Positions 1-64,000 of a stretch of DNA of 64,000 nt are shown here, piece after piece. Origin of the DNA: Thermococcus sp. EP1. Lineage in GTDB: Archaea > Methanobacteriota_B > Thermococci > Thermococcales > Thermococcaceae. The notes under the pieces were generated by a model that did no database searches, was not told where the DNA came from, and saw only the letters and a list, made by a program, of their open reading frames with translations. Each line of letters opens with the position of its first letter. Position 1 is the first letter of the stretch. The translations under genes were made by a program, and so were the position numbers. The stretch is from NCBI RefSeq assembly GCF_001317345.1, contig NZ_JXCG01000003.1, forward strand, positions 62,001 to 126,000, written 5' to 3'.

Positions 1-2
1 CT

Positions 3-881
3 TTATGCTTTCTTCATAACGACGCTCGCATATCCTACCACTGCATCCGTACTTCTGCTCACCTCAAAGCTTGTGGTGTAATGTAAAACCTCCGTTTCAA
101 CAGCTCCAGCAAGCCTTGAAAACACTATCGCAGTAGCCACTCCTCCAGGGCCGCACATTGTGTGACCCATCTTCCTAATTTCATCAAACATTCCTTTATG
201 GTCAAACTCAAGAATCTTCTGAATAACCCTAAAGTCCCACTCTCTAATTCTTCCGAGCAGATCTTCTCCTCTCGCTCTAAAGGGTACATAACCATATGCA
301 TACCCATAGTGCATCATATCCGTGCTTGCTATAACAACGATATCTCTTCCAAGCTCTTGACTTGCTTCGAAAATTGCTTTTCCCAAATCCTCAGCCACTT
401 CTTCATCTTGGAGACCAAGAGTTATGGGAACAATCTTCACCTCTTCTTCAGCTTTTTGAGAGATATATTGAATAAAGAGTATCTGCACTTCTATGGAATG
501 TTCATATTTGTGGGCAAACTCGTCTAAGTCTGCTATTCCTGAGTGTTTTGCTATGGCTTTAGCGAGGTCTCCATCAACTTTAATTTCTCCCATTGGAGTT
601 GCCCATTTTCCTTCTGGATAAATAGCCACTGGTGAACCTAGGCCAGTGTGATTGGGGCCTATCACAACAAAAGTTTCTGGTAAACCATCCTCGTAAATAG
701 CTTTATACGTTCTTGAAGCAGTAAATCCAGAGAACACGTATCCTGCATGAGGAGCAACTCCCGCAGTTATTTTTCTCTTCTCTCCGAGTTCCCCAAGGTC
801 TTTGAAAAACTCTTTCAACATCATGTTGAGCTCTTCTCCAGTAGGATAAAAACTACCAGCAACTGTGGGATATCTAAGCAT
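3..881 (-). CDS. MEMO1 family protein (AmmeMemoRadiSam system protein B)
   Basis: A 292-residue Memo protein, a fold related to class III extradiol dioxygenases. The sequence carries the family blocks [11 protein letters not shown] at the N-terminus, PHAGY (His near residue 45), GPNHTG (near 78), EHSIEVQ and GHTMCGPGG. The family is one of three proteins (AMMECR1, Memo, radical SAM) that co-occur in prokaryotes; the reaction is unknown. The ATG at 881 is preferred because a GGTGA site lies 5 bases upstream of it; a GTG at 890 is possible. It diverges from the KaiC-like gene at 995. The radical-SAM partner is at 53372-54385, and no AMMECR1 gene was seen in the window. Confidence 0.93.
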
Positions 882-939
882 ATCGCTCACCAGAATTGAT
901 AGAGAATTTGAGGTTTATTAGGATTTGGTTAGAAAAGCT

Positions 940-948
940 TTTATATTT
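940..948 (+). promoter_or_regulatory. TATA box for the KaiC-like gene cluster
   Basis: A TTTATATTT-like box lies about 50 bases before the ATG at 995. A start about 25 bases downstream would leave a short leader carrying the weak GGTG site. No other strong promoter box was noticed before the three following genes, which abut or overlap, so this probably serves the whole 995-3516 unit (inference). Confidence 0.5.
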
Positions 949-994
949 TGAATATTTTTTTAATAACGATAGATGTGCTTTAGGGTGTGCCGTT

Positions 995-1699
995 ATGGCC
1001 CGTATCTCTACGGGGATAGAAGGTTTAGATAGGATGTTACATGGCGGTTTGATTTCTGGAAGAGCATATCTTGTAAAAGGGGGTCCAGGAACTGGCAAGA
1101 CGACTTTGACCATTCATTTCTTAATGGAAGGTGTAAGGAATAATGAAAAGGTGCTGTATATAACCCTTGAAGAGCCGTTAGATGCTCTTAAGCAAGATAT
1201 GAAAAAGCTGGGGTTGGACATTAGTGCACCTCTTTTTAAGGGAATTGATGCAACTCCGATTGGAGAAAGAAGCCATATATTTGAAGGAACTTATCATGAA
1301 GAATTCGCAAAAAGCTTTGGTAAGCTTGTGAAAGCTATAAAAGAGAGATTAGACACTGAGGAGTTTACAAGAGTTGTTATAGACCCAATAACTATGGTAA
1401 AGCTGACAATAGAGAACGATCTTAAGTATAGACGAACATTTATAGGTTTTTTAAAGGATCTTGCAAAGTACAATGTTACGCTACTCATAACTTCTGAGCT
1501 TCATGAGACTGATCTTGAAGATTACTTAGTTAGTGGAGTGATAGAGCTCAGAACATACGAAATTTCTGGAAAGGTCGTTAGAGGAATAAAAATCTTAAAA
1601 TTCAGAGGGAGTTCATTTGATGAACAGATAAGACCTTATAGGCTTACGGACAGAGGTTTTGAGATTTACAGTGAGGAAGGTATATTTGTCGGGGATTGA
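995..1699 (+). CDS. KaiC-like RecA-superfamily ATPase
   Basis: A single-domain KaiC/RAD55-type ATPase of 234 residues. It opens with the STGIEGLDRMLHGG block typical of archaeal KaiC proteins. Walker A is GGPGTGKT at 29-36, the paired catalytic glutamates are in LEEP near 59-60, and Walker B is RVVIDP with Asp near 130. Such proteins are predicted archaeal signal-transduction ATPases. The reading frame is open back to 896, but the residues before MARIST are not family-like, so the ATG at 995 is chosen. The stop TGA precedes the next ATG by 2 bases. Being first of four coupled genes, it is likely the active ATPase of the unit. Confidence 0.9.
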   Translation: MARISTGIEGLDRMLHGGLISGRAYLVKGGPGTGKTTLTIHFLMEGVRNNEKVLYITLEEPLDALKQDMKKLGLDISAPLFKGIDATPIGERSHIFEGTYHEEFAKSFGKLVKAIKERLDTEEFTRVVIDPITMVKLTIENDLKYRRTFIGFLKDLAKYNVTLLITSELHETDLEDYLVSGVIELRTYEISGKVVRGIKILKFRGSSFDEQIRPYRLTDRGFEIYSEEGIFVGD

Positions 1700-1701
1700 G
1701 A

Positions 1702-2304
1702 ATGAAAATAGGTATTTCAGAGCTTGATGAGGTACTTGGAGAAATTGAAGAAGGCAATATTCTTTTACTGGAAACCATCGGTACTTTGGGCGAAGAAGTT
1801 ATTCTTGAAATGCTGAAAGAGAATAAAGAAAATGCTGTTGCTTTTGTAACAAAAAAGATGCGTGATAGATTCAAGGAAATTCCAGAGCTGACTAAGTTGA
1901 AATTAATAGTACTTGGTGAGGAGGTATTTCCAGCAGAACTTTATGCTATATCCTTTAAACTTAGAAATCTGTTTGAAGGGGCTCATGTTGGATTTTTCCT
2001 TTTACATCCCCTTTTGGTTTTCCATCCTCCAACAACTGTTTATAAGTTCTTTTCGGAGATTGCATTAATAGTTCAGGAAAAGAAAGTAGTGCTAACTGCA
2101 ATCATTGATAAGCGTCTTGTGGATGAGAGAATCCTTGCAATGTTTGAGAACTTGGCAACGTACGTTATTGATATTGTTGAGGTCGTGGAAGGTTTTAAAA
2201 TACGTAGAGGGATAAGAGTGAAGAAATCCCCAAAAGGAGGAACTGGATTTTATAAATTCGAAATTAGAAATGGGGAACTTGTTATAGGTGAGCCAATTGA
2301 ATGA
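1702..2304 (+). CDS. KaiC-like protein lacking the P-loop
   Basis: About 200 residues. It starts like a KaiC domain (IGISELDEVLGEIEEGNILLLE), but the position of the Walker A loop reads ETIGTLGEE, with no GKT/S, so ATP binding in the usual way is unlikely. The remainder alternates hydrophobic strands and helices as in a RecA core, with FFLLHP near the Walker B position. It follows the active paralogue by 2 bases and may act as a partner or regulatory subunit. It resembles other P-loop-less KaiC relatives common in Thermococcales; no specific function can be assigned. The ATG at 1702 is used rather than the overlapping TTG at 1696. Confidence 0.75.
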   Translation: MKIGISELDEVLGEIEEGNILLLETIGTLGEEVILEMLKENKENAVAFVTKKMRDRFKEIPELTKLKLIVLGEEVFPAELYAISFKLRNLFEGAHVGFFLLHPLLVFHPPTTVYKFFSEIALIVQEKKVVLTAIIDKRLVDERILAMFENLATYVIDIVEVVEGFKIRRGIRVKKSPKGGTGFYKFEIRNGELVIGEPIE

Positions 2305-2308
2305 GTTT

Positions 2309-2926
2309 ATGCAAGTGATAGTACTTTTACAAATTGTGTTCCTGATAGGTTTAATTTATACTCTCCGTATTGAGTTTATTTTGAATGAGTATGACAAAAA
2401 AGTAAAAAGATTCGCTGTTCTACAGATTAGTGGAGGTTTAATGCTCATTGTTGGAATTTCCGGTTATGTCTTAACCACATATTTGAATCTTTTCTCTATG
2501 AATAATCTCATTTTTGTCTTTTTGACATATTTGGGAGCTGTGGCCACAGTAATGCCTTATAACTCTTCAAGCCTGTTAACAATAGACAAAGAATTTGTGG
2601 TTCAGCTTATTGTAATGGTAATATTTATAATTTACTCATTCATTGTTCATATGTCATATGCTGATATTCTTCTTGGAGCAATCGGTATTGTTATAATCTC
2701 CTTAATAAGATCTCTCCTTTTAATACATGTCCTCTCAATCTTCTTGAGAACTCTCCTTAGATTAGCCTCTTGGTTGGTGGTCATCCAAACTTGGATAAAT
2801 CCGTTTATTCCTGAGACTCCTATTACGTGTAAGCAGTTTATTGCACTTTTTATCTATTTTGTTAGTTTGCTCATCTGGCAGTATTCTACAGTGAGGGTAT
2901 ACGACTGCATAAGGAGGTGGATGTAG
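2309..2926 (+). CDS. polytopic membrane protein, KaiC-cluster
   Basis: About 205 residues with roughly six hydrophobic segments (MQVIVLLQIVFLIG, LMLIVGISGYVL, LIFVFLTYLGAV, LIVMVIFIIYSFIV, ILLGAIGIVIISLI, FIALFIYFVSLLI). No domain was recognised. The start is uncertain: the ATG at 2309 lies 4 bases after the previous stop, while a GTG at 2288 overlaps the previous gene. Its place between the P-loop-less KaiC relative and a second membrane protein suggests a membrane sensor or anchor in the same unit (inference). Confidence 0.65.
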   Translation: MQVIVLLQIVFLIGLIYTLRIEFILNEYDKKVKRFAVLQISGGLMLIVGISGYVLTTYLNLFSMNNLIFVFLTYLGAVATVMPYNSSSLLTIDKEFVVQLIVMVIFIIYSFIVHMSYADILLGAIGIVIISLIRSLLLIHVLSIFLRTLLRLASWLVVIQTWINPFIPETPITCKQFIALFIYFVSLLIWQYSTVRVYDCIRRWM

Positions 2927-3516
2927 TGGAGTGCTATTTTATTCATGACCTTGTAGATTTAATTTTTGGTGTTCTTCTTCTCATGTGGTATTATCACAAT
3001 AAAGAAGTTGGAAAGAATATAAAAACAGCATTAGTTGCTGGATTAATTTTCATCTTGACTTCACTCTTTTATGGTTTTCTTTCTGAGTATATAATAGCTG
3101 TGCTGGAACTTTCTGCCTCGGTTCTTTTCTTTATTCTTTTTGCAAGATTCTTCAAAGAAACACTTGGGGATGGGAATACTATCAAAAGGGTAATTGGGGT
3201 ATTAGTTATAGCACTTCTTGTTCTTATATTTGCTAATATAATGGGAGTGTACAGATCATATATTGTTGTACAGGCGATTTTTTTAACGTGGATAGGATTT
3301 AAACTCTTCATAAACTTTGAGAGAATCAGAATAGGAGACAGGAGTATACTATCTCTCATGATTGTATTTTCTGCGTTAAGTGGGGTCTCGAGGATTCTAA
3401 ATCTGTTAGTGTTAAGTGATTTCTTGTATTTTAGTGCAGTGTTATTTTTACTGCTATCAATTAGTGAGATGATGTACATTTCATTACCTAGAACTTCTAA
3501 CTTTTTTAGACATTGA
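2926..3516 (+). CDS. seven-helix membrane protein, KaiC-cluster
   Basis: About 196 residues with six to seven hydrophobic helices and short loops. The GTG at 2926 is preferred because AAGGAGGTG at 2911-2919 lies about 6 bases upstream; it overlaps the last base of the previous stop. The layout (LVDLIFGVLLLMWYY, then a charged loop, then paired helices) resembles the membrane half of the DUF835 protein at 39797-40915, so this may be a free-standing version of that sensor module (inference, not tested). Last gene of the four-gene unit; nothing coding was seen in the next 180 bases. Confidence 0.65.
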   Translation: MECYFIHDLVDLIFGVLLLMWYYHNKEVGKNIKTALVAGLIFILTSLFYGFLSEYIIAVLELSASVLFFILFARFFKETLGDGNTIKRVIGVLVIALLVLIFANIMGVYRSYIVVQAIFLTWIGFKLFINFERIRIGDRSILSLMIVFSALSGVSRILNLLVLSDFLYFSAVLFLLLSISEMMYISLPRTSNFFRH

Positions 3517-3695
3517 ATTTATTCTGGTGAAGAGGCTTTAAGGATAGACAGTGATTCCAACCTTTATTGTTTTCTTTATCTCATTTTTGATGCTATCAGA
3601 GAATTAAGCCTGGCACTCTTGCTTGTCCTAGCAGTTTTAAGATTTCCTTAGAAAAGCTTAATATACTCCCCATCATATCAATTTTAGGTGAAAGC

Positions 3696-4409
3696 ATGTA
3701 CGGGTGGAGAGGTAGAATAGGTTTAATAGTCCCATCATCAAACACCACAATGGAGATGGAATTACATTCTGCTTTGCCAGAGGGTGTTTCATTACACACT
3801 GCGAGAATGCCACTAAGAAACGTCACTGAAGAGGAGTTATTGGCAATGAGTGGTCTTGCATTAGAAAGTGCGAGACTTTTAAAAGACGCTGATGTGGATT
3901 TAATTCTCTACGGATGTACAAGCGGTTCTTTCATAGGTGGAAGGGAGTTTGATAAAGAGCTCTCCATGAAAATAGAAGACGAAGTAAAGCTCCCTGTGGT
4001 AACAACGAGTACGGCAATTGTTGAGGCGTTAAAAATTTTAGATGCCCAACAAATCCTTGTAGTCACTCCTTACACAGATGAGATAAATCAAAGAGAAAGA
4101 GAATTTTTAGAGGCAAATGAATTCGACGTTATTGATATTCGAGGGTTGGATATAATTGATAATAGAAAAATAGGTCGTTTGGAACCATATGAAGCTTACC
4201 GCATGGTTAAAGCATTGTTCACTGATGAAGCAGATGCAGTGTTTATAAGCTGCACTAACTTCAGGACTTTTGAAATCATTGAAGCGTTGGAAGAGGATTT
4301 GGGTGTCCCTATAGTTACGAGCAACCAAGCCTCTCTTTGGCTAGCACTAAGAGAACTCGATGTGAGGGAAAAATTACCTTGGCTTGGAAGACTTTTTGTT
4401 GAATATTAA
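3696..4409 (+). CDS. Asp/Glu racemase-fold protein (maleate isomerase / arylmalonate decarboxylase family)
   Basis: A 237-residue protein of the Asp/Glu/hydantoin racemase superfamily. The N-terminal GRIGLIVPSSNTTMEME matches the maleate cis-trans isomerase group. The two expected cysteines are present in LYGCTSGS (near residue 70) and ISCTNFRT (near 187). The family uses this cysteine pair for isomerisation, racemisation or decarboxylation of small carboxylic acids; the true substrate cannot be read from sequence. AGGTGA precedes the ATG by 4 bases and a TTAATATA box lies near 3660, so it probably has its own promoter. ADP-PFK follows in the same direction after about 90 bases. Confidence 0.85.
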   Translation: MYGWRGRIGLIVPSSNTTMEMELHSALPEGVSLHTARMPLRNVTEEELLAMSGLALESARLLKDADVDLILYGCTSGSFIGGREFDKELSMKIEDEVKLPVVTTSTAIVEALKILDAQQILVVTPYTDEINQREREFLEANEFDVIDIRGLDIIDNRKIGRLEPYEAYRMVKALFTDEADAVFISCTNFRTFEIIEALEEDLGVPIVTSNQASLWLALRELDVREKLPWLGRLFVEY

Positions 4410-4481
4410 GTCTTTTCCTTGGTTTCTTTTTCATCTCAAGATGAGAAATATTTTTAAGTTATTTTGTACACTTCACCTAGT

Positions 4482-4498
4482 ATTCACTGAGGGTGATA
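4482..4498 (+). promoter_or_regulatory. probable TrmBL1/Tgr operator (TGM-like) of ADP-PFK
   Basis: The sequence ATTCAC-N5-GTGATA matches the Thermococcales glycolytic motif TATCAC-N5-GTGATA at 10 of 12 positions. It lies downstream of a TTTTTAAGT promoter box (about 4451-4459) and overlaps the ribosome binding site of ADP-PFK. Established knowledge: sites downstream of the promoter box repress glycolytic genes when sugars are absent. Placement here fits that rule. Confidence 0.6.
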
Positions 4499-4500
4499 GT

Positions 4501-5886
4501 ATGATGGAGTTCCTCAGGGACTTCCAGAGAATGAGCATGTATTTGGCATATAATGTGAACGTTGATGCTATAGTATACTTAAATGAAAAGCACATTGAGA
4601 GTCTCATAAAGGAATTTGGAGTAGAGAACATTAAAAGACGGATAGAAGAGTATCCGAGAGAGATAAATGATCCACTAGACTTCGTTGCGAGACTTATTCA
4701 TGCCCTTAAGACTGGAAAACCACAAGCTGTTCCTTTAGTAGCTCATGAGGCAGACAAGTGGTTCAATTCCCGCTTTACCTATGATGTTGAAAGAATCGGT
4801 GGGCAAGTAGGAGTGATAGCCAATCTCCTTGCTAACCTTAATTTTAATAGAGTGATAGCTTATTCTCCTTTACTTGGGAAGAAACAAGCAGACATGTTTG
4901 TAAATAGAGATAACCTTCTTTATCCAGCAATTGAAAAGGAAAAAGTTGTTTTAAAAAAGCCATTGGAATCATATAGGGAAGGGGATCCAGTAAAGATCAA
5001 CAGGATCTTTGAGTTTAGGCAGGGAACTAAGTTCAAGCTTGGAAATGAAGAGATAATTGTTCCATATTCTGGTAGGTTTATAGTTGCATGCCGCTTTGAG
5101 GAATTTGCTCGGATAGAAACGTCTCCAGAGCTTAAGCCTCATCTACCAGAAATTGGTGAAATTGTAGATGGTGTTATTTTGTCAGGTTATCAGGGAATAA
5201 GAAAGCACTACAGTGATGGAAAAGACGCAAATTACTATTTGAGAAAAGCTAAGGAAGACATTAAGCTCCTTAAAAGGAAAAAAGACGTCAAAGTTCATGT
5301 AGAGTTTGCTTCAATTCAGGATAGAGAACTAAGGAAGAAAGTGATCTATAACATCTTTCCCCTCGTAGATAGTGTGGGAATGGATGAAGCTGAAATAGCC
5401 CACATATTAAGTGTTCTTGGGTATAGAGATCTAAGCGATAGGATTTTTACCTACAACAGAATTGAAGACGCTGTTTTGGGGGCAAAAATTTTATTGGATG
5501 AGCTTAACCTTGAGATTCTCCAGATTCACACAATTTACTATTTAATGTACATTACACACCGAGATAATCCCCTTAGTGAAGAAGAGCTCTCAAAATCCTT
5601 AGAGGTTGGCACTACTTTAGCCGCTACAAGGGCATTTTTAGGAGATATAAAACGTCCAGAGGATGTTAAAGTTGGTTTAAATATACCATTCAATGAAAAA
5701 GGAGAATTCGTTAAACTTAGATTTGAAGAAGCAAAAGCGAAGATGAGAACTAGAGAATATAAGATAGTCATGATCCCCACAAGGCTTGTTAAGAAGCCAG
5801 TTTCCACGGTAGGTCTTGGAGACACGATTTCAGCGGGAGCCTTTGCAAGCTACTTAAGTTTGTTGAGGAAAAATGGCGTATATTAA
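4501..5886 (+). CDS. pfkC: ADP-dependent phosphofructokinase
   Basis: A 461-residue ADP-specific phosphofructokinase of the modified archaeal Embden-Meyerhof pathway: ADP plus fructose 6-phosphate gives AMP plus fructose 1,6-bisphosphate. The protein follows the known Thermococcales enzymes throughout: AYNVNVDAIVYLN, RRIEEYPREIN, RIGGQVGVIANLLA, NRIFEFRQGTKFKLG, SGYQGIRKHYSDGKDAN, MYITHRDNPLSEEEL, and the ribokinase-like GLGDTISAGAF motif with the catalytic Asp near 441. The start is the first ATG of ATGATG after GGGTGATAGT; the frame is open further upstream, but that part overlaps the preceding gene and is not family-like. A probable sugar-regulator site overlaps the leader. Confidence 0.96.
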   Translation: MMEFLRDFQRMSMYLAYNVNVDAIVYLNEKHIESLIKEFGVENIKRRIEEYPREINDPLDFVARLIHALKTGKPQAVPLVAHEADKWFNSRFTYDVERIGGQVGVIANLLANLNFNRVIAYSPLLGKKQADMFVNRDNLLYPAIEKEKVVLKKPLESYREGDPVKINRIFEFRQGTKFKLGNEEIIVPYSGRFIVACRFEEFARIETSPELKPHLPEIGEIVDGVILSGYQGIRKHYSDGKDANYYLRKAKEDIKLLKRKKDVKVHVEFASIQDRELRKKVIYNIFPLVDSVGMDEAEIAHILSVLGYRDLSDRIFTYNRIEDAVLGAKILLDELNLEILQIHTIYYLMYITHRDNPLSEEELSKSLEVGTTLAATRAFLGDIKRPEDVKVGLNIPFNEKGEFVKLRFEEAKAKMRTREYKIVMIPTRLVKKPVSTVGLGDTISAGAFASYLSLLRKNGVY

Positions 5887-5939
5887 AGTTCAGAATGATT
5901 TATTGCTTGTGAGGTATTTGTTTCCATTTAAATGAAGAG

Positions 5940-5973
5940 AGTTATAAGTTAGAACTTATGAGTTATAACTTAC
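5940..5973. repeat. AGTTATAACTTA-type repeat cluster
   Basis: Between the convergent ADP-PFK and XerA genes lie AGTTATAAGTTA (5940-5951) and AGTTATAACTTAC (5961-5973), with an inverted partial copy GAACTTAT between them. The same 12-mer AGTTATAACTTA occurs in another convergent spacer at 60462-60473. The rest of the 164-base spacer is AT-rich and shows no gene. Confidence 0.5.
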
Positions 5974-6050
5974 TTCTTATACTTTCTTAAGTTCTTAAAA
6001 TTATGGGAGCAATGGAAATACACTCCTTTTGGATCTTTAAATAAGAGATA

Positions 6051-6890
6051 TCATTCTCCAATGAGTTCATCAATGAGTTTAGCTTTCTCTTGGGCCTTCT
6101 TTAAGTGTTCAACAGTAACCTTGGTGTAAATTTGGGTTGTTGAGAGGTTTGAATGTCCAAGAATCTCTTGGATGACTCTTATGTCAATACCCTTTTCCAA
6201 CATATGGGTTGCAAAACTATGGCGAAGCATATGGGGAGTCACTTTTACACCAGCTTTGTCTCCATACTTTTTGAGCAGATACCACACTGTCTTTGGCGAT
6301 ATCTTATCCTTTTTTTCCCTTCTAATTTCTACAAATAAGTATTCGCTTCCATCCTTCCGTGTTTTTAAATAACCCCTAATCTCTTCAAGAAGTGGGTTCG
6401 CTAGCGGTACTATCCTATCTTTTGCGCCTTTTCCTCCTTTTACGATTAAGACCCCTCTGTTGAAGTCTATATCCTCTATCTTAAGATTGCATATCTCACT
6501 GACTCTGAGGCCCGTGCCGTAGAGCAATAGTATTATAAGTCGATCTCGTTTTTTTGTTGGAGGCACGGCATTTAGGAGTTTTCTAACTTCTTCTCTTGTT
6601 AAGCTCTTAGGTAAGTTTCTTGGGACTTTTGGTGACTTCAATTTCTCGGCATCTTCATCAAGGCCTTCAAATCTGAAATATGATTTTAAAGCCTGAACAA
6701 CGAGATTAAGACTTTTATTGGAGTAGCCTTCTTTCTTTAGTTTGGCAAGAAAACGAAGTGCAGAACGATAATTGGGATTTTTAACATCTTTTAAAAATCT
6801 CTCTACGTAGTAGGTGTACATTCTAACTGTTTGAGGACTTTTCCCCTCGAGTTCGAGATAGGTTTTAAACTCTTCTATTCCATCGTCCAT
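6051..6890 (-). CDS. xerA: tyrosine recombinase XerA
   Basis: A 279-residue integrase/recombinase of the XerC/D class. The N-terminal SAM-like core-binding domain contains [21 protein letters not shown]. The catalytic residues are all present: Arg in GTGLRVSEI (about 129), Lys in KGGKGAKDR (about 154), HxxR in [12 protein letters not shown] (about 220-223), His in [13 protein letters not shown] (about 246) and the nucleophile Tyr (about 255). Archaeal XerA resolves chromosome dimers at a dif site; no dif site was found nearby. The start is taken as the ATG at 6890; a GTG at 6899 is possible. It follows the Toprim gene by about 30 bases and may share its transcript. Confidence 0.93.
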
Positions 6891-6918
6891 AAGGATCACG
6901 AAAATAAATTATAAAAGA

Positions 6919-7761
6919 TTAAAAGTCTTCAAATCTTGTCTCCGGTTCTTCGATTTCTTCGGGGGTTTTTTCTTCTACTTGGGGTTCTTCCTTTTGTGCT
7001 TGGGCTATACTTAGGCTTAGATGAACGATTCTGAGAAGCTCAACTATGAGATCCTCGTCTTCTGAGTATATGTATCCTTGGCCAACGATTATCTTTCCTC
7101 CAAGGTTCAACTTTTCAACAGCTTCTGCAATAAATTCCTCTTCAGGAGGCGTTGTTTCACCGAAGAGTTCTTTCCAGATTTCGGCTAATCTAAAAACATT
7201 GGCCCTTTTCTTTAAGGACTCCTTAAGTCTGTTGTTCTCTTCCAAAATCTGACTATATTCTTCTAGGAGCTCTCCATATTTCTGCTCGAGTTCTTGATAA
7301 TTCCGTTTAAGCTCTTCGTTTTCTTGGCTTAACATTTCGTATTTCCCCTTTAAGTCAAATAGTTGATTTCTTAGGGCTACGTACTCAGGCAAAACTTGGA
7401 GGCTCTTTAGGCCTGCTCTAACGAGAGTGTTTTTGAGCTCTTTTCTTACCAACTCCACATCTATGTGTTCCAAGTCATGCCCCATTGGGATTTTCATTCT
7501 TTCCACTTGACCAACTAGCTCACCCAGCTCTCTGAACATTCTCTCCGCAAGCTCTCTTCCGACCCTATCTGCATCTGTAGCTATTATCAGTAAATCTGCT
7601 CCAGCTGCAGCACTCTTGGCTATTTCTAAGTTTGTAGTAGGGATTATAGCAGAAATTGTTATATTGTACTCACTCCCAAGAGCTAGTCCTTGGAGAGCTT
7701 TACTCACTACCTCTACATCACTTGCTCCTTCCACCAAAATTCTAACATCAACAATAGTCAT
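6919..7761 (-). CDS. Toprim domain protein with coiled coil (COG4026-like)
   Basis: A 280-residue protein. The N-terminal half is a Toprim domain: VRILVEGASDVEVVSKAL gives the conserved Glu, and LLIIATDADRVGRELAERM gives the DxD. Residues about 115-190 form a strong coiled coil (ENEELKRNYQELEQKYGEL), followed by a small domain and an acidic tail. Such archaeal proteins are catalogued as Toprim proteins of possible nuclease function; no activity is established to my knowledge. The ATG at 7761 is chosen because GGAGGTG lies 6 bases upstream; the first in-frame GTG at 7776 sits inside that site region. XerA lies immediately downstream on the same strand. Confidence 0.85.
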   Translation of the reverse strand: MTIVDVRILVEGASDVEVVSKALQGLALGSEYNITISAIIPTTNLEIAKSAAAGADLLIIATDADRVGRELAERMFRELGELVGQVERMKIPMGHDLEHIDVELVRKELKNTLVRAGLKSLQVLPEYVALRNQLFDLKGKYEMLSQENEELKRNYQELEQKYGELLEEYSQILEENNRLKESLKKRANVFRLAEIWKELFGETTPPEEEFIAEAVEKLNLGGKIIVGQGYIYSEDEDLIVELLRIVHLSLSIAQAQKEEPQVEEKTPEEIEEPETRFEDF

Positions 7762-7827
7762 TCCCAGCACCTCCACGGGGTGTTACCCCCGAGTTTTTAT
7801 TGGTCAGGCGTTATAAAAGTGTTTGGG

Positions 7828-8520
7828 CTAAACTTCTATTTCTAGGTTATTGTTCTCCAAGATAATTTCTCCATTGGGAAGGAGGCTTATAGAAATTCCC
7901 TTAATTTCAACACCTCTCTCTTTTGCTTCTTTTAAAAGTTTGGCAATTTTTGGGTCACCTTTTTCATATGGCTTAAATTTCTTAACTCCTGGCAAGGCTC
8001 CGATAAAAATTATCATTGTCCTTTTTCCACTATCTTTGAGGTTTATGAGCTCTTTTATGTGTTTTTGTCCTCTAATGCTTGGACAGTCGGGGTACATAGC
8101 GTATTCTCCCTCTCTCAGAACCGCACTTTTCATCTCGACCCATACTTCTTCTCCATTGCAGTCTAAAAGATAGTCTAACCTTGAATTGCCTATTTTGACC
8201 TCTTTTCGTTTTATTCTACACCCCTTGAGCCAAGAAACTAACCCTAATTCCACAGCTCTCTCAAAGGCTTTTGCTTGGGTCCTTGTGTCTATGATTGCTC
8301 CCCTTCCATTCGCTTCTAAGAATCCAATTAAGATGAAATCTGTTTTTCCACCTTGCTTTGGAACACAAAATGCCTTTCTCCCTTCTATCATAAACTCCTC
8401 TAAACGCCCAGTGTTTGTTATTAAAGCTTTTTTAATTTCTCCATTTACTTCCACTAGGCCAACAAACCGATTAAGTCTTTTTATGAAAGTGCACTCAATT
8501 ATTGGAAGCTTTAATAACAT
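7828..8520 (-). CDS. sfsA: SfsA family DNA/RNA nuclease-fold protein
   Basis: An SfsA (sugar fermentation stimulation) protein of about 230 residues. Seen: KRLNRFVGLVEVNG near the N-terminus (OB-like part), TNTGRLEE, the nuclease-fold block SRLDYLLDC...EEVWVEMKSA, and the RGQKHIKELINL block. The PD-(D/E)xK-like residues Asp, Glu and Lys are retained. The role is uncertain; the bacterial homologue affects maltose metabolism and binds DNA. Homologues usually start MLLKLP, so the ATG at 8520 is preferred, although the frame is open to an ATG at 8592 and neither start has a strong ribosome binding site. Confidence 0.88.
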   Translation of the reverse strand: MLLKLPIIECTFIKRLNRFVGLVEVNGEIKKALITNTGRLEEFMIEGRKAFCVPKQGGKTDFILIGFLEANGRGAIIDTRTQAKAFERAVELGLVSWLKGCRIKRKEVKIGNSRLDYLLDCNGEEVWVEMKSAVLREGEYAMYPDCPSIRGQKHIKELINLKDSGKRTMIIFIGALPGVKKFKPYEKGDPKIAKLLKEAKERGVEIKGISISLLPNGEIILENNNLEIEV

Positions 8521-8639
8521 GAAATATACTGGGTTTTGGGTTAATTTAAACTTATACATTTTTGACTGCGCATTGTCATCCATAAATTCCATAAAAGCAT
8601 AGTGGATGTCTCATTTTCATCCTGCACCTAAAACCTTAA

Positions 8640-9734
<1,095 letters not shown>

Positions 9735-9735
9735 T

Positions 9736-9999
9736 TTAAATTCCCTCTATTTTTTCTTCTCTTAAAACTTCGGCAATTTTATGTTTTTGGATCTCTGGAT
9801 ATATTCTATAGAGTTTGTAAAGGAGGTATGCGGCCCCAGTTAAAATGCCAGCTATTATGAATGGTATCTTTGGAGGTAGTGGCAATCCACGGTACCATGT
9901 ATACAGGAGATAGTTTTGATAGTAGAAAAGGTATGCAAGAATCATGAGAATGCCTCCCTCAATTCCAGCTTCTAATAACTTTCTTTGATACTCTTCCAT
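9736..9999 (-). CDS. small two-helix membrane protein
   Basis: An 87-residue protein with two hydrophobic segments, ILMILAYLFYYQNYLLY (about 17-34) and IPFIIAGILTGAAYLLY (about 45-61), and a charged C-terminal tail. GAGGG precedes the ATG. No family was recognised. It ends 1 base after the convergent M42 gene and diverges from the XPD helicase. Confidence 0.7.
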   Translation of the reverse strand: MEEYQRKLLEAGIEGGILMILAYLFYYQNYLLYTWYRGLPLPPKIPFIIAGILTGAAYLLYKLYRIYPEIQKHKIAEVLREEKIEGI

Positions 10000-10067
10000 T
10001 TTAGACCCTCTCTAATGCTTTAGGAAAAGTTAAAAACCCTCATTAATAACCTTTTTGATGAGTGAAG

Positions 10068-12008
10068 ATGAGCGAATATTTCCCTTATACCTCTCTAAGG
10101 CCAAATCAGAAAAAGTTTATTGAATTAGTGGATAATGCCATTAGAAATGGGGAGAATCTGGTTATTGAGGCCCCTACGGGGTTTGGAAAAACGATAAGTG
10201 TGTTAGCTGGAGTCCTTCCGTATGCCAAGGAGATGGGGTACAAAATTATTTACCTTGCAAGAACCCATAAACAAATGGACAGGGTAATTGAAGAACTCAA
10301 AGCGATAAGTAAGAAAACCCATGTTGGTGGAGTTGAATTTAGAAGTAGAAAAGAACTATGTCTCCATCAATATATTCAGAACTTTGCTCCAGATGCGTAT
10401 AATGCAATGATTGTTTGTAAAAACTTAAAAAAACTTGGAAAATGTGAGTTTTTTGAAAATTTGAAAAAGAAGAAGGAGGAATTTGATGAACTTGTCCAAT
10501 ATTTCGTGGAAAGACCAGCGGAACCTATAACTGTGTTAACTCATTCAAAAATGCTTGATTTTTGCCCATATGAACTTACTCGAAAAATAGCCCTTAAAGC
10601 TGATGTGATAGTTGCTAGTTATCTCTACATGATTAATCCTGGGATTAGAGAGAACTTCATGGCATATTTTGATTTCGATTATTCTGATCTGATTGTAATA
10701 TTTGATGAGGCTCATAACCTACCTAATCAGGCTATAAATGCTTTAAGCGATAAGATAAGTATTTATAGTATCAATAGGGCGATAAAGGAGGCCGATGAAT
10801 ACAAAGAGCATGAGATTGCAAACTTCCTTAGCATATTCTTAAGAGGGCTAGAGAAGCTCTATCAGGAAAAACTAAAAGACATGAAAGTTGATGAGGTTCC
10901 CATAATACCTGAGAGTATATTTTATCATGTTTTTGATGTTTTGAGGATAAATGAAAAACAACTTGTTAGAATTTTAGATCAGATGGTAAAGGCAGGAGAT
11001 GCAATAAGGGAGGACAAGATTGAGCGAAACCTTCCCCCAAGAAGTTATGTAGGGAGAGTAGGGGAGTTTCTCCTTTTATGGTTTGCACTTATTGGTAAAG
11101 AGGATTATTTATTCTTGATGAGCCGTGATAAAGGTTTTTCACTTGAACTTGTTGCTTTAGACCCTTCAAAGGCCCTGAATTTTGTGAAAAATGTTCAGTC
11201 TGCAATTTTCATGTCTGGGACCCTAGCTCCTCTTGAAGCATTTGCTGATGTTATGGGAATAAAAGGGAAACTCAAAAAGTTTCCTAGGATGGTAAAGAGA
11301 GAAAATGCAATAGTACTTGTTGCTAAGGACGTATCTACAAGAGGAGACGAAAGAAGTCTCGAACTTTATAAAAAAATGACCAAATATATCGTGGAGGCTG
11401 TGAAGCTTATTCCAAAGAATGTAGGGGTTTTCACAGCATCTTATGAAGTTCTTGAAGGTCTTCTATCTGCAAACGTTGATATTCAAATTCAAGAAGCAAC
11501 TGGGAAGAAGGTCTTCATAGAGAAGAAAGGAGGGTCATCTAAAGAAAATGATCTTCTTGTAATGGCTTTTAAGGAAGAGTCTAAAAAAGAAGGAGCAGTT
11601 CTTCTTGGAGTTATGGGAGGACGAAATAGTGAGGGACAAGATTATAGTGGAGATGAAATGAATGGTGTGATTCTTGTAGGTATTCCTTATGCTAGACCAA
11701 CTCCTCGTGTGCAAGCTCAGATAAGATATTTTGAAAGCAAGTTCCCAAGGAAAGGGCGATATTATGGCTATGTTTTACCTGCTCATAGAAAACTCGTTCA
11801 AGCTGCTGGAAGGGTACATAGAAGTGAAGAGGAGAGGGGTGCTGTAATAGTTTTAGATTACAGGTTGCTTTGGGGCGCTGTAAAAAAAGATCTACCTGAT
11901 TGGATGAAAGAAACTCTAAAGCCTGTAACTTTAAGTTCAATGAAAAGACATCTTATAGATTTTTATCGTGGAGATAAAATTGAAATTAAAGAAAAAAGCG
12001 TCAAATGA
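10068..12008 (+). CDS. XPD/Rad3-like ATP-dependent DNA helicase
   Basis: A 646-residue superfamily 2 helicase of the XPD/DinG group. Walker A is APTGFGKT (near 35-42) and Walker B is the DEAH in IVIFDEAHNLPN. Four cysteines between them (ELCLHQ, IVCKN, GKCEFF, DFCPYE) form the iron-sulfur cluster site that separates duplex DNA in this family. The C-terminal motor has FMSGTLAPL, GRNSEGQDY and QAAGRVHRSEEERG (motif VI). It is expected to unwind DNA 5' to 3' in repair. GTG at 10062 and ATG at 10068 both follow GATGAGTGA; the ATG is used. Confidence 0.92.
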   Translation: MSEYFPYTSLRPNQKKFIELVDNAIRNGENLVIEAPTGFGKTISVLAGVLPYAKEMGYKIIYLARTHKQMDRVIEELKAISKKTHVGGVEFRSRKELCLHQYIQNFAPDAYNAMIVCKNLKKLGKCEFFENLKKKKEEFDELVQYFVERPAEPITVLTHSKMLDFCPYELTRKIALKADVIVASYLYMINPGIRENFMAYFDFDYSDLIVIFDEAHNLPNQAINALSDKISIYSINRAIKEADEYKEHEIANFLSIFLRGLEKLYQEKLKDMKVDEVPIIPESIFYHVFDVLRINEKQLVRILDQMVKAGDAIREDKIERNLPPRSYVGRVGEFLLLWFALIGKEDYLFLMSRDKGFSLELVALDPSKALNFVKNVQSAIFMSGTLAPLEAFADVMGIKGKLKKFPRMVKRENAIVLVAKDVSTRGDERSLELYKKMTKYIVEAVKLIPKNVGVFTASYEVLEGLLSANVDIQIQEATGKKVFIEKKGGSSKENDLLVMAFKEESKKEGAVLLGVMGGRNSEGQDYSGDEMNGVILVGIPYARPTPRVQAQIRYFESKFPRKGRYYGYVLPAHRKLVQAAGRVHRSEEERGAVIVLDYRLLWGAVKKDLPDWMKETLKPVTLSSMKRHLIDFYRGDKIEIKEKSVK

Positions 12009-12009
12009 G

Positions 12010-12198
12010 TTAGCCCTTTCTTTTGACAATAAGGTAATATGCAATTGCCCCAATGACCCCAAAGAGAAATGCCACTAAAATCCATAGAACTTTTTTTGAA
12101 GTTCTCATGTCTTTCTGGTTCTTTGCAACATCGTAGATAACCCAGACGGTTGCTAAGAGCCCTATTATTAGACCTACTAACCACCAACTGCCCAGCAT
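12010..12198 (-). CDS. PLDc_N domain small membrane protein
   Basis: A 62-residue protein with two transmembrane helices, WWLVGLIIGLLATVWVIYDV and VLWILVAFLFGVIGAIAYYL. The second helix with its glycines followed by a basic end matches the PLDc_N (phospholipase D-nuclease N-terminal) membrane module, often found as a stand-alone small protein. GAGGTGA precedes the ATG. It converges on the XPD gene with 1 base between stops. Function unknown. Confidence 0.8.
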   Translation of the reverse strand: MLGSWWLVGLIIGLLATVWVIYDVAKNQKDMRTSKKVLWILVAFLFGVIGAIAYYLIVKRKG

Positions 12199-12315
12199 GA
12201 TTTCACCTCAGCTCATAATTACTACAGTAATTTATAAATTTTTTCAAAGTATTTTAGTAAAACATGTGAGTTCGCGCTTTAATTTTTGTGGTAAAAACAT
12301 GACATTTTCTTTTTC

Positions 12316-12348
12316 AAGCCTCGTTCTTTAGGGCGGGGAGGAGGTCAG
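12316..12348 (+). mobile_element. remnant of an IS200/IS605-type right end (TnpB-associated hairpin)
   Basis: In an AT-rich spacer sits AAGCCTCGTTCTTTAGGG followed by CGGGGAGGAGGTCAG. The CCTCGTT and GGGCGGGG parts pair into a hairpin with a CUUUA loop, followed by GAGGAGGTCAG. This arrangement is typical of the 3' ends of IS605-family TnpB genes in Thermococcales (recognised from memory). No tnpA or tnpB coding sequence lies next to it, so it looks like a solo remnant. The promoter box of the following gene starts about 10 bases after it. Confidence 0.6.
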
Positions 12349-12354
12349 AAAGAA

Positions 12355-12365
12355 CATTTATATAG
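12355..12365 (+). promoter_or_regulatory. TATA box before the membrane protein gene at 12420
   Basis: The box CATTTATATAG lies about 60 bases before the ATG at 12420 and directly after the IS605-like remnant. The rest of the 12199-12315 spacer is AT-rich with no gene seen. Confidence 0.5.
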
Positions 12366-12419
12366 TTTCAATTCTTATTTTTAATTACTTCACTGTCGTA
12401 TTTAAGGGGAGGCAAGTAT

Positions 12420-13238
12420 ATGGAATTAAAAAATATTACTATAAAAATCCTATTCTTGACATTAATTTTAGCGCTTCTGTTTTGGTTTCCTATTCCTAAG
12501 ATAAGATCCCCATCAGAGATTGGGAACTTAATATATTGGTCATTAGTGGCATTCTTTGATACGTTAGTGCTAAGCTATGTAATAGTCAATTCCAAGTGGA
12601 GCGGCTGGAAACTCGTTTTAACAACTTTTGCTGTGTTTTATGGGGTAATGACGTTTCTGAGCCAGATAGAGACCATTGTATTCTTAACCTACTTTGAAGA
12701 GATAATCCCTCCTGAGATGATTCCAAAGCTTTTTGTAGAAGGATTTATTGTTGCAGCGATTTTTTCTCCGATAGCAGTGACACTGCATGGTAAAATGGAA
12801 GAAAGTCCTCAAGAGTATACTAAAGAGTTTTCTCTTCCTCTAAAGGCTTGGATTTGGAAATTGCTCTTAATTGGAATTGTTTACATGTTTATTTACATTG
12901 CGTTTGGAGCTTTGGTCTTCAAGCCATTGGCAGGGAAAGCCTTTGATGAATACTACGCTAACCTGCAGCTGCCGGCATGGATACTTCCATTTCAAATCTT
13001 AAGGGGCATAGTATGGGGCCTTTTGGCAATCCCAATAGTTAAGATGATTGATGACTGGAGGAAAGCCCGTTTAGCTGTGGCTTTGCTCTATTCAGTACTC
13101 ATGGCTAGTCTCCTCTTAGTTCCCAATCCATATATGTCCGATGTCATAAGAAGAGCGCACTTTGTGGAAGTCCTTTTATCGAACTTCTTATTTGGCTGGC
13201 TTGTTGTGACTATATTTCACTGGAGGTATGGAAGATGA
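12420..13238 (+). CDS. polytopic membrane protein, unknown function
   Basis: A 272-residue protein with about seven hydrophobic segments, including FLTLILALLFWFPI, LIYWSLVAFFDTLVL, FVEGFIVAAIFSPIAV, LLLIGIVYMFIYIAF, ILRGIVWGLLAIPIV and LLYSVLMASLLLV. No family was recognised. AGGGGAGG lies 7 bases before the ATG. Its last bases overlap the start of the acetyltransferase gene at 13235, so the two are probably translated together. Confidence 0.75.
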   Translation: MELKNITIKILFLTLILALLFWFPIPKIRSPSEIGNLIYWSLVAFFDTLVLSYVIVNSKWSGWKLVLTTFAVFYGVMTFLSQIETIVFLTYFEEIIPPEMIPKLFVEGFIVAAIFSPIAVTLHGKMEESPQEYTKEFSLPLKAWIWKLLLIGIVYMFIYIAFGALVFKPLAGKAFDEYYANLQLPAWILPFQILRGIVWGLLAIPIVKMIDDWRKARLAVALLYSVLMASLLLVPNPYMSDVIRRAHFVEVLLSNFLFGWLVVTIFHWRYGR

Positions 13239-14014
13239 GGATTGAGATTAGGGAAGTTGATGAAACTAATATAGAGGACATGATTTCAGTGTGTAATCCT
13301 CCTACCATCAGTGAGGCATACAAAAAAGGAGTTGAGATTAAAAGAGCATGGCTTCTTGAGATGCTGAGAACGTATGGGGATGTGGGCTTTGTCGGATATT
13401 TCAATGGAAAGCCCGCCGTTCAGCTATTAACCTACCCTGAAAAAGCAGATCCAACAAGTCTGAAGCGAGAAAACGTTTTAGTTGTCAACTGTATATACAA
13501 TCCTCTTTTAGAAGCTCAAAGAAAGGGAATAGCAAGGACTATGGTCGAGAAACTCATTGAAAAGGCAAGAGGGAAATATGAATTTTTAGTGACCCATGCA
13601 TTTGAAACGGGAGAATTTTTGTCACAGGCAGAGTTCTTTAAGAGGTTAGGCTTCAGGGAGATAACTAAAGAAGACCTTTACTACTCGTTTAGCGGAAGGG
13701 AGCTTAAAGAACCTTATTCTGGTTTTTGGAAGGGTGGAGAGGAATATAAGAGGAACGATAAGGATATTGGTAAAGTCTTCCTATTCTATGAACCTACATG
13801 TCCCTTCACTTATCTTTGGGCACAGAGGAGTAAAGAAATAGTGAAGGAAATCGCCCCGGAACTGGAGATAAGAATGTTGAATGGATGGGAACACCCAGAA
13901 GAGTTTGTGTCCAGAGGGCGGAATTGGATGCTCGTGAATGGTATTCCAATAAAATCGCTCCCTATAGAAAGGGAAAAGTTCAGGGAGGAACTCGTGATAG
14001 CAATAAAGACTTAA
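13235..14014 (+). CDS. GNAT acetyltransferase fused to a YoaP-like thioredoxin-fold domain
   Basis: A 259-residue protein. Residues about 1-165 are a GNAT N-acetyltransferase; the acetyl-CoA loop region reads NPLLEAQRKGIARTMVEKLI, followed by FFKRLGFREI. Residues about 180-259 (KVFLFYEPTCPFTYLWAQ...) resemble the YoaP C-terminal module, a thioredoxin-like fold with a single Cys-Pro instead of CxxC. The substrate is unknown. The ATG at 13235 overlaps the end of the membrane protein gene by 4 bases, indicating coupled translation. Confidence 0.8.
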   Translation: MRIEIREVDETNIEDMISVCNPPTISEAYKKGVEIKRAWLLEMLRTYGDVGFVGYFNGKPAVQLLTYPEKADPTSLKRENVLVVNCIYNPLLEAQRKGIARTMVEKLIEKARGKYEFLVTHAFETGEFLSQAEFFKRLGFREITKEDLYYSFSGRELKEPYSGFWKGGEEYKRNDKDIGKVFLFYEPTCPFTYLWAQRSKEIVKEIAPELEIRMLNGWEHPEEFVSRGRNWMLVNGIPIKSLPIEREKFREELVIAIKT

Positions 14015-14054
14015 GTGCGGGAACTGAGGGGTATAATCCAAATTCAAAGTGGAG

Positions 14055-14588
14055 ATGGTAATTTTGAGAATAAGAAAGATGGTGACGTTTGAAAAAGGGG
14101 ATATAAGGTTTAATTATCGGGTGGTTGGGATTGTATTCAATAAAACTCATGTTCTTCTCCACAGAGCGGAAGAGGATAATTTTTGGGCTCTGCCGGGAGG
14201 ACGGGTTGAGCTATTGGAGCCTTCAAAAGATGCGTTAAAGAGAGAAATGCAAGAAGAGCTTGGTGTTGAGGTTCGTGTGGACAAGCTAATGTGGGTTGTT
14301 GAGACGTTCTTTAAAAATGGTGGGACACTTTTTCATGAGATGGGACTTTACTATCTGGTAGAGCTTCCCAAGGATTGCTCCCTCTACAAGAAAAGACAGT
14401 TTTGGGGGAAGGAACATCTAGAGGAAGAAAAAGAAATCAGGTTGATTTTTAAGTGGTTTTCTCTTGATGAGCTTGAGACTCTCCCGCTCTATCCAAAGTT
14501 CTTGCGGAAAGCGTTGAGGAATCTCCCTCAAACCACGCAGCATATAGAGGTGTGGGAAAATTTGAAAAAGAGGTCAAAGAGCATCTAG
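14055..14588 (+). CDS. Nudix hydrolase
   Basis: A protein of about 177 residues with a complete Nudix box: GGRVELLEPSKDALKREMQEELGV, written here as G-x5-E-x7-REMQEELGV, which binds the metal and hydrolyses nucleoside-diphosphate-linked compounds. The upstream FWALPGG is typical. The substrate is unknown. Start choice is uncertain: a GTG at 14049, the ATG at 14055 and an ATG about ten codons later are in frame. It overlaps the end of the convergent aldo-keto reductase gene by about 15 bases. Confidence 0.88.
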   Translation: MVILRIRKMVTFEKGDIRFNYRVVGIVFNKTHVLLHRAEEDNFWALPGGRVELLEPSKDALKREMQEELGVEVRVDKLMWVVETFFKNGGTLFHEMGLYYLVELPKDCSLYKKRQFWGKEHLEEEKEIRLIFKWFSLDELETLPLYPKFLRKALRNLPQTTQHIEVWENLKKRSKSI

Positions 14589-15743
14589 TGGAATTACTTT
14601 TCGCAGCTGGGCTTGGATGTCCTTCAGTTTTTCACTAACACCCTCTTTATCCAACTCCTTCCTCAAGCCATAGAGCTCATAGAAAACTGGCAGTATTTCC
14701 TTCTCCTTAATAATGCCAAGAGAAAGTGCAGTTTCAATAACATATATCAAATCAACGAAGGCCCTTTGAGGTTCTTGGAGGGGTTCAGTGAGAATTTGTT
14801 TTATGGATTCTTTCTGCTTCTGCCTTAGCCACTCGTCTTCTCTCTTAAAGAACTCATCCAACTCTCTCAAATCCTCTTTGGGGATCTCCCATCCACTCGC
14901 TTCAACGTTCTCTTCTAAATGCTTTACCGTTGAAGGTCCAGTTAGGGCGCATATTACCCCTTCATGGGCAAGAACCCAAGCGATGGCAACTTGTACTGAA
15001 GTCTTACCATAGTTCTCTCCCAACTCGGCAAACTTTTTGGCTATTCTCAAGCCGTGTTGAAAGCGTTCCCTCTGGAAAAGTGGGTCTAAATAACGTATAT
15101 CCCCAGGTTCAAACTTTTGATTTTCTTTAAACCTCCCTGTGAGCAAGCCTCTCCCCGTTGTGCTGAACGCAATGATTCCTAAATTGTATTTCCTGTAAAG
15201 TGGCAAAAGCTTTTCATAAGACTCTCTTGCAACTGCGCTAAACTCTGCAAGGACTGAGAAGGGCTTTCCAAGCTTGCAGTATTCCTCAGTAACATCTAAA
15301 GGTAAGTGACCAACCCCATAATATCGAATCTTCCCTTCTTCAACAAGGTCTTCCAACCCTTCAATGGTTTCCTCTATTGGCGTGGTTGGGTCATGGAAGT
15401 GAACTTGGTAGAGGTCGATATAATCGGTCTGCAGTCTCTTGAGGCTTTCTTCACAGGCTTTTTTGATGTAGTCTTTGGAGAGGTTTGGTTTTATGCTGCT
15501 CCTAACCCCAACTTTTGTAGCTATATAGATGTCTTCACGGAAGGGTTTTACAATCTCTCCCAAAATTTGTTCAGCGTTTCCATAGGCTTCTGCAGTGTCA
15601 AAGAAGTTAACCCCAAGTTCATAAGCGCGCTCAATCATTTTTTTGAACTCTCCAAGGTCTTTTGCCCCATAAACCCCGCTCAGAGCATAGGTTCCAATCC
15701 CAATTTCGGAAATTTTCAAACCTTTATGCTTTCGGTATTTCAC
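14574..15743 (-). CDS. aldo/keto reductase
   Basis: A 389-residue NADPH-dependent oxidoreductase with an AKR TIM barrel in residues 1-300. The tetrad is visible as Asp and Tyr in NFFDTAEAYGNAE, Lys in IATKVG and His in YQVHFHDP. The last ~80 residues (after DELDEFFKREDEW) are an extra helical tail. The substrate is unknown. The start is taken as the GTG at 15743, 4 bases after AAAGGTGAT; the GTG at 15752 lies inside that site. It follows the unknown gene at 15765-16259 closely, so both may be co-transcribed. Confidence 0.9.
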   Translation of the reverse strand: MKYRKHKGLKISEIGIGTYALSGVYGAKDLGEFKKMIERAYELGVNFFDTAEAYGNAEQILGEIVKPFREDIYIATKVGVRSSIKPNLSKDYIKKACEESLKRLQTDYIDLYQVHFHDPTTPIEETIEGLEDLVEEGKIRYYGVGHLPLDVTEEYCKLGKPFSVLAEFSAVARESYEKLLPLYRKYNLGIIAFSTTGRGLLTGRFKENQKFEPGDIRYLDPLFQRERFQHGLRIAKKFAELGENYGKTSVQVAIAWVLAHEGVICALTGPSTVKHLEENVEASGWEIPKEDLRELDEFFKREDEWLRQKQKESIKQILTEPLQEPQRAFVDLIYVIETALSLGIIKEKEILPVFYELYGLRKELDKEGVSEKLKDIQAQLRKVIPLDAL

Positions 15744-15764
15744 GAATATCACCTTTCAAATCTT

Positions 15765-16259
15765 TTACTTCTTCTTCCACAACCTTGTGTATGCAAAAAC
15801 AAGCAACTCATCATTAACGTAAACATTAGCCGTCATTACAGCTTCACTCTCGCTTAAGAAGCAATAGTGGGTAGTGTTCCGTCTTCTTTCTACATCCCCA
15901 GCAGGAAGAACCTCGTCATAGGTCTCGAGGATGTATATCTGATCATCGGTTACAAAACCTTCGAATGAATGGTTTCTAATTTTTGCTCCTGTATTAGGAT
16001 CTTCCTCCGTCTCACCATCCCAGAGCAATTTATTTCCTTCTATCCGCATCCTTGCGATGCCCACGTAGTTACTTCTCGTTCCATCAGGTCTCACAAAGAT
16101 ATTTCTCTGGATCACGATGCCATTTTGAAACTCAGTTTCGATTATTATCTTTCCCTGTTGTGTCACTCCTCCGGCCCGATTAACGTAGTTAGTAAACTCT
16201 CCCTCCCAAATGCTAGTATTTTTTAAAAACGCATCGGTTTTGTTGGTATTTCCATTCAT
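15765..16259 (-). CDS. unknown protein, lipocalin-like beta strands; N-terminus possibly frameshifted
   Basis: About 164 residues rich in alternating strands (SIWEGEFTNYV, GKIIIETEFQNGIVIQRNIFV, IARMRIEGNKLLWDGE, TANVYVNDELLVFAYTRLW), suggestive of a small beta barrel such as a calycin. No firm family. The frame is open to a TTG at 16328; GGAGG lies about 10 bases before the ATG at 16259, chosen here. Directly upstream, another frame carries a protein-like stretch (see 16294-16422) that could be the original N-terminus, so the gene may be truncated or broken. Confidence 0.55.
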   Translation of the reverse strand: MNGNTNKTDAFLKNTSIWEGEFTNYVNRAGGVTQQGKIIIETEFQNGIVIQRNIFVRPDGTRSNYVGIARMRIEGNKLLWDGETEEDPNTGAKIRNHSFEGFVTDDQIYILETYDEVLPAGDVERRRNTTHYCFLSESEAVMTANVYVNDELLVFAYTRLWKKK

Positions 16260-16293
16260 TAGTAACATTCCTCCATTATTCATCTCAAAGCTG

Positions 16294-16422
16294 TCAATGA
16301 TACCGTGCAGAGGGCCAAAACACCCCAAAGCTCTTTGTCACCTGAGCTCCCGCATCTGCACTACTAATTAGTTCATCAATTCTTGGAATGTTTACGCATA
16401 CTAACTTTCTGTTATTGTCCAA
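16294..16422 (-). pseudogene. coding-like fragment upstream of the unknown gene
   Basis: On the minus strand a frame open from a stop at 16453 to TGA at 16294 reads DNNRKLVCVNIPRIDELIS and continues SADAGAQVTKSFG. It looks protein-like, and it runs into the frame of the 15765 gene if one base is shifted near the GGGG run at about 16325. It could be the lost N-terminus of that gene or a remnant of another. No good start was found; a TTG at 16422 is the earliest clear candidate. Confidence 0.35.
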
Positions 16423-16423
16423 T

Positions 16424-16433
16424 AAGTATATAA
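16424..16433 (+). promoter_or_regulatory. TATA box for the MBL-fold gene
   Basis: AAGTATATAA lies about 65 bases before the ATG at 16496; a start near 16455 would leave a leader holding the GGAGGG site at 16481-16486. Confidence 0.4.
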
Positions 16434-16495
16434 TGTTTTGTAAGAACCATAATTAACTATTTCCAATATTAACTAACTTGGAGGGAAGTTCTGGA

Positions 16496-17251
16496 ATGGA
16501 AGTTATAATTCTCGGCTCTGGAGTGTACAGCGGCATCCCTAAACCATTGTGTAATTGTGAGAACTGTTCAAGGGCTAGAAAGTTCCCATCATATAGGAGG
16601 ACGCGATTTTCAATATATATTCCTAAAATCAGGGCATTAATAGATCCTTCACCAGATCTACACTACCATTTGGAACACATTAATGAGAAAATTCAACATG
16701 TTTTCATTACTCATGCCCATTTTGACCACATAGGAGGTTTGCCCGAACTCCAGATTTTTAAGCATATTAGGCTTTATGGGCATGCCACAACCCTCGAAGT
16801 AGCAAAAGATATGCAAAAGCGTTTCGTAGGGGAGAGTAGGTGGAATTGGGAGTATTTTCCTTTAGAGTTTGGCAAGTGGCATGACCTTGGCTTTAAGGTT
16901 TACCACTTTAGAGTCGTCCACCAACCAATAGAAGTTGCAGGCGGCTTTATATTACAAATCAGGGATAAAAAGATAGTAATTACTGGCGATACTGGTCCAG
17001 AAATACTTGATGATAATACAACACTAGAAGAGATCAAAGGTGCTGACTTGCTTGTTGCGGATATGACGCACAAGCATTCAATTCCAAAGGCTCATCTTGG
17101 GGTTGATGATGCGATAAAACTCGCTAGGATAGTCAGGGCAAAGAAAACTGTCTTTGCCCACATAAGCCATATGAATTACCCTCAAGAAAAGCTTGAGGAG
17201 ATGGTGAGGCCATACATCGTGGCGAGGGATTTCATGCACGTTGACATATAG
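16496..17251 (+). CDS. MBL-fold metallo-hydrolase (PhnP-like)
   Basis: A 251-residue metallo-beta-lactamase-fold hydrolase. THAHFDHIGG (near 70-79) supplies the HxHxDH metal ligands; VVHQP, ITGDTGPE and FAHISHMNYP supply the later ligands. The N-terminal LGSGVYSGIPKPLCNCENCSRA resembles the cysteine-bearing segment of PhnP-type cyclic phosphodiesterases, but the substrate is unproven. The ATG at 16496 lies 9 bases after GGAGGG; the upstream TTG at 16478 precedes that site and is rejected. It converges on the methyltransferase at 17267. Confidence 0.88.
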   Translation: MEVIILGSGVYSGIPKPLCNCENCSRARKFPSYRRTRFSIYIPKIRALIDPSPDLHYHLEHINEKIQHVFITHAHFDHIGGLPELQIFKHIRLYGHATTLEVAKDMQKRFVGESRWNWEYFPLEFGKWHDLGFKVYHFRVVHQPIEVAGGFILQIRDKKIVITGDTGPEILDDNTTLEEIKGADLLVADMTHKHSIPKAHLGVDDAIKLARIVRAKKTVFAHISHMNYPQEKLEEMVRPYIVARDFMHVDI

Positions 17252-17266
17252 CCGATCGCCTCTACC

Positions 17267-18016
17267 TTATTTCTGAACTACGAAAAAGACCCTGCCACTA
17301 TTTGGTTGGGGTTCACTCATGTCTTTTATACTTCCCCAGCAGGCAAGCTCTTTAAATCCTACTCGTTTCAAGCACTCTCTAATTTCTCTCAGGGTGTAGG
17401 CCTTTTCTTTATGTTCTTCGTCTATTCTGGTCCATGTTTCTCCTTCTTTAATGAATCCGGTGATTTTTAGGGTAGCTATGTCACTTTCAAAGTCGTAGCT
17501 TGCTTGGTGAATCTCAAAAACATCCTCGGTCTCTTGGTCAATGTAGCAGGGGCGACGTGTCCACCCAATAGCTAGGCCGTATTTTGTATTCATATCAAAA
17601 ATAAAGAGTCCTCCTTTCTTGAGTGCGCTGTACACACCAGTAAAGGCTTTTTCCAAATCCTCCAAAGTAAGTAGATAGTTTAGACTGTCATACCAGCATG
17701 TTGCTAGGTCAAATTCTTCATCAAAATCCAGAGAGCGCATATCTCCGCAGATAAACTCTACATTTACATTCTCATTTTTGGCTTTTTCTTTTGCAAATTT
17801 CAGCATCTCCTCGGAAATGTCAACACCTACGACTTGGAAACCTCTTTTAGCCATTTCAACTGCAAATGTGCCTTCTCCACAGGCTATGTCCAAAATCTTT
17901 TGTGGTTTTACATCGAACATCTCAAGTATTATGGGGAGTATTTCAGCCATTTTCTCGCTGAAGCGAGAGTAACGGCCTTTTACATAGAGATATGCAAAGT
18001 TTTTATAAATCTTCAT
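17267..18016 (-). CDS. class I SAM-dependent methyltransferase
   Basis: A 249-residue Rossmann methyltransferase. Motif I is ILDIACGEGTFAVEMAKRG (about 42-60), the acidic motif II is VVGVDISEEML, motif III is FICGDMRSL and motif IV is DLATCWYDSLNYLL. The substrate is unknown; the class includes many small-molecule enzymes. The ATG at 18016 follows GAGGG by about 6 bases. It is one of two methyltransferase genes in tandem here, separated by about 170 bases that hold a coding-like fragment. Confidence 0.88.
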   Translation of the reverse strand: MKIYKNFAYLYVKGRYSRFSEKMAEILPIILEMFDVKPQKILDIACGEGTFAVEMAKRGFQVVGVDISEEMLKFAKEKAKNENVNVEFICGDMRSLDFDEEFDLATCWYDSLNYLLTLEDLEKAFTGVYSALKKGGLFIFDMNTKYGLAIGWTRRPCYIDQETEDVFEIHQASYDFESDIATLKITGFIKEGETWTRIDEEHKEKAYTLREIRECLKRVGFKELACWGSIKDMSEPQPNSGRVFFVVQK

Positions 18017-18061
18017 AAACATCCCTCTTGATGTGCATCTCTTCTATGACATTATTTAACG

Positions 18062-18186
18062 TTAACCATTATGCTCAACTACAGTATCATCATTCATTAT
18101 TACAGCCATTCTTTTCTCATTGCTAAAATGTAGTGCACTAGCCAGTAAGAGAATTATTAAAGTTCCTCTTGTCCCTGTGCTATCTT
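18062..18186 (-). other. coding-like fragment between two methyltransferase genes
   Basis: After the stop of the upstream methyltransferase another frame reads GTLIILLLASALHFSNEKR then MAVIMNDDTVVEHNG and a stop at 18062. It has a hydrophobic helix and a charged tail but no start with a ribosome binding site. It may be a decayed gene end. No family recognised. Confidence 0.25.
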
Positions 18187-19014
18187 TTATACTTTCCTGC
18201 AAATGATCATGAAATGTTCGCTGAGCCCTACAACACTTGGGTGAGTACAGGTTTTCAAATGACTCTCCCACCAAATCTTCCAAACCTCTTGATAGTTATT
18301 GTAAAAGCTATTTAGCTCTCTTCTATGGGTAGATGCCAAACCTTCTAGACCCACCATTCCTAAAATCTCTACATTTCTCTTTTCTAGTTCTTCTTTTAGT
18401 TCTTCAGGTAGATAAAAGTGGGCTGGAGCAAATCCAAGTTCACCTGAATAATCTCCACTATCTCTAATCTCTATAAATATGTCAGGTCTTGATTTTGTAG
18501 AGTCTGGAAAGTCCACAAGTTGCCCCACCAAAACCGCTAATCTCCCAATTACTGAAATAAAAATTGGAGCATTTTTCTTTGCGACTCTAATTAGCTCATC
18601 AATAGCCTTTTCTCTTCTCTTTCTGTCCACTATGTGAGAAAGCACTCCTCCTAAGCAAATTACCCCATCAAAGCTGTTGCTTTCAAAGGTTGAAAGGTCA
18701 TCAATAGACCCTTCTATTATTTGTTTCACATTTCTTTGAACTCCTGCTTTTTGGATTCTCTTTTTTGCGATCTCTAACAGCTCTGGAGTTAGATCAAGTA
18801 GAACGACGTCATAACCAAGCTTTGCTAGTTCAATTGTATATCTTCCAGGTCCTCCTCCAGCATCTAAAATTAAACCCTCTCTGGGTAAGTATTTCCTGAG
18901 AAAATGCATAGTTGTTTCAAACTCTAAGTGATGATATGGATCTTTGACAAGTCTCTCCCATTCTCCCGTACCAGATTTGGAGTAATATTTCTTAACTGAG
19001 TGCTCATAGTTCAT
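18187..19014 (-). CDS. class I SAM-dependent methyltransferase
   Basis: A 275-residue methyltransferase. Motif I is ILDAGGGPGRYTIELAKLG (about 49-67), followed by VVLLDLTPELLEIA, the motif II acidic loop; later blocks are FDGVICLGGVLSHI and APIFISVIGRL. The substrate is unknown. GGGGGG lies about 7 bases before the ATG at 19014. It follows the DUF3795 gene by 15 bases on the same strand, so the two are probably one operon. Confidence 0.88.
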   Translation of the reverse strand: MNYEHSVKKYYSKSGTGEWERLVKDPYHHLEFETTMHFLRKYLPREGLILDAGGGPGRYTIELAKLGYDVVLLDLTPELLEIAKKRIQKAGVQRNVKQIIEGSIDDLSTFESNSFDGVICLGGVLSHIVDRKRREKAIDELIRVAKKNAPIFISVIGRLAVLVGQLVDFPDSTKSRPDIFIEIRDSGDYSGELGFAPAHFYLPEELKEELEKRNVEILGMVGLEGLASTHRRELNSFYNNYQEVWKIWWESHLKTCTHPSVVGLSEHFMIICRKV

Positions 19015-19029
19015 AGATTTCCCCCCATA

Positions 19030-19350
19030 TTAAGACTTGTTTGCTTTAGGTGAGTGGGGAAATAGCTTTTTAAGTAAAGCAACCCTCTCTTCCACGATTT
19101 TCTTGTGCTCTTCTTCCGTCAATGTAGGGGCTTTGTTCTTCCAGAATCTATCACATGGGATTTCCTTACATTGCCCACAGTGCTCCAGACCTTTATCAAT
19201 TACACAGCACTTATAAAAATCACAAACATCAAGTCCCACTTCATGCAACCAGCACGGCCTGCCTTCTATGGCATAACATCCTTCGCAGTTTTTTCCATAC
19301 ATTCCACAGTCGCTACATATGCATCCACATACTCCAATAACTTTTTCCAT
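19030..19350 (-). CDS. DUF3795 cysteine-rich protein
   Basis: A 106-residue protein with 12 cysteines: GVCGCICSDCGMYGKNCEGC, RPCWL, DVCDFYKCCV, EHCGQCKEIPCDRF. This spacing fits the DUF3795 family, probably a zinc- or iron-sulfur-binding domain; the function is unknown. AAGGAGGT lies 6 bases before the ATG and a TTTAAATAA box lies near 19422-19430. It heads the operon with the methyltransferase at 18187. Confidence 0.85.
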   Translation of the reverse strand: MEKVIGVCGCICSDCGMYGKNCEGCYAIEGRPCWLHEVGLDVCDFYKCCVIDKGLEHCGQCKEIPCDRFWKNKAPTLTEEEHKKIVEERVALLKKLFPHSPKANKS

Positions 19351-19375
19351 AACGATACCTCCTTAGGTTTTTAAT

Positions 19376-19830
19376 GTCTGTTTAACTCACTTTAAGCTTT
19401 CCCTTTTCTGCAAGAACGGTTATTTAAACCCTGCATCCGTCCTCATACTTTCATCTTCTCTCTGAGCATGACAATTAGTGAACGCGTCACGTTTTCGCGA
19501 CATCCTTCCTGTTCTGCTTGAAGTTATCTGCCAATTTTTCCAGAGAATTCGTCTCTGGATAGGCCCATACTTTTCGATTTTTCATATCCCATCTCAAGTC
19601 CTCCAAACTATTGAGTCACTTTCCTCATTTGCCTTTCACAACCACACTCTCGGCTATTATTCTCCCTTCTTTAAGTTCTCCATCTCATATTTTGCCAAAC
19701 CTTGTGCACACACTCTTTCGCTTTTTAGTTCTCTCCTCGAGAAACTCCTCTCAATAACCAGAGAGCTTCCCCAAAGTAAAAGAGAGCCTCATTTATAGCC
19801 AATCCTCCCTTTAATTGAAAACCTCCAGAC
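19376..19830 (-). pseudogene. decayed coding region, unidentified
   Basis: A 455-base gap with no intact gene. The minus strand shows broken protein-like stretches in changing frames, for example SLEDLRWDMKNRKVWAYPE followed by TNSLEKLADNFKQNRKDVAKT, separated from DGELKEGRIIAESVVVKGK by stops. The 106-codon frame on the plus strand is rich in F, S, L, P and H, as expected for the antisense of K/E-rich coding DNA, and is not called. The last 60 bases contain the promoter of the DUF3795 gene. The source gene was not recognised. Confidence 0.35.
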
Positions 19831-20409
19831 TCATAGCCAGCACCCGCTAAAGGAGAACCCCATGCTTCCCTTATTGTTCTCTCTCAGCAGGTCATAATGT
19901 AGCTCATCCACGTAACCAAACTCAGGCAAATAAACATGTTTCCTTAAGCGGCCAACAAACTTGAAGCCATTTTTCTCCAAAACTCTCTGAGAAGCTTTGT
20001 TCGGCTCATACACTCTTGCCCAAATCTTGTTGAGATTCATGTTCTCGAAAGCAAACTTGCATAATAAACTCAAAGCTTCACTTGCATACCCGTTCCCCCA
20101 ATGCTCTCTAGCTATAGCATACCAGACCATAGCATGCCTTGAAACCCAGTTAATTCCCTGTAAACCGATGAACCCAACGAGCTCACCACTGATGTTGTCT
20201 ACTATTGCAAAATCTACCATTTTCTGTTTGTTCTTTTTGGACACCTCATAGATCTCATCAAATTTTTCTCTGGGGTATATTCTCGCTCCATCATTAAGGA
20301 AGGTTTGTATATCTCTGTCATTTGCCAATAAAAACCATTTATCTTTGTCTTCTTTCAAAATAACAGCCAATGAAACCTTCTCCCCTTCCATAATTTTTGG
20401 TCGTTCCAT
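19831..20409 (-). CDS. GNAT acetyltransferase (RimJ/RimL type)
   Basis: A 192-residue N-acetyltransferase. The acetyl-CoA loop is REHWGNGYASEALSLL (about 109-124), followed by NKIWARVYEPNKASQRVLEKNGF, the hallmark C-terminal block of RimJ/RimL proteins. The substrate (protein N-terminus or small molecule) is unknown. AGGAGG lies 7 bases before the ATG. The C-terminal tail (NNKGSMGFSFSGCWL) is unusual and may reflect a shifted stop next to the decayed region. Confidence 0.87.
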   Translation of the reverse strand: MERPKIMEGEKVSLAVILKEDKDKWFLLANDRDIQTFLNDGARIYPREKFDEIYEVSKKNKQKMVDFAIVDNISGELVGFIGLQGINWVSRHAMVWYAIAREHWGNGYASEALSLLCKFAFENMNLNKIWARVYEPNKASQRVLEKNGFKFVGRLRKHVYLPEFGYVDELHYDLLRENNKGSMGFSFSGCWL

Positions 20410-20568
20410 TATATATGCCTCCTAAAAACTTTATAGGTAGTCTATTTCTTAATAGCAAATATTTTGTTACTTTTTATCGCTTTAAATTCAAAGCGTGCCA
20501 GAGAAAAAGATCCTCTGGCTTAATTTGTTCCTTCTTTTTTATCTTCCGTTTCATCCCGGCCATCTATC

Positions 20569-20679
20569 TCACATCATGTTCCTGAATTCCCATGCTTCTT
20601 TAACAGCCCATTCTTTCACGACTTTGCTCTCCTCTTTGCTCACTCTTGTCCAAAATCTCAAACTCTCAAAGTTAAACAC
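20569..20679 (-). CDS. short ORF (36 codons), unknown
   Basis: A small minus-strand frame starting with GTG at 20679, preceded 5 bases upstream by the strong site GAGGTGAT (20685-20692), and ending TGA at 20569. The product is FNFESLRFWTRVSKEE then SKVVKEWAVKEAWEFRNMM, charged and probably helical. It could be a real small protein or the surviving end of a longer gene. The rest of the 20410-20820 gap is AT-rich; a 26-codon frame further on lacks support. Confidence 0.4.
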   Translation of the reverse strand: MFNFESLRFWTRVSKEESKVVKEWAVKEAWEFRNMM

Positions 20680-20820
20680 TTTACATCACCTCACTATTTC
20701 TTAAAGTGCTCAAATTACAATATTCTAATGGTCAAAACTGAGCAATTTTGAGTCTTTTGGCATCTTTTTAGTGTTATAGTACCCCGGAGGTTTCCAAAAT
20801 ACTTTCCTCAAAAAGCGATG

Positions 20821-21564
20821 CTACATTAACCCTGGGAGAAAATCGGCGAAATAGTGGGCAATCACTGCCGGAAAAATGCTGCGGCTTTTCATATAGAGTA
20901 TTCCCCAGAGCCAGCCAAATGCACACTGTCCAAGAAATCTAAATAGAGCTGCAGCTATACTGTATCCTGAAGCTTCCCACAAAGGCCCAAAAAAGTTTGT
21001 CGGAATGTGCGCTAATCCAAAAAGCAATCCTCCAAAGAACCAGGCTTTGTTTTGTCCCAATGCTCTCTCAAGCTTTGATTGAAGTGTAGCACGGTAAAAC
21101 CACTCCTCTTTGAACGATGGGGAGAGGAATCCGATTATCAGCTTATCCATACTTGTGGATACAGAACCCTCAAAGAGGAACGCAAAAAAGCCAAAAAACA
21201 TGCCAAACCCAACTAATGCAGCTGCGGGCTTCCATGCTATTGGGCTTCTAAAGCCAAGCTCTCTTGCACCTCGCTTGTAGATCACAACCTCAACCACAAA
21301 TGGAAGCAGAAGGACGAGGAAAAAATGCATAGAAAACTTAATTCCCCCTATTGCTATGCTTGGATAAGATTCAGCGCCAAAAAGCACGATGTATGTGATT
21401 GATGCAAATATAATCAGCCAAATAGTGACCGCTTCAAGGAGCTCTCTTTTTGGGTTTTCACTTTTTGGCAGAGGTGAGGGATAACTTCCAATCTTTTTAT
21501 GTGCGAGGAGTACAAAGAGGATTGTTCCAAAGGCGCCAAGTGCCATTTGAAGAGCCGTCTGCAT
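20821..21564 (-). CDS. CPBP family intramembrane metalloprotease
   Basis: A 247-residue membrane protein of the CPBP (Abi/Rce1) group with about seven helices. The catalytic motifs are visible: EE-x3-R in FKEEWFYRATLQ (near 153), F-x3-H in FGLAHIPTNF (near 190) and H-x3-D/N in AHYFADFLPG near the C-terminus. These enzymes cleave substrates within membranes; bacterial members handle bacteriocin immunity or prenylated proteins. The substrate here is unknown. GGAGG lies 6 bases before the ATG. Confidence 0.88.
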   Translation of the reverse strand: MQTALQMALGAFGTILFVLLAHKKIGSYPSPLPKSENPKRELLEAVTIWLIIFASITYIVLFGAESYPSIAIGGIKFSMHFFLVLLLPFVVEVVIYKRGARELGFRSPIAWKPAAALVGFGMFFGFFAFLFEGSVSTSMDKLIIGFLSPSFKEEWFYRATLQSKLERALGQNKAWFFGGLLFGLAHIPTNFFGPLWEASGYSIAAALFRFLGQCAFGWLWGILYMKSRSIFPAVIAHYFADFLPGLM

Positions 21565-21733
21565 TTAGCTTCCTCCATTGCGTTTAAATGAATCGAGTTG
21601 CATTTGGCCATATAAAAACCTTTGCTTACCCAGAAGTTTTTTGATCTTTTCATGCTAAATTCCAAGTTGCAAGAGTTAAATATAAAGACTTAAATAATGG
21701 ATTAAACAAAATTCAAAAATTAAGGGGAGCATT

Positions 21734-22594
21734 ATGAAAACAAAACTTATCGCTGTCAGTCTGGTTATTTTTGCATTTTTAATATTTGGTTGTTTGGAAA
21801 ATAAAGGAGATGTTACTCTAACCGAGCCCGGTTCAAACAGGAAGATAGACTATAACGGCACTGAGCTTATGATGGAGCTCAACTTCTGGAACATTAAGGA
21901 ATTTAATGGAAGCGTTGAACTGGTCTACCATAGGGATAATGCCACGATAGAGTTTCATGCCAATCTAAGCGACATCGTAATGAGAGAACCCTATCGCTAT
22001 GTCCAAGGTTATCCCGAGGTGTTCTATGGATACAAGCCATGGACAGGCCATGAAACTAGAGGAGAGCTCCCTAAGAGAGTGGGGGTGATTGAGACCTTCG
22101 AAGTTATCTTGAACTATTCCCTCTGGCATGAAAGAGATCTTCCTATAAACCTCGCGATGGAGACGTGGTTAACTGCAGAGGAGAAAGCGAGGGAGGTTAA
22201 AGAAGGTGATGTGGAGTTAATGGTGTGGCTCTACTCGAATTCACTTATTAGGCCAGCAGGGAGTAGAATTGAGATCGTGAAAACCCCAATAGTTGTAAAC
22301 GGCACTCTAAAAGAAGTGGAATGGGAGGTATGGGTTTACTGTAATGCTCTCCCCTGGGACTTAATAACCTTCCGCCTAAAAAGGCCCATTAAAAGTGGAG
22401 AGATAAGGTTTGATGTTGTACCTCTTTTACTCATAACTAAAGAAGTTTTTGAAGAGAATCCCTGTAGAGTTAGGAAATTTGACGAACTCTATCTAGAAGA
22501 TTGGGAAGTTGGGACCGAGTTCGGAGGTCCGCATAAGAGGAGTGCCACCTTTGGGTGGCAGATATCTAAATTTGAGATTAATGATGGAAGGTGA
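21734..22594 (+). CDS. glycoside hydrolase family 12 endo-beta-1,4-glucanase, lipoprotein
   Basis: A 286-residue secreted enzyme. Residues 1-20 are a lipoprotein-type signal ending IFGC, so Cys20 is probably lipidated and the enzyme stays on the outer face of the membrane. The rest follows the Pyrococcus furiosus EglA pattern: GYPEVFYGYKPW, LPINLAMETWLT, VELMVWLYSN with the nucleophile Glu near 161, EVWVYCNALPWDLITFR, and LYLEDWEVGTEFGGP with the acid/base Glu near 262. Expected role: hydrolysis of beta-1,4-glucans outside the cell. AGGGGAGC precedes the ATG; it converges on the DUF6544 gene. Confidence 0.88.
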   Translation: MKTKLIAVSLVIFAFLIFGCLENKGDVTLTEPGSNRKIDYNGTELMMELNFWNIKEFNGSVELVYHRDNATIEFHANLSDIVMREPYRYVQGYPEVFYGYKPWTGHETRGELPKRVGVIETFEVILNYSLWHERDLPINLAMETWLTAEEKAREVKEGDVELMVWLYSNSLIRPAGSRIEIVKTPIVVNGTLKEVEWEVWVYCNALPWDLITFRLKRPIKSGEIRFDVVPLLLITKEVFEENPCRVRKFDELYLEDWEVGTEFGGPHKRSATFGWQISKFEINDGR

Positions 22595-22602
22595 AATCAG
22601 CA

Positions 22603-23451
22603 TTAGTATATTGATAAAGTGTTGTACTCGATGTCCACAATTTCAATTTGGTCATAGCAAAAGTCTCCTGTTTTCAGCTTCCATATTATGTTGACCTTGC
22701 TTGGGACAACAATGCCGTTGAACACTTTGTATTCCACAATCTGTCCTTCCCAGTCCTCTAAAACGAACTCTCCATCAACCTCCATGTACCGTTTTGCAGT
22801 GATTCTCGTTACTTCACCCTTTTCGTTAAAATGGAAAACTGCCGAGGCTGAAACCCCATTGTAAGTTATTGTGGCTTTTGCTGAGGTGTTATCTATAGAT
22901 TCCCATGTGATGTAGTCGTTTAAAAATGCTGAAGGAAACCAGATGCATTCGGCGAGAAATCTCAAAAGCTCTCCGTGATCAACCTCATCTCCTTTTGCAT
23001 CGACAACCGTAATTAACCCCAATAGTTTTACTACCAAATTGCCCTTACCCTCAACAAATTCGTCCTTTGCATGTATTGATAGCAGTGGAGCAGCTCTCAC
23101 TTTTGCTATCCAAATAAACTCGGCGGAATCTATCCTAAAATACTGCTCTGCTGTTATTGGCATCCACTTTTGATCTTCTTTCATACGGAAATACCCGCCT
23201 TGTTTTAATCTAACGGTGTTGATTTCTTCCTTACCTATGATCTGGGTATATCTTAAATATCTTTGAACCGGCTCAGGCAAATCTTGTATATCTTCCTCGG
23301 TAATGACTTTGGGTTTTGTCATATCACTCTCTTTAAAAAGCTCTTTTGCCTCATTCCTTGTCTTTTTGGTGAATGCAACACCACCAAGAACAGCAGTTGA
23401 GACTATTAGAATAACAATTATTCCCAATACAATTAATACGCTTTTTATCAT
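22603..23451 (-). CDS. DUF6544-like membrane-anchored protein
   Basis: A 282-residue protein with one N-terminal helix (VLIVLGIIVILIVSTAVLGGVA) and a soluble domain of beta strands. LPEPVQRYLRY near residue 58 is the hallmark of the DUF6544 family. Later blocks are GGYFRMKEDQKWMPITAEQYF, LAECIWFPSAFL and ITAKRYMEVDGEFVLEDWEG. The function is unknown. GAGGT lies 9 bases before the ATG. Confidence 0.75.
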   Translation of the reverse strand: MIKSVLIVLGIIVILIVSTAVLGGVAFTKKTRNEAKELFKESDMTKPKVITEEDIQDLPEPVQRYLRYTQIIGKEEINTVRLKQGGYFRMKEDQKWMPITAEQYFRIDSAEFIWIAKVRAAPLLSIHAKDEFVEGKGNLVVKLLGLITVVDAKGDEVDHGELLRFLAECIWFPSAFLNDYITWESIDNTSAKATITYNGVSASAVFHFNEKGEVTRITAKRYMEVDGEFVLEDWEGQIVEYKVFNGIVVPSKVNIIWKLKTGDFCYDQIEIVDIEYNTLSIY

Positions 23452-23597
23452 TTTGTTTTACCTCGTTTTGGAAGTTCCATCACTTTAATTTGTGATTACA
23501 AATCTCATTATACATAAGCGTTATATAGTTTTGGGTATCCAAAGAAGAATTAAGAGAGTTTTAGTTCGCTGGGTTCTAAACACTGGAGGCATTTTGG

Positions 23598-24344
23598 ATG
23601 AATCACTATCACGAGGCTAATAAAAGAGGATGGGATGCCACGGCTGAAGAGTGGCAAAAGAGGGTAGAAAAAATATGGAGAAAAGCCTATGAAGATCCAG
23701 AGATTGTTCTAAGTGAGCTCGAACTTAAATATTTGGGAGATGTTAAAGGAAAGAAAGTCTGTGTTTTGGGAAGTGGCGATAACTTAGTGGTCTTTGCTCT
23801 TGCGGGGATGGGAGCTAAAGTCACCTCTGTGGATATTTCACAAAAGCAGCTCGATATTGCTGCAAAGAGGGCTAAAGAAATTGACGCTAATATTGAGTTT
23901 GTACAGGCTGATGTTGTAGATTTGCCATTTAAAGACGAGAGCTTTGACATTGTCTACACTGGTGGCCATGTGGCTGTTTGGGTCTCTAATTTGGAAAAAT
24001 ACTACAGTGAGGCATGTAGGATTTTAAAGCGCGAAGGCCTCTTCATAGTGAACGAGTACCACCCATTCAGGAGGATTTGGGCTGAAATACCGGATAGACT
24101 CGAGATTGAGCATAACTACTTTGACAGAGGACCCCATCAATGGGAGCGGGAGACCCCTAAGGGGATTATTCCTGCCTATGAGTTTCATTGGACGATTGAG
24201 GATTATGTTATGGCAATGCTAAAAGGAGGTTGTGAGCTTGTAGCACTTCATGAATATGGAGAGGACAGAGAAGACTTTGAAATTGCCAATTTAGAATGCA
24301 TTCCCCACTACTTGCTCTTAGTGGGATTAAAAAATAGAGAATAA
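23598..24344 (+). CDS. class I SAM-dependent methyltransferase
   Basis: A 248-residue methyltransferase of the UbiE/COQ5-like class: motif I KVCVLGSGDNLVVFALAGMG (about 53-72), VTSVDISQKQLDIA, VQADVVDLPFKDESFDIVYT and LKREGLFIVNEYHPFRRIW. GGAGG lies about 9 bases before the ATG. The substrate is unknown. It stands alone between the divergent DUF6544 gene and a convergent MFS transporter. Confidence 0.88.
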   Translation: MNHYHEANKRGWDATAEEWQKRVEKIWRKAYEDPEIVLSELELKYLGDVKGKKVCVLGSGDNLVVFALAGMGAKVTSVDISQKQLDIAAKRAKEIDANIEFVQADVVDLPFKDESFDIVYTGGHVAVWVSNLEKYYSEACRILKREGLFIVNEYHPFRRIWAEIPDRLEIEHNYFDRGPHQWERETPKGIIPAYEFHWTIEDYVMAMLKGGCELVALHEYGEDREDFEIANLECIPHYLLLVGLKNRE

Positions 24345-24386
24345 TTTAAAAAACAACGGCTATCCTGGATTTGGGTTTTCCATGGG

Positions 24387-25616
24387 TTACCCAATCATTT
24401 CCCTCGTTTCTACACCGATGTTCATGACACTTTCTCTGAAGTTGAGGTAGTAATACATTGATGCAAGGAGGCTGAGAGTAACTAGGGTAGCCACAAGGGT
24501 TGAAACATCAACGGTATCTAGGAGAGGCCCAATAACTGCCATTCCAAGTGGAGTTGTAGCCATTATTGCAGTCTCAAAGGCAGAGAAGAATCTGGCACGG
24601 ACTTCATTGGGGACACCCTTTTGAAGCTTAGTGAAGAGGGGAACATTAACCAGAATGTTGAAGAAGCCACCCCCTATAAAAATCCCGAGTAGTGCTGGAT
24701 AAGCTACAGGCCTAATTAGAGGATGTACAACCACTGAAAGCAGAAGCAAGCATATAAGTTGGGCAAAAAGAGCTTTAAATAGCAAATTCTCGGAGGATTC
24801 TTTGAGTTTCCCTGCTATGAGGAGGTTTCCTGCCAAGGCTCCAATTGTAGCGGCGGTTTGAATACTCCCGAATTGAACGGAGGAGAACCCTAAAATGACT
24901 CGTGACATGTACGGGAGGATAACCACAAAAATCGGATTTAGCAGAGTGTTTAGGACTATTCCGAGGCTAACAAGAATGAGTAAACTCTTTGAATTTTTTA
25001 TAAATTTAAAACCTTCGAGCATATCTTCCCACACTTCGCCGAGACTTGAAATCTTACGGCTTCCCCACTGGTACTCTATTAACATCTCAAAGAGTCCGGA
25101 ACCAAAGAAACTCACTGCATTTATTAGGATTGCAAGTCTAAGCCCACCAAATGCGTAAATTATTCCTCCCAATATAGGCCCAGCGATTCTTATTATCTGA
25201 CCACCGCTCTGGAGTGTAGAATTAGCCTGAGCAAGTTCTTCTCTTTTTACAAGGTCGGGGAACATTCCAGAGATCCCTGCTGAGAAAAATGCTCCCATAA
25301 TACTCATGATTACTTGGATAGCAAGCAGACTCTGGATATCGAGTAGATTGAAGAGAATAACGCCGAAAAGAAGAATACCTCTAGCTATGTCGAGCCACAC
25401 CATTAGATTTTTTCGGTTATAGCGATCACCAATTACACCGGCTACTGGATTCACTAAGAGTCTTGGGACCAGTTCAGCTATTATAAAAATGCTCATTATG
25501 GCTCCGCTACCAGTTTTATCTAGGACATAAAGAGGAACTGCAATGTCCTGAATTACCCATCCAACTTGAGATATCCACCTGCCGAGGGCATAGAGCCAGA
25601 AGTTTCTATTGAGCAT
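24387..25616 (-). CDS. MFS transporter
   Basis: A 409-residue permease with about 12 helices. The loop after helix 2 reads GVIGDRYNRKNLMVW, the MFS motif GxxxDRxxR. FWLYALGRWISQVGW at the N-terminus and the long central loop fit the enterobactin-exporter-like/MFS_3 group, usually drug or metabolite efflux. The substrate is unknown. GGTGAT lies 6 bases before the ATG. Confidence 0.88.
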   Translation of the reverse strand: MLNRNFWLYALGRWISQVGWVIQDIAVPLYVLDKTGSGAIMSIFIIAELVPRLLVNPVAGVIGDRYNRKNLMVWLDIARGILLFGVILFNLLDIQSLLAIQVIMSIMGAFFSAGISGMFPDLVKREELAQANSTLQSGGQIIRIAGPILGGIIYAFGGLRLAILINAVSFFGSGLFEMLIEYQWGSRKISSLGEVWEDMLEGFKFIKNSKSLLILVSLGIVLNTLLNPIFVVILPYMSRVILGFSSVQFGSIQTAATIGALAGNLLIAGKLKESSENLLFKALFAQLICLLLLSVVVHPLIRPVAYPALLGIFIGGGFFNILVNVPLFTKLQKGVPNEVRARFFSAFETAIMATTPLGMAVIGPLLDTVDVSTLVATLVTLSLLASMYYYLNFRESVMNIGVETREMIG

Positions 25617-25714
25617 TATGTTATCACCAAATTACAGTAAGAATGCTCAATTGCAATTATGTTTGTGATCAGTAGTGATCATTTAATCAAAAAAGCCATG
25701 GTGCAAAAGTTTAT

Positions 25715-26221
25715 TTACTTCTTCTCAAGAAATTCCTTCAGATCTTCAAAGCTCTTGATATCAGCCCACATATGGATGAATTTTGTATTCGGAACCTCTC
25801 TCTTTACATCTTCTACATGAGAAGCTTTATCATCAACATAAACAACCTCTTTAATCTCATAACCAATACTTTTAAGATGTTCAATTGTTCTCCTGATCAT
25901 ATCCGCTTTATCGGGATGATTCTCCATTTTTGGAAAGAGGAAATACTCCCAAATTCCAAATGCTTCTAAAATTGGCCGTACTATTTCTTCTACGTTCCAA
26001 CTTGCGATGCTTAAGATAAATCTCTCCTTTGCCCATTCAAGAAACTCCCTAACTCCCTCAAAAAGCCTAACTTCTCTTCCATAAACATCTATGAGCAGAT
26101 TCCCTTCAACCTTAAATTGAGGATCTTTAAATCGGAGAATTTCAAATTTAAGAACCATTTGTGGTACATCTTTTTGTTCCCAAAGTGTTCCGTCTAAATC
26201 AAGAACCAAAAGCTTTTTCAT
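25715..26221 (-). CDS. HAD-superfamily phosphatase (MDP-1 type)
   Basis: A 168-residue HAD phosphatase of the magnesium-dependent phosphatase-1 group. Motif I is LVLDLDGTLW with the nucleophile Asp8, motif II is SIASWN, the Lys is in HPDKADMIRR and motif III is VVYVDDKASHVEDV. The lid is minimal, as in MDP-1. The substrate is unknown; eukaryotic MDP-1 acts on sugar or protein phosphates. GGTGAT lies 2 bases before the ATG. Confidence 0.88.
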   Translation of the reverse strand: MKKLLVLDLDGTLWEQKDVPQMVLKFEILRFKDPQFKVEGNLLIDVYGREVRLFEGVREFLEWAKERFILSIASWNVEEIVRPILEAFGIWEYFLFPKMENHPDKADMIRRTIEHLKSIGYEIKEVVYVDDKASHVEDVKREVPNTKFIHMWADIKSFEDLKEFLEKK

Positions 26222-26276
26222 GATATCACCAAAAACGAATTATTATCAAAAACAAGATATAAAAGAAAAGAAGGGT

Positions 26277-27620
26277 TCACTCCTTCTTAACGTGCTTTTC
26301 GACAAATTCTTTGAGGATGTCCCTGAGCTTTGGTTCCCCGATTTCTTCGAGCTCATACCTAACTCTGACAGCTGGTTTATTGAGTTTCATAACGCGTCTG
26401 AGATCAATTGGGGTCCCTATCACAACTACGTCAGCATCGGCTCTGTTAATGGTTTCTTCAAGTTCTTTGATTTGTTTGGCGCCATAACCCATGGCTGGGA
26501 GAATGACGTCTAGATGGTTGTACTTCTTGTATGTGTCGACAATTGAACCGACTGCATAAGGCCTTGGATCAATTATTTCTTTTGCTCCGAACTTTTTAGC
26601 TGCAATGTAACCAGCACCGTATCTCATTCCACCGTGGGTAAGTGTTGGTCCGTCTTCAACAACAAGAACACGCTTACCCTTAATGAGCTCGGGTTTATCA
26701 ACATAGAGTGGTGAAGCACCATCAATGACGATAGCATTGGGGTTAACTTTTTCGATACTTTCGCGAACCTTTTGGATGTCATCTCTGTTGGCAGTGTCAA
26801 TCTTGTTGATTATTATAACATCGGCAGCTCTGAAGTTGGTTTCGCCTGGGTGGTACTTGAGCTCGTGTCCAGGCCTGTGTGGATCAGTTACAACTATCCA
26901 GAGATCTGGAACATAGAATGGGAAGTCATTGTTTCCGCCATCCCAGAGGATTATGTCAGCTTCTTTTTCGGCTTCACGGAGGATCTTCTCGTAGTCTACA
27001 CCAGCATAGACAACCATTCCCCTGTCGATGTATGGTTCATATTCTTCTCTTTCTTCGATGGTACATTCGTGTTTATCGAGGTCTTCATATGATGCAAATC
27101 TCTGAACGATCTGCTTTCTTAAGTCACCATAGGGCATTGGGTGTCTTATAGCAACTACTTTGTAGCCCATCTCTTGAAGTAATTGAGCAACTTTTCTTGA
27201 GGTTTGACTCTTCCCACATCCAGTTCTTACAGCTGTGACGGCCACAACAGGTTTTGTGCTCTTTATCATGGTGCTCTTTGGACCCAAAAGCCAGAAATCG
27301 GCTCCTGCTGAATGGGCCCTGCTCGCAAGGTGCATCACGTGCTCATGTGAAACATCAGAATAAGCAAATACTACAATATCTATATCATGCTCCTTGATAA
27401 TTTTTTCTAAGTCATCTTCACTCCATATTGGAATTCCATTGGGATAAAGTTCTCCAGCAAGTTCGGGGGGATAAACTCTTCCTTCAATATCGGGAATTTG
27501 AGTTGCAGTAAATGCAACTACCTCGTATTCGGGATTGTCCCTGAAAAATGTGTTGAAATTATGGAAATCTCTTCCAGCTGCTCCGAGAATAACTACTCTT
27601 TTTCTTTTCTTTTCGGCCAT
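26277..27620 (-). CDS. cyclic 2,3-diphosphoglycerate synthetase family protein (COG2403)
   Basis: A 447-residue protein. The N-terminal Rossmann part is RVVILGAAGRDFHNFNTFFRD; the central P-loop domain has AVRTGCGKSQTSRK (Walker A, near 132-139), ILWDGGNNDFPF and INKID, as in G3E-type GTPases. It belongs to the family named after the methanogen cyclic 2,3-DPG synthetase; whether Thermococcales members make that compound is not established, so this stays a family call. The ATG at 27620 follows GAGGTGAT by 4 bases. The spacer to the next gene (27621-27787) shows no gene. Confidence 0.85.
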   Translation of the reverse strand: MAEKKRKRVVILGAAGRDFHNFNTFFRDNPEYEVVAFTATQIPDIEGRVYPPELAGELYPNGIPIWSEDDLEKIIKEHDIDIVVFAYSDVSHEHVMHLASRAHSAGADFWLLGPKSTMIKSTKPVVAVTAVRTGCGKSQTSRKVAQLLQEMGYKVVAIRHPMPYGDLRKQIVQRFASYEDLDKHECTIEEREEYEPYIDRGMVVYAGVDYEKILREAEKEADIILWDGGNNDFPFYVPDLWIVVTDPHRPGHELKYHPGETNFRAADVIIINKIDTANRDDIQKVRESIEKVNPNAIVIDGASPLYVDKPELIKGKRVLVVEDGPTLTHGGMRYGAGYIAAKKFGAKEIIDPRPYAVGSIVDTYKKYNHLDVILPAMGYGAKQIKELEETINRADADVVVIGTPIDLRRVMKLNKPAVRVRYELEEIGEPKLRDILKEFVEKHVKKE

Positions 27621-27787
27621 TTTTATCACCTCAAAATATTCAGCTTAGACAGGTGATGTTTAGATATTGGCATTTATAACTATTTTTGTTGCCTAATGAA
27701 ACTCTTCGTCCAAAAATCTTCATTTTAGCTTTAGGGATCAAAAAGAAATTTCGACACTACTAGTACTAAATTAGACATAAAACTTAT

Positions 27788-28879
27788 TCACTGTTTTGGG
27801 AGTATACTTCTCAGTGTAAGTATATCTCCATCCAGCGTAATTTGAACCTTTAGAACTTCAGTTTTTCTGGCTTTCTCTAGGAATAATTTGTACATCTCAT
27901 TTGCGCTCTCTTCATTTCTCCAAGAGCTTTTCCAGATAAGTACGTAATGGGTGGAATTTTCTGCTAGGATAATAAGATCTCCGTTCCAAGCCCGTGTAAT
28001 TGTCAAAGCGCTGTCTGGATTTACCCCATTTGTTATCATAATGAGATAAAAGTAAAATTCCCCTAGCCTATCTACATGGAGTATTTTGTAACTTTCATCG
28101 ATGTCAATATCTAGTTTTCTAGGGAGAGTTTTATTTAAATAGAGCTCAGGATGCATTATTTGCTGAGTTGTTTGAGGGGGATTTGAGTAAGCATTGTTAA
28201 CAAGGTTCCATCCACCTACGGAATAAAGATACTCAACAAAATGATCTCCAAAAACATAGGGGAAGTAGCCAAAATTTAGTGGAGGATCTGCTAAATAAAA
28301 GGATGTTATTTTTTCTATTTTAATACCATGTATTTTGCAATATATGTCTGCGGTTAAATCTGCATCTCCTTCTACTAAAGCCTTGACAGCTAAACTCCCA
28401 TCTAGTGTTTCGGGATACTGTGGATTAAAGTATTGCTTCTGAAGAATATGGGTAAATTCATGTGCCAAAACCCTTTGGGAAGTGGCTCCTGTTCTGAAGA
28501 AATTCTCTGAAATAATATAAACCTTGTCGCCCGAAGTTACGGCTATCCAAGAGGCCGTTTCTTTAGTTCGAGTTTTTGTTAAATTGTATTCTAGAGGGAC
28601 TAATAGAGTCATTTTATAAATGAGTTCCCATTTTTTGATATTTTCATAGTCTCTTTTGCTTGGGCCCCATTTTTTAAGTGCCTCTTCTCGAGTGAGAACT
28701 TTTATTTCTGGATCTCCTTTAAAAGGAAGTTCTCTGATTTCCTCAACTTCTCTAGAGATATTAAGGGCAATTTTAAGAACTTTTTGTGCTTCCTCACTTG
28801 GATAAGAATAGTTATGATATAAGAAAGCGGCAAGGAAAAAGAGTATTATAAAAATCCCAACAACTTGCTTGTTTTTCAT
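27788..28879 (-). CDS. membrane-anchored gluzincin-like metallopeptidase
   Basis: A 363-residue protein with one N-terminal helix (VGIFIILFFLAAFLYHNY) and an extracellular domain. LAHEFTHILQKQYF (near 140) is an HExxH zinc motif and ALVEGDADLTADIYC (about 30 residues later) supplies the third ligand Glu, as in gluzincins. No closer family was recognised. GGTGA lies 6 bases before the ATG. Downstream of the proteasome beta gene on the same strand with 28 bases between them, so possibly co-transcribed. Confidence 0.8.
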   Translation of the reverse strand: MKNKQVVGIFIILFFLAAFLYHNYSYPSEEAQKVLKIALNISREVEEIRELPFKGDPEIKVLTREEALKKWGPSKRDYENIKKWELIYKMTLLVPLEYNLTKTRTKETASWIAVTSGDKVYIISENFFRTGATSQRVLAHEFTHILQKQYFNPQYPETLDGSLAVKALVEGDADLTADIYCKIHGIKIEKITSFYLADPPLNFGYFPYVFGDHFVEYLYSVGGWNLVNNAYSNPPQTTQQIMHPELYLNKTLPRKLDIDIDESYKILHVDRLGEFYFYLIMITNGVNPDSALTITRAWNGDLIILAENSTHYVLIWKSSWRNEESANEMYKLFLEKARKTEVLKVQITLDGDILTLRSILPKQ

Positions 28880-28907
28880 TTAATTCACCAAAGAAAGAAT
28901 GGAGAGA

Positions 28908-29507
28908 TCACTCTTTAAATTCTACAAATTCCTCTTTCATACCTTCTTTTGTTATTGTAACCACTTGTATTTTCCTTTCACCAGTGTACACATCTCTCTT
29001 ACCTGCTGTTCTAACAGCCTTTATTGCAAGTTCACGAGCCTTTTTGAGACTTATATTCTCCTTGTATCCATCTTCGAGGATTGCTATGGCAAATGGGCTT
29101 CCAGATCCTGTGGCGGTATAATTATCGAAGATTAAACCTCCTAAGGGGTCTAAGTTAGCTAAGGTTGGTTCTTCCACATAACCGCCAATTATGATCTGAA
29201 CCAGATATGGGAACCATTTGCTTTCGTTAAGTATGTTGCTGAGAAGATTCGCCATGGCCTTGGCTGTCATTGGTTTTCCCCATGTGAATTGGTAGTATCT
29301 TGCTTCAGCTTCAAGCATTCTGGCTAAGGCTTGTAAGTCTCCTACACTCCCTGCGGTTGTTATGGCAATTTTGTCGGTTATAGGGAGAATTTTCTTTATA
29401 TTAAGAGTTTCTACCATGTGATCGAGAGAAGCCTGAGTATCTGCAGCTAACACTACTCCATCCTTTAGTTTAATTCCAACCGTTGTTGTCCCAGTTTTCT
29501 TTTCCAT
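28908..29507 (-). CDS. psmB: proteasome subunit beta
   Basis: A 199-residue catalytic subunit of the 20S proteasome. A short propeptide (MEKKTG) precedes TTTVG, so autocleavage would expose Thr7 as the nucleophile. The other catalytic residues are Asp in LAADTQAS and Lys in [23 protein letters not shown] is the conserved glycine-serine loop. Thermococcales have two beta subunits; the type was not decided. GAGGTGA lies 7 bases before the ATG and a TTTAAAA box lies at about 29541-29552. Confidence 0.95.
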
Positions 29508-29540
29508 ATCCTCTCACCTCTAGATGTGTATTTCTTAGAA

Positions 29541-29552
29541 GAGTTTTAAACC
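29541..29552 (-). promoter_or_regulatory. promoter of the proteasome beta gene
   Basis: On the minus strand AAAGG-TTTAAAACTC gives a BRE-like stretch and TATA box about 40 bases before the ATG at 29507, predicting a leader of about 13-15 bases that still contains the GAGGTGA site. Confidence 0.5.
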
Positions 29553-29604
29553 TTTGGGAGTATACACTAAGTTAAAGTAGATTTAAAAATAAGCGAAGGA
29601 GTTT

Positions 29605-30138
29605 TCAACCTTCAAGCATGTCCTTGCAGCTCTCGCAGACCCAGCGTTCATAACCCTCGCGAACGACTCTGTGTAGCTGAGCATATTGGCCACATACTTC
29701 ACATATTCCATAGACTTCTCCAGCTTCTTCTTCAGACTCTTCTTCCTCTTGATTGTATGCATTTAAAGCTGCAAGTAGATCTGCTGCTGTTACAAATCCC
29801 ATTGGCATTCCTAATTTTGTTACAAGAAGTCTTCTAACACTTTTCTCCATCATTAGTTCAATTGCATCCTGGATGTCATAATCATACTCTATTGTTATGG
29901 GAGTTTTTGTCATAATGTCGCTTACTTTGACTTCTTTGGGGTCTTTTCCCTTGGCAACTACCTTATTAAGTATGTCTCTATCAGTAACGATGCCTATGAT
30001 TTCGTCTTTTTCCATAACAACTGCACTACTGACTTTGTTTTTTGCGAGAATTTTTGCTACTCGTTCGACGGTTTCAACTGGTTTAACAACAATTGCTTTC
30101 CTTTTAACTATCTGCTCCACAGTAATTTTTGGCATCAT
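29605..30138 (-). CDS. CBS-pair protein with C-terminal zinc ribbon
   Basis: A 177-residue protein with two CBS motifs (residues ~1-130; VSDIMTKTPITIEYDYDIQDA begins the second, with IGIVTDRDIL and GFVTAADLL closing each). CBS pairs bind adenosine nucleotides as energy sensors. An acidic linker (QEEEESEEEAGE) leads to a zinc ribbon CEVCGQ-x15-CESC. The partner is unknown. GGAGGGATC lies before tandem ATGs at 30138 and 30135. Confidence 0.88.
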   Translation of the reverse strand: MMPKITVEQIVKRKAIVVKPVETVERVAKILAKNKVSSAVVMEKDEIIGIVTDRDILNKVVAKGKDPKEVKVSDIMTKTPITIEYDYDIQDAIELMMEKSVRRLLVTKLGMPMGFVTAADLLAALNAYNQEEEESEEEAGEVYGICEVCGQYAQLHRVVREGYERWVCESCKDMLEG

Positions 30139-30195
30139 TGTGATCCCTCCTGATTCATGTTGAACTACGCTAGGAGACTTAAAAATGTTTTGGGC

Positions 30196-30795
30196 TTAGA
30201 TTCTTTTGCTCAATAAGTATCGAAAAACTAGGAAAAAGCTTACTACGAAAACCAAAACTGCTAAAATATAAGGCATTGGTGAAGCTTTGGCCAATGTGGG
30301 CATGACAGTTTTGTTGATAGTTTCAAGACCTGTGGGGGTAGGAGCTTTTTCAACTGCGTATGTCATGTTTTCAAGGCTTGGTTGGGGTTTTTCTACAAGA
30401 AGCTTATTGGATACTATGTAGACACTAGAAGCCAATAATCCAGCTATGCTTAAACTTATAATCTGCATCTTCTCAAAAACTCTTAAAAATCGCTTTTTGG
30501 TTGGTATTCTCCTTGGGAGAAGCAAAATAGGCTTTGATGAGGCCCTATAAAGTTTTACCTCTTGTAATCTTTTTCCATACTTTTTCCCAGCCACTTCAAC
30601 AAGACTAACTCTCACCATTTTATCTAAGTGATAAGAAACTGTAGAAATCGGAATATTGAGCTCTTTTGCTATTTCGGACATTGAAAGTGTTTTTTCTTGG
30701 AGTAAAGTGAGAATTGAAAGAGCAGTATCATTAGCTAGAATTTGGGCGAGTTCTCGTGCCTTTTCATCTCTGATGTCAATTGTCTCAAATTCCAC
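30196..30795 (-). CDS. membrane-bound winged-helix transcription regulator
   Basis: A 199-residue protein. Residues ~10-90 are an ArsR-type winged helix: ALSILTLLQEKTLSMSEIAKELNIPISTVSYHLDKM. Then come a helix near 112-128 (ISLSIAGLLASSVYIV), a Pro/Thr-rich loop with NMT and NKT sites, and a second helix (ILAVLVFVVSFFLVFRYLL) at the end. The DNA-binding domain is cytoplasmic with a ~45-residue loop probably outside, so it may sense external or membrane signals directly (inference). The start is a GTG at 30795. Confidence 0.85.
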   Translation of the reverse strand: MEFETIDIRDEKARELAQILANDTALSILTLLQEKTLSMSEIAKELNIPISTVSYHLDKMVRVSLVEVAGKKYGKRLQEVKLYRASSKPILLLPRRIPTKKRFLRVFEKMQIISLSIAGLLASSVYIVSNKLLVEKPQPSLENMTYAVEKAPTPTGLETINKTVMPTLAKASPMPYILAVLVFVVSFFLVFRYLLSKRI

Positions 30796-30908
30796 TCACT
30801 ACACCACAGAAAACTTGGTAATGTAGGTATTAAAATCTTTGTTTTCACTTCAAAAGTGATTGAAGTTAAAAATTTAGTAAAGTTATGAAAAGGAAAGAAA
30901 AGCTAAAT

Positions 30909-31184
30909 TCATGGCTTTTCGAGGATGATCTCAATTGTTGATGTGTTTGCAGTTCTTCCATCAGCTGTTGGAAGTTCTTCTGTGCCTATCTTTATCTCTT
31001 TAACTCTAACCTCTGGAAGGAACCTGTTTCTGACGATCTCTGCAACGTCAACAGCTCTGCTGATAGCCCTACCTCTTGCTCTAACGCTAACTTCCTTAGC
31101 GCCCTCGTTGAACTGGGTTATTACAGCTAACACATAGTTCATAACAGGCTTCTTTCCTATGAAGACAACATGTTCCTCTGCCAT
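30909..31184 (-). CDS. albA: DNA/RNA-binding protein Alba
   Basis: A 91-residue chromatin protein. [17 protein letters not shown] includes the Lys known to be acetylated in Sulfolobus Alba; [23 protein letters not shown] and the [12 protein letters not shown] end complete the family pattern. It coats and compacts DNA and also binds RNA. The ATG at 31184 follows GGAGGGTG by about 5 bases; the GTG at 31193 lies within that region and is not used. Confidence 0.96.
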
Positions 31185-31230
31185 TTTTGACACCCTCCGA
31201 AAGTTTTGTCAATAGCAAACTTTGGATATA

Positions 31231-31248
31231 TAGTTAAATACTTTTCGG
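31231..31248 (-). promoter_or_regulatory. promoter of alba
   Basis: On the minus strand CCGAAAA followed by GTATTTAACTA forms a good BRE/TATA pair about 50 bases before the ATG, consistent with a strongly expressed gene. Confidence 0.5.
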
Positions 31249-31369
31249 TTAAATAGCAAAGTTTCCAAATACTCTCTAAAAACCCAAAAAGTTGGGTTTT
31301 GATTTTAACATCTTTGTGTTGATTAGAAAATTTTTTTAAGCTAGATTATAACAAGAAATTGGTGATAAT

Positions 31370-32725
31370 ATGGCTATTCATCCAATCGATTATAGGTATG
31401 GTAGTGAAGAAATGAAACGTATCTGGGAGGAAGAAAATAAACTACAAAAACTTCTTGATGTTGAGGCTGCTTTAGCTAGGGCTCATGCACAACTAGGTAA
31501 CATTCCTGAAGAAAGTGCAAAAATAATCAGCGAAAGGGCTAATACCAAGTGGGTGAGGGTTGAAAGGGTTCAGGAGATTGAGGAGGAGATACATCACGAT
31601 ATAATGGCCGTAGTTAAGGCTCTGAGCGAAGTTTGTGGAGAACATGGGAAATACATACATCTTGGGGCCACTTCTAATGACATAATAGATACTGCAAATG
31701 CTCTCCTAATTAAAGAGTCTTTGGAGATTGTCCTAAAGGATTTAAAAGAGTTGAGAACAATTTTGAAGAGTCTTGCGAAAGAACATAAGTATACCGTGTG
31801 CATAGGAAGAACTCACGGCCAGCATGCAGTTCCAACGACATATGGAATGAAATTTGCAATATGGCTTGATGAAATACAAAGACACATAGAGAGAATTGAA
31901 GAAGCAAAAAAGAGAATTCTGGTTGGACAAATGAGTGGTGCTGTCGGGACAATGGCTTCTTTTGGTGAAATGGGCTTAAAAATCCAGGAATTAGTGATGA
32001 AAGATCTTGGTCTCAAATCTGCTCTAATAAGCAATCAAATAATTCAGAGAGATGTGTATGCAGAACTTATGAGTATTTTGGCCATTATAGCATCTACTCT
32101 TGATAAAATTGCTCTTGAGATAAGGAATCTTCAGAGAACTGAAATTTTAGAGATTAGTGAGCCATTTGGAAAGAAACAAGTAGGTTCTTCCACAATGCCT
32201 CATAAGAGGAATCCAATAAGAAGTGAGAAAATTAGTGGGCTCGCGAGAGTTATCTATTCAAATATTATTCCAGCACTTTTGAATAACCCTCTATGGCATG
32301 AGCGGGACCTTACAAATTCTTCCGTCGAACGGGTAATACTTCCAGAGACATTTGTGCTCTTAGACGAGATGCTTAAAAACATGAAGAAAGTGCTTTTGGG
32401 TCTGGAATTTTTCCCAGAGAACATAAAGAAGAACCTTTACCTTACAAAGAACTTAATAATGGCTGAACCATTAATGTTAAAGCTTACTGAGAAAGGTATG
32501 GGAAGGCAGGAGGCTCATGAACTTGTAAGGAGGCTTGCAATGAAGGCGTTTGAGGAAAATAGGGATCTGTTGGAAGTGTTGTCTGAAAGCAAAGAAGCAA
32601 GAGAGTATTTAACAGACGATGACTTAGCATCATTAAAGCCTGAAAACTATATTGGCATGGCCCCTCAGATAGTTGACAATGTCATAGCTTACGTAGAAGA
32701 AAAAGAGAAAACTGAGGAGTCTTAA
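31370..32725 (+). CDS. purB: adenylosuccinate lyase
   Basis: A 451-residue fumarase/aspartase-superfamily lyase that acts twice in purine synthesis (SAICAR to AICAR; adenylosuccinate to AMP). Signature blocks: HLGATSNDIIDTANAL, GRTHGQHAVPTTYGMKFA (catalytic His) and GSSTMPHKRNPIRSE (the mobile signature loop). Length is normal. GGTGAT lies 4 bases before the ATG; a TTTTTTAAG box near 31332-31340 gives it its own promoter. It converges on tiaS with a single base between stops. Confidence 0.96.
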   Translation: MAIHPIDYRYGSEEMKRIWEEENKLQKLLDVEAALARAHAQLGNIPEESAKIISERANTKWVRVERVQEIEEEIHHDIMAVVKALSEVCGEHGKYIHLGATSNDIIDTANALLIKESLEIVLKDLKELRTILKSLAKEHKYTVCIGRTHGQHAVPTTYGMKFAIWLDEIQRHIERIEEAKKRILVGQMSGAVGTMASFGEMGLKIQELVMKDLGLKSALISNQIIQRDVYAELMSILAIIASTLDKIALEIRNLQRTEILEISEPFGKKQVGSSTMPHKRNPIRSEKISGLARVIYSNIIPALLNNPLWHERDLTNSSVERVILPETFVLLDEMLKNMKKVLLGLEFFPENIKKNLYLTKNLIMAEPLMLKLTEKGMGRQEAHELVRRLAMKAFEENRDLLEVLSESKEAREYLTDDDLASLKPENYIGMAPQIVDNVIAYVEEKEKTEES

Positions 32726-32726
32726 A

Positions 32727-34013
32727 CTACTTTTTTAATTTTAACACGTCTAAGATCTTGTCCTCTGCCGTTGGGAGGACCAATGGCCGAGAGAGATGCT
32801 TTCGAGCATCTGGAGGTACTTCATAGATCTTTCTTTTAAGGTCTCGTGGAATTCTTTTGGGGATTAAGACTTTTTTCATTTTGTATCCACACTTTTTGCA
32901 CTTTAGATACTCCCCTTTACTCTTCATAGTGCCTTTACATTTTGGACATTTTGGTTTTTCATATGTTATTTTTTCAGCTAGCTTTATAGGGTAAAACTTT
33001 TCGAGGTTGAGGGTTAACACACCATTGAATTCTTTTACTCCACCAGCAGCGATTATTTCATCTCCCTCAATGAGCATTCTTACATATTTTCTAAACCCTT
33101 TTGTGGGTTCAAACGCTGCTACTCTTAGGGTTCCACTCTCATCGCATATCTCAAAAAAGACATGGCGTCCTTTTTCCCAGTATTTTTTTATCACTTTTCC
33201 TCTCACTATAGCACTCTCTAAGGGTTTTAACTCCCCAATTTTTTTGAATCTTAGATGATCATCTGTGTTTTGGTTAGTTTTGTAAATCTGGAAGAAATCA
33301 ATGGGTTCTTCAAAAATAATATTTTCAAATGCCCACATAACTTTGTTTTTATCTATTCCTCTAATTCCAACCAACACGGGGTCTTTACCATGAGGGGTTA
33401 TTAAGACACTGCCCTTGGATAAGTCAACGTTGTCATAGGTAAATGGATACGTAAGATGATCTACTGCAAAAACACTTTCTTTATTCACTTTTCTGACAGT
33501 TCCCCAAAACTCTCTTGTCCGATAAGCAAGGAGTTCATAAGTAAAGACTTTGAGTGGATGGCCAATAGCTGCCAATGCTCCTATTATCCCTCGTCCTAAT
33601 CTGAATTTATGAATTTCAGCATTTAGCTCTTCTGCAATATTTTCAGCGTCCGTTATATCTAGATGCTCCCAAATAGCCTGATATGCAAATCTTTCTAGCT
33701 TTTCAGGAACGTCACCTTCAATAAAAACAACGCCTGGGTTAGTGTTCTGATGAGAAAAGTCTGAAAGTTCTTTTACTATTCCTAACACGAGATTTTTTAT
33801 TTTGGGTATATCTTCTTCCTTGGCATCAAAACTCATTGCAACAGCCCCGTTCCCACGGGTTTTATAAGGCACATTGGGGTTTAACCTGATCAATTTTGGT
33901 AGGTCTAAAGGCTCCGCTATCTTGGAGATCTCTCTATATAATAAAGCTCCTAAATATGTGGTGCACATGCCCTCTGGAGAGTCTGTATCATCGATACCTA
34001 TGTGGAGTTTCAC
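32727..34013 (-). CDS. tiaS: tRNA(Ile2) 2-agmatinylcytidine synthetase TiaS
   Basis: A 428-residue ATP-dependent enzyme that attaches agmatine to C34 of tRNA-Ile2 so it reads AUA. Seen: [19 protein letters not shown] at the start, the [10 protein letters not shown] block, [11 protein letters not shown], an OB-fold domain ([20 protein letters not shown]) and a C-terminal zinc ribbon [21 protein letters not shown]. The frame is open to 34121, but the GTG at 34013 with GGAGGT 7 bases upstream matches the family N-terminus. Confidence 0.95.
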
Positions 34014-34165
34014 AATTTTGACCTCCTTCTCACCTTTTAAGGTGAGACTTTCAGGTTTTAAAGCATAGGGAGTGGTTAAAAGTTTATCCATCAAGGAGTG
34101 TGTTAATGCCAAAGTACTCAAAATTTCATTATTACATTTTAAGGAGATATAAAAAGGAAAATAGA

Positions 34166-34807
34166 CTAAATCCTGAGCTCTATACCATCAAGCTCATTGT
34201 CTATCGATTTGACAATTGAGAATAAGATATTTTTCCCAGCTTTATCCAGTTTAATAATCGTTGTGGAAACGCTTTCAATTAGAGGGAGTGCTTCAGGAAA
34301 AGCTCTCTCTAAGACGTTTGTTGGGATGTAGTAGAAGGCTATCCTCTTTTCAAATCCAATAAATGGCATAACTTGGTTTATAAGGTTTTGTAGTACTTCT
34401 TCTTTGGAACCAGATGTTATTAATAGTTTTTCATAACCTAAAACACAATTGATGACTCTTTCTCTATTGAAATAATTTTCAAAAATCTCTTGATACCTTT
34501 TATTGAGCACAGGTATATCACTCCGGCTTATATATCCTACAATATTACCCGTTTTCTGAATTCCTCTAATTTTAATGACTTTACTCTCGTCTAGCACCTT
34601 GGTTTCTAGTCCTGCAATCTTCATGTGTTGTTTGTAAACATTAAGAGTATCGAGGATATCATCAATAAGGATTAGATATCCTCGCTCTTTGGCCCAGTTT
34701 AATATTAAATGAAAGAGTTTTGAAGTTGGAGTATATGTAGAGTGTTCTACTAAAACGGTTTCCCCCCATTTAAGATTATCTAGAATCCTCTCTAACATTT
34801 CAATCAT
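34166..34807 (-). CDS. DUF257 family protein (KaiC-related fold, no P-loop)
   Basis: A 213-residue protein of the Thermococcales-restricted DUF257 family. It has the layout of a RecA/KaiC domain ([25 protein letters not shown] where the P-loop would be, then [12 protein letters not shown]) but lacks GKT/S, so it probably does not hydrolyse ATP. The function is unknown. The ATG at 34807 follows GAGGTG by 6 bases. It is one of several P-loop-less RecA-fold proteins in this window. Confidence 0.78.
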
Positions 34808-34857
34808 AGTGTACACCTCACATGATACATATGCAATATTTAATATTTAAATTTTTT

Positions 34858-34968
34858 ATGAATGGAAGTGTAGGAAGTGTCACAATTCTCAAGAGGTGGT
34901 GCTTTTTCACGCTACATTCCTTAGGAGGGAGAGGGAAGTTAGAGTTGCCAGCATATTTGGGACGATAA
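34858..34968 (+). other. 36-codon open frame of doubtful coding status
   Basis: An ATG at 34858 opens 36 codons (MNGSVGSVTILKRWCFF, TLHSLGGRGKLELPAYLGR) between the DUF257 and COG1395 genes. It has a TA-rich promoter-like stretch but no ribosome binding site, and an unusual mix of residues. The purine-rich segment TTAGGAGGGAGAGGGAAG inside it is out of keeping with the neighbouring spacer. It may be a remnant. Confidence 0.2.
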
Positions 34969-34972
34969 AAAC

Positions 34973-34981
34973 TTTTAAACT
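34973..34981 (+). promoter_or_regulatory. TATA box for a leaderless transcript of the COG1395 gene
   Basis: TTTTAAACT is centred about 27 bases before the ATG at 35005. Transcription would begin at or within two bases of the start codon, and no ribosome binding site precedes that ATG, so the mRNA is probably leaderless. Confidence 0.45.
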
Positions 34982-35004
34982 CCTTTATATTAATTATAAA
35001 TGAG

Positions 35005-35964
35005 ATGATGGAAAAAGAAAGATTATTGCGGGTTGTTGAAGGTATCTTCAAAGGCACTGGATTTAAAGTTGCTAGAATGGAATTTAGAGGTTCATGCTTT
35101 GATTTAGCTGCTAGTAGACTATTTTTACTCTTATTTGTGAAGGTTCTTCAGAATATTGATTCTCTCAGTGAAGCCCAAGCTGAGGATCTAAAACGATTAG
35201 CAAAGCTTTTTGAGGCTTCTCCACTTATTATAGGTCTTAAATCAAAGAATGAGGAGCTTGAAGAGGGAGTAGTATATGAGAGACATGGACTCTATGCTTT
35301 GAATCCTCAAACGCTCTATGATGTACTTGTACAGAATGAGCTTCCCGCAATTTTTGCTGAAAGGGGAGGTTTCTATGTCAGAGTTGATGGGAACTACCTG
35401 AAGGAACTGCGAGAGACTCATGGTTATAGTGTTGGAGAACTTGCTGAATTGCTTGGAGTCTCGAGAAAAAGTCTTCAAAACTATGAAAAAGGAGAGCAGG
35501 CCATGAGTCTTGAAATCGCCCTTAGATTAGAGGAGATCTTTGATGCTCCTGTTGCAAAGCCAATTGATATTCTTAACTCGAGAGTTGAGGCTAAAATGAG
35601 AGTAGAACCCGAGACGGAATTAGAGAGAGAAATATTTAGACGTTTAGAGACGTTTGGCATGGGTGTTGTTAAGATTAAAAAGGCACCCTTTGATGCAATC
35701 TCTAAGGAGGAGGGCCTAAAAATACTCACTGGTATAAGTGAGAGAAAAACCACTTCAACAGTGAGAAGGGCCCAAATGGTAAATGAAGTGAGCAAGATCA
35801 TTCATAGTGATGGTCTTTTTATTCTTGAAAAGACAAAAACTGAGGTTGTAGGGGAGGTTCCATTGATTCCCAAAGAAAAACTTGATGAAATTAAGGACGC
35901 AGATGAGTTAATGGAAATGATTGAAGAGCTTAAAAAAGAGATAAAGAGGAAGATATTCAGCTGA
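35005..35964 (+). CDS. COG1395 HTH-type transcriptional regulator
   Basis: A 319-residue archaeal regulator. A nuclease-like or sensory N-terminal part (MEFRGSCFDLAASRLFLLLFVKVLQN) is followed near 130-185 by a Cro/C1-type HTH: LKELRETHGYSVGELAELLG then VSRKSLQNYEKGEQAMSLEIA. The C-terminal part (residues 200-319) is conserved in the family but uncharacterised. The target genes are unknown. It overlaps the end of the convergent HD gene by 8 bases. Confidence 0.88.
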   Translation: MMEKERLLRVVEGIFKGTGFKVARMEFRGSCFDLAASRLFLLLFVKVLQNIDSLSEAQAEDLKRLAKLFEASPLIIGLKSKNEELEEGVVYERHGLYALNPQTLYDVLVQNELPAIFAERGGFYVRVDGNYLKELRETHGYSVGELAELLGVSRKSLQNYEKGEQAMSLEIALRLEEIFDAPVAKPIDILNSRVEAKMRVEPETELEREIFRRLETFGMGVVKIKKAPFDAISKEEGLKILTGISERKTTSTVRRAQMVNEVSKIIHSDGLFILEKTKTEVVGEVPLIPKEKLDEIKDADELMEMIEELKKEIKRKIFS

Positions 35965-37207
35965 AGATAACTTTCCTCCAGACTTCCCTTATTTTATCAA
36001 CGTATCTGGCGGGTGATGCAATTAACACTGCCCATCTGGGTGTTTGTCTCCGTTTTAGAGCATTTGCAAGTGGAGTAACTTTGGTAAGAGGTCTTATTTC
36101 TCCATTGTGCATTAATACTCCAATTTCTGTGGATTTTAATCGTGGTTCAGTTAGCATTAGGTCTGCTGTAGAGAATTCTATGAGGATTTCTCCTTCTTTT
36201 GCCCCTACTGCATTTGCCAATGCCCTTTCAAGCTCTTGACGTTTTTTAATGTCTTTATATATATTCAATAATTCTCTCTTTTCTTCTGTTGTTAATTCAT
36301 CAGCATTTAGTAACAATGCAGCTTTGAATAAGTCACGGTATTTAATACGCTTTACAATTTCTGCTGGATAACCTTCTAGGTCTTCAAGTTCGACAAGAAC
36401 TCTACAGTCTGTCATTTTCCAGAATTCCCACAAATATCCATCCTCAAGGGCAAACTCAAGGGCTCGTGTAAGCATGCTTTCAGCTATTTTCACAGTATGA
36501 TGGAAGTAAACTCTGGAGTACATTAATGCTCTGGCTACCATCATACCCTCTACAGCTTCTACTCCTTTCTCGTCCACTACTAGTTCATTGTCATGTATTC
36601 TAAGTATTTTAAGAAGTCTTTCGAGATCAATTATTCCATGTGCCACGCCAGTATAATGAGCGTCTCTGATGAGGTAATCTATCTGATCCACATCTACATC
36701 CCCGTGAAGGGCCTGTCCGAGGTATCTTTTTTCGTATTTACCCAAAATAATATCTGCAACTTCTTTTGGTTCGTACCCATAGAACTCTAAAACCTCTGGG
36801 ATAAATTGTCTTTCTTCAGTCTCCCCATCTATGATATCTATTTTTCCGAGGATTATATTTTGTCCTAGATGCATATGATCGTATTCTCTTACATAATGCT
36901 CGTATATTTGCTCGAAAGTATGTGAGAAAGGCCCATGGCCGATATCGTGTAAAAGTGCTCCGGCTTCTAAAATTGTACTCTCTTCCTCAGTTAATCCAAG
37001 CTCTTGGGCAAGTCTTTTTGCGATACTGTAAGTTCCAAGTGAGTGTTCAAATCGTGAATGATTTGCACCAGGGTAAACGAGATATGCTAATCCTAATTGT
37101 TTTATGTTTCTTAACCTTTGGAATTCTGGTGTCTTTATAAGATCCAAAATGAGTCCACTTATTTTCATACTCCCATGTATGGGATCATGGATTATCTTTG
37201 GTTTCAT
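35957..37207 (-). CDS. HD-domain phosphohydrolase (COG1078)
   Basis: A 416-residue HD-superfamily hydrolase related to dNTP triphosphohydrolases. The metal site is spread over SRFEHSLGTYSIA, LLHDIGHGPFSHTFE and DQIDYLIRDAHYTGV. The opening HDPIHGSMKISGLILDLIKTP is typical of COG1078. Members hydrolyse dNTPs or act as regulators; the activity here is not proven. The ATG at 37207 follows AGGTGA by 5 bases. Confidence 0.9.
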   Translation of the reverse strand: MKPKIIHDPIHGSMKISGLILDLIKTPEFQRLRNIKQLGLAYLVYPGANHSRFEHSLGTYSIAKRLAQELGLTEEESTILEAGALLHDIGHGPFSHTFEQIYEHYVREYDHMHLGQNIILGKIDIIDGETEERQFIPEVLEFYGYEPKEVADIILGKYEKRYLGQALHGDVDVDQIDYLIRDAHYTGVAHGIIDLERLLKILRIHDNELVVDEKGVEAVEGMMVARALMYSRVYFHHTVKIAESMLTRALEFALEDGYLWEFWKMTDCRVLVELEDLEGYPAEIVKRIKYRDLFKAALLLNADELTTEEKRELLNIYKDIKKRQELERALANAVGAKEGEILIEFSTADLMLTEPRLKSTEIGVLMHNGEIRPLTKVTPLANALKRRQTPRWAVLIASPARYVDKIREVWRKVIFS

Positions 37208-37336
37208 TTTCTTCACCTGTATTAGAGATTAAGAAAAAGAAGTTAAATAATTTTGCATTTTTTGTTTGAAAAACCTGTCCTTTTAATAGGAAACATATAA
37301 CATTAGATAGGTATTAGAAGGAATAAAATAGAAAAG

Positions 37337-38608
37337 TCAGATATCTTTTCCAACGATGAAAATTCTTTTAGTCTTTCCTGGTTTTTGGGGTAAGTTCTTT
37401 CTAACCTCTTTCGCTGGAACAGCCTCTATTTTGAGCTCTGATGATTTAGCTTCTTCTACTTCATATCTAACTGGATTATTTGCCTCATATATCAACTCTC
37501 TTATCTCATCTTCTACACCGGCTGGTTTTTCTCCCATGTATCCTACCCTTATTGTAGCTTTTGGCTTTGGATTTTCTGGGGAGAGTGGGTGATAGATTAT
37601 CACGAAGTCTATTAGGGAGGGATATCTATGAACTATGTCCATAACCTGGTCTATGTGGAGTTTTGCTCCGGCGAGACTTATCGTGTCCTTTTCTCTTATA
37701 ACATTTACAATTTTTCCATCAACCACTTTTGCCAAGTCCCCAATCTTGTAGTTAAACAGTGGCAATCCTGTAAGTTCTCCCTCTTTCATAACCTTTGTTA
37801 TATAAATTTCATGATATTCTTTGTACTCTTCGTCTTTGGTCTGTTTAAGGACTATTAGAGAGTCTGAAAAGGTAAATGGAGTTACTTTTTTCTTTGTGAT
37901 TAATCTATACCCGGTTAGCCCATCCTCTGTGCTTGCAAATACATCAAAAATTACTGCATTTGGAAAGTTATCAAGAACTACTTTTGCTAACTCTTTTGTT
38001 AGTGTTTCTCCACCCATAATTATGAGCTGAATGTCATTTCTTATATCTTCTGGAAGAGTTAGGCTAAGATTGTATACTGCAGCAGTTAACCCAAATATTC
38101 CTGTGGCTTTTATCCCTCTTAGTTCCTTTATTAGTGCGTCTCTCATTCGCAGATATTGGATGGGAATTTGATGATACCTAATGTTTGCATCTGAAAATCC
38201 TTCAATCGCAAAAACTCCGGATGAAGATGGTAATGGAGCAGTAAACGATGCCATGATAGACCCTTCTAGGTATTCTAGGGCCCAAGAACGAGCTTGACGG
38301 CGATATCTCTTTTTGTCATCATGTGTAAAAGGTACTCTTTTTGGATCCCCAGTAGTCCCACTTGTTCTCATCACCCCGTGGAAGATTTCCACATTTTTTA
38401 TATATGTGGGCCACAGTTTATCTGTATTGTACAAATCGTGGGGTGTTATGAAGACTTTGTCAGTAGCTGAAAGCAAGCTGTTGGGAGTCAATTCATCAAT
38501 ATTTGTTCCCATGAATTTTTCTTTCCAGAATTCTGTAGTTTCACATGCTTTCTCGGCTGTATATCTCAAATCGTTGGTATTAATATCTCCAAGTACTATC
38601 CCTGCCAT
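37337..38608 (-). CDS. AMP-forming adenylate enzyme, PaaK-like
   Basis: A 423-residue member of the ANL adenylate-forming superfamily, nearest to phenylacetate-CoA ligases and F390 synthetases by layout. The phosphate loop is VMRTSGTTGDPKRVPF (near 78-93), then IIMGGETLTKELAK, VFDVFASTEDGL (A5 region) and YKIGDLAKVVDGKI (A7/A8). It would activate a carboxylate as acyl-AMP; the acceptor is unknown. GGTGAT lies 2 bases before the ATG. It diverges from a second PaaK/LuxE-like gene at 38738. Confidence 0.82.
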   Translation of the reverse strand: MAGIVLGDINTNDLRYTAEKACETTEFWKEKFMGTNIDELTPNSLLSATDKVFITPHDLYNTDKLWPTYIKNVEIFHGVMRTSGTTGDPKRVPFTHDDKKRYRRQARSWALEYLEGSIMASFTAPLPSSSGVFAIEGFSDANIRYHQIPIQYLRMRDALIKELRGIKATGIFGLTAAVYNLSLTLPEDIRNDIQLIIMGGETLTKELAKVVLDNFPNAVIFDVFASTEDGLTGYRLITKKKVTPFTFSDSLIVLKQTKDEEYKEYHEIYITKVMKEGELTGLPLFNYKIGDLAKVVDGKIVNVIREKDTISLAGAKLHIDQVMDIVHRYPSLIDFVIIYHPLSPENPKPKATIRVGYMGEKPAGVEDEIRELIYEANNPVRYEVEEAKSSELKIEAVPAKEVRKNLPQKPGKTKRIFIVGKDI

Positions 38609-38737
38609 GGTATCACCCTCTTCAATAACGCAGTTCTACTATTTAACCATTTAGTTTTTGGACCATAAAGAAAAATTAATAACCTCTGTGTGTAATTTTA
38701 TACATCATGTTTTCGAAAGTTGCTAGGAGGATTATAA

Positions 38738-39796
38738 ATGTTAAGATATAGGGATATAATCGAGGAATATGAGAATCCCTTAAATATCAGCGAAAGAGAG
38801 ACAGTAGAGTATCTTCGAAGAGTTTTTGAACATCACTTTGACAACACTCCCTATTGGAAAAAAATGAAGGGGAAAATAGAGTTAAATCAGATTTTTGAAG
38901 GAAGCTTGAATGAGGTTTTTGAGAGGATATTTAACGCTAGGTTGGCTGTTGACGAAGATTATTTACGGAATAACTGGCTGGACTTCCTCCCAGAAAACTA
39001 TAGTGGTAGGATTCGGTTCTACCAATCATCAGGTACAACCAGAGAAAGAGCAATTGGACACTGGGCATATGAGTATCTAAAGCTTCTTGTGAAATATCTA
39101 AGAGTTTCATTTGATGAGGTTTATGGATTGGATAAAAAATATAATGAAAACCACAGGATGAGAGCAATAGCCCATGGTCCATATGGGTGGTATCAGGAAG
39201 AGATAAGTGAACTGGTATGGTCTTATGGTGGTTTGCTCTATTTTATTGGGGTGGAGACTGATGGAATAAAACGAGAACTTGAGGAAAAAAAATTAGAAGA
39301 GGTATTAAAAGGAAGATTAGCTCCATTGGCAAGATATACCAAAAGGATTTTTGAAAGGGATAGAATCAATACAATTAGAACCGGCCCACAGATGCTTGCT
39401 CTTGTTCCAGAGCCGGAAAACATAGAGACCGTAATTTTAAGTGGGCTCGGCATTACTGTTAACTCTCTCAAAGAAATTCAAAAAACTTTTAAAAATTCGA
39501 CTATCATCCCCCTCTACGGGTATTATGCGTTTGGAGATATAATAGGAATGCTTAAAAATAATGAGGTTGTATATTATCCGAATTACCCATTTACTATAAT
39601 ATTTCCATTAGTTCAAGAAGAGGGCCAATACAAAATAGCTAGATATGGGGAACGGGGAAGAATGGGATTAATAATAGCAAGACCTGAACTCCTTATAGTA
39701 AAGATAGAAGATGAGAGTATGAGTAGAGTTCCTCCCGTAGGTCCATTTGGATGGGATGGATTTGGAAACCCCAAACGTGGCAAGAGGGTGATTTGA
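38738..39796 (+). CDS. LuxE/PaaK-like adenylate-forming protein
   Basis: A 352-residue relative of acyl-protein synthetase LuxE and PaaK. RFYQSSGTTRERAIGHWAYEYL (near 91-112) is the SSGTT phosphate loop; IPLYGYYAFGD stands where ANL enzymes have YGxTE, and YGERGRMGLII is near the A7 region. It ends with VPPVGPFGWDGFGNPK and lacks a full C-terminal lid domain. The acyl substrate and acceptor are unknown. AGGAGG lies 7 bases before the ATG. Its TGA is followed at once by the ATG of the membrane/DUF835 gene. Confidence 0.78.
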   Translation: MLRYRDIIEEYENPLNISERETVEYLRRVFEHHFDNTPYWKKMKGKIELNQIFEGSLNEVFERIFNARLAVDEDYLRNNWLDFLPENYSGRIRFYQSSGTTRERAIGHWAYEYLKLLVKYLRVSFDEVYGLDKKYNENHRMRAIAHGPYGWYQEEISELVWSYGGLLYFIGVETDGIKRELEEKKLEEVLKGRLAPLARYTKRIFERDRINTIRTGPQMLALVPEPENIETVILSGLGITVNSLKEIQKTFKNSTIIPLYGYYAFGDIIGMLKNNEVVYYPNYPFTIIFPLVQEEGQYKIARYGERGRMGLIIARPELLIVKIEDESMSRVPPVGPFGWDGFGNPKRGKRVI

Positions 39797-40915
39797 ATGG
39801 TAGACTATTCAATGGTCTCCACTATTCAGGGGATGGTTGTGTTAATAGCAGATCTCTTAGCGTTTACTCTTATTCTGCGTGTTTATCGAAAGACCAAACG
39901 TAGATCTGCACTGTTTATTTCATTGGCTTGGTTTTTTGACTTTTTAACAGTAATCAATTATACTGTGTTAAACCCATATGCGATTGGATTTTTCTTGAGT
40001 ATAGCTTCTGTTTTGATGTTTTGTGGTACCGTAGAACTCTGCAAAGAAGAGGACAGAAGAGTACCACTTATAGAGATATTACCATTTTCGTTAATAGGTC
40101 CATTACTGGCTTTATACTTTATTGGCCTTGAAATTTTAGCAAAAATGGGAATAATTGACATGATAGAAGGTTTCCTTGTAATGGCAGGTTCTCATGCAAC
40201 TGCTGGAATATTTTTCCTGTTGGCTGGATACTCTATTAGGGGTATAGAGGACATATATGGAAGGAAAGCAAGATATCTTTTTATTGGACTAGTACTTTTT
40301 GGAATCCATCTCTTCCCAATTCCAATAATTTACGGTCTTCCTGAACATCTCCAAAAGATATATCCAATAATTGGATACGCTATTTCAGCAGTATTGGTCG
40401 TCTCTTTAACAACTCTCACAATAAAACTAACGTATTCTGATGAATTCAGTGAATTGAGGGCATTAGAAGTTCCTCAAATTACAATAGAACCTGGGGTTTT
40501 GATAGTGAACAAGGAAAAATACACAATTCTAAAAGAAACATTGAAAGATATCCCAGTATTGGCATTTGTTAGAGATCTAAAAGAAGCGTCTGATGTTTGG
40601 GAACGCTATTTCATAACCACAATCAGTAAAGAAGGCAAGGATAACTTTATCTCCCCAACCAATTTAGAGAGAATGACTGAACTTTCATATAGATATCTGA
40701 GAATGATGGAAGAGAAAGGAAGCAGAGGAATTGTGATTTTTGATTGCTTGGAGTACTTGCTGATGTATAATGATTTCAGGAGCGTAATGAAGTTCCTAAA
40801 TAAAGTAAAAGATTTTGTCATGCACCACAATGGAACTCTTATAATCGTTGCAGAAAAAGACGCTTTTGAAGATCCACAATGGGGCATTTTAACGCGTTTG
40901 CTTGAGGAGACATAA
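39797..40915 (+). CDS. seven-helix membrane protein with C-terminal DUF835 domain
   Basis: A 372-residue protein. Residues ~1-210 hold about seven transmembrane helices (for example MVVLIADLLAFTLIL, FFLSIASVLMFCGTVEL, FLVMAGSHATAGIFFLLAG, IGYAISAVLVVSLTTLTI). Residues ~235-372 are a DUF835 domain: IEPGVLIVNKEKYTILKETL, RGIVIFDCLEYLLMYNDFRSV and FVMHHNGTLIIVAEKDAFED, a RecA-like core without a P-loop. It looks like a membrane sensor with a cytoplasmic signalling domain (inference). GGGTGAT precedes the ATG and the previous stop abuts it, so it is co-translated with the LuxE/PaaK-like gene. Confidence 0.82.
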   Translation: MVDYSMVSTIQGMVVLIADLLAFTLILRVYRKTKRRSALFISLAWFFDFLTVINYTVLNPYAIGFFLSIASVLMFCGTVELCKEEDRRVPLIEILPFSLIGPLLALYFIGLEILAKMGIIDMIEGFLVMAGSHATAGIFFLLAGYSIRGIEDIYGRKARYLFIGLVLFGIHLFPIPIIYGLPEHLQKIYPIIGYAISAVLVVSLTTLTIKLTYSDEFSELRALEVPQITIEPGVLIVNKEKYTILKETLKDIPVLAFVRDLKEASDVWERYFITTISKEGKDNFISPTNLERMTELSYRYLRMMEEKGSRGIVIFDCLEYLLMYNDFRSVMKFLNKVKDFVMHHNGTLIIVAEKDAFEDPQWGILTRLLEET

Positions 40916-40938
40916 TCAACTTGCTCTTTACGACCTTT

Positions 40939-41568
40939 CTACTTTCTAAAAATTTTTTCTGGGTAGAAGGTTAGAGATGCCTTTGCTTGGGGAATTTCCA
41001 TTCCTAGGGCTATTCCAAAGCTCATGAGATCTCTTGGGGATCGAACTTCCCATTTTGATTCAGCAGAAGACGTTAGAAACCTTGGCACTTTGTATTTATT
41101 TACGAGTTTCCAGTTCTGTATCATGAACTTTAACAAGGTAGATCTCTCATAGGGACTTTTCCTGAATAATTGAGAAAGAGAGAATCCTATGGCCACATCA
41201 TTTCTTGATGCAAGTCTTGCAAGAACATGGTCAAGTCCATTGTCTTTCCTCCCGAGTTCAGGGGAAATTATGGCATCAACTTTACTTTCTATAGCAAAAC
41301 GAGTAACTCTTAAGTTCCCACCTTGGACATAAATTAAAGCTTTTGGGACCCTCCGTTTTACCTCTCGTATTAGGGAAGGCTTATCTGTGATAATGAGAAG
41401 TGCAACCTTCCCATATTCTTTCTTGAGTTCATTAACTTCATTTTTGAGCTTGTCGAAATTTGGGAGACTTTTTAGAATAAGTTTTTTTGTAAAGACTACC
41501 TCATCATACCACTCCTTGGCAAGTTCGTAGGCATCTTTACTCCTTACGTCCATTTCAATAAATTTCAT
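40939..41568 (-). CDS. rnp3: ribonuclease P protein component 3 (Rpp30)
   Basis: A 209-residue TIM-barrel protein subunit of archaeal RNase P, which trims the 5' end of pre-tRNA. Seen: FIEMDVRSKDAYELAKEWYDEV, YVQGGNLRVTRFAIESKVDAIISP, DNGLDHVLARLASRNDVAIGFSL and SSAESKWEVRSPRDLMSFGIALGM, all family blocks. Its ATG overlaps the stop of the COG1325 gene (ATGA), so translation is coupled in the L15e operon. Confidence 0.94.
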   Translation of the reverse strand: MKFIEMDVRSKDAYELAKEWYDEVVFTKKLILKSLPNFDKLKNEVNELKKEYGKVALLIITDKPSLIREVKRRVPKALIYVQGGNLRVTRFAIESKVDAIISPELGRKDNGLDHVLARLASRNDVAIGFSLSQLFRKSPYERSTLLKFMIQNWKLVNKYKVPRFLTSSAESKWEVRSPRDLMSFGIALGMEIPQAKASLTFYPEKIFRK

Positions 41569-42020
41569 TCACTCAACCACTCCCGAACGGTTTTCATTAC
41601 TGTTTCCTTTTTCATTGGAAATGCTTTTATCTTTATCTTGATCTGTATAACATCCTCGCCTTCGTCAACTTCGGCTTCTCCTAGATATGCTTTTTGTTTG
41701 TTGAAGCGAATAAAGAATGTTCCTGTTTCATCAACTTTCTCTTCGAGGTTTTCAAGGAGGTATTCTTTATCCTCATCATTTAAAAGCTCCTTGAGATGTT
41801 CAAGCATTTTCTTAACACTTTTGCTTCTTTTTACTTCGGCATTTATCACTTTGATTGGATTTCCAAAGTAACCCTCCGTTTCGAGTATTTCAAATTCGAT
41901 GTCTTCTGAAGGGACGTCTTCTGGGAAAAATATTCCCATAGCCTCTAAGACTTTTTCGGGATCTTCAGTTGCGTGAGCAAATGTTGAGACTCTTATATGA
42001 TGAGCTTGAAGTTTTGGCAT
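41565..42020 (-). CDS. COG1325 RNA-binding protein (predicted exosome-associated)
   Basis: A 151-residue archaeal protein beginning MPKLQAHHIRVSTFAHATEDPEKV, the start of the COG1325/DUF54 family, predicted to bind RNA from its place in the exosome and RNase P gene neighbourhood. Two similar halves of mixed alpha/beta are visible. The ATG at 42020 follows GAGGTGA by 5 bases. It lies between L15e and Rpp30, the usual archaeal order. Confidence 0.88.
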   Translation of the reverse strand: MPKLQAHHIRVSTFAHATEDPEKVLEAMGIFFPEDVPSEDIEFEILETEGYFGNPIKVINAEVKRSKSVKKMLEHLKELLNDEDKEYLLENLEEKVDETGTFFIRFNKQKAYLGEAEVDEGEDVIQIKIKIKAFPMKKETVMKTVREWLSE

Positions 42021-42111
42021 TGTTTTCACCTCTTGAAGTTTTGTAATAGAAGTTTAAAAGATATCGCAAATCAAGGGATCAAGAAAAGATGAATTAAAGA
42101 AGAATGGGGGA

Positions 42112-42696
42112 TCACTTACCCCTTCCTTTATGGGCCCTAATGCTTGGTCTAATTTTCTCAGCACCCTTACCTTTGTTTCTAAGGCCTCTGCTCTTTTTAC
42201 CGGCGGAGGTTAGTCCTCTAAAGACTCTGCCTTTGTGGGCTTTTCCAGCAATCCAAGCTATTTTTGGATCAGACTTAATTACTGGGTGGTGTGGATCCAC
42301 CATAATAATCTCAAACCATCTATACATTCCATCCTCGCCAACCCAATAAGAATTGAGGACTTCAAGGTTGGGGAACTTTCTCGCAGCTTTCTCTTCGGCA
42401 ATCCATTGTAAGGATTTCTTTGGTGAGTATCTAACCTGACCCATCTTTGAGGGTTTTCTTCCTCCTCTCCACCTTGGTCTCTTTCGTCCACCTTTTCTCA
42501 CTCTAACTCTCACAAGAACATAACCTTGCTTTGCTTGATAACCTAGGTTCCTGGCCCTGTCAAGTCTGGTTGGTCTTTCGATTCTAATAATGCTTGGTTC
42601 TCTTCTCCACTTAATCATTCTTTGCTTTAAGAGATCTCCCACATATGTCTTCTTTGGACTTTTCCAAGCTTCTCTAATGTATTTGTACATTCCCAT
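42112..42696 (-). CDS. rpl15e: 50S ribosomal protein L15e
   Basis: A 194-residue basic ribosomal protein: [70 protein letters not shown] and [23 protein letters not shown]. The ATG at 42696 follows GAGGTG by 6 bases. It is the first gene of an operon with COG1325 and Rpp30 and is preceded by a structured, GC-rich leader. Confidence 0.96.
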
Positions 42697-42777
42697 CCTT
42701 TTCACCTCGTTCTTTACTGTTTGTGGTTCTCCGCAGAGCGGAACATCCCGCGGTCTTCACCGCCTAGTCAAGGTGAA
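42697..42777 (-). promoter_or_regulatory. structured GC-rich 5' leader of the L15e operon
   Basis: About 63 percent G+C over 51 bases (42725-42775) inside AT-rich DNA. A hairpin GCGGT-4-ACCGC (42750-42763) and a second TCCGC-3-GCGGA (42730-42742) can form, while TTCACC-10-GGTGAA (42756-42777) competes with the first. A TTTTAAAA box near 42793-42800 would start transcription close to the outer edge, so these structures would sit in the L15e mRNA leader. An independent small RNA is the alternative. Confidence 0.5.
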
Positions 42778-42810
42778 TAAACAAGGTTGCTTTTTAAAAG
42801 TTGCGCTGTA

Positions 42811-42820
42811 TATTTAAAAA
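42811..42820 (+). promoter_or_regulatory. TATA box for pelota
   Basis: TATATTTAAA lies about 38 bases before the GTG start at 42853 on the plus strand, back to back with the L15e promoter. Confidence 0.45.
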
Positions 42821-42852
42821 AGCAGGATGTGAATTTCAAATGGGTGGTGAGG

Positions 42853-43923
42853 GTGAAGATAATTCATCAAGATCTTAAAGAGGGTAAAATCAAGGTGAAG
42901 GTTGAGACTCTTGATGATCTCTGGCACCTTTATCATATTATTGATGAGAATGATATTGTTTATGCCAAAACTCTCAGGAAGCAAAGCCAGAGAAGTGACT
43001 CTTTAAGGCCAGAAAAGGTTCAGGCGATTCCAGTATTTTTAGGAATAAAGGTCGAAAAAATAAACTTTCATAAGTTTGCCAATGCTCTAAGAATAACTGG
43101 TCCCATAATTTACAGTTCGAGAGAGGAAGTACCTCTTGGAAAGTACCACACAATAGCGGTTGAGGAGAACAATACGATCACAATTCAGAAAGAGAGATGG
43201 AAAAAACACCATATAGAACGCTTAGAGGAAGCAGTAAAAGCTTCTCAAAGGGCACGAGTCATGATTGTTGTGATTGATGAAGGAGAAGCAGATATAGCAG
43301 TTGTTAGAGAATACGGCGTTGAGACAATAGCAAATATAGTTCATAACCTTGGAGGAAAGAGGTATAATGCTGATAGAGAGAGTGAAGAAAAGAAATTTTT
43401 CCATGATCTGGCAAAAACCATAATGGAGATAATGAAAAGGGAAAATGTGGAAAAGACTATTGTGGCTGGGCCAGGCTTTACAAAAGAAAACTTTTACAAG
43501 TTTATAAGTGAGAATTACCCAGAACTGGCAAAAAAAGTTGTTATAGAAGATACAAGTGTTACTGGAAGAACCGGAATCTACGAAGTAATTAGAAGAGGGA
43601 CGGTAGATAAAGTTTATCATGAGAATAGAGTTGCTAGAGAAATTCAGCTTGTAGAGAAAGTGATCGAGGAAATAGCAAAGAATGGTCTTGTTGCATATGG
43701 TCTAGGAGAAGTTGAAGAAGCAGCTAACTATGGGGCTATAGAGACACTTCTTGTTCTGGATGAACTCTTAAAAGACGAACTTAAGGAAAGGATAGAAGAA
43801 ATAATGGAATTTGTGAGGGGGACAAGAGGGAATGTAGTAATAGTGAGCTCTGAACATGAGGGCGGAGAGAAGCTCAAGGCTTTGGGAGGGATTGCTGCGT
43901 TATTGAGGTATAAAATAAAGTAA
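42853..43923 (+). CDS. pelA: mRNA surveillance protein Pelota
   Basis: A 356-residue aPelota, the eRF1-like factor that with aEF1A frees stalled ribosomes; in archaea it also serves as partner in termination-related rescue. Seen: KIIHQDLKEGKIKVKVETLDDLWHLYHII at the N-terminus, the DIVYAKTLRKQSQRSD loop, EGEADIAVVREYG, the central KTIVAGPGFTKENFYKF, and VAYGLGEVEEAANYGAIETLL. No GGQ motif, as expected. The GTG at 42853 matches homologue starts; the frame is open further upstream. Confidence 0.95.
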   Translation: MKIIHQDLKEGKIKVKVETLDDLWHLYHIIDENDIVYAKTLRKQSQRSDSLRPEKVQAIPVFLGIKVEKINFHKFANALRITGPIIYSSREEVPLGKYHTIAVEENNTITIQKERWKKHHIERLEEAVKASQRARVMIVVIDEGEADIAVVREYGVETIANIVHNLGGKRYNADRESEEKKFFHDLAKTIMEIMKRENVEKTIVAGPGFTKENFYKFISENYPELAKKVVIEDTSVTGRTGIYEVIRRGTVDKVYHENRVAREIQLVEKVIEEIAKNGLVAYGLGEVEEAANYGAIETLLVLDELLKDELKERIEEIMEFVRGTRGNVVIVSSEHEGGEKLKALGGIAALLRYKIK

Positions 43924-44910
43924 CTAATAAATCTCAGCGTATGCATCGCTCTCAAATTCTGGGAATTCTTCTTCTTTTCCTCTTTTAATGAGTATTCTTT
44001 CCTTGCTTTCTGTGAACTTTCCAATTCTAAAGGCTTTAATTCCGTGTCTATGAAGTTCTTCGATTAGAGTCTTTGTTTTCTCTTTTGGGGAAATTATTAT
44101 CAATGTACCTGTAGAGGAGAGCGTTAATGGGTCAACTTTGTAATGATTCACTACTTTTTTGACGAGTGATGGAATATAAACCCTCTCATAATAAACCTTA
44201 AATCCCACCCCAGAATTATTGGCAATCTCATGTAATGCCGTCAATCCTCCTTCAGTTGCATCATGCATACCGCGGGCAAATTTTCTTGCTACTAAGGCAT
44301 CAGGAATTACTGTCTCGAGTCTGTACATCTCCTTCAGAGTATTTATTTCTGATGGAGAAAGTATTTTTCTGAGCTCGTCTGTCTTGAACCATGCGACACC
44401 AACTGCAAATTCTATTGCAATACCTTTTGTAATGATGATATCGTCTCCAGCCTTTGCTAATGGAAGTTTTAGTTCATTTTTCTTTACTAACCCCATGGCT
44501 GTTGTTGTTGCGGTTATCTCTTTGATGGTATTGTAAACTCCAGTATGGCCACCAAGAATCGATGTGTTATATTTGTTACACTCGTCCTTTAGTGTTTTCA
44601 TGATGAGTGTTAAATCTTCCTTTGTAGTTTTTGGGGGAAGTAAAAGATCAACTATTATCCATCTTGGGTCTGCTCCAAAGACGGCCACATCGCTTGATGC
44701 AAAATGGTAAGTAAAAAAGCCGAATTTCTCTTTGGGGACTCCCAGAATGGGATCTGTGGCAATAACAAGGTAACTATCGTCGTCATATTCTAGAACAGCG
44801 GAATCGAATCCTTCTCTTGGCCCATAGATGATTTTTGTATCGTCTAAAGGTAGGTTTTTGAGGACTATTTCCTTAAGGACCTCACTCCTAATTTTGCCAA
44901 GTGGGAGCAT
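43924..44910 (-). CDS. AIR synthase-related protein (HypE-like, COG1973)
   Basis: A 328-residue PurM/HypE-fold protein: YLVIATDPILGVPKEKFGFFTYHFASSDVAVFGADPRWIIVDL, GGHTGVYNTIKEITATTTAMG, and GMHDATEGGLTALHEIA, the glycine-rich ATP-binding signatures of the fold. It lacks the C-terminal PRxC(G) of true HypE, so the reaction is unknown. AGGAGG lies 8 bases before the ATG. Confidence 0.85.
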   Translation of the reverse strand: MLPLGKIRSEVLKEIVLKNLPLDDTKIIYGPREGFDSAVLEYDDDSYLVIATDPILGVPKEKFGFFTYHFASSDVAVFGADPRWIIVDLLLPPKTTKEDLTLIMKTLKDECNKYNTSILGGHTGVYNTIKEITATTTAMGLVKKNELKLPLAKAGDDIIITKGIAIEFAVGVAWFKTDELRKILSPSEINTLKEMYRLETVIPDALVARKFARGMHDATEGGLTALHEIANNSGVGFKVYYERVYIPSLVKKVVNHYKVDPLTLSSTGTLIIISPKEKTKTLIEELHRHGIKAFRIGKFTESKERILIKRGKEEEFPEFESDAYAEIY

Positions 44911-44968
44911 TTTGAAAGCCTCCTTCTTGGTTTTAAAAGGAAAGAATTAATTTTTAGCAATCTTAGCT

Positions 44969-45808
44969 CTATGGCTTAAAAGCCACAACTCCTAGGGCTT
45001 CCTCAGCCCGTCTCACTTTTATAAATCCAACTTTTCTTAGTCTTTCCATGACACCTTTTTGCAAGTCTTTTCGCCTGTACTTACCTCCAGGCTTGCCTAC
45101 GTAGTGAAAAATCCTTCCTTTTGGTTTCAGGACTCTAAACAGTTCTTTATAGAACTCCTCACTGTAAAGATGTCCAGCTAGAGAAAATCTAGGAGGGTCA
45201 TGAATGACTATGTCAAAGGTTTTATCGCTGAATCTTCGGATGATCTCAAATGAATCTCCTTGAATCACTTGAATATTTTGGGAGCTAAAAAGTTCTGAAC
45301 TCCAGGGGTTTAAATGGGCCAGTTCAATGACATTGGGGTCTTTTTCAATAGTCATCACATAGGCACCACGTTTTGCACTTTCTATAGCTGTATATCCTAA
45401 TCCCATACAAGTATCTAAAACAAAATCTCCTTCTTGAGGATTTACAGTATCTACTTTACTTCTTGTGTCTTTTAGTGGATTTGTGTCTTTGGTACGATGC
45501 ATTCTAATTCCATTTATTTCTATTGTGGGGGGAATTGTTGGAACTAGTTTGTAAAATCCATTGCGAGCTATTGCAGCCTTGTATACGTGTCCATCTTTTA
45601 TGAAATAAACAGTGTTTTCATCTTTTGCTATCTTTTTAAGAACACTCTTTTCAACTTCATCTCCGTTAGGAAATATTACTTTGTTTTCTTTAACAACAAT
45701 CGTGTGAGTTCTGTTTGTTTTTCTTAAGTCTAAGTTTACTCTCACTTCACCACTCAGGAGCAGTAGCCTTCTGGCTTCTCTAAAGGTAAGGAAGTATATT
45801 TCCTCCAT
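44969..45808 (-). CDS. predicted archaeal methyltransferase (COG2521)
   Basis: A 279-residue protein with an N-terminal beta domain (residues 1-110) and a Rossmann methyltransferase domain: VLDTCMGLGYTAIESAKRG (motif I), VMTIEKDPNVIELAHLNPWS, IQVIQGDSFEIIRRF and FDIVIHDPPRFSLAGHLYSEEFY, where DPPR is motif IV of the N-directed class. HYVGKPGGKYRRKDLQKGV follows. The substrate is unknown; some relatives aminopropylate polyamines instead. The start at the ATG 45808 follows a weak GTGAGA site. Confidence 0.85.
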   Translation of the reverse strand: MEEIYFLTFREARRLLLLSGEVRVNLDLRKTNRTHTIVVKENKVIFPNGDEVEKSVLKKIAKDENTVYFIKDGHVYKAAIARNGFYKLVPTIPPTIEINGIRMHRTKDTNPLKDTRSKVDTVNPQEGDFVLDTCMGLGYTAIESAKRGAYVMTIEKDPNVIELAHLNPWSSELFSSQNIQVIQGDSFEIIRRFSDKTFDIVIHDPPRFSLAGHLYSEEFYKELFRVLKPKGRIFHYVGKPGGKYRRKDLQKGVMERLRKVGFIKVRRAEEALGVVAFKP

Positions 45809-45854
45809 GTTTCTCACAACTTAGAAAAGAAAATAGAGATTAAAAAGCTTTTAG

Positions 45855-46790
45855 TCATCCAATAACTCTCTCAAAAACTCGTTCAAAGTTCTTGAATACG
45901 ATTGCTTCAATTTCCTTTTTGCTGAAAATATCTTCTAAGGCCCTTATTAATTTAGGGATATCACTTTCATTTTCGAATCCCTTAACTCGTTTTCCACTTT
46001 GGTTTCCGAGGTAGTAAACGAAATCGAATCCAAAGCCTACATATCTATACCCCACCAAATCAATTATGTATTTGAGGTGGTTTATCATTTTGTTGAGCGT
46101 TGGGACTTCAGGGTCTATAAAACTTGGAATAGCATTAATCCCAATTACTCCATCTCTTTCGGCTATTGCTTTTATCTGTTCATCTTTTAAATTCCTTGAG
46201 TGTTTGCATAAGGAATATGCATTTGAATGAGAGGCTATAACGGGAAAAGCTGTTGTTTCAATCACATCCCAAAAGCCATTTTCATTAATGTGGCTAATAT
46301 CGATGAGTATTCCAAGCTCTTCCGCTTTCCCTAAAACTTCAACTCCAAAGTTTGTGAGTCCCCCTTTGGTTCGTTCAAGAACACCATCACCAATGGCATT
46401 TCTAAGATTCCAGGTGAGTGTTAGGACCCGTACACCCAAATTGTAGAAGACTTCAAGCAGGTCTAGGCTGTCTTCTATAGGTTCTCCGCCTTCTAATCCT
46501 AGCCAAAGTGCTACTTTGTTATCTTTAATTGCTTCTTGCATTTCAGTGACATTTGTCACGAAAACAAAACTTGGACTTTCTATAATATCCGTGTGTAGAT
46601 TATTTATAACCTCAAGTGCATATCTGAGTGCAGTGGCTCTCTTTTCGGGCCTGCTCCAGACGGCCATTACTCTGGAGGTTATATGTCCACTAAAAAATTT
46701 GGAGAATTCAGTTTCTAGAACAGCGCTTCTTCCCTTTTTTCGTTCTTCATAAATATAAGTAGGCAAATCTGAATGAACATCAAAAATCAT
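45855..46790 (-). CDS. membrane-dipeptidase-type peptidase (family M19)
   Basis: A 311-residue TIM-barrel zinc dipeptidase of the renal dipeptidase family: FDVHSDLP with the first ligands, LGLEGGEPIEDSLDLLEVFY with the bridging Glu, LTLTWNLRNAIGDGV, IDISHINENGFWDV, VIASHSNAYSLCKHSRNL and YVGFGFDFVYYLG. No signal peptide, so it is cytosolic. GGTGAT lies 4 bases before the ATG at 46790. Confidence 0.9.
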   Translation of the reverse strand: MIFDVHSDLPTYIYEERKKGRSAVLETEFSKFFSGHITSRVMAVWSRPEKRATALRYALEVINNLHTDIIESPSFVFVTNVTEMQEAIKDNKVALWLGLEGGEPIEDSLDLLEVFYNLGVRVLTLTWNLRNAIGDGVLERTKGGLTNFGVEVLGKAEELGILIDISHINENGFWDVIETTAFPVIASHSNAYSLCKHSRNLKDEQIKAIAERDGVIGINAIPSFIDPEVPTLNKMINHLKYIIDLVGYRYVGFGFDFVYYLGNQSGKRVKGFENESDIPKLIRALEDIFSKKEIEAIVFKNFERVFERVIG

Positions 46791-46808
46791 TTTCATCACC
46801 ATTCTTCC

Positions 46809-47879
46809 TCAATACTTTATCATTTTCTTGAGTTCAATCAAAGTGGAAAGGCGCGTGTCCTCATCCGGTATCATTTCAGCGAGTTTTAAGGCTCCTTCTA
46901 TCTCACCGCTTTTTAACATACCAATACTAATCTCTCTCATGATTTCTGAACGAACGTAGGTATCCTCTATTTTCACAGAAAGCTTTAGGGCTTTTTCGAA
47001 ACGTTCTAGGTTTATTAGGAGCCTAATAATGTACTTTAGTAAGTTTGGAGAAAATGTGATTTTGTTGAGATATTTAAGTGCAGAATCTACAATTTGGTTA
47101 TAACCGAGAGTTTCATTCTTTTTCATCCAGAGTGCAATTTCTAAAAGACCTGTGATCATCTTCTCCTCATCAAATTTTCTGATAACCAGTTTTGTGGCAT
47201 ATACGTATTTCCCTTCTCTAACGGCATTTCTGATTTCTGGAAGTCCTACAGTAGTAAGCGTCTTCGCTAGATCAAGTTTTTTCTCAACAGTGGCAGCTTT
47301 TGCAGGGACATGAAGTTTCTCAAATAAGTCGTGAGCTCGTTCGTAAAAGGTAATAGCTTCCTGAGAAGGTAGTCTATCTCCAACTCTCTCCATCATATCT
47401 CCGAGATCTAGTAGATACTCAGTTTTTTTCACATAGTTGATTTTTAGATTCACTATTATGTCAAAAATCCTCTCAAAGAGTTCAAATGAAAGCTCTACTA
47501 ATCCAGAGATACCCATATAGTATGCTATCTCCTCTAAGGGCTTTATTCTTGTTTCTGGGTTTTTAATTTTCTCTGTTTCTTTTATAGCGTCTTCAAAAAG
47601 ACTCATGCTATAATCAACATCTCCCACTAGGAAGTATACTGAGGCAATGTCTGCAAGAGCGATTGCTTTTTCTCTTTTGTCCTTTATTTTTTCAGAAAAA
47701 TATTCCGCGTCTTCTAAGAAGCTATATGTTGCTGTGGGATCTGTATAAAAAGCTTCCCTGGCCATACTGCTTAGAGCTAGAACTTTTTCTAAATTATCTT
47801 TTAATTGGCGAACGAGCTCTAAAGCCTCTTCATACCTTTTGTTCTTTACTAGATACACAATGTCTTCAATTTTGACCAT
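46809..47879 (-). CDS. TPR-like alpha-helical repeat protein, unknown
   Basis: A 356-residue all-helical protein. Repeated pairs such as KRYEEALELVRQLKD, YFLVGDVDYSMSLFEDAIKETE, LINLERFEKALKLSVKIED and LKSGEIEGALKLAEMIPDED have the A-L-A spacing of TPR-like solenoids and are expected to bind protein partners. No enzyme motif. Thermococcales carry many such proteins; the function is unknown. It lies 19 bases before the M19 gene on the same strand. Confidence 0.75.
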   Translation of the reverse strand: MVKIEDIVYLVKNKRYEEALELVRQLKDNLEKVLALSSMAREAFYTDPTATYSFLEDAEYFSEKIKDKREKAIALADIASVYFLVGDVDYSMSLFEDAIKETEKIKNPETRIKPLEEIAYYMGISGLVELSFELFERIFDIIVNLKINYVKKTEYLLDLGDMMERVGDRLPSQEAITFYERAHDLFEKLHVPAKAATVEKKLDLAKTLTTVGLPEIRNAVREGKYVYATKLVIRKFDEEKMITGLLEIALWMKKNETLGYNQIVDSALKYLNKITFSPNLLKYIIRLLINLERFEKALKLSVKIEDTYVRSEIMREISIGMLKSGEIEGALKLAEMIPDEDTRLSTLIELKKMIKY

Positions 47880-47950
47880 GGTTACCAAAAATTATATTTG
47901 ATAAACAAGTTAATAAACATTGTTGATTTTTATTTGGTGGGGAGGCAAAA

Positions 47951-48502
47951 ATGCTCACTCTGTCATTATACAATTCATATGATCCAAAAAAGATTCATGA
48001 GGCCCATTTAAGGGCAATTGCTAGGGCAGCACCAATTTGTTATGCTTTTAATTTCCATCTTGCACTTGTAGGGTTCCCATTTGAGAAGAAAAAACCAGCG
48101 GAGATTGCTATGGAGATATCGGAAAATACTACAATAGGGGAAAGTGGTAAATATCTTCTGGAATTAGCAAAGAGTAATAAGTTTCACATTCTAGAATTCC
48201 CTAAATCAGGCTTTCCTCCGCAGTTTGGTAATGTGGTCGCGACCACGAGAAAACCAGATGAGAACAAAGAAATCTCCTCGCATCAACTTGCCCAACGAGC
48301 GCTTAGAGGAGAAAGCTTTATGTTAGTTGTAGGTCTCGGAAGACATGGTTTACCGAAGGAAATATTTAAGTTAGCTAGATATCATTTGGATATAACTGAT
48401 GGAAAAAGAATCAGCCTAGAGACGTGTACTGCAATTGGCTCAATACCAACAAAAATTAGAACACTAATGGAGGCATTGAAATGGCGGAAAGGAATTTACT
48501 AG
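47951..48502 (+). CDS. DUF531 family protein (SPOUT-like)
   Basis: A 183-residue archaeal DUF531 protein. HEAHLRAIARAAPICYAFNF opens it and LVVGLGRHGLPKEIFKLARYHLDITDGKRISLETCTAIGSIP closes it. The last block looks like the trefoil-knot SAM site of SPOUT methyltransferases (glycine loop, then I-S-L-x-T-x-x-A), so an RNA methyltransferase role is plausible but unproven. GGGGAGG lies 5 bases before the ATG. It overlaps the signal peptidase gene by 22 bases. Confidence 0.82.
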   Translation: MLTLSLYNSYDPKKIHEAHLRAIARAAPICYAFNFHLALVGFPFEKKKPAEIAMEISENTTIGESGKYLLELAKSNKFHILEFPKSGFPPQFGNVVATTRKPDENKEISSHQLAQRALRGESFMLVVGLGRHGLPKEIFKLARYHLDITDGKRISLETCTAIGSIPTKIRTLMEALKWRKGIY

Positions 48503-48993
48503 GTGGTTGGAAGGCCGATGCTGCGTTTTTGCTTATTAGTTTGGTGGTAGTCTTCATGGTGCATAGTGGGTTAAAGGTGGCGCTTCACACAGATTCGCCC
48601 TTAGTCATTGTAATAAGTGGTTCTATGGAACCAACTTTCTATAGAGGGGATGTGGTACTTCTTAAAGGAGTACCCTCTAGTGAAATAAAAGTAGGGGATG
48701 TGGTGGTCTATAGGCGTCCATATACAAAGTATCCAATAATTCACAGAGTTAGAAAGATTCTAGAGTACAATGGAAAAAGGTGTTTTGTTATACAGGGGGA
48801 CAATAACTGGGTTCATGACTTTTATCCCCTTGATATTAATGAGTTCCCATATCTAAAGAGTTATCTTCCACTGGCTGAAGGTGACGTGCTTCCATGTATT
48901 CCGGAAGAGGCTATTGAATCAAAAGCTTTGTTAGTATTTCCGAAAATAGGATATCTTCCGTTAATCGTAAGGGAGAAGCTTGGTTTAGGATAA
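48481..48993 (+). CDS. archaeal signal peptidase I
   Basis: A 170-residue S26 signal peptidase. One N-terminal helix (AAFLLISLVVVFMVHSGL) is followed by VIVISGSMEPTFYRGDVVLL with the nucleophile Ser, VGDVVVYRRPYTKYPIIHRV with the His that replaces the bacterial Lys, and CFVIQGDNN with the acidic residue. It cuts signal peptides at the outer membrane face. The start lies inside the end of the DUF531 gene, so translation is probably coupled. Confidence 0.92.
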   Translation: MAERNLLGGWKADAAFLLISLVVVFMVHSGLKVALHTDSPLVIVISGSMEPTFYRGDVVLLKGVPSSEIKVGDVVVYRRPYTKYPIIHRVRKILEYNGKRCFVIQGDNNWVHDFYPLDINEFPYLKSYLPLAEGDVLPCIPEEAIESKALLVFPKIGYLPLIVREKLGLG

Positions 48994-49039
48994 CAAAATT
49001 AAGCAATCAGTTATGAGTAAGGATGAGGGAGGTAGTGGG

Positions 49040-49789
49040 ATGAGATTTATTCCTCTGATTGTTGCAAAGCCTGAGATTCAAATGGCTATGGATGAAGCTA
49101 TATTAAAGGCAAGAATCGAGGGGAAAGTCGAAGATACTGTCAGGCTTTATATTTTCAAACCGAGTTCCATTACAATAGGTAGATTTCAAAGTGTTGAGTA
49201 TGATGTAAACTTAGAAAAGTGCAAAGAGCTGGGGATTCCAGTGGTGAGGAGAATAACTGGTGGTGGGAGTGTTTTTCATGATCAATATGGAGAGATAACA
49301 TATAGTGTTATTATAAGAGAAGACTTTCACGAGAGTTTAAAAAATGTTGATGAAAGTTATAGGTTCCTTGCAAGTCCACTTGTTGAGGTTATAAAGGAAC
49401 TTGGTCTCGATGGCAGGTTTTCAGGTTTAAATGATATAGTTGCTAACGGAAAAAAGATAAGCGGGTCTGCTCAAACTAGGAAAAAAGGAGTTATTTTACA
49501 ACATGGTACATTAATGTATGCTACACGTCTCGATATTCTTGCCTCGGTTCTTAAAGTCTCTCAAAAGAAACTTCAAGATAAAGGCATCACGAGTATATGG
49601 GAACGAGTCACAACATTAGAACGAGAGGGAGTCAAACTTTCTAGAGAGGAAGTTTATACCCTTTTGAAAATGAAGTTCTTTGAAAAGTTTCCTCTTAAGG
49701 AGGATAAGCTAACTGATTATGAATTGGAACTTGTGGAAGAGCTGATAGAAGAAAAGTATGGCAATGAGGGCTGGAATTTTCAAAGATAG
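49040..49789 (+). CDS. lplA: lipoate-protein ligase A
   Basis: A 249-residue ligase of the LplA N-terminal type. PSSITIGRFQSVEYDVNLEKC, VVRRITGGGSVFHDQYGEITYSVI and DIVANGKKISGSAQTRKKGVILQHGTLMY are the lipoyl-AMP-forming and lysine-binding blocks (catalytic Lys in NGKKISG). The C-terminal LplB domain of the E. coli type is absent, as in other archaeal bipartite ligases; no lplB was noticed here. The ATG at 49040 follows GGAGGT by 6 bases. Confidence 0.92.
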   Translation: MRFIPLIVAKPEIQMAMDEAILKARIEGKVEDTVRLYIFKPSSITIGRFQSVEYDVNLEKCKELGIPVVRRITGGGSVFHDQYGEITYSVIIREDFHESLKNVDESYRFLASPLVEVIKELGLDGRFSGLNDIVANGKKISGSAQTRKKGVILQHGTLMYATRLDILASVLKVSQKKLQDKGITSIWERVTTLEREGVKLSREEVYTLLKMKFFEKFPLKEDKLTDYELELVEELIEEKYGNEGWNFQR

Positions 49790-49846
49790 TGCTCAGCGAT
49801 CACCTAACCTTCCTCATCCCTCGGTTCGCCCATCAATCATCATTGC
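49790..49846 (-). ncRNA. probable C/D box sRNA (2'-O-methylation guide)
   Basis: Read on the minus strand: box C AUGAUGA (49837-49843), a 12-base guide UUGAUGGGCGAA, box D' CCGA (49821-49824), box C' GAUGAGG (49812-49818), a 15-base guide AAGGUUAGGUGAUCG, then box D CUGA (49793-49796). Spacing and size (about 57 bases) are those of archaeal C/D sRNAs. It sits directly after the stop of lplA, antisense to the spacer. The first guide is complementary to a UUCGCCCAU-type 23S segment as I remember it; target not verified. Confidence 0.68.
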
Positions 49847-49928
49847 ATTTTTATATTGGTATCTTTTCTTTTTAAGGATATGCACTATCTTTTTAAACTC
49901 CCTTTAGAAGTGAAATCTGGTGGAGAGA

Positions 49929-51062
49929 ATGGTGGATTTAATCACAGTGGTGGCAGTGATCATTGGTTTTTGGGGGATACTTTATATCATTGGGAAGAAT
50001 TATCGAGAGGAAAAAGAAGAAGGTCTGCAAATTGATTTTTTTGTTGCTTTATGGAGAACCAAACGTTTTGTGGATTTTATAGATCAAGTGGGTACAAAAT
50101 TTAGGAAGTTCTGGAAAACTTACTCTACCCTCGCTATAGGGATTGGTTTTATAGGAATGGCATATGTGTTCTATACTCTGTTTAACTTGGCTTTACAAAG
50201 TCTTAAGACGAAAACGGCCACTCCTGGTGTTCAGCTCGTGATTCCAGGGATTACCATCCCCTTGTGGTATGGATTGGTCGGTCTAATTGTAGTTATGTTT
50301 GTCCATGAGCTTAGTCACGGGTTTGTTGCAAGAGCAGAAGGATTACCATTAAAATCTGTGGGTCTTGTGCTCTTTTTTGTAATTCCTGGGGCATTTGTTG
50401 AACCTGATGAAGAAGCACTCAATAAGGCATCGTTATTGAGTCGATTACGGGTATATGCTGCTGGTTCAATGGGGAATATCGTGGCGGCTTTTACTGCACT
50501 CTTGCTGTTGAGTTTTGTCTTGACTCCTATTATACAACCTGCAGGAGTTGAGATCTCAAATTTAGTTCCGGGGGGCCCTGCTCAGAACTATTTACAAAAA
50601 GGAGATGTTATAGTTAGTATAGATGGGCAAGAAATCAAGGCTGTGGAAGAGTTTTTTGACATAATGAATAAAACAACCGCCGGTCAAATGATAGAAGTTG
50701 AAGTACTTAGAAATGGTAATGTGTTAAAATTCAATATTTCCCTCGGTTCACATCCAGATAATCCCAAGAAGGGATATTTAGGGGTTTATCCGGCCCAATA
50801 CATAACTTCAAGGATAGGATTTGACACCATTATTCTTCCGATATCCTTCTCTCTGTACTGGATATACATACTTAACTTAGGTATAGGGTTAATGAACCTC
50901 TTTCCTATCATACCTTTAGATGGAGGAAAAATGTTGGATGATATTCTCAAGAGTTTCTTACCCTCGAAGGTAGCAAAGTCCATCACGTATCTTTTTGTGG
51001 GCATAGGACTGTTTCTATTGGCAATTAATCTATTTCCTGCTTTAAGAAACCTATTGGGGTGA
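49929..51062 (+). CDS. site-2 protease family intramembrane metalloprotease (M50) with PDZ domain
   Basis: A 377-residue membrane protease. MFVHELSHGFVARAEG (near 125-140) is the HExxH motif; NLFPIIPLDGGKML (near 325) carries the third ligand Asp. A PDZ domain (ISNLVPGGPAQNYLQKGDVIVSIDGQEI, about 205-275) is inserted between catalytic membrane segments. It probably cleaves membrane-bound regulators. GGTGGAGAGA precedes the ATG at 49929. The next gene starts 4 bases after its stop. Confidence 0.92.
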   Translation: MVDLITVVAVIIGFWGILYIIGKNYREEKEEGLQIDFFVALWRTKRFVDFIDQVGTKFRKFWKTYSTLAIGIGFIGMAYVFYTLFNLALQSLKTKTATPGVQLVIPGITIPLWYGLVGLIVVMFVHELSHGFVARAEGLPLKSVGLVLFFVIPGAFVEPDEEALNKASLLSRLRVYAAGSMGNIVAAFTALLLLSFVLTPIIQPAGVEISNLVPGGPAQNYLQKGDVIVSIDGQEIKAVEEFFDIMNKTTAGQMIEVEVLRNGNVLKFNISLGSHPDNPKKGYLGVYPAQYITSRIGFDTIILPISFSLYWIYILNLGIGLMNLFPIIPLDGGKMLDDILKSFLPSKVAKSITYLFVGIGLFLLAINLFPALRNLLG

Positions 51063-51066
51063 TTAT

Positions 51067-51579
51067 ATGATCCAAATAGCAATAGCTGGTTCAAGTGATT
51101 CCCAACCACTCCCAAAAGCTGTTGAAAAGGCAAAAGAGTTTGCTAGGGAGCTGGCTAAGTATAAGGATCGTGTTGTTCTACTTACTGGTGGCAGAGGAGG
51201 AATAATGGAGATTGTGAGCGAAGAGTTTACAAAACTCGGAGGCATTGTGATAGGAATACTCCCTGAAAAACAGGAAGGGAACAAGTTTAACACAATTAGG
51301 ATAAAGACAGGGATGGATTTTGTTGAGAGAAGTGCTATCATGCTTAACTCTGCAGACGTCTTGGTAGTTTTGGGTGGAGGAATTGGTACCATGGTGGAAG
51401 CATTAATGGCATATGACTACTCAAAGCCTATAGTTATCATAGTGGATACGGGATATGCAAGCGATAGATTAGAGCTTTTGGCTATTGATGGCTATTTCGA
51501 TCATAAAAAACTTGTAAAGGTTAAGTTTACAAAAAGTGTAAAAGAGGCTGTCAAGTTTGCTATAGAACTCGCTAAATAA
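51067..51579 (+). CDS. SLOG-family protein (TIGR00725 type)
   Basis: A 170-residue Rossmann-like protein: IQIAIAGSSDSQPLPKAVEKA, VVLLTGGRGGIMEIVSEE and DVLVVLGGGIGTMVEALMAY, the glycine-rich loop plus GGxGT of the LOG/TIGR00725 group. Relatives are nucleotide-ribose hydrolases or lysine-decarboxylase-like proteins; TIGR00725 itself is uncharacterised. GGTGAT lies 3 bases before the ATG. It overlaps the end of the convergent KaiC-like gene by 8 bases. Confidence 0.85.
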   Translation: MIQIAIAGSSDSQPLPKAVEKAKEFARELAKYKDRVVLLTGGRGGIMEIVSEEFTKLGGIVIGILPEKQEGNKFNTIRIKTGMDFVERSAIMLNSADVLVVLGGGIGTMVEALMAYDYSKPIVIIVDTGYASDRLELLAIDGYFDHKKLVKVKFTKSVKEAVKFAIELAK

Positions 51580-52306
51580 TTTTTATTCTCCCATTTTCTA
51601 GTTTGAAAATACGTGTTGTTGGCTTGAATTTGGGCAATGGGGATTTTCTAATGAACATTTTCTCTTCCACTTGTCCTTCTTGTGAACTGAAGTCTATTTG
51701 ATATTGACTATAAAGGGAGATCCATGAAAGGAATCTTTGAGAAACACGATCTCTATTAAGAAGAGTTATGTTTATTGGCCTTTTCCTTTTTTCATAAATG
51801 CGGGCGTTTTCCTTTGCTGCAAGATTCTTTTGGAGATTTCGGATTTCAGCTTCCTCTCCTATTAAAAATGCAAAACCATCTGCAGTTACTTGGATTCCAA
51901 TGGGTCTCTTGTCTTTTATTTGTTTTTCTAACATTCTTCTATAAATTCCCATAAATTTAGGAAGATACGTTTCAGGATCCATTTTTTCATAGAAAACATA
52001 TGGTTGTTGATACTCTATTCCGTAGAATGAAGCGAAAATGTCTATAACTCCCAACCTGTTCTTCTCTCCTTCTTCAAAGAGATCAAATTTTATTCGTTTT
52101 AATTCTAGATTGAGCATTGAGAGTGGAACTACCGAGTTTATTATAACTCCAAAGTCCCCTTCCTTTATTCTGTTTCTTAAGATTTCAAAAGCCAGAGTCC
52201 ATCCTTGGGAATAGGTGTCATAGGTGATGAGAAGGATACTGTCTTCTATAAGCCCTCCTCCAAGGGTTTCGTCCAATGATGGAATATTTGTTTTTATCAA
52301 TTCCAT
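51572..52306 (-). CDS. KaiC-like RecA-fold protein lacking the P-loop
   Basis: A 244-residue protein with the KaiC opening IPSLDETLGGGLIEDSILLITY, but the loop reads DTYSQGW instead of GxxGxGKT, so normal ATP hydrolysis is unlikely. Later strands (GDFGVIINSVVPLSMLN, NRLGVIDIFASFYG, IGIQVTADGFAFLIGEE) keep the fold. The function is unknown; degenerate KaiC proteins are common in Thermococcales and are thought to be regulatory. The ATG at 52306 follows GGTGAT by 4 bases. Confidence 0.78.
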   Translation of the reverse strand: MELIKTNIPSLDETLGGGLIEDSILLITYDTYSQGWTLAFEILRNRIKEGDFGVIINSVVPLSMLNLELKRIKFDLFEEGEKNRLGVIDIFASFYGIEYQQPYVFYEKMDPETYLPKFMGIYRRMLEKQIKDKRPIGIQVTADGFAFLIGEEAEIRNLQKNLAAKENARIYEKRKRPINITLLNRDRVSQRFLSWISLYSQYQIDFSSQEGQVEEKMFIRKSPLPKFKPTTRIFKLENGRIKII

Positions 52307-52421
52307 GGTAATCACCGCAAAAACTATTGATATAAGTTGGAGTGAAATTTATTTAAACTTTTTTGCTATGAGGAAAGGTTTTTTAAGAGATATTCTTTCT
52401 CTGCACTGAGGCGAGTGAAAG

Positions 52422-53369
52422 ATGAAGTGCACAAAATGTGGAAGGGATGCCGTATATTATGCTAAGTATGAAGGCAAGTTTTATTGTCACAAACATTTTA
52501 ATGAAATGGTCGAGAGCAAAGTAAAGCAAACTGTAAGGAAATACGCTTTGATTAAGAGAGGAGATAGAATAGCAGTTGGCGTGAGTGGTGGAAAGGATAG
52601 TGTTGTCTTGCTTCACATTCTCCACAAATTGAGCCAAAAGTTTCCGTTTGAAATAGTTGCGATCACCATAGATGAGGGAATAGAGGGTTACAGGCCCGAA
52701 AGTGTTGAGATTGCCAAGAGAAATGCTGAAAAACTTGGAATTGAGCATAGAATTTATTCGTTTAAAGAATATATTGGCTTCTCTCTGGATGAAACTGTCA
52801 GTATAATGGGGAGCTTTGAAAAACGAGAACGTGTGGGGGCCTGTTCTTATTGTGGCGTATGGAGGAGGTGGCTTATAAACTATGCGGCTCAAGATGTAGA
52901 AGCCGATAAACTAGCTGTTGGGCACAATCTAGATGATGAAGTGCAAATGTTTCTTATGAATATAATGAGAGGAGATGTTGCAAGACTTGGTAGGACTGGC
53001 CCATATTATGAGGTGATCCATGAGGGGCTTGTTCCAAGAATAAAACCCCTTAGAGAAGTTCCGGAGAAGGAAATAGTTCTCTATGCAATCTTAAACAACA
53101 TTGAAGCCGATTTTAGTGAATGTCCGTATGCTATAGAGGCCTTTAGAGCCGAAATAAGGGATTGGGTAAATGAAATGGAGGAGAAACATCCTGGAACCAA
53201 GTATCAAATTTTGAGGAGTTATGATAAAATGTTCCCTCTCCTGGCAAAGGCTTATGCTCATAGAGATCTTAATCGCTGTAAAATTTGTGGTCAACCTACA
53301 ACGGGGGAAATTTGTAAAGCATGCAATTTTAGACTTCAAGTTCAACAAAGGCAAAGAAAAAAGGAATAA
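52422..53369 (+). CDS. ttuA: tRNA-5-methyluridine(54) 2-sulfurtransferase TtuA
   Basis: A 315-residue PP-loop thiolase of the TtuA/TIGR00269 group, which makes 2-thio-ribothymidine at tRNA position 54 and stabilises tRNA at high temperature. An N-terminal zinc site (CTKCGRDA, FYCHKHF), the PP-loop VGVSGGKDSVVLLH (near 53-66), the iron-sulfur cysteines in GACSYCGVWRR and SECPYA, GHNLDDEVQMFLMNIMRGD, and a C-terminal zinc site (CKICGQPTTGEICKAC) are all present. Confidence 0.94.
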   Translation: MKCTKCGRDAVYYAKYEGKFYCHKHFNEMVESKVKQTVRKYALIKRGDRIAVGVSGGKDSVVLLHILHKLSQKFPFEIVAITIDEGIEGYRPESVEIAKRNAEKLGIEHRIYSFKEYIGFSLDETVSIMGSFEKRERVGACSYCGVWRRWLINYAAQDVEADKLAVGHNLDDEVQMFLMNIMRGDVARLGRTGPYYEVIHEGLVPRIKPLREVPEKEIVLYAILNNIEADFSECPYAIEAFRAEIRDWVNEMEEKHPGTKYQILRSYDKMFPLLAKAYAHRDLNRCKICGQPTTGEICKACNFRLQVQQRQRKKE

Positions 53370-53371
53370 TT

Positions 53372-54385
53372 TCAAAATGGCTTGAATTCTCCATAGATGG
53401 GGATTTTAGTTCCACATTTTGGGCATTTATTATCTTTTGTCAGTCGCCATGTTAAAACCCTGTAAGCGGAGCGAATTATAAGTTTCTCTCCACATTTTGG
53501 ACAGTAAGTAGTTTCGTGTTTAATTGAGCCGATATTTCCAATGTAGACATAGTTTAAGTTGTACTCCCTTTGGGCCACCTCTTTTAACATCAGCAATCTC
53601 TCTACAGGCGTTTCTTTCTCCCTCCAGTAATTCATGGGATAATAGCGGTTTATATGGAGAGGGGTGTCTTCTCCAAGCAATTCCATGTGCTTTTTGAAGA
53701 TCCACCTATAACACTCTTCAAAATCATTTGTATTCGTCACAACCAAGTATACCATCTCGACATGAGCTCCTAGCTTTATGGCCTCTCTTGCGTTTCTGAA
53801 TACATTTTTATTGTCAATTGTTCCAAGAACCTTCATTTTTGGACATCCTTTTATGTCAATGCTAAAACCAGAAGCTCCGTTTTCAATTAATCTTCTCAGT
53901 GCCCTATGGGTGAAATATCCATTTGTCACAAGGCAGTTATAAAGGCCTTTCTTCTTCCCAAGTGCGAAGACGTCTAGGAGATAAGTATAGAGTGTGGTGG
54001 GTTCATTAAAACTTGCACATAACCCGTTATCCCCTTTTCTTAGGGCTAACTCCACAAGTTCTTCTGGCGAGGTCTCTTTAGGATTTTGTGGTAGGTCAGA
54101 AAAACTTAGGTGATAGTTTTGACACCATGGACAATAAAAGTTGCATCCAAATCCTGAGAAGGTTAAAGCTGTGCTGTTTGGATAGTAGTGAAAGAAGGGT
54201 TTTATTTCAATAGGCCTACTTTCAATGGCACTTAACTTTCCATAGCCAATATGGAGTAGTTTTCCATCTATATTTATGTAATTTTTACACAGCCCTGTTT
54301 TATTTGGACTAAGTACACATTTTCTTTCACAAACAAGACATTTGATTTTTTCATCTTCTCTCTCATGCAGGGGTTCGATTTTCAT
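53372..54385 (-). CDS. AmmeMemoRadiSam system radical SAM enzyme
   Basis: A 337-residue radical SAM protein. The cluster motif is C-x3-C-x2-C in FGCNFYCPWCQNYH (81-88), with an N-terminal four-cysteine site (CLVCERKC, GLCKNY) and a C-terminal zinc ribbon (CPKCGEKL...CPKCGTK). FNEPTTLYTYLLDVF and GFSIDIKGCPKMKVLG follow the family of glycyl-radical-activase-like proteins that co-occur with Memo and AMMECR1. The substrate is unknown. The Memo gene is at 3-881, over 52 kb away. Confidence 0.9.
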   Translation of the reverse strand: MKIEPLHEREDEKIKCLVCERKCVLSPNKTGLCKNYINIDGKLLHIGYGKLSAIESRPIEIKPFFHYYPNSTALTFSGFGCNFYCPWCQNYHLSFSDLPQNPKETSPEELVELALRKGDNGLCASFNEPTTLYTYLLDVFALGKKKGLYNCLVTNGYFTHRALRRLIENGASGFSIDIKGCPKMKVLGTIDNKNVFRNAREAIKLGAHVEMVYLVVTNTNDFEECYRWIFKKHMELLGEDTPLHINRYYPMNYWREKETPVERLLMLKEVAQREYNLNYVYIGNIGSIKHETTYCPKCGEKLIIRSAYRVLTWRLTKDNKCPKCGTKIPIYGEFKPF

Positions 54386-54468
54386 CGAGATATTCTTGGT
54401 GTTAGTGGGCTTAAGGCTTTCTCTGAATCTTAGAGTGTCTTTGAGTATATTGAGTGGTCAATTAGGAT

Positions 54469-56490
54469 TTAATGTCCTTCTTCAGACTTCTTTTTGAGTT
54501 CTTTAATACGCTCAATGCGATATTCTTCAACGAGTCGGAGGAATTCTTGAATTTCCCTTTCTTTTTTCTCTTTTTCCCAAACTTTTATCTTATCCTCTAT
54601 TGCTTTTTCAAGTTCTTTTCTGTCAACTATTGCAAAGTCATCTACTCTCTTTACTTCTATTTCATTTTCATAAAGAATTGGGATTCTATTTTCTTTTAAC
54701 ACTTCATAAACAAGATTTGGAAGGGTTTTTGCACTGATGAGTGCTTTTATCCTTTTTTCAACTAGGTGCTCGGCGAGGCTTTTTCCTGCGCCAGCAGGGT
54801 TGATAACATAGAGGACATCATCCTTCTTAATCCCAGTAGAACGCTCTAATTCTTCGAGTTCTTTCCATGTGAGGTTTTCAATAACTTTGATGGGCACTGC
54901 TGATCCTCTAAGTTCAAGAAGATGCATTCTCTTTGCTAAGACTAAATCACTGCTTAGTTTTTCAATAATTGCTTTTGCCTCTCTCAACTCCTTTTCGAGA
55001 TGTATTATTCTCTTTTCTTTTATCTCAAATTCTTTACTTCTTAGAATCTTTTCTCTGATCTTTTCATCGTAAGTAGCAATTCTGTTTTCCAGACTTTCTA
55101 TGATCTCTCTTTGTTTTTCTATCATAGCTCTCAGTTCTTGATTTTCTCGTTCTAAAAGCTCTACAGTAGTTTCCAACTCTTTTATTTTTTCCATGTACGG
55201 TGTTAAGTCTACATAGACCTCTTTTTCTTCTACATGCTTGACTTCTTCTCTTGGCTTTTCTCTCTCTTTGACTTTTAAAATAGCCTCTCCAAGATTGTAA
55301 CCTTGGATCACTAAGGCCTTTATCTCCTCCCCTTTCTTTGTAATGCCGAGTTCCTTTAGTTTTGCCTCTATATGATCAAGCTTTGGTTTCAAGCGGAGGT
55401 ATGCTTTATAAGCTGCTGCCAATGCGTCTCGTTGATGATCATCTTCGACGCTTATCCCTAAGTTCCTTAAAAGCTCATTCTTCTCCTCCACTTTCAGACT
55501 CTCTCGTGGAACGAAGAGCATTGCTTTAAATGACCGAGAGATTTTTTCGACAAGACCTGGAGCAGGATTTACATCAGTAGCTATTATTATAGGATGTCCG
55601 ATTTCACTTATGAATCTGACTATATCACTAACTGCCATATTTCTCTCGCTGTATGATGTCAAAACCTCTCCATCCAAATCCAATGCAGCAATACCCACAG
55701 TTATACCAGGATCAAGGCCCACAATGATGCTCTTTCTTTCTCTTATTGCACTTTCGCTTTTTAGTGGCACGAATTCAAATGTCTTCTTTTCTACAGGCCT
55801 TATTCTTACTTCTATATCTCCTCCCTTCATAGGTTTAATTAATCCTGCGAGTTCTTCCCGGGAGGCATATACCCTAAATTCTCCTCTTTCTAATCCTTGG
55901 TCTTTTTCTTTGATTTCTAAATCGAAAGGAATATTGGCCCTTTTAAGGGTCTCCTCGATTTCTCTTACTTTATTTTGTATCAGGTTGTGAACTCTCCTTC
56001 TGTATCTGTCTTGGCTCCAACCGCCTTTTCCTTGACTCCTCCCTCTTGAGACTTTGATTACTACCTCATCTTCAAATGCTAGTACTTCATGACCAATTCC
56101 CTTGACTGCTAAAAGGGCACATACCTTAGCTTCTTCATAGGGATTGAACTTGTCCACTACTTTGATTCCATGTTCTTTAGCTAAACTCCAGAGTGATTTC
56201 TGCTCTCCGGGTCTTCCAGTCACTTGAACAATCTTTGTCCCTTGAGGTAGAGCTCTTATGAATTTTCTTAAATACTCTCCAAGTTCATATATGTTGTCTG
56301 TGGCAACTATATCCGGCTGTTTAGCCCGTATGAATCTGACTAATCGATAAAATGTAAATTCGCCATTTTTAATTAATCTTCCATTAAACCAACTAACCAC
56401 AGCAAAGCGTTTTGTCTCTTCACTGATTATATCTATACCAATAACTAGAATAGGCATCACCTTTCTGAGGTTTTCTTCACTGTTTTGCAT
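54469..56490 (-). CDS. DUF460 RNase H-fold protein with coiled coil (COG2433)
   Basis: A 673-residue archaeal protein. Residues ~13-135 and ~250-375 are RNase H/RuvC-like folds (ILVIGIDIISEE; SIIVGLDPGITVGIAALDLDGEV, with DDHQRDALAAAYKAY closing the active site as in RuvC). Residues ~425-540 form a long coiled coil (IKELETTVELLERENQELRA). The C-terminal part (~560-673) is alpha/beta. It is predicted to be a nuclease acting on branched nucleic acid; no activity is established. The start is taken at 56490; an ATG at 56457 (MPILVIG) is an alternative. Confidence 0.82.
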   Translation of the reverse strand: MQNSEENLRKVMPILVIGIDIISEETKRFAVVSWFNGRLIKNGEFTFYRLVRFIRAKQPDIVATDNIYELGEYLRKFIRALPQGTKIVQVTGRPGEQKSLWSLAKEHGIKVVDKFNPYEEAKVCALLAVKGIGHEVLAFEDEVVIKVSRGRSQGKGGWSQDRYRRRVHNLIQNKVREIEETLKRANIPFDLEIKEKDQGLERGEFRVYASREELAGLIKPMKGGDIEVRIRPVEKKTFEFVPLKSESAIRERKSIIVGLDPGITVGIAALDLDGEVLTSYSERNMAVSDIVRFISEIGHPIIIATDVNPAPGLVEKISRSFKAMLFVPRESLKVEEKNELLRNLGISVEDDHQRDALAAAYKAYLRLKPKLDHIEAKLKELGITKKGEEIKALVIQGYNLGEAILKVKEREKPREEVKHVEEKEVYVDLTPYMEKIKELETTVELLERENQELRAMIEKQREIIESLENRIATYDEKIREKILRSKEFEIKEKRIIHLEKELREAKAIIEKLSSDLVLAKRMHLLELRGSAVPIKVIENLTWKELEELERSTGIKKDDVLYVINPAGAGKSLAEHLVEKRIKALISAKTLPNLVYEVLKENRIPILYENEIEVKRVDDFAIVDRKELEKAIEDKIKVWEKEKKEREIQEFLRLVEEYRIERIKELKKKSEEGH

Positions 56491-56551
56491 ATTGGGAAAG
56501 ATGTTTTAAAACTTGCCGCAATTTGAGTGTAGAAAAGCTTAAATATTCATT

Positions 56552-56569
56552 TATACACAATGTTGTATA
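56552..56569 (+). promoter_or_regulatory. spaced palindrome at the start site of the ACT-regulator gene
   Basis: TATACA-N6-TGTATA lies about 15 bases before the ATG at 56584 and about 8 bases after a TTAAATATT promoter box (56539-56547), so it would overlap the transcription start. This is a typical position for a repressor and, since the gene encodes an HTH protein, autoregulation is likely (inference). Confidence 0.45.
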
Positions 56570-56583
56570 AGAGGTGATCAAAG

Positions 56584-57177
56584 ATGATGCTCATATTAGA
56601 CGCTTATTTTAAGAACTTCCCAGCAAGAAGAAAAGTTGCGGAGTTTCTTTTTGAGAATGGACTGAGTGTAAGGAACAGTAAGATATATCTGAGAAATGTG
56701 GAAGTCCCAATAAGCGAACTATCTCGTATAATTGGAGTTAACAGAAAAATAATCTATCATACTATTGAGTACATAGAAAAGACCTACCCATTAAAGATGA
56801 TATTTGAAAAATTAAATCCCCTCCCAAGTTTAATAACCATGGCACCAATTATGGGGTGGGAAGTATTAGAAATAGAACTTGAGAAGGCAGATTACTCATT
56901 TGCTCTCTCTGAACTCTTGAGGTACCTTCACGAGAGTAATGTGCCGATTATGGAGATCTTTAGTAGAAATTTGAGACAAGAAGACGCCAAGGCATATATA
57001 GTTATAGATGGGACCTTACCTGTGGATGTATTTGTGAAAATAAAAGATATACCTGGGTTTAAGAAACTGGTTCTTCACACTCCTGAGAAAAGCAAGGAAA
57101 GAGTAGTTTGTAGCTATTGTGAAGTAAAGTATTGTCCCAAGAAAGTAGCTGTTGAAGGGTTAAATGTGAAAAATTAA
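56584..57177 (+). CDS. HTH regulator with ACT-like domain (COG2150)
   Basis: A 197-residue archaeal regulator. The N-terminal part is a helix-turn-helix ([29 protein letters not shown], about 38-66). The middle is an ACT-like ligand domain ([42 protein letters not shown]), which usually binds amino acids. The end carries [10 protein letters not shown], a possible metal site. The family is annotated as regulator of amino acid metabolism; the ligand is unknown. GGTGAT lies 5 bases before the ATG. A palindrome overlaps its likely start site. Confidence 0.85.
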
Positions 57178-57449
57178 CCCACAACTCTAAATCCCTTTTC
57201 TCCTTTTGGGGTTTCCCAGCTGACTTCAACTCTCGTAACTCTTGCCCATGAAGGGCCTTGATGGGCCCATCCAATGAGGGCTTCTACCCTTTCTCTTTCT
57301 CCTTCGATGACAGCCTCAACACTACCGTTGGGAAGGTTCCTTACCCAGCCACTGACTCCAAGTTTTCTGGCCTCTCTTTGCATGCTCCATCTAAATCCTA
57401 CACCCTGAACCCTTCCATATATCCTTAGATGTGCTCTTACTATCTCCAT
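57174..57449 (-). CDS. acyP: acylphosphatase
   Basis: A 91-residue enzyme hydrolysing acyl phosphates. [23 protein letters not shown] has the phosphate-binding loop with catalytic Arg, and [17 protein letters not shown] has the catalytic Asn, both intact. Length is standard. GGGGG lies about 5 bases before the ATG. Its stop overlaps the stop of the convergent ACT-regulator gene by 4 bases. Confidence 0.95.
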
Positions 57450-57522
57450 TCGTTCCCCCCATTAAGAATAACCAGCACAAAATTTAAGTTTATCTTACTT
57501 ATACCTTTAGGTGGGGATAAAC

Positions 57523-57837
57523 ATGAGTGAAATGATACTTGTTTACACAACTTTTCCTAATTGGGAGAGCGCTGAGAGAATCACAAAAGAGCTTTTAGAG
57601 AGAAGACTAATTGCATGTGCAAATCTCAGGGAGCATAAGGCTTTTTACTGGTGGCAAGGAAAAGTTGAGGAAGATACTGAAGTTGGAGCAGTCTTAAAAA
57701 CGAAAGTTGATCTCTGGAGTGAACTTAAAAAGACTCTTAAGGAGCTTCATCCTTACACTGTACCAGCAATAATAAGAATAGATGTCGATCATGTGAATAA
57801 GGAATATTTAGATTGGCTGATAGAGGTTACGGAATGA
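57523..57837 (+). CDS. cutA: divalent cation tolerance protein CutA
   Basis: A 104-residue trimeric CutA1 protein of ferredoxin-like fold. [29 protein letters not shown] and [22 protein letters not shown] are the family signatures. It binds copper and other divalent ions; the physiological role is unclear. The ATG at 57523 follows AGGTGGGG by about 6 bases. The stop overlaps the ATG of the DUF99 gene (ATGA). Confidence 0.95.
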
Positions 57838-58421
57838 TAAGGAAAGTCAAATCTCAGATAAGAATCATTGGATTTGATGATGGGACTTTTTCTTTTAAAT
57901 CTAAACTTAACCGGGATAGGACTATTCTGGTTGGTGTTATTATGAAAGGTTCTCAGGAGGTCATGGGAGTTGTAACGCGATGGATTGAGGTTGATGGAAA
58001 AGATGCAACTGAGAAAATGATTGAGGCTATAGTCAATTCCCGTTTTAAGGATTTGAGAATCATAATGCTAAAGGGAGTCACCTATGCAGGTTTTAATGTA
58101 GTGGATGTTGTAAGACTCAACAAGGAGACTGGTCTGCCAGTTATAGTGGTAATAAGGAAAAAGCCTGACTTACAAGCTATGGAAAAGGCTTTAAAGAAAC
58201 ATTTCTCCGATGCTGAGGAGAGAATAAGCCTCTTACACAAAGCAGGCAAAATAAAAGAGTTAATCCCCGGGAAGTTGTACTATCAGGCTGTTGGAATTTC
58301 TCATGAACAAGCCGAAGAAATAATAAGATTAGCTCAAAAAAGTTCTTTAATCCCTGAGCCTTTAAGGTTGGCTCATATGATAGCGTCTGCGGTTATGAGC
58401 GGAGAATCCAAAAAGGAATAG
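57834..58421 (+). CDS. DUF99 family protein (endonuclease V-like fold)
   Basis: A 195-residue archaeal DUF99 protein: [75 protein letters not shown] and [20 protein letters not shown]. The family is a distant RNase H/endonuclease V-fold homologue; the activity is unknown. Its ATG overlaps the cutA stop, so the two are translated together. Confidence 0.88.
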
Positions 58422-58488
58422 GGCTCTTTTTTGATAAGACGCTATAAATCAAATGTATGTTCTTCTCTGAGTATAGGAATACCAAACC

Positions 58489-58497
58489 TTTATATAA
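58489..58497 (+). promoter_or_regulatory. promoter of the SRP RNA gene
   Basis: TTTATATAA preceded by CCAAACC is centred 27 bases before the predicted 5' end of the SRP RNA at 58520, the ideal archaeal distance. Confidence 0.7.
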
Positions 58498-58519
58498 CCT
58501 TCACATTATAATTCTAAAT

Positions 58520-58837
58520 GGCGGCGGACTAGGCTGGGGGGTTCGGCGTCCCCTGGAACCCGAAACCGTCGATATGCGGGGGCCGAAGCCCGAGGGGCGG
58601 TTCCTGAATCCAGCGGCGGAAGCCGAGAGGAGCCATGAGCCCTTGTCCCACGGGGCCGGCGGTGGGAGAGGTGGAGCTGAAGGGCTCCGCTAACTCCCTT
58701 TGCCCGCTGAACCCCGCGAGGCCCGGAAGGGAGCAGCGGTAGGCGGGACGTTCGGCGCTCGTGGGGTAGCGGGGGCGAGCAAGTCTCGGTGGAAGCCGCT
58801 GGAGGAGGGTTCCCACCCTCGGGTGCGTCCGCCGCCG
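58520..58837 (+). ncRNA. ffs: signal recognition particle (7S) RNA
   Basis: A very GC-rich segment of about 318 bases in AT-rich DNA. The ends pair perfectly: GGCGGCGGAC (58521-58530) with GTCCGCCGCC (58827-58836), closing helix 1 as in archaeal 7S RNA. The SRP54-binding helix 8 tip is visible at about 58719-58737: CCC-GGAA-GGG followed by AGCAGC. Length and layout fit archaeal SRP RNA, which with SRP19 and SRP54 targets membrane and secreted proteins. Confidence 0.95.
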
Positions 58838-59207
58838 TAAAAATTAAATGTAATCTTTGCTCTAGGATTCACTGCACTTGACTGTTCTTTGCATGTGATT
58901 TGAATCAAATAGCATCTTTTTAGTGAACAGAAAACTTTTTCATTAGTAATATAAATGCTATAAGAGCTAATTACTAATAACAAAAATGGAATGGCTGAGA
59001 AACCTCCTATTGGCTTTTAGACTCTGAGTATTCTTAGTATTGGACATTGTCAATAATTATCATGACTAAAGTTTAAAAAATATTTCAACACGCTTTCGCA
59101 TATTGTTAGTGGTTTGGAGATCATCTGAGTGTTCTTTCGTTTAAAGAGATAAAATGATATTCAGAATAAAGTTTTTAGAGATCTACATCAAATACTATAA
59201 GGGGAAC
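58838..59207. other. gene-free spacer with an inverted repeat
   Basis: About 370 AT-rich bases between the SRP RNA and the next gene. It holds a perfect inverted repeat ATTAGTAAT (58942-58950) and ATTACTAAT (58970-58978) with 19 bases between, and TA-rich promoter-like boxes near 59070 and 59138. No open frame with a ribosome binding site was seen. Confidence 0.4.
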
Positions 59208-59624
59208 ATGATGTTTAATCTCTCTAAAAGGTCAAAGGTTCAAAAACTGATTCTAGCTGTTGCACTTCTAGAGATTTTCATTGGACTATCTCACTTAACC
59301 CATGCTTACTATGTGAAGCTCACTTGGGAGTACGATGAGTTTGTATATGATTGGGATGATGTGGGAGGAAATGATGGAGTATTCTGGACACTCTGGGGAC
59401 TTTTAACATTGTTATTTTCATTTGCTGAAGTTAGTAAAATAAAAATTGCTACCTCATTTGTGCTGTTGATTCCAGCTTTCTGGGGGGCCCTGATTATGTT
59501 AAGCTTGGTTACGGCCCTCCTTAAAGAGTTTGACTTTAGCATTTTCACGCCTTTTGTTTTATTGCATGGAATCTTGTTCTTTGTCTCTCTTCCTACTCTG
59601 ACTTTTCTTTGGAAAAGTTCATAA
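59208..59624 (+). CDS. four-helix membrane protein, unknown
   Basis: A protein of about 138 residues with four hydrophobic segments (KLILAVALLEIFIGLSHL, FWTLWGLLTLLFSFAEV, ATSFVLLIPAFWGALIMLSLV, FVLLHGILFFVSLPTLTFL) and an acidic outer loop (WEYDEFVYDWDDVGGND). AGGGGA lies 3 bases before the ATG at 59208; the frame is open to 59154. No family recognised. The queC gene follows after about 35 bases. Confidence 0.65.
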   Translation: MMFNLSKRSKVQKLILAVALLEIFIGLSHLTHAYYVKLTWEYDEFVYDWDDVGGNDGVFWTLWGLLTLLFSFAEVSKIKIATSFVLLIPAFWGALIMLSLVTALLKEFDFSIFTPFVLLHGILFFVSLPTLTFLWKSS

Positions 59625-59660
59625 CCTACTAAAGACCATCAAAGAGTTGGAGGGATGAAA

Positions 59661-60380
59661 ATGAGAAGAGCTGTGGTATTATTTAGTGGAGGTCTTGACA
59701 GTACTGCTTGCCTCTATTGGGCAAAAAAGAATTATGATGAGGTTATTATGCTCACTATAAACTATGGTAGCAATGAGGAAAGAGTTACAAATAAAGTCGC
59801 GGAGTTTTTCTCTAAAGAACTCAATGTTCCATTAAAAATCGTTGGGCTTGAGTTCCTCGAAGAGTTTTCCAAGCTTCGTGGAACCACACTAGTAGGCGGA
59901 GAAACACCAAAAGTGACTGCTCAAGAGCTTGAGAATCTAGAAATAGCACAAGAAACGGCAAAAAGTGTTTGGGTGCCTGCTAGAAACGTTGTACTTATAG
60001 CAGTAGCAGCATCTCTCTTGGATGCCCTTGGTGGTGGAGATATAATTGTAGGTTTCAACGCGGAAGAAGGTATGACATTTCCCGATAATACTCCTGAATT
60101 CGTTGAAAAAATGAACAATATGTTAAAATATGGATCAATGAGTGATGTCAAAGTAGTTGCACCGCTAATAGGGTTGGACAAAAAAGGAATAGCAAGACTT
60201 CTGAAAGAATTTGGTGCGAAGTATGAGTATTCCAATTCCTGTTATATGCCTAAAGGGTTTACAGAAGATGGAAAGCCGATTCATTGTGGGGAATGTGAAA
60301 GCTGTATAAGGAGACATCGTGGTCTTATTGATAGTATAGGGGAAGATAGGACAGTTTATAGAGTGCAACCAAGAATCTAA
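59661..60380 (+). CDS. queC: 7-cyano-7-deazaguanine synthase QueC
   Basis: A 239-residue PP-loop enzyme making preQ0 from 7-carboxy-7-deazaguanine, used in archaea for archaeosine in t[20 protein letters not shown] is the PP-loop; [23 protein letters not shown] and [13 protein letters not shown] are family blocks; the zinc site is CYMPKG...[11 protein letters not shown]. The ATG at 59661 follows GGAGGG by 6 bases; the ATG at 59655 abuts that site. Confidence 0.95.
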
Positions 60381-60447
60381 GAGCTTAGCGATATGTTTGG
60401 ATCTCCTTTAGCTTTTAAATTTTCTAAAAATTAAAAGTGTCATGAAA

Positions 60448-60474
60448 AGTTGTAACTTACAAGTTATAACTTAT
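60448..60474. repeat. tandem AGTTRTAACTTA repeat
   Basis: Two near-copies in tandem, AGTTGTAACTTAC (60448-60460) and AAGTTATAACTTAT (60461-60474), in the spacer between convergent queC and the THUMP gene. The 12-mer AGTTATAACTTA also occurs at 5961-5972, likewise between convergent genes. The rest of the 60381-60549 spacer shows no supported gene. Confidence 0.5.
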
Positions 60475-60549
60475 GCAGTTCAACGTCCTACTACCTGAAA
60501 TTTTTCCTCCTAGGGTGAAAGGGAGGTTAGTAGATCTTCAAAGGGCTTT

Positions 60550-61044
60550 TTAAAACTCTACTCTCTTCTTTATTATTTCTTCTGGCCTAATGACACTTAT
60601 ACCCGTTTGCTTTCCGAGAACTTCTATCCAAACGTACCAATCGGGATTAGTGAGATCAACATTGGCGTTTAGAGTCTCCTTTATTTTTGCTCCAAGTTCA
60701 ATTTCTATTTCTTTCCCGGAAGATATCCAGTTACCTCTTCTTTTACACCTAACTGCAAAACTCTCGGTTTCTTTAATACGTTCTTTAGCCATTTCGAAGG
60801 CTTCTTCCATTATTACTTCCTTTTTACTCATGACTAATTTCTCTAGAGGTAGAACTTTAAAAATAGCTGTAGTGTCAAACTCCTTTATCCTTTCCAATGC
60901 TTCATCTTTTTCGAGACGTGTTTTGACTATTAACACTCCTCTCCACTTTGCACGTCTAACTCTTGCATCTCCAAGAGCCCATTCAAGCTCGAGAGCAGCA
61001 TCACCCTCTCTTCCACCAGGTACTGTTACAAGCAGTGTGGTCAT
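60550..61044 (-). CDS. THUMP domain RNA-binding protein
   Basis: A 164-residue stand-alone THUMP protein. VTVPGGREGDAALELEWALGD opens it, and ESFAVRCKRRGNWISSGKEIEIELGAKI with VWIEVLGKQTGISVI is the THUMP core. Similar archaeal proteins and Tan1 help modify tRNA with a catalytic partner such as an acetyltransferase. No catalytic domain is attached here. The ATG at 61044 follows GAGGTGA by 5 bases. Confidence 0.88.
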   Translation of the reverse strand: MTTLLVTVPGGREGDAALELEWALGDARVRRAKWRGVLIVKTRLEKDEALERIKEFDTTAIFKVLPLEKLVMSKKEVIMEEAFEMAKERIKETESFAVRCKRRGNWISSGKEIEIELGAKIKETLNANVDLTNPDWYVWIEVLGKQTGISVIRPEEIIKKRVEF

Positions 61045-61108
61045 TTTCTTCACCTCTATGGACAAGTTTATATATCCTCTTACTTAAAATTTAAACTTGG
61101 TGGGTAAA

Positions 61109-62314
61109 ATGGAAAGGCCTAGCACACTTAAAGTTTATTCCCCTCCATCTTATGAAGTATATGGTCTAGCAAAAAATCCTTTTGAACAATTGGCAAGTGA
61201 AGGAATAGAAGACGTAGAGAGTATACATGTTTACCAAGAGGTGGATATGCGCTTATCCATGATAATCTCAGAGGTGATTGGGAATAAAAGTTCAATAGCA
61301 TTTTCTTTAGTGGGTCCTTTAGGAATGGGGAAAACCCAGAGACTTAAAAGTATTCATAAAACTATATCAGAGCAAGGAGGAAAGGCAATTTATATTAAAG
61401 TGGATACAAATGATATCTTAAAACTCACGCGAGACATGTTTAATGGGTTAAAGCCACCAAAAACCAGGACCAATATCTTTCTTGAAAATCTCTCCAGAAA
61501 GTTAGGTTTTATAGATCGTCTTGAAAAGATGTTATCTTCAACTAAAGAGTACAAATCGAGAGATATTGCTGAAATGCTGACAAAGGAATTGAGTAAGTAT
61601 CCTTATTCTACAGTGCTTCTTGATGAGTTGGAAAATATGCAAACGGCAAGTGAAGAAGAAAAGATTCTCTTTTTTGAAATGTTAAGGCACTTTATAAGCA
61701 ACATGCCTCCTGGATGTATCGTTGGTTTTGCCTGTATACCTGACGCCTATGAGGAGTACTCAAAAATTTTCCCCGCCTTTTTTATGAGATTGCATTATGA
61801 ATTTAAGTTAAGACCAATGAGTCTTGATGAAACTTTTGAACTCGTTAAGAAGAGGCTTAATAAAGTTAGAATTAGAGATACCGACGATCCGGTGTATCCA
61901 TTTACTGATGAGGCAATAAGACTTATTCACCAACTTGCAAAGGGCAATCCGAGACAAATCTTAAGGCTTCTCCATTATGTATTAAGTGAGGCCAGTAAAC
62001 ATAAATTTGACCCAATAGATGACTATGTGGTTACAACCATACTGGAGGAGCCCAAGAACTTGGAAGAATATTTGATGAGAATACCAAAAGATTACAGAGA
62101 TTTAGTAGAAACTATAGTATACCAGTTCAATGGAGGGCCGGCGAGTTATATTCAGATAGCTAAAGAAGTGAAAAAGCCAGGAGTTCAAGTTTATGACCAC
62201 TTAGAAGAACTAATAAGATTGGGCTTTTTAGTAGGAGATCCGAAGGGGAATTACAAAGTTCCAGACTATGTTAGAAAATTCCTTGAGGAGCAAGAGGTGG
62301 AGGAAAAGCAATGA
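61109..62314 (+). CDS. Orc1/Cdc6-like AAA+ ATPase with winged helix
   Basis: A 401-residue AAA+ protein. Walker A is GPLGMGKTQ (near 70-78), Walker B is TVLLDELEN (near 173) and sensor 2 is GNPRQILRLLHYVL (near 290). A C-terminal winged helix (PASYIQIAKEVKKPGVQVYDHLEELIRLGFL) follows. The opening VYGLAKNPFE resembles archaeal ORC-family ATPases that are not replication initiators. The ATG at 61109 follows GGTGGG by 4 bases. Its stop overlaps the ATG of the next gene, so the two products are made together. Confidence 0.8.
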   Translation: MERPSTLKVYSPPSYEVYGLAKNPFEQLASEGIEDVESIHVYQEVDMRLSMIISEVIGNKSSIAFSLVGPLGMGKTQRLKSIHKTISEQGGKAIYIKVDTNDILKLTRDMFNGLKPPKTRTNIFLENLSRKLGFIDRLEKMLSSTKEYKSRDIAEMLTKELSKYPYSTVLLDELENMQTASEEEKILFFEMLRHFISNMPPGCIVGFACIPDAYEEYSKIFPAFFMRLHYEFKLRPMSLDETFELVKKRLNKVRIRDTDDPVYPFTDEAIRLIHQLAKGNPRQILRLLHYVLSEASKHKFDPIDDYVVTTILEEPKNLEEYLMRIPKDYRDLVETIVYQFNGGPASYIQIAKEVKKPGVQVYDHLEELIRLGFLVGDPKGNYKVPDYVRKFLEEQEVEEKQ

Positions 62315-62844
62315 ATTATAATGGCCATGTTCTCAGTGGCCTTCTAACTTATCCCTTAGCAGTTTTTTTTGCATCTTTTCTAAAACAATATGCAAATATT
62401 CCGTTTGAATTGAGTTTGATGGCAATGATTTTTGGGTATGGTGTTTATGTTCTTGGAGCTGATTTACCTGATCTTGATCACCCAGAGGCACTAATACATA
62501 GAGGAATAAAACCTATAGTTTCAGTATTCGTAGGCAGTGCGGTATTCGTTAGGGTTAGAGATTATGTTTTGTTCGGAAATAAGACTTGGATGGATGAGAG
62601 TGTTGCATGGGTAGTAGGAGCTCTTTTTGCAGTAGGGGCGTGGTATGCCTTTTCTGCCGTACTTCCAAAACATAGAGGAATAGTACACTCTATTACCTTT
62701 GCCACAATCTATGGTTTATCCATCTTTGCCTTATGTAGGTATGGCCTCGTTTTTAAATTTGGAGAGGCTTTATTTGTGGGGTTTGTAGCCTTTCTAGGGT
62801 ATGTTCTTCACTTAATAGTGGATAAAGAGGTGAAATTAATTTAG
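62311..62844 (+). CDS. DUF457/YdjM-type membrane-bound metal-dependent hydrolase
   Basis: A 177-residue membrane protein with about four helices. NGHVLSGLL, LGADLPDLDHPEALIHRG and PKHRGIVHS with YVLHLIVDK supply the His and Asp residues of the DUF457 (YdjM-like) family, predicted membrane-bound metal-dependent hydrolases. The substrate is unknown. Its ATG overlaps the stop of the AAA+ ATPase gene (ATGA), and the pairing suggests a common function. Confidence 0.82.
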   Translation: MNYNGHVLSGLLTYPLAVFFASFLKQYANIPFELSLMAMIFGYGVYVLGADLPDLDHPEALIHRGIKPIVSVFVGSAVFVRVRDYVLFGNKTWMDESVAWVVGALFAVGAWYAFSAVLPKHRGIVHSITFATIYGLSIFALCRYGLVFKFGEALFVGFVAFLGYVLHLIVDKEVKLI

Positions 62845-62909
62845 TTCCCAAAGTTGTTCCATAATGTTTTTAAGTATTCAACCAAAAGTTGCAAACTGGA
62901 GGTGGGAAG

Positions 62910-63905
62910 ATGTTCAGTTTGGGAGGTTTATCACAAGGCAGCATTGACGAGACAAAGACTTGGGACGTTCTAATAATTGGAGCAGGTCCTGCAGGATTTA
63001 CAGCAGCCATATATTCAGCTCGTTATGGATTTGATACATTGATAATCTCAAAGGACATAGGGGGAAATGTTGCTCTCACAGACATCATTGAAAATTATCC
63101 TGGATTTCCAGATGGAGTGAAAGGCTCTGAACTAGCTAATAGAATGCATGAACAAGTAAAAAAGCTTGATGTGCCAATAATTTTTGATGAAGTAGAGAGG
63201 ATAGATCTGGCAGAGTGCGCTTACTACGAAGGCCCATGTAAATTTGAAGTGAAAACAAAAAATGGGAAGGTCTACAAAGCCAGGAGTGTTATAATAACGG
63301 TGGGAGCCGAACCTAGAAAGCTTAGGGTTCCAGGGGAAGATAAATTCTATGGAAGAGGTGTTAGTTACTGTGCAACGTGTGATGGTCCCCTATTTAAAGG
63401 CAAGGATGTTATAGTTGTAGGTGGAGGGAATACTGCACTTCAGGAGGCCTTATATCTTAATGAAATCGGGGTTAATGTAACCCTAGTACACAGGAGAGAG
63501 CAGTTTAGAGCAGACAAAATACTTCAAGATAGATTCAGGCAGAAAGGAATTCCTACATTGTTGAACACCGTCGTTGTAGAAATCAAGGGGGACAAAAAAG
63601 TTGAAAGCGTTGTATTGAAGAACGTTAAGACTGGCGAGATATTTGAGAAAAAAGTCGATGGAGTATTCGTTTTCATAGGTTACGAGCCAAAAACTGATTT
63701 TGTTAAGCATTTGGGTATTACAGACGAACAAGGGTACATACCTGTTGACATGTACATGAGAACAAAGATAAAAGGGCTTTTTGCTGCGGGCGATATAACA
63801 AATGTATTCAAGCAAATTGCAGTCGCAGTTGGCCAGGGAGCCGTTGCAGCAAACTCTGCAAAGGACCTCTTGGAAAATTGGAAATCTCAGGTACAAGAAG
63901 AATAA
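62910..63905 (+). CDS. trxB: thioredoxin reductase
   Basis: A 331-residue FAD/NAD(P)-dependent disulfide reductase. The FAD motif is VLIIGAGPAGFTAAIYSARYG, the redox pair is CATC in SYCATCDGPLF (near 154-157), the NAD(P) motif is VIVVGGGNTALQEALYL and the C-terminal FAD block is GLFAAGDITN. Lacking the usual HRRxxxR in exact form (VHRREQFRADK is kept), it may use NADH or NADPH. The ATG at 62910 follows GGAGGTGG by 5 bases. Confidence 0.95.
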   Translation: MFSLGGLSQGSIDETKTWDVLIIGAGPAGFTAAIYSARYGFDTLIISKDIGGNVALTDIIENYPGFPDGVKGSELANRMHEQVKKLDVPIIFDEVERIDLAECAYYEGPCKFEVKTKNGKVYKARSVIITVGAEPRKLRVPGEDKFYGRGVSYCATCDGPLFKGKDVIVVGGGNTALQEALYLNEIGVNVTLVHRREQFRADKILQDRFRQKGIPTLLNTVVVEIKGDKKVESVVLKNVKTGEIFEKKVDGVFVFIGYEPKTDFVKHLGITDEQGYIPVDMYMRTKIKGLFAAGDITNVFKQIAVAVGQGAVAANSAKDLLENWKSQVQEE

Positions 63906-63957
63906 ATTCTTTTTGTGAATTTATTTTGCAACTTTTTCTTTTGGTTTTATTGCAAAA
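63906..63957 (+). terminator. T-rich terminator region after trxB
   Basis: Several runs of T (CTTTTTG, ATTTATTTTG, CTTTTTCTTTTGG) directly follow the trxB stop. T-runs of this type end transcription in archaea. It lies between probable convergent genes. Confidence 0.45.
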
Positions 63958-64000
63958 CTACTTCTTCTTTTTCACGAATCCCGAAACTTTTTCGACCAAA
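63958..64000 (-). CDS. possible C-terminus of a convergent gene (partial)
   Basis: A minus-strand frame entering from the right edge reads LVEKVSGFVKKKK and stops at TAG (63958-63960). The basic tail and its position after a T-rich spacer fit the end of a gene whose body lies outside the window. Too short to identify. Confidence 0.3.
   Translation of the reverse strand, partial: LVEKVSGFVKKKK

Follow-up and report, generated by a model that had tools for sequence, protein, structure and literature searches.

A PaaK-type ligase, an EhpF-like ANL protein and a seven-helix DUF835 protein are encoded by a conserved gene block in Thermococcaceae

Introduction

EhpF, a protein of phenazine (D-alanylgriseoluteate) biosynthesis (PDB 3hgu, 3hgv and 3l2k), is an ANL protein of about 360 aa that consists of the N-domain only, with a GTT loop but with neither a C-terminal domain nor a Glu at the A5 position. 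Its gene adjoins the aldehyde dehydrogenase gene ehpG (PMC11278526). The phenylacetate-CoA ligase PaaK and the protein BT_0428 (PDB 2y27 and 4r1m) are ligases that have all of the ANL motifs. We know of no partner ANL gene or DUF835 gene for either of them. A further short ANL-type protein linked to acyl activation is LuxE, which carries an acyl-accepting cysteine. Finally, DUF835 (PF05763) has been classed as an inactivated KaiC (iKaiC) domain of archaeal signalling proteins, and the published examples are fused to REC or PAS domains (PMC5847659).

We have analysed a block of three genes, termed A, B and C here, from Thermococcus sp. EP1, which lies in a stretch of 64,000 nucleotides that we refer to as the window. 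An earlier note on this DNA had proposed that genes for acyl-adenylate chemistry are linked to a gene for a membrane DUF835 protein; the pairing is real, and the three-gene block is conserved. No description of the A-B gene pair was found in the literature that we searched. Each protein is of an already known fold family; what appears new against that literature is that a complete PaaK-type ligase is paired exclusively with an EhpF-like ANL protein that has no annotation, and that this pair is tied to a seven-helix DUF835 protein.

Results

Organisation of the gene block

The open reading frames confirmed the layout that the earlier note had described, with A divergent from B and the stop codon of B abutting the start codon of C. 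The genes and the intergenic region are as follows.

37337-38608, minus strand: gene A, adenylate-forming ANL ligase of the PaaK type, comprising an N- and a C-terminal domain, 423 aa (open reading frame; PF00501 match, 5e-8)
38609-38737, no strand assigned: spacer between the divergent genes, in which A and B each have a TATA-like element and a Shine-Dalgarno sequence, AGGAGG, lies 5' of B (window and orthologous intergenic sequences, by eye)
38738-39796, plus strand: gene B, EhpF-like ANL protein without a C-terminal domain, 352 aa (open reading frame; profile and fold)
39797-40915, plus strand: gene C, seven-transmembrane protein with DUF835 at the C-terminus, 372 aa (PF05763 match, 2e-32; hydropathy)

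It can be seen that the TGA stop codon of B (39794-39796) directly abuts the ATG of C (39797), and B and C are probably co-transcribed. The 129 bp that separate A from B (38609-38737) contain TATA-like elements which, as read by eye, are putative promoters. In the A-B spacer of several orthologous loci (L106, L107 and L110 among them) an inverted repeat resembling TTGG-N7-CCAA lies between the two TATA-like elements, and is a possible candidate operator. When compared with close relatives, A and B gave dN/dS values of 0.06-0.19 and C gave values of 0.03-0.26, which indicates that all three genes are under purifying selection; in most of these comparisons C was evolving faster than A and B. A DUF257 gene (1.4e-45), from a Thermococcales-type family of unknown function, is located near the block at positions 34166-34816 of the window.

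Gene A encodes a complete PaaK-type ligase

The match of A to the AMP-binding family PF00501 lies above the cut-off and is the only such match in the genome. Searches of NCBIfam returned the AMP-dependent CoA ligase of the DVU_1553 family (2.6e-12, a score that falls well short of its cut-off), the F390 synthetase (1.4e-6, 27 bits against a cut-off of 459) and an amino-acid adenylation domain, likewise far under its cut-off. As all of these scores are far below threshold, no substrate can be named from them. Taken at face value, the second match would make A an adenylyltransferase of a hydroxyl-bearing cofactor, in the manner of coenzyme F390 synthetase; however, a score so far under the cut-off can be explained by generic ANL resemblance, and we regard this assignment as extremely unlikely.

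The catalytic motifs of A were assessed in an alignment of 20 orthologs, which located the following feature.

38336-38368, minus strand: A3 phosphate-binding loop of A, residues 81-91, RTSGTTGDPKR

Within this loop (TSGTTGxPK) the residues T82, S83, G84, T85, T86, G87 and K90 are invariant, as are E228 (A5), D291 (A7, in YxxGD), R305 (A8) and K412 (A10, in PGKTKR). A structure model of A (pTM 0.72) found the acyl-CoA ligase BT_0428 as its best Foldseek match (E 2e-18), with PaaK1 and ClxA also among the matches. Fold, length and all of the ANL motifs are thus common to A, PaaK and BT_0428, at 15-18% identity. We conclude that A is a PaaK-type two-domain ANL ligase with every catalytic motif, and it is probably catalytically active.

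Gene B encodes an EhpF-like protein that consists of the N-domain only

Gene B has no family match in Pfam or NCBIfam. When its profile was compared with the PDB, the best match was EhpF (3l2k/3hgu, E 4.5e-7, over residues 20-345), and an AlphaFold model of B (pLDDT 82, pTM 0.84) again gave EhpF as the best Foldseek match (3hgu, E 4.5e-17, TM about 0.7), followed by PaaK1 (2y27). The profiles of B and A are related over the N-domain with a probability of 95%, and the model of B, at 352 aa, ends with this domain. The earlier note had called B LuxE/PaaK-like; its placement among ANL proteins holds, with PaaK as the second-best fold, although B is nearer to EhpF than to LuxE.

B shares with EhpF the N-domain-only architecture, a length of about 360 aa, the GTT loop and the absence of a Glu at A5. 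The two proteins are 17-18% identical, and they differ in that B has an arginine, R104, and is without the A3 Lys that EhpF keeps. They also differ in setting, since B is archaeal, no phenazine-type neighbours were seen at the B locus, and the gene lies beside those for a PaaK-like ligase and a membrane protein rather than beside an aldehyde dehydrogenase gene. The region corresponding to the A3 loop was located from the ortholog alignment.

39017-39064, plus strand: altered A3-like loop of B, residues 94-109, FYQSSGTTRERAIGHW

The loop follows the pattern SSGTT[RG]xR, in which the canonical A3 Lys is absent, and the low pLDDT of residues 96-102 fits a flexible phosphate loop. Invariant residues of B in the alignment are FYQSSGTT, R104, H108-W109, GPYGW, Y260-G261 and D340, the last of which falls close to the A7 aspartate of EhpF in the alignment and is a putative ribose-binding Asp.

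These features bear on whether B is catalytically dead and plays a regulatory or structural part in a heteromer with A, which would then be the sole enzyme. B lacks not only the A3 Lys but also the A5 Glu and, with the entire C-terminal domain, the A10 Lys, and it co-occurs exactly with A (see below), all of which would suit such a subunit. However, the invariant, pocket-like FYQSSGTT, R104, H108-W109, GPYGW and D340 argue for a maintained ligand site, and EhpF is likewise without a C-terminal domain and A5 Glu. Loss of the ATP site, which the earlier note had named as a result that would speak against its proposal, describes B only in part, as its GTT loop is invariant and so is the putative ribose-binding Asp. 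We consider a catalytically dead B unlikely.

B is not a member of the LuxE family

The earlier note had also raised the possibility of LuxE-type acylation of the sensor or of a partner protein. Under such a scheme B would be an acyl-protein synthetase that carries an acyl group on its own cysteine and delivers it to the sensor or to a reductase, and B does resemble LuxE in being a short ANL protein paired with an acyl-activating enzyme, here together with a membrane protein. However, none of 20 B orthologs matched the Pfam LuxE family (PF04443), and B of the window has no cysteines at all, as do most of 47 orthologs, which argues against acyl transfer of the LuxE type; with EhpF as the nearest fold in addition, we rejected B as a LuxE member. 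No LuxC or LuxD partners are found nearby. The genome gave a single weak match to the LuxC profile (25.7 bits), in a protein of ~506 aa encoded elsewhere that reads as a generic aldehyde dehydrogenase, and a LuxC partner for B was rejected on this basis. A route through a carrier protein gained no support either, as no PP-binding protein match was found in the genome. The LuxE-like reading is thus already largely refuted, and we rate it as very unlikely.

A and B share one distribution and one chromosomal site

We surveyed 94 Thermococcaceae genomes for the three genes. A is present in 56 of them and B in exactly the same 56, where the B count takes in intact genes, a frameshifted one (G078) and one cut by a contig end (G058), and leaves out two remnants (G016 and G040). 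In all 56 genomes the two genes diverge from one another and occupy a single fixed position in the chromosome. At 52 of the 53 readable A/B loci, B is immediately followed by the best match to C, the count excluding three loci (G085, G063 and G003) at which the contigs end. The sole exception is G077, in which C is split by a TnpB-type ORF. This ORF (L103, 7650-8828) reads as a TnpB-type transposase with a CPICGG...CECG zinc finger, and A and B of the locus are intact. The distance between B and C falls between -32 and +51 nt at 37 of 38 loci, and the order HTH-protein gene, HD-domain gene, A, B, C is identical in all sampled A/B-positive loci from four genera. The block that the earlier note proposed is therefore conserved, and its layout is far beyond chance. 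That most branches of this heat-loving family retain A, B and C side by side points to a functional unit.

A and B were sought further afield. In 115 genomes of the phylum B was not found outside Thermococcaceae, and A likewise had no match in the phylum outside this family. A contig scan with peptide patterns found B in Thermococci only, the patterns being strict enough that distant relatives could be missed. The plasmids searched contained no B, with one weak A-like stretch on a Streptomyces plasmid, and the viral contigs searched contained no relative. With the fixed synteny, these results led us to reject a mobile or viral origin of the block; a defence system was rejected as there was no PADLOC match.

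Genomes without the pair are informative about C. Both A and B are missing from the nine genomes of genus g3. Three genomes, G016, G040 and G023, have degraded N-terminal fragments of B after the HD gene, which in G016 and G040 are spread over two frames, and an intact C behind these fragments. In G052, where C adjoins the HD gene, a sequence just before C weakly matches part of the C-terminal region of B. In a tree of C, the C-only genes of G016/G040/G023, of G052 and of G030/G033/G019 take separate positions within the clade of syntenic C genes, a pattern that suggests several joint losses of A and B in which C was retained. As some lineages keep C beside remnants of B, C is a stable neighbour of A and B that is not dependent on them.

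One further locus shows B alone disrupted: in G078 (L113, 7296-8403) B is broken into three frames by stops and frameshifts, and A and C are intact. This B is either a recent pseudogene or a sequencing error; unless it is the latter, A may persist for a while without B.

Gene C encodes a membrane protein with an inactivated KaiC-like domain

The seven-helix protein with DUF835 that the earlier note had recognised was confirmed by hydropathy and by the match to PF05763 (residues 239-369; 2e-32, 112 bits against a cut-off of 33.1).

39812-40432, plus strand: the seven transmembrane segments of C, covering about residues 6-212 (hydropathy of 52 orthologs)
40511-40903, plus strand: DUF835 domain of C, inactivated KaiC-like (PF05763 match)

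The seven hydrophobic segments, analysed in 52 orthologs with the positive-inside rule, have basic loops on one side, indicating an N-out/C-in topology. The Walker A motif GxxxxGK[ST] was found in none of the 52 orthologs, and with this loss binding rather than ATP hydrolysis is the expected activity of the domain. C therefore resembles the archaeal DUF835/iKaiC signalling proteins in having PF05763 without Walker A and a predicted signalling role, and it differs from the published DUF835 proteins (PMC5847659) in that its DUF835 domain is joined to seven helices and in its association with two ANL proteins. From its domains, C probably has a sensing or regulatory role.

The Thermococcus sp. 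EP1 genome has ten DUF835 genes in varied contexts. Several of the others (L152-L159) lie close behind varied genes of the same direction, such as a sugar nucleotidyltransferase-like gene and a DUF401-like permease gene, and it looks as if a membrane DUF835 protein has been attached to many different systems. One lies between DUF401-like permease and DUF116-like genes (L158, 4378-5433), as does a DUF835 gene in G093 (L085, 1856-2992), and the same order in both genomes suggests another conserved DUF835 partnership. The question of whether DUF835 genes usually lie apart from ANL genes, which the earlier note had treated as decisive, thus has a divided answer: C is adjacent at nearly every A/B locus, yet it persists without A and B in several lineages, and the nine other DUF835 genes are elsewhere.

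A potential explanation for these observations is that A and B cooperate in the biosynthesis or salvage of an aryl or short-chain acid, dividing the work between PaaK-like CoA ligation and an EhpF-like second activation, and that C is merely a co-transcribed general regulator that has no dedicated pathway ligand. The nearest folds to A, namely PaaK and ClxA, which are ligases of aromatic acids, and an acyl-CoA ligase, are in keeping with this, as are the retention of C without A and B and the DUF835 paralogs beside unrelated genes. However, the coupling of B to C is kept in almost every A/B locus. One form of this explanation, in which salvage of an aryl acid replaces the shikimate pathway, predicts that A/B and chorismate synthase are anticorrelated. 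Chorismate synthase was found in 13 of 48 near-complete genomes with A/B and in 8 of 26 without, and with shares so similar we rejected replacement of the shikimate pathway. In G029 (C1:216953-217967) the chorismate synthase match is fragmented by stops, apparently a decaying shikimate gene. We view an acid-processing pair with an unspecialised regulator as possible but rather unlikely.

Discussion

We propose that A and B form an obligate acyl-activation unit that is co-expressed with C as a membrane sensor or regulator, and we put the probability of this at about one in two. The strongest link in the data is that between A and B, with identical distribution, fixed arrangement and joint loss; the link between B and C is strong in layout and one-sided in evolution. 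Support for a unit of A and B comes from their presence in the same genomes, at a fixed divergent site across four genera, and from their joint loss with C kept. It comes also from the proteins themselves, since A keeps the ANL motifs and the acyl-CoA ligase fold and B keeps invariant pocket-like residues and the EhpF fold. We infer that A and B act together biochemically. Against extending the unit to C is the survival of C without A and B in several lineages, and with a ten-member family in varied contexts the link between C and A/B may be looser than the operon suggests.

In the proposed acyl-activation unit, A would adenylate a carboxylic acid with ATP and would then most likely pass the acyl group to CoA in the fashion of PaaK. 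B, which amounts to a reduced ANL domain like that of EhpF and has an altered phosphate loop, would be a partner subunit of A or, alternatively, would take the acyl-adenylate or thioester made by A into a second step; B might also be an independent enzyme. C, probably co-transcribed with B, would act through its cytoplasmic DUF835 domain by binding, and would sense or report the state of the pathway, or the acid used, at the membrane. A more elaborate scheme, which we consider quite improbable, is that A and B make a small acyl product by a new two-ANL reaction, with A activating and B condensing or releasing, and that C is its dedicated membrane receptor, so that the block would form a metabolite or signal circuit private to Thermococcaceae.

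In archaea of this kind, ADP-forming synthetases are generally regarded as the main route of acid activation. The A-B-C block is a defined and experimentally approachable archaeal unit that brings together the only PF00501-type ligase of the genome and an obligate, unannotated ANL partner. It also places one of ten poorly understood DUF835 proteins beside a concrete neighbour, and so offers a handle on what the DUF835 membrane proteins respond to.
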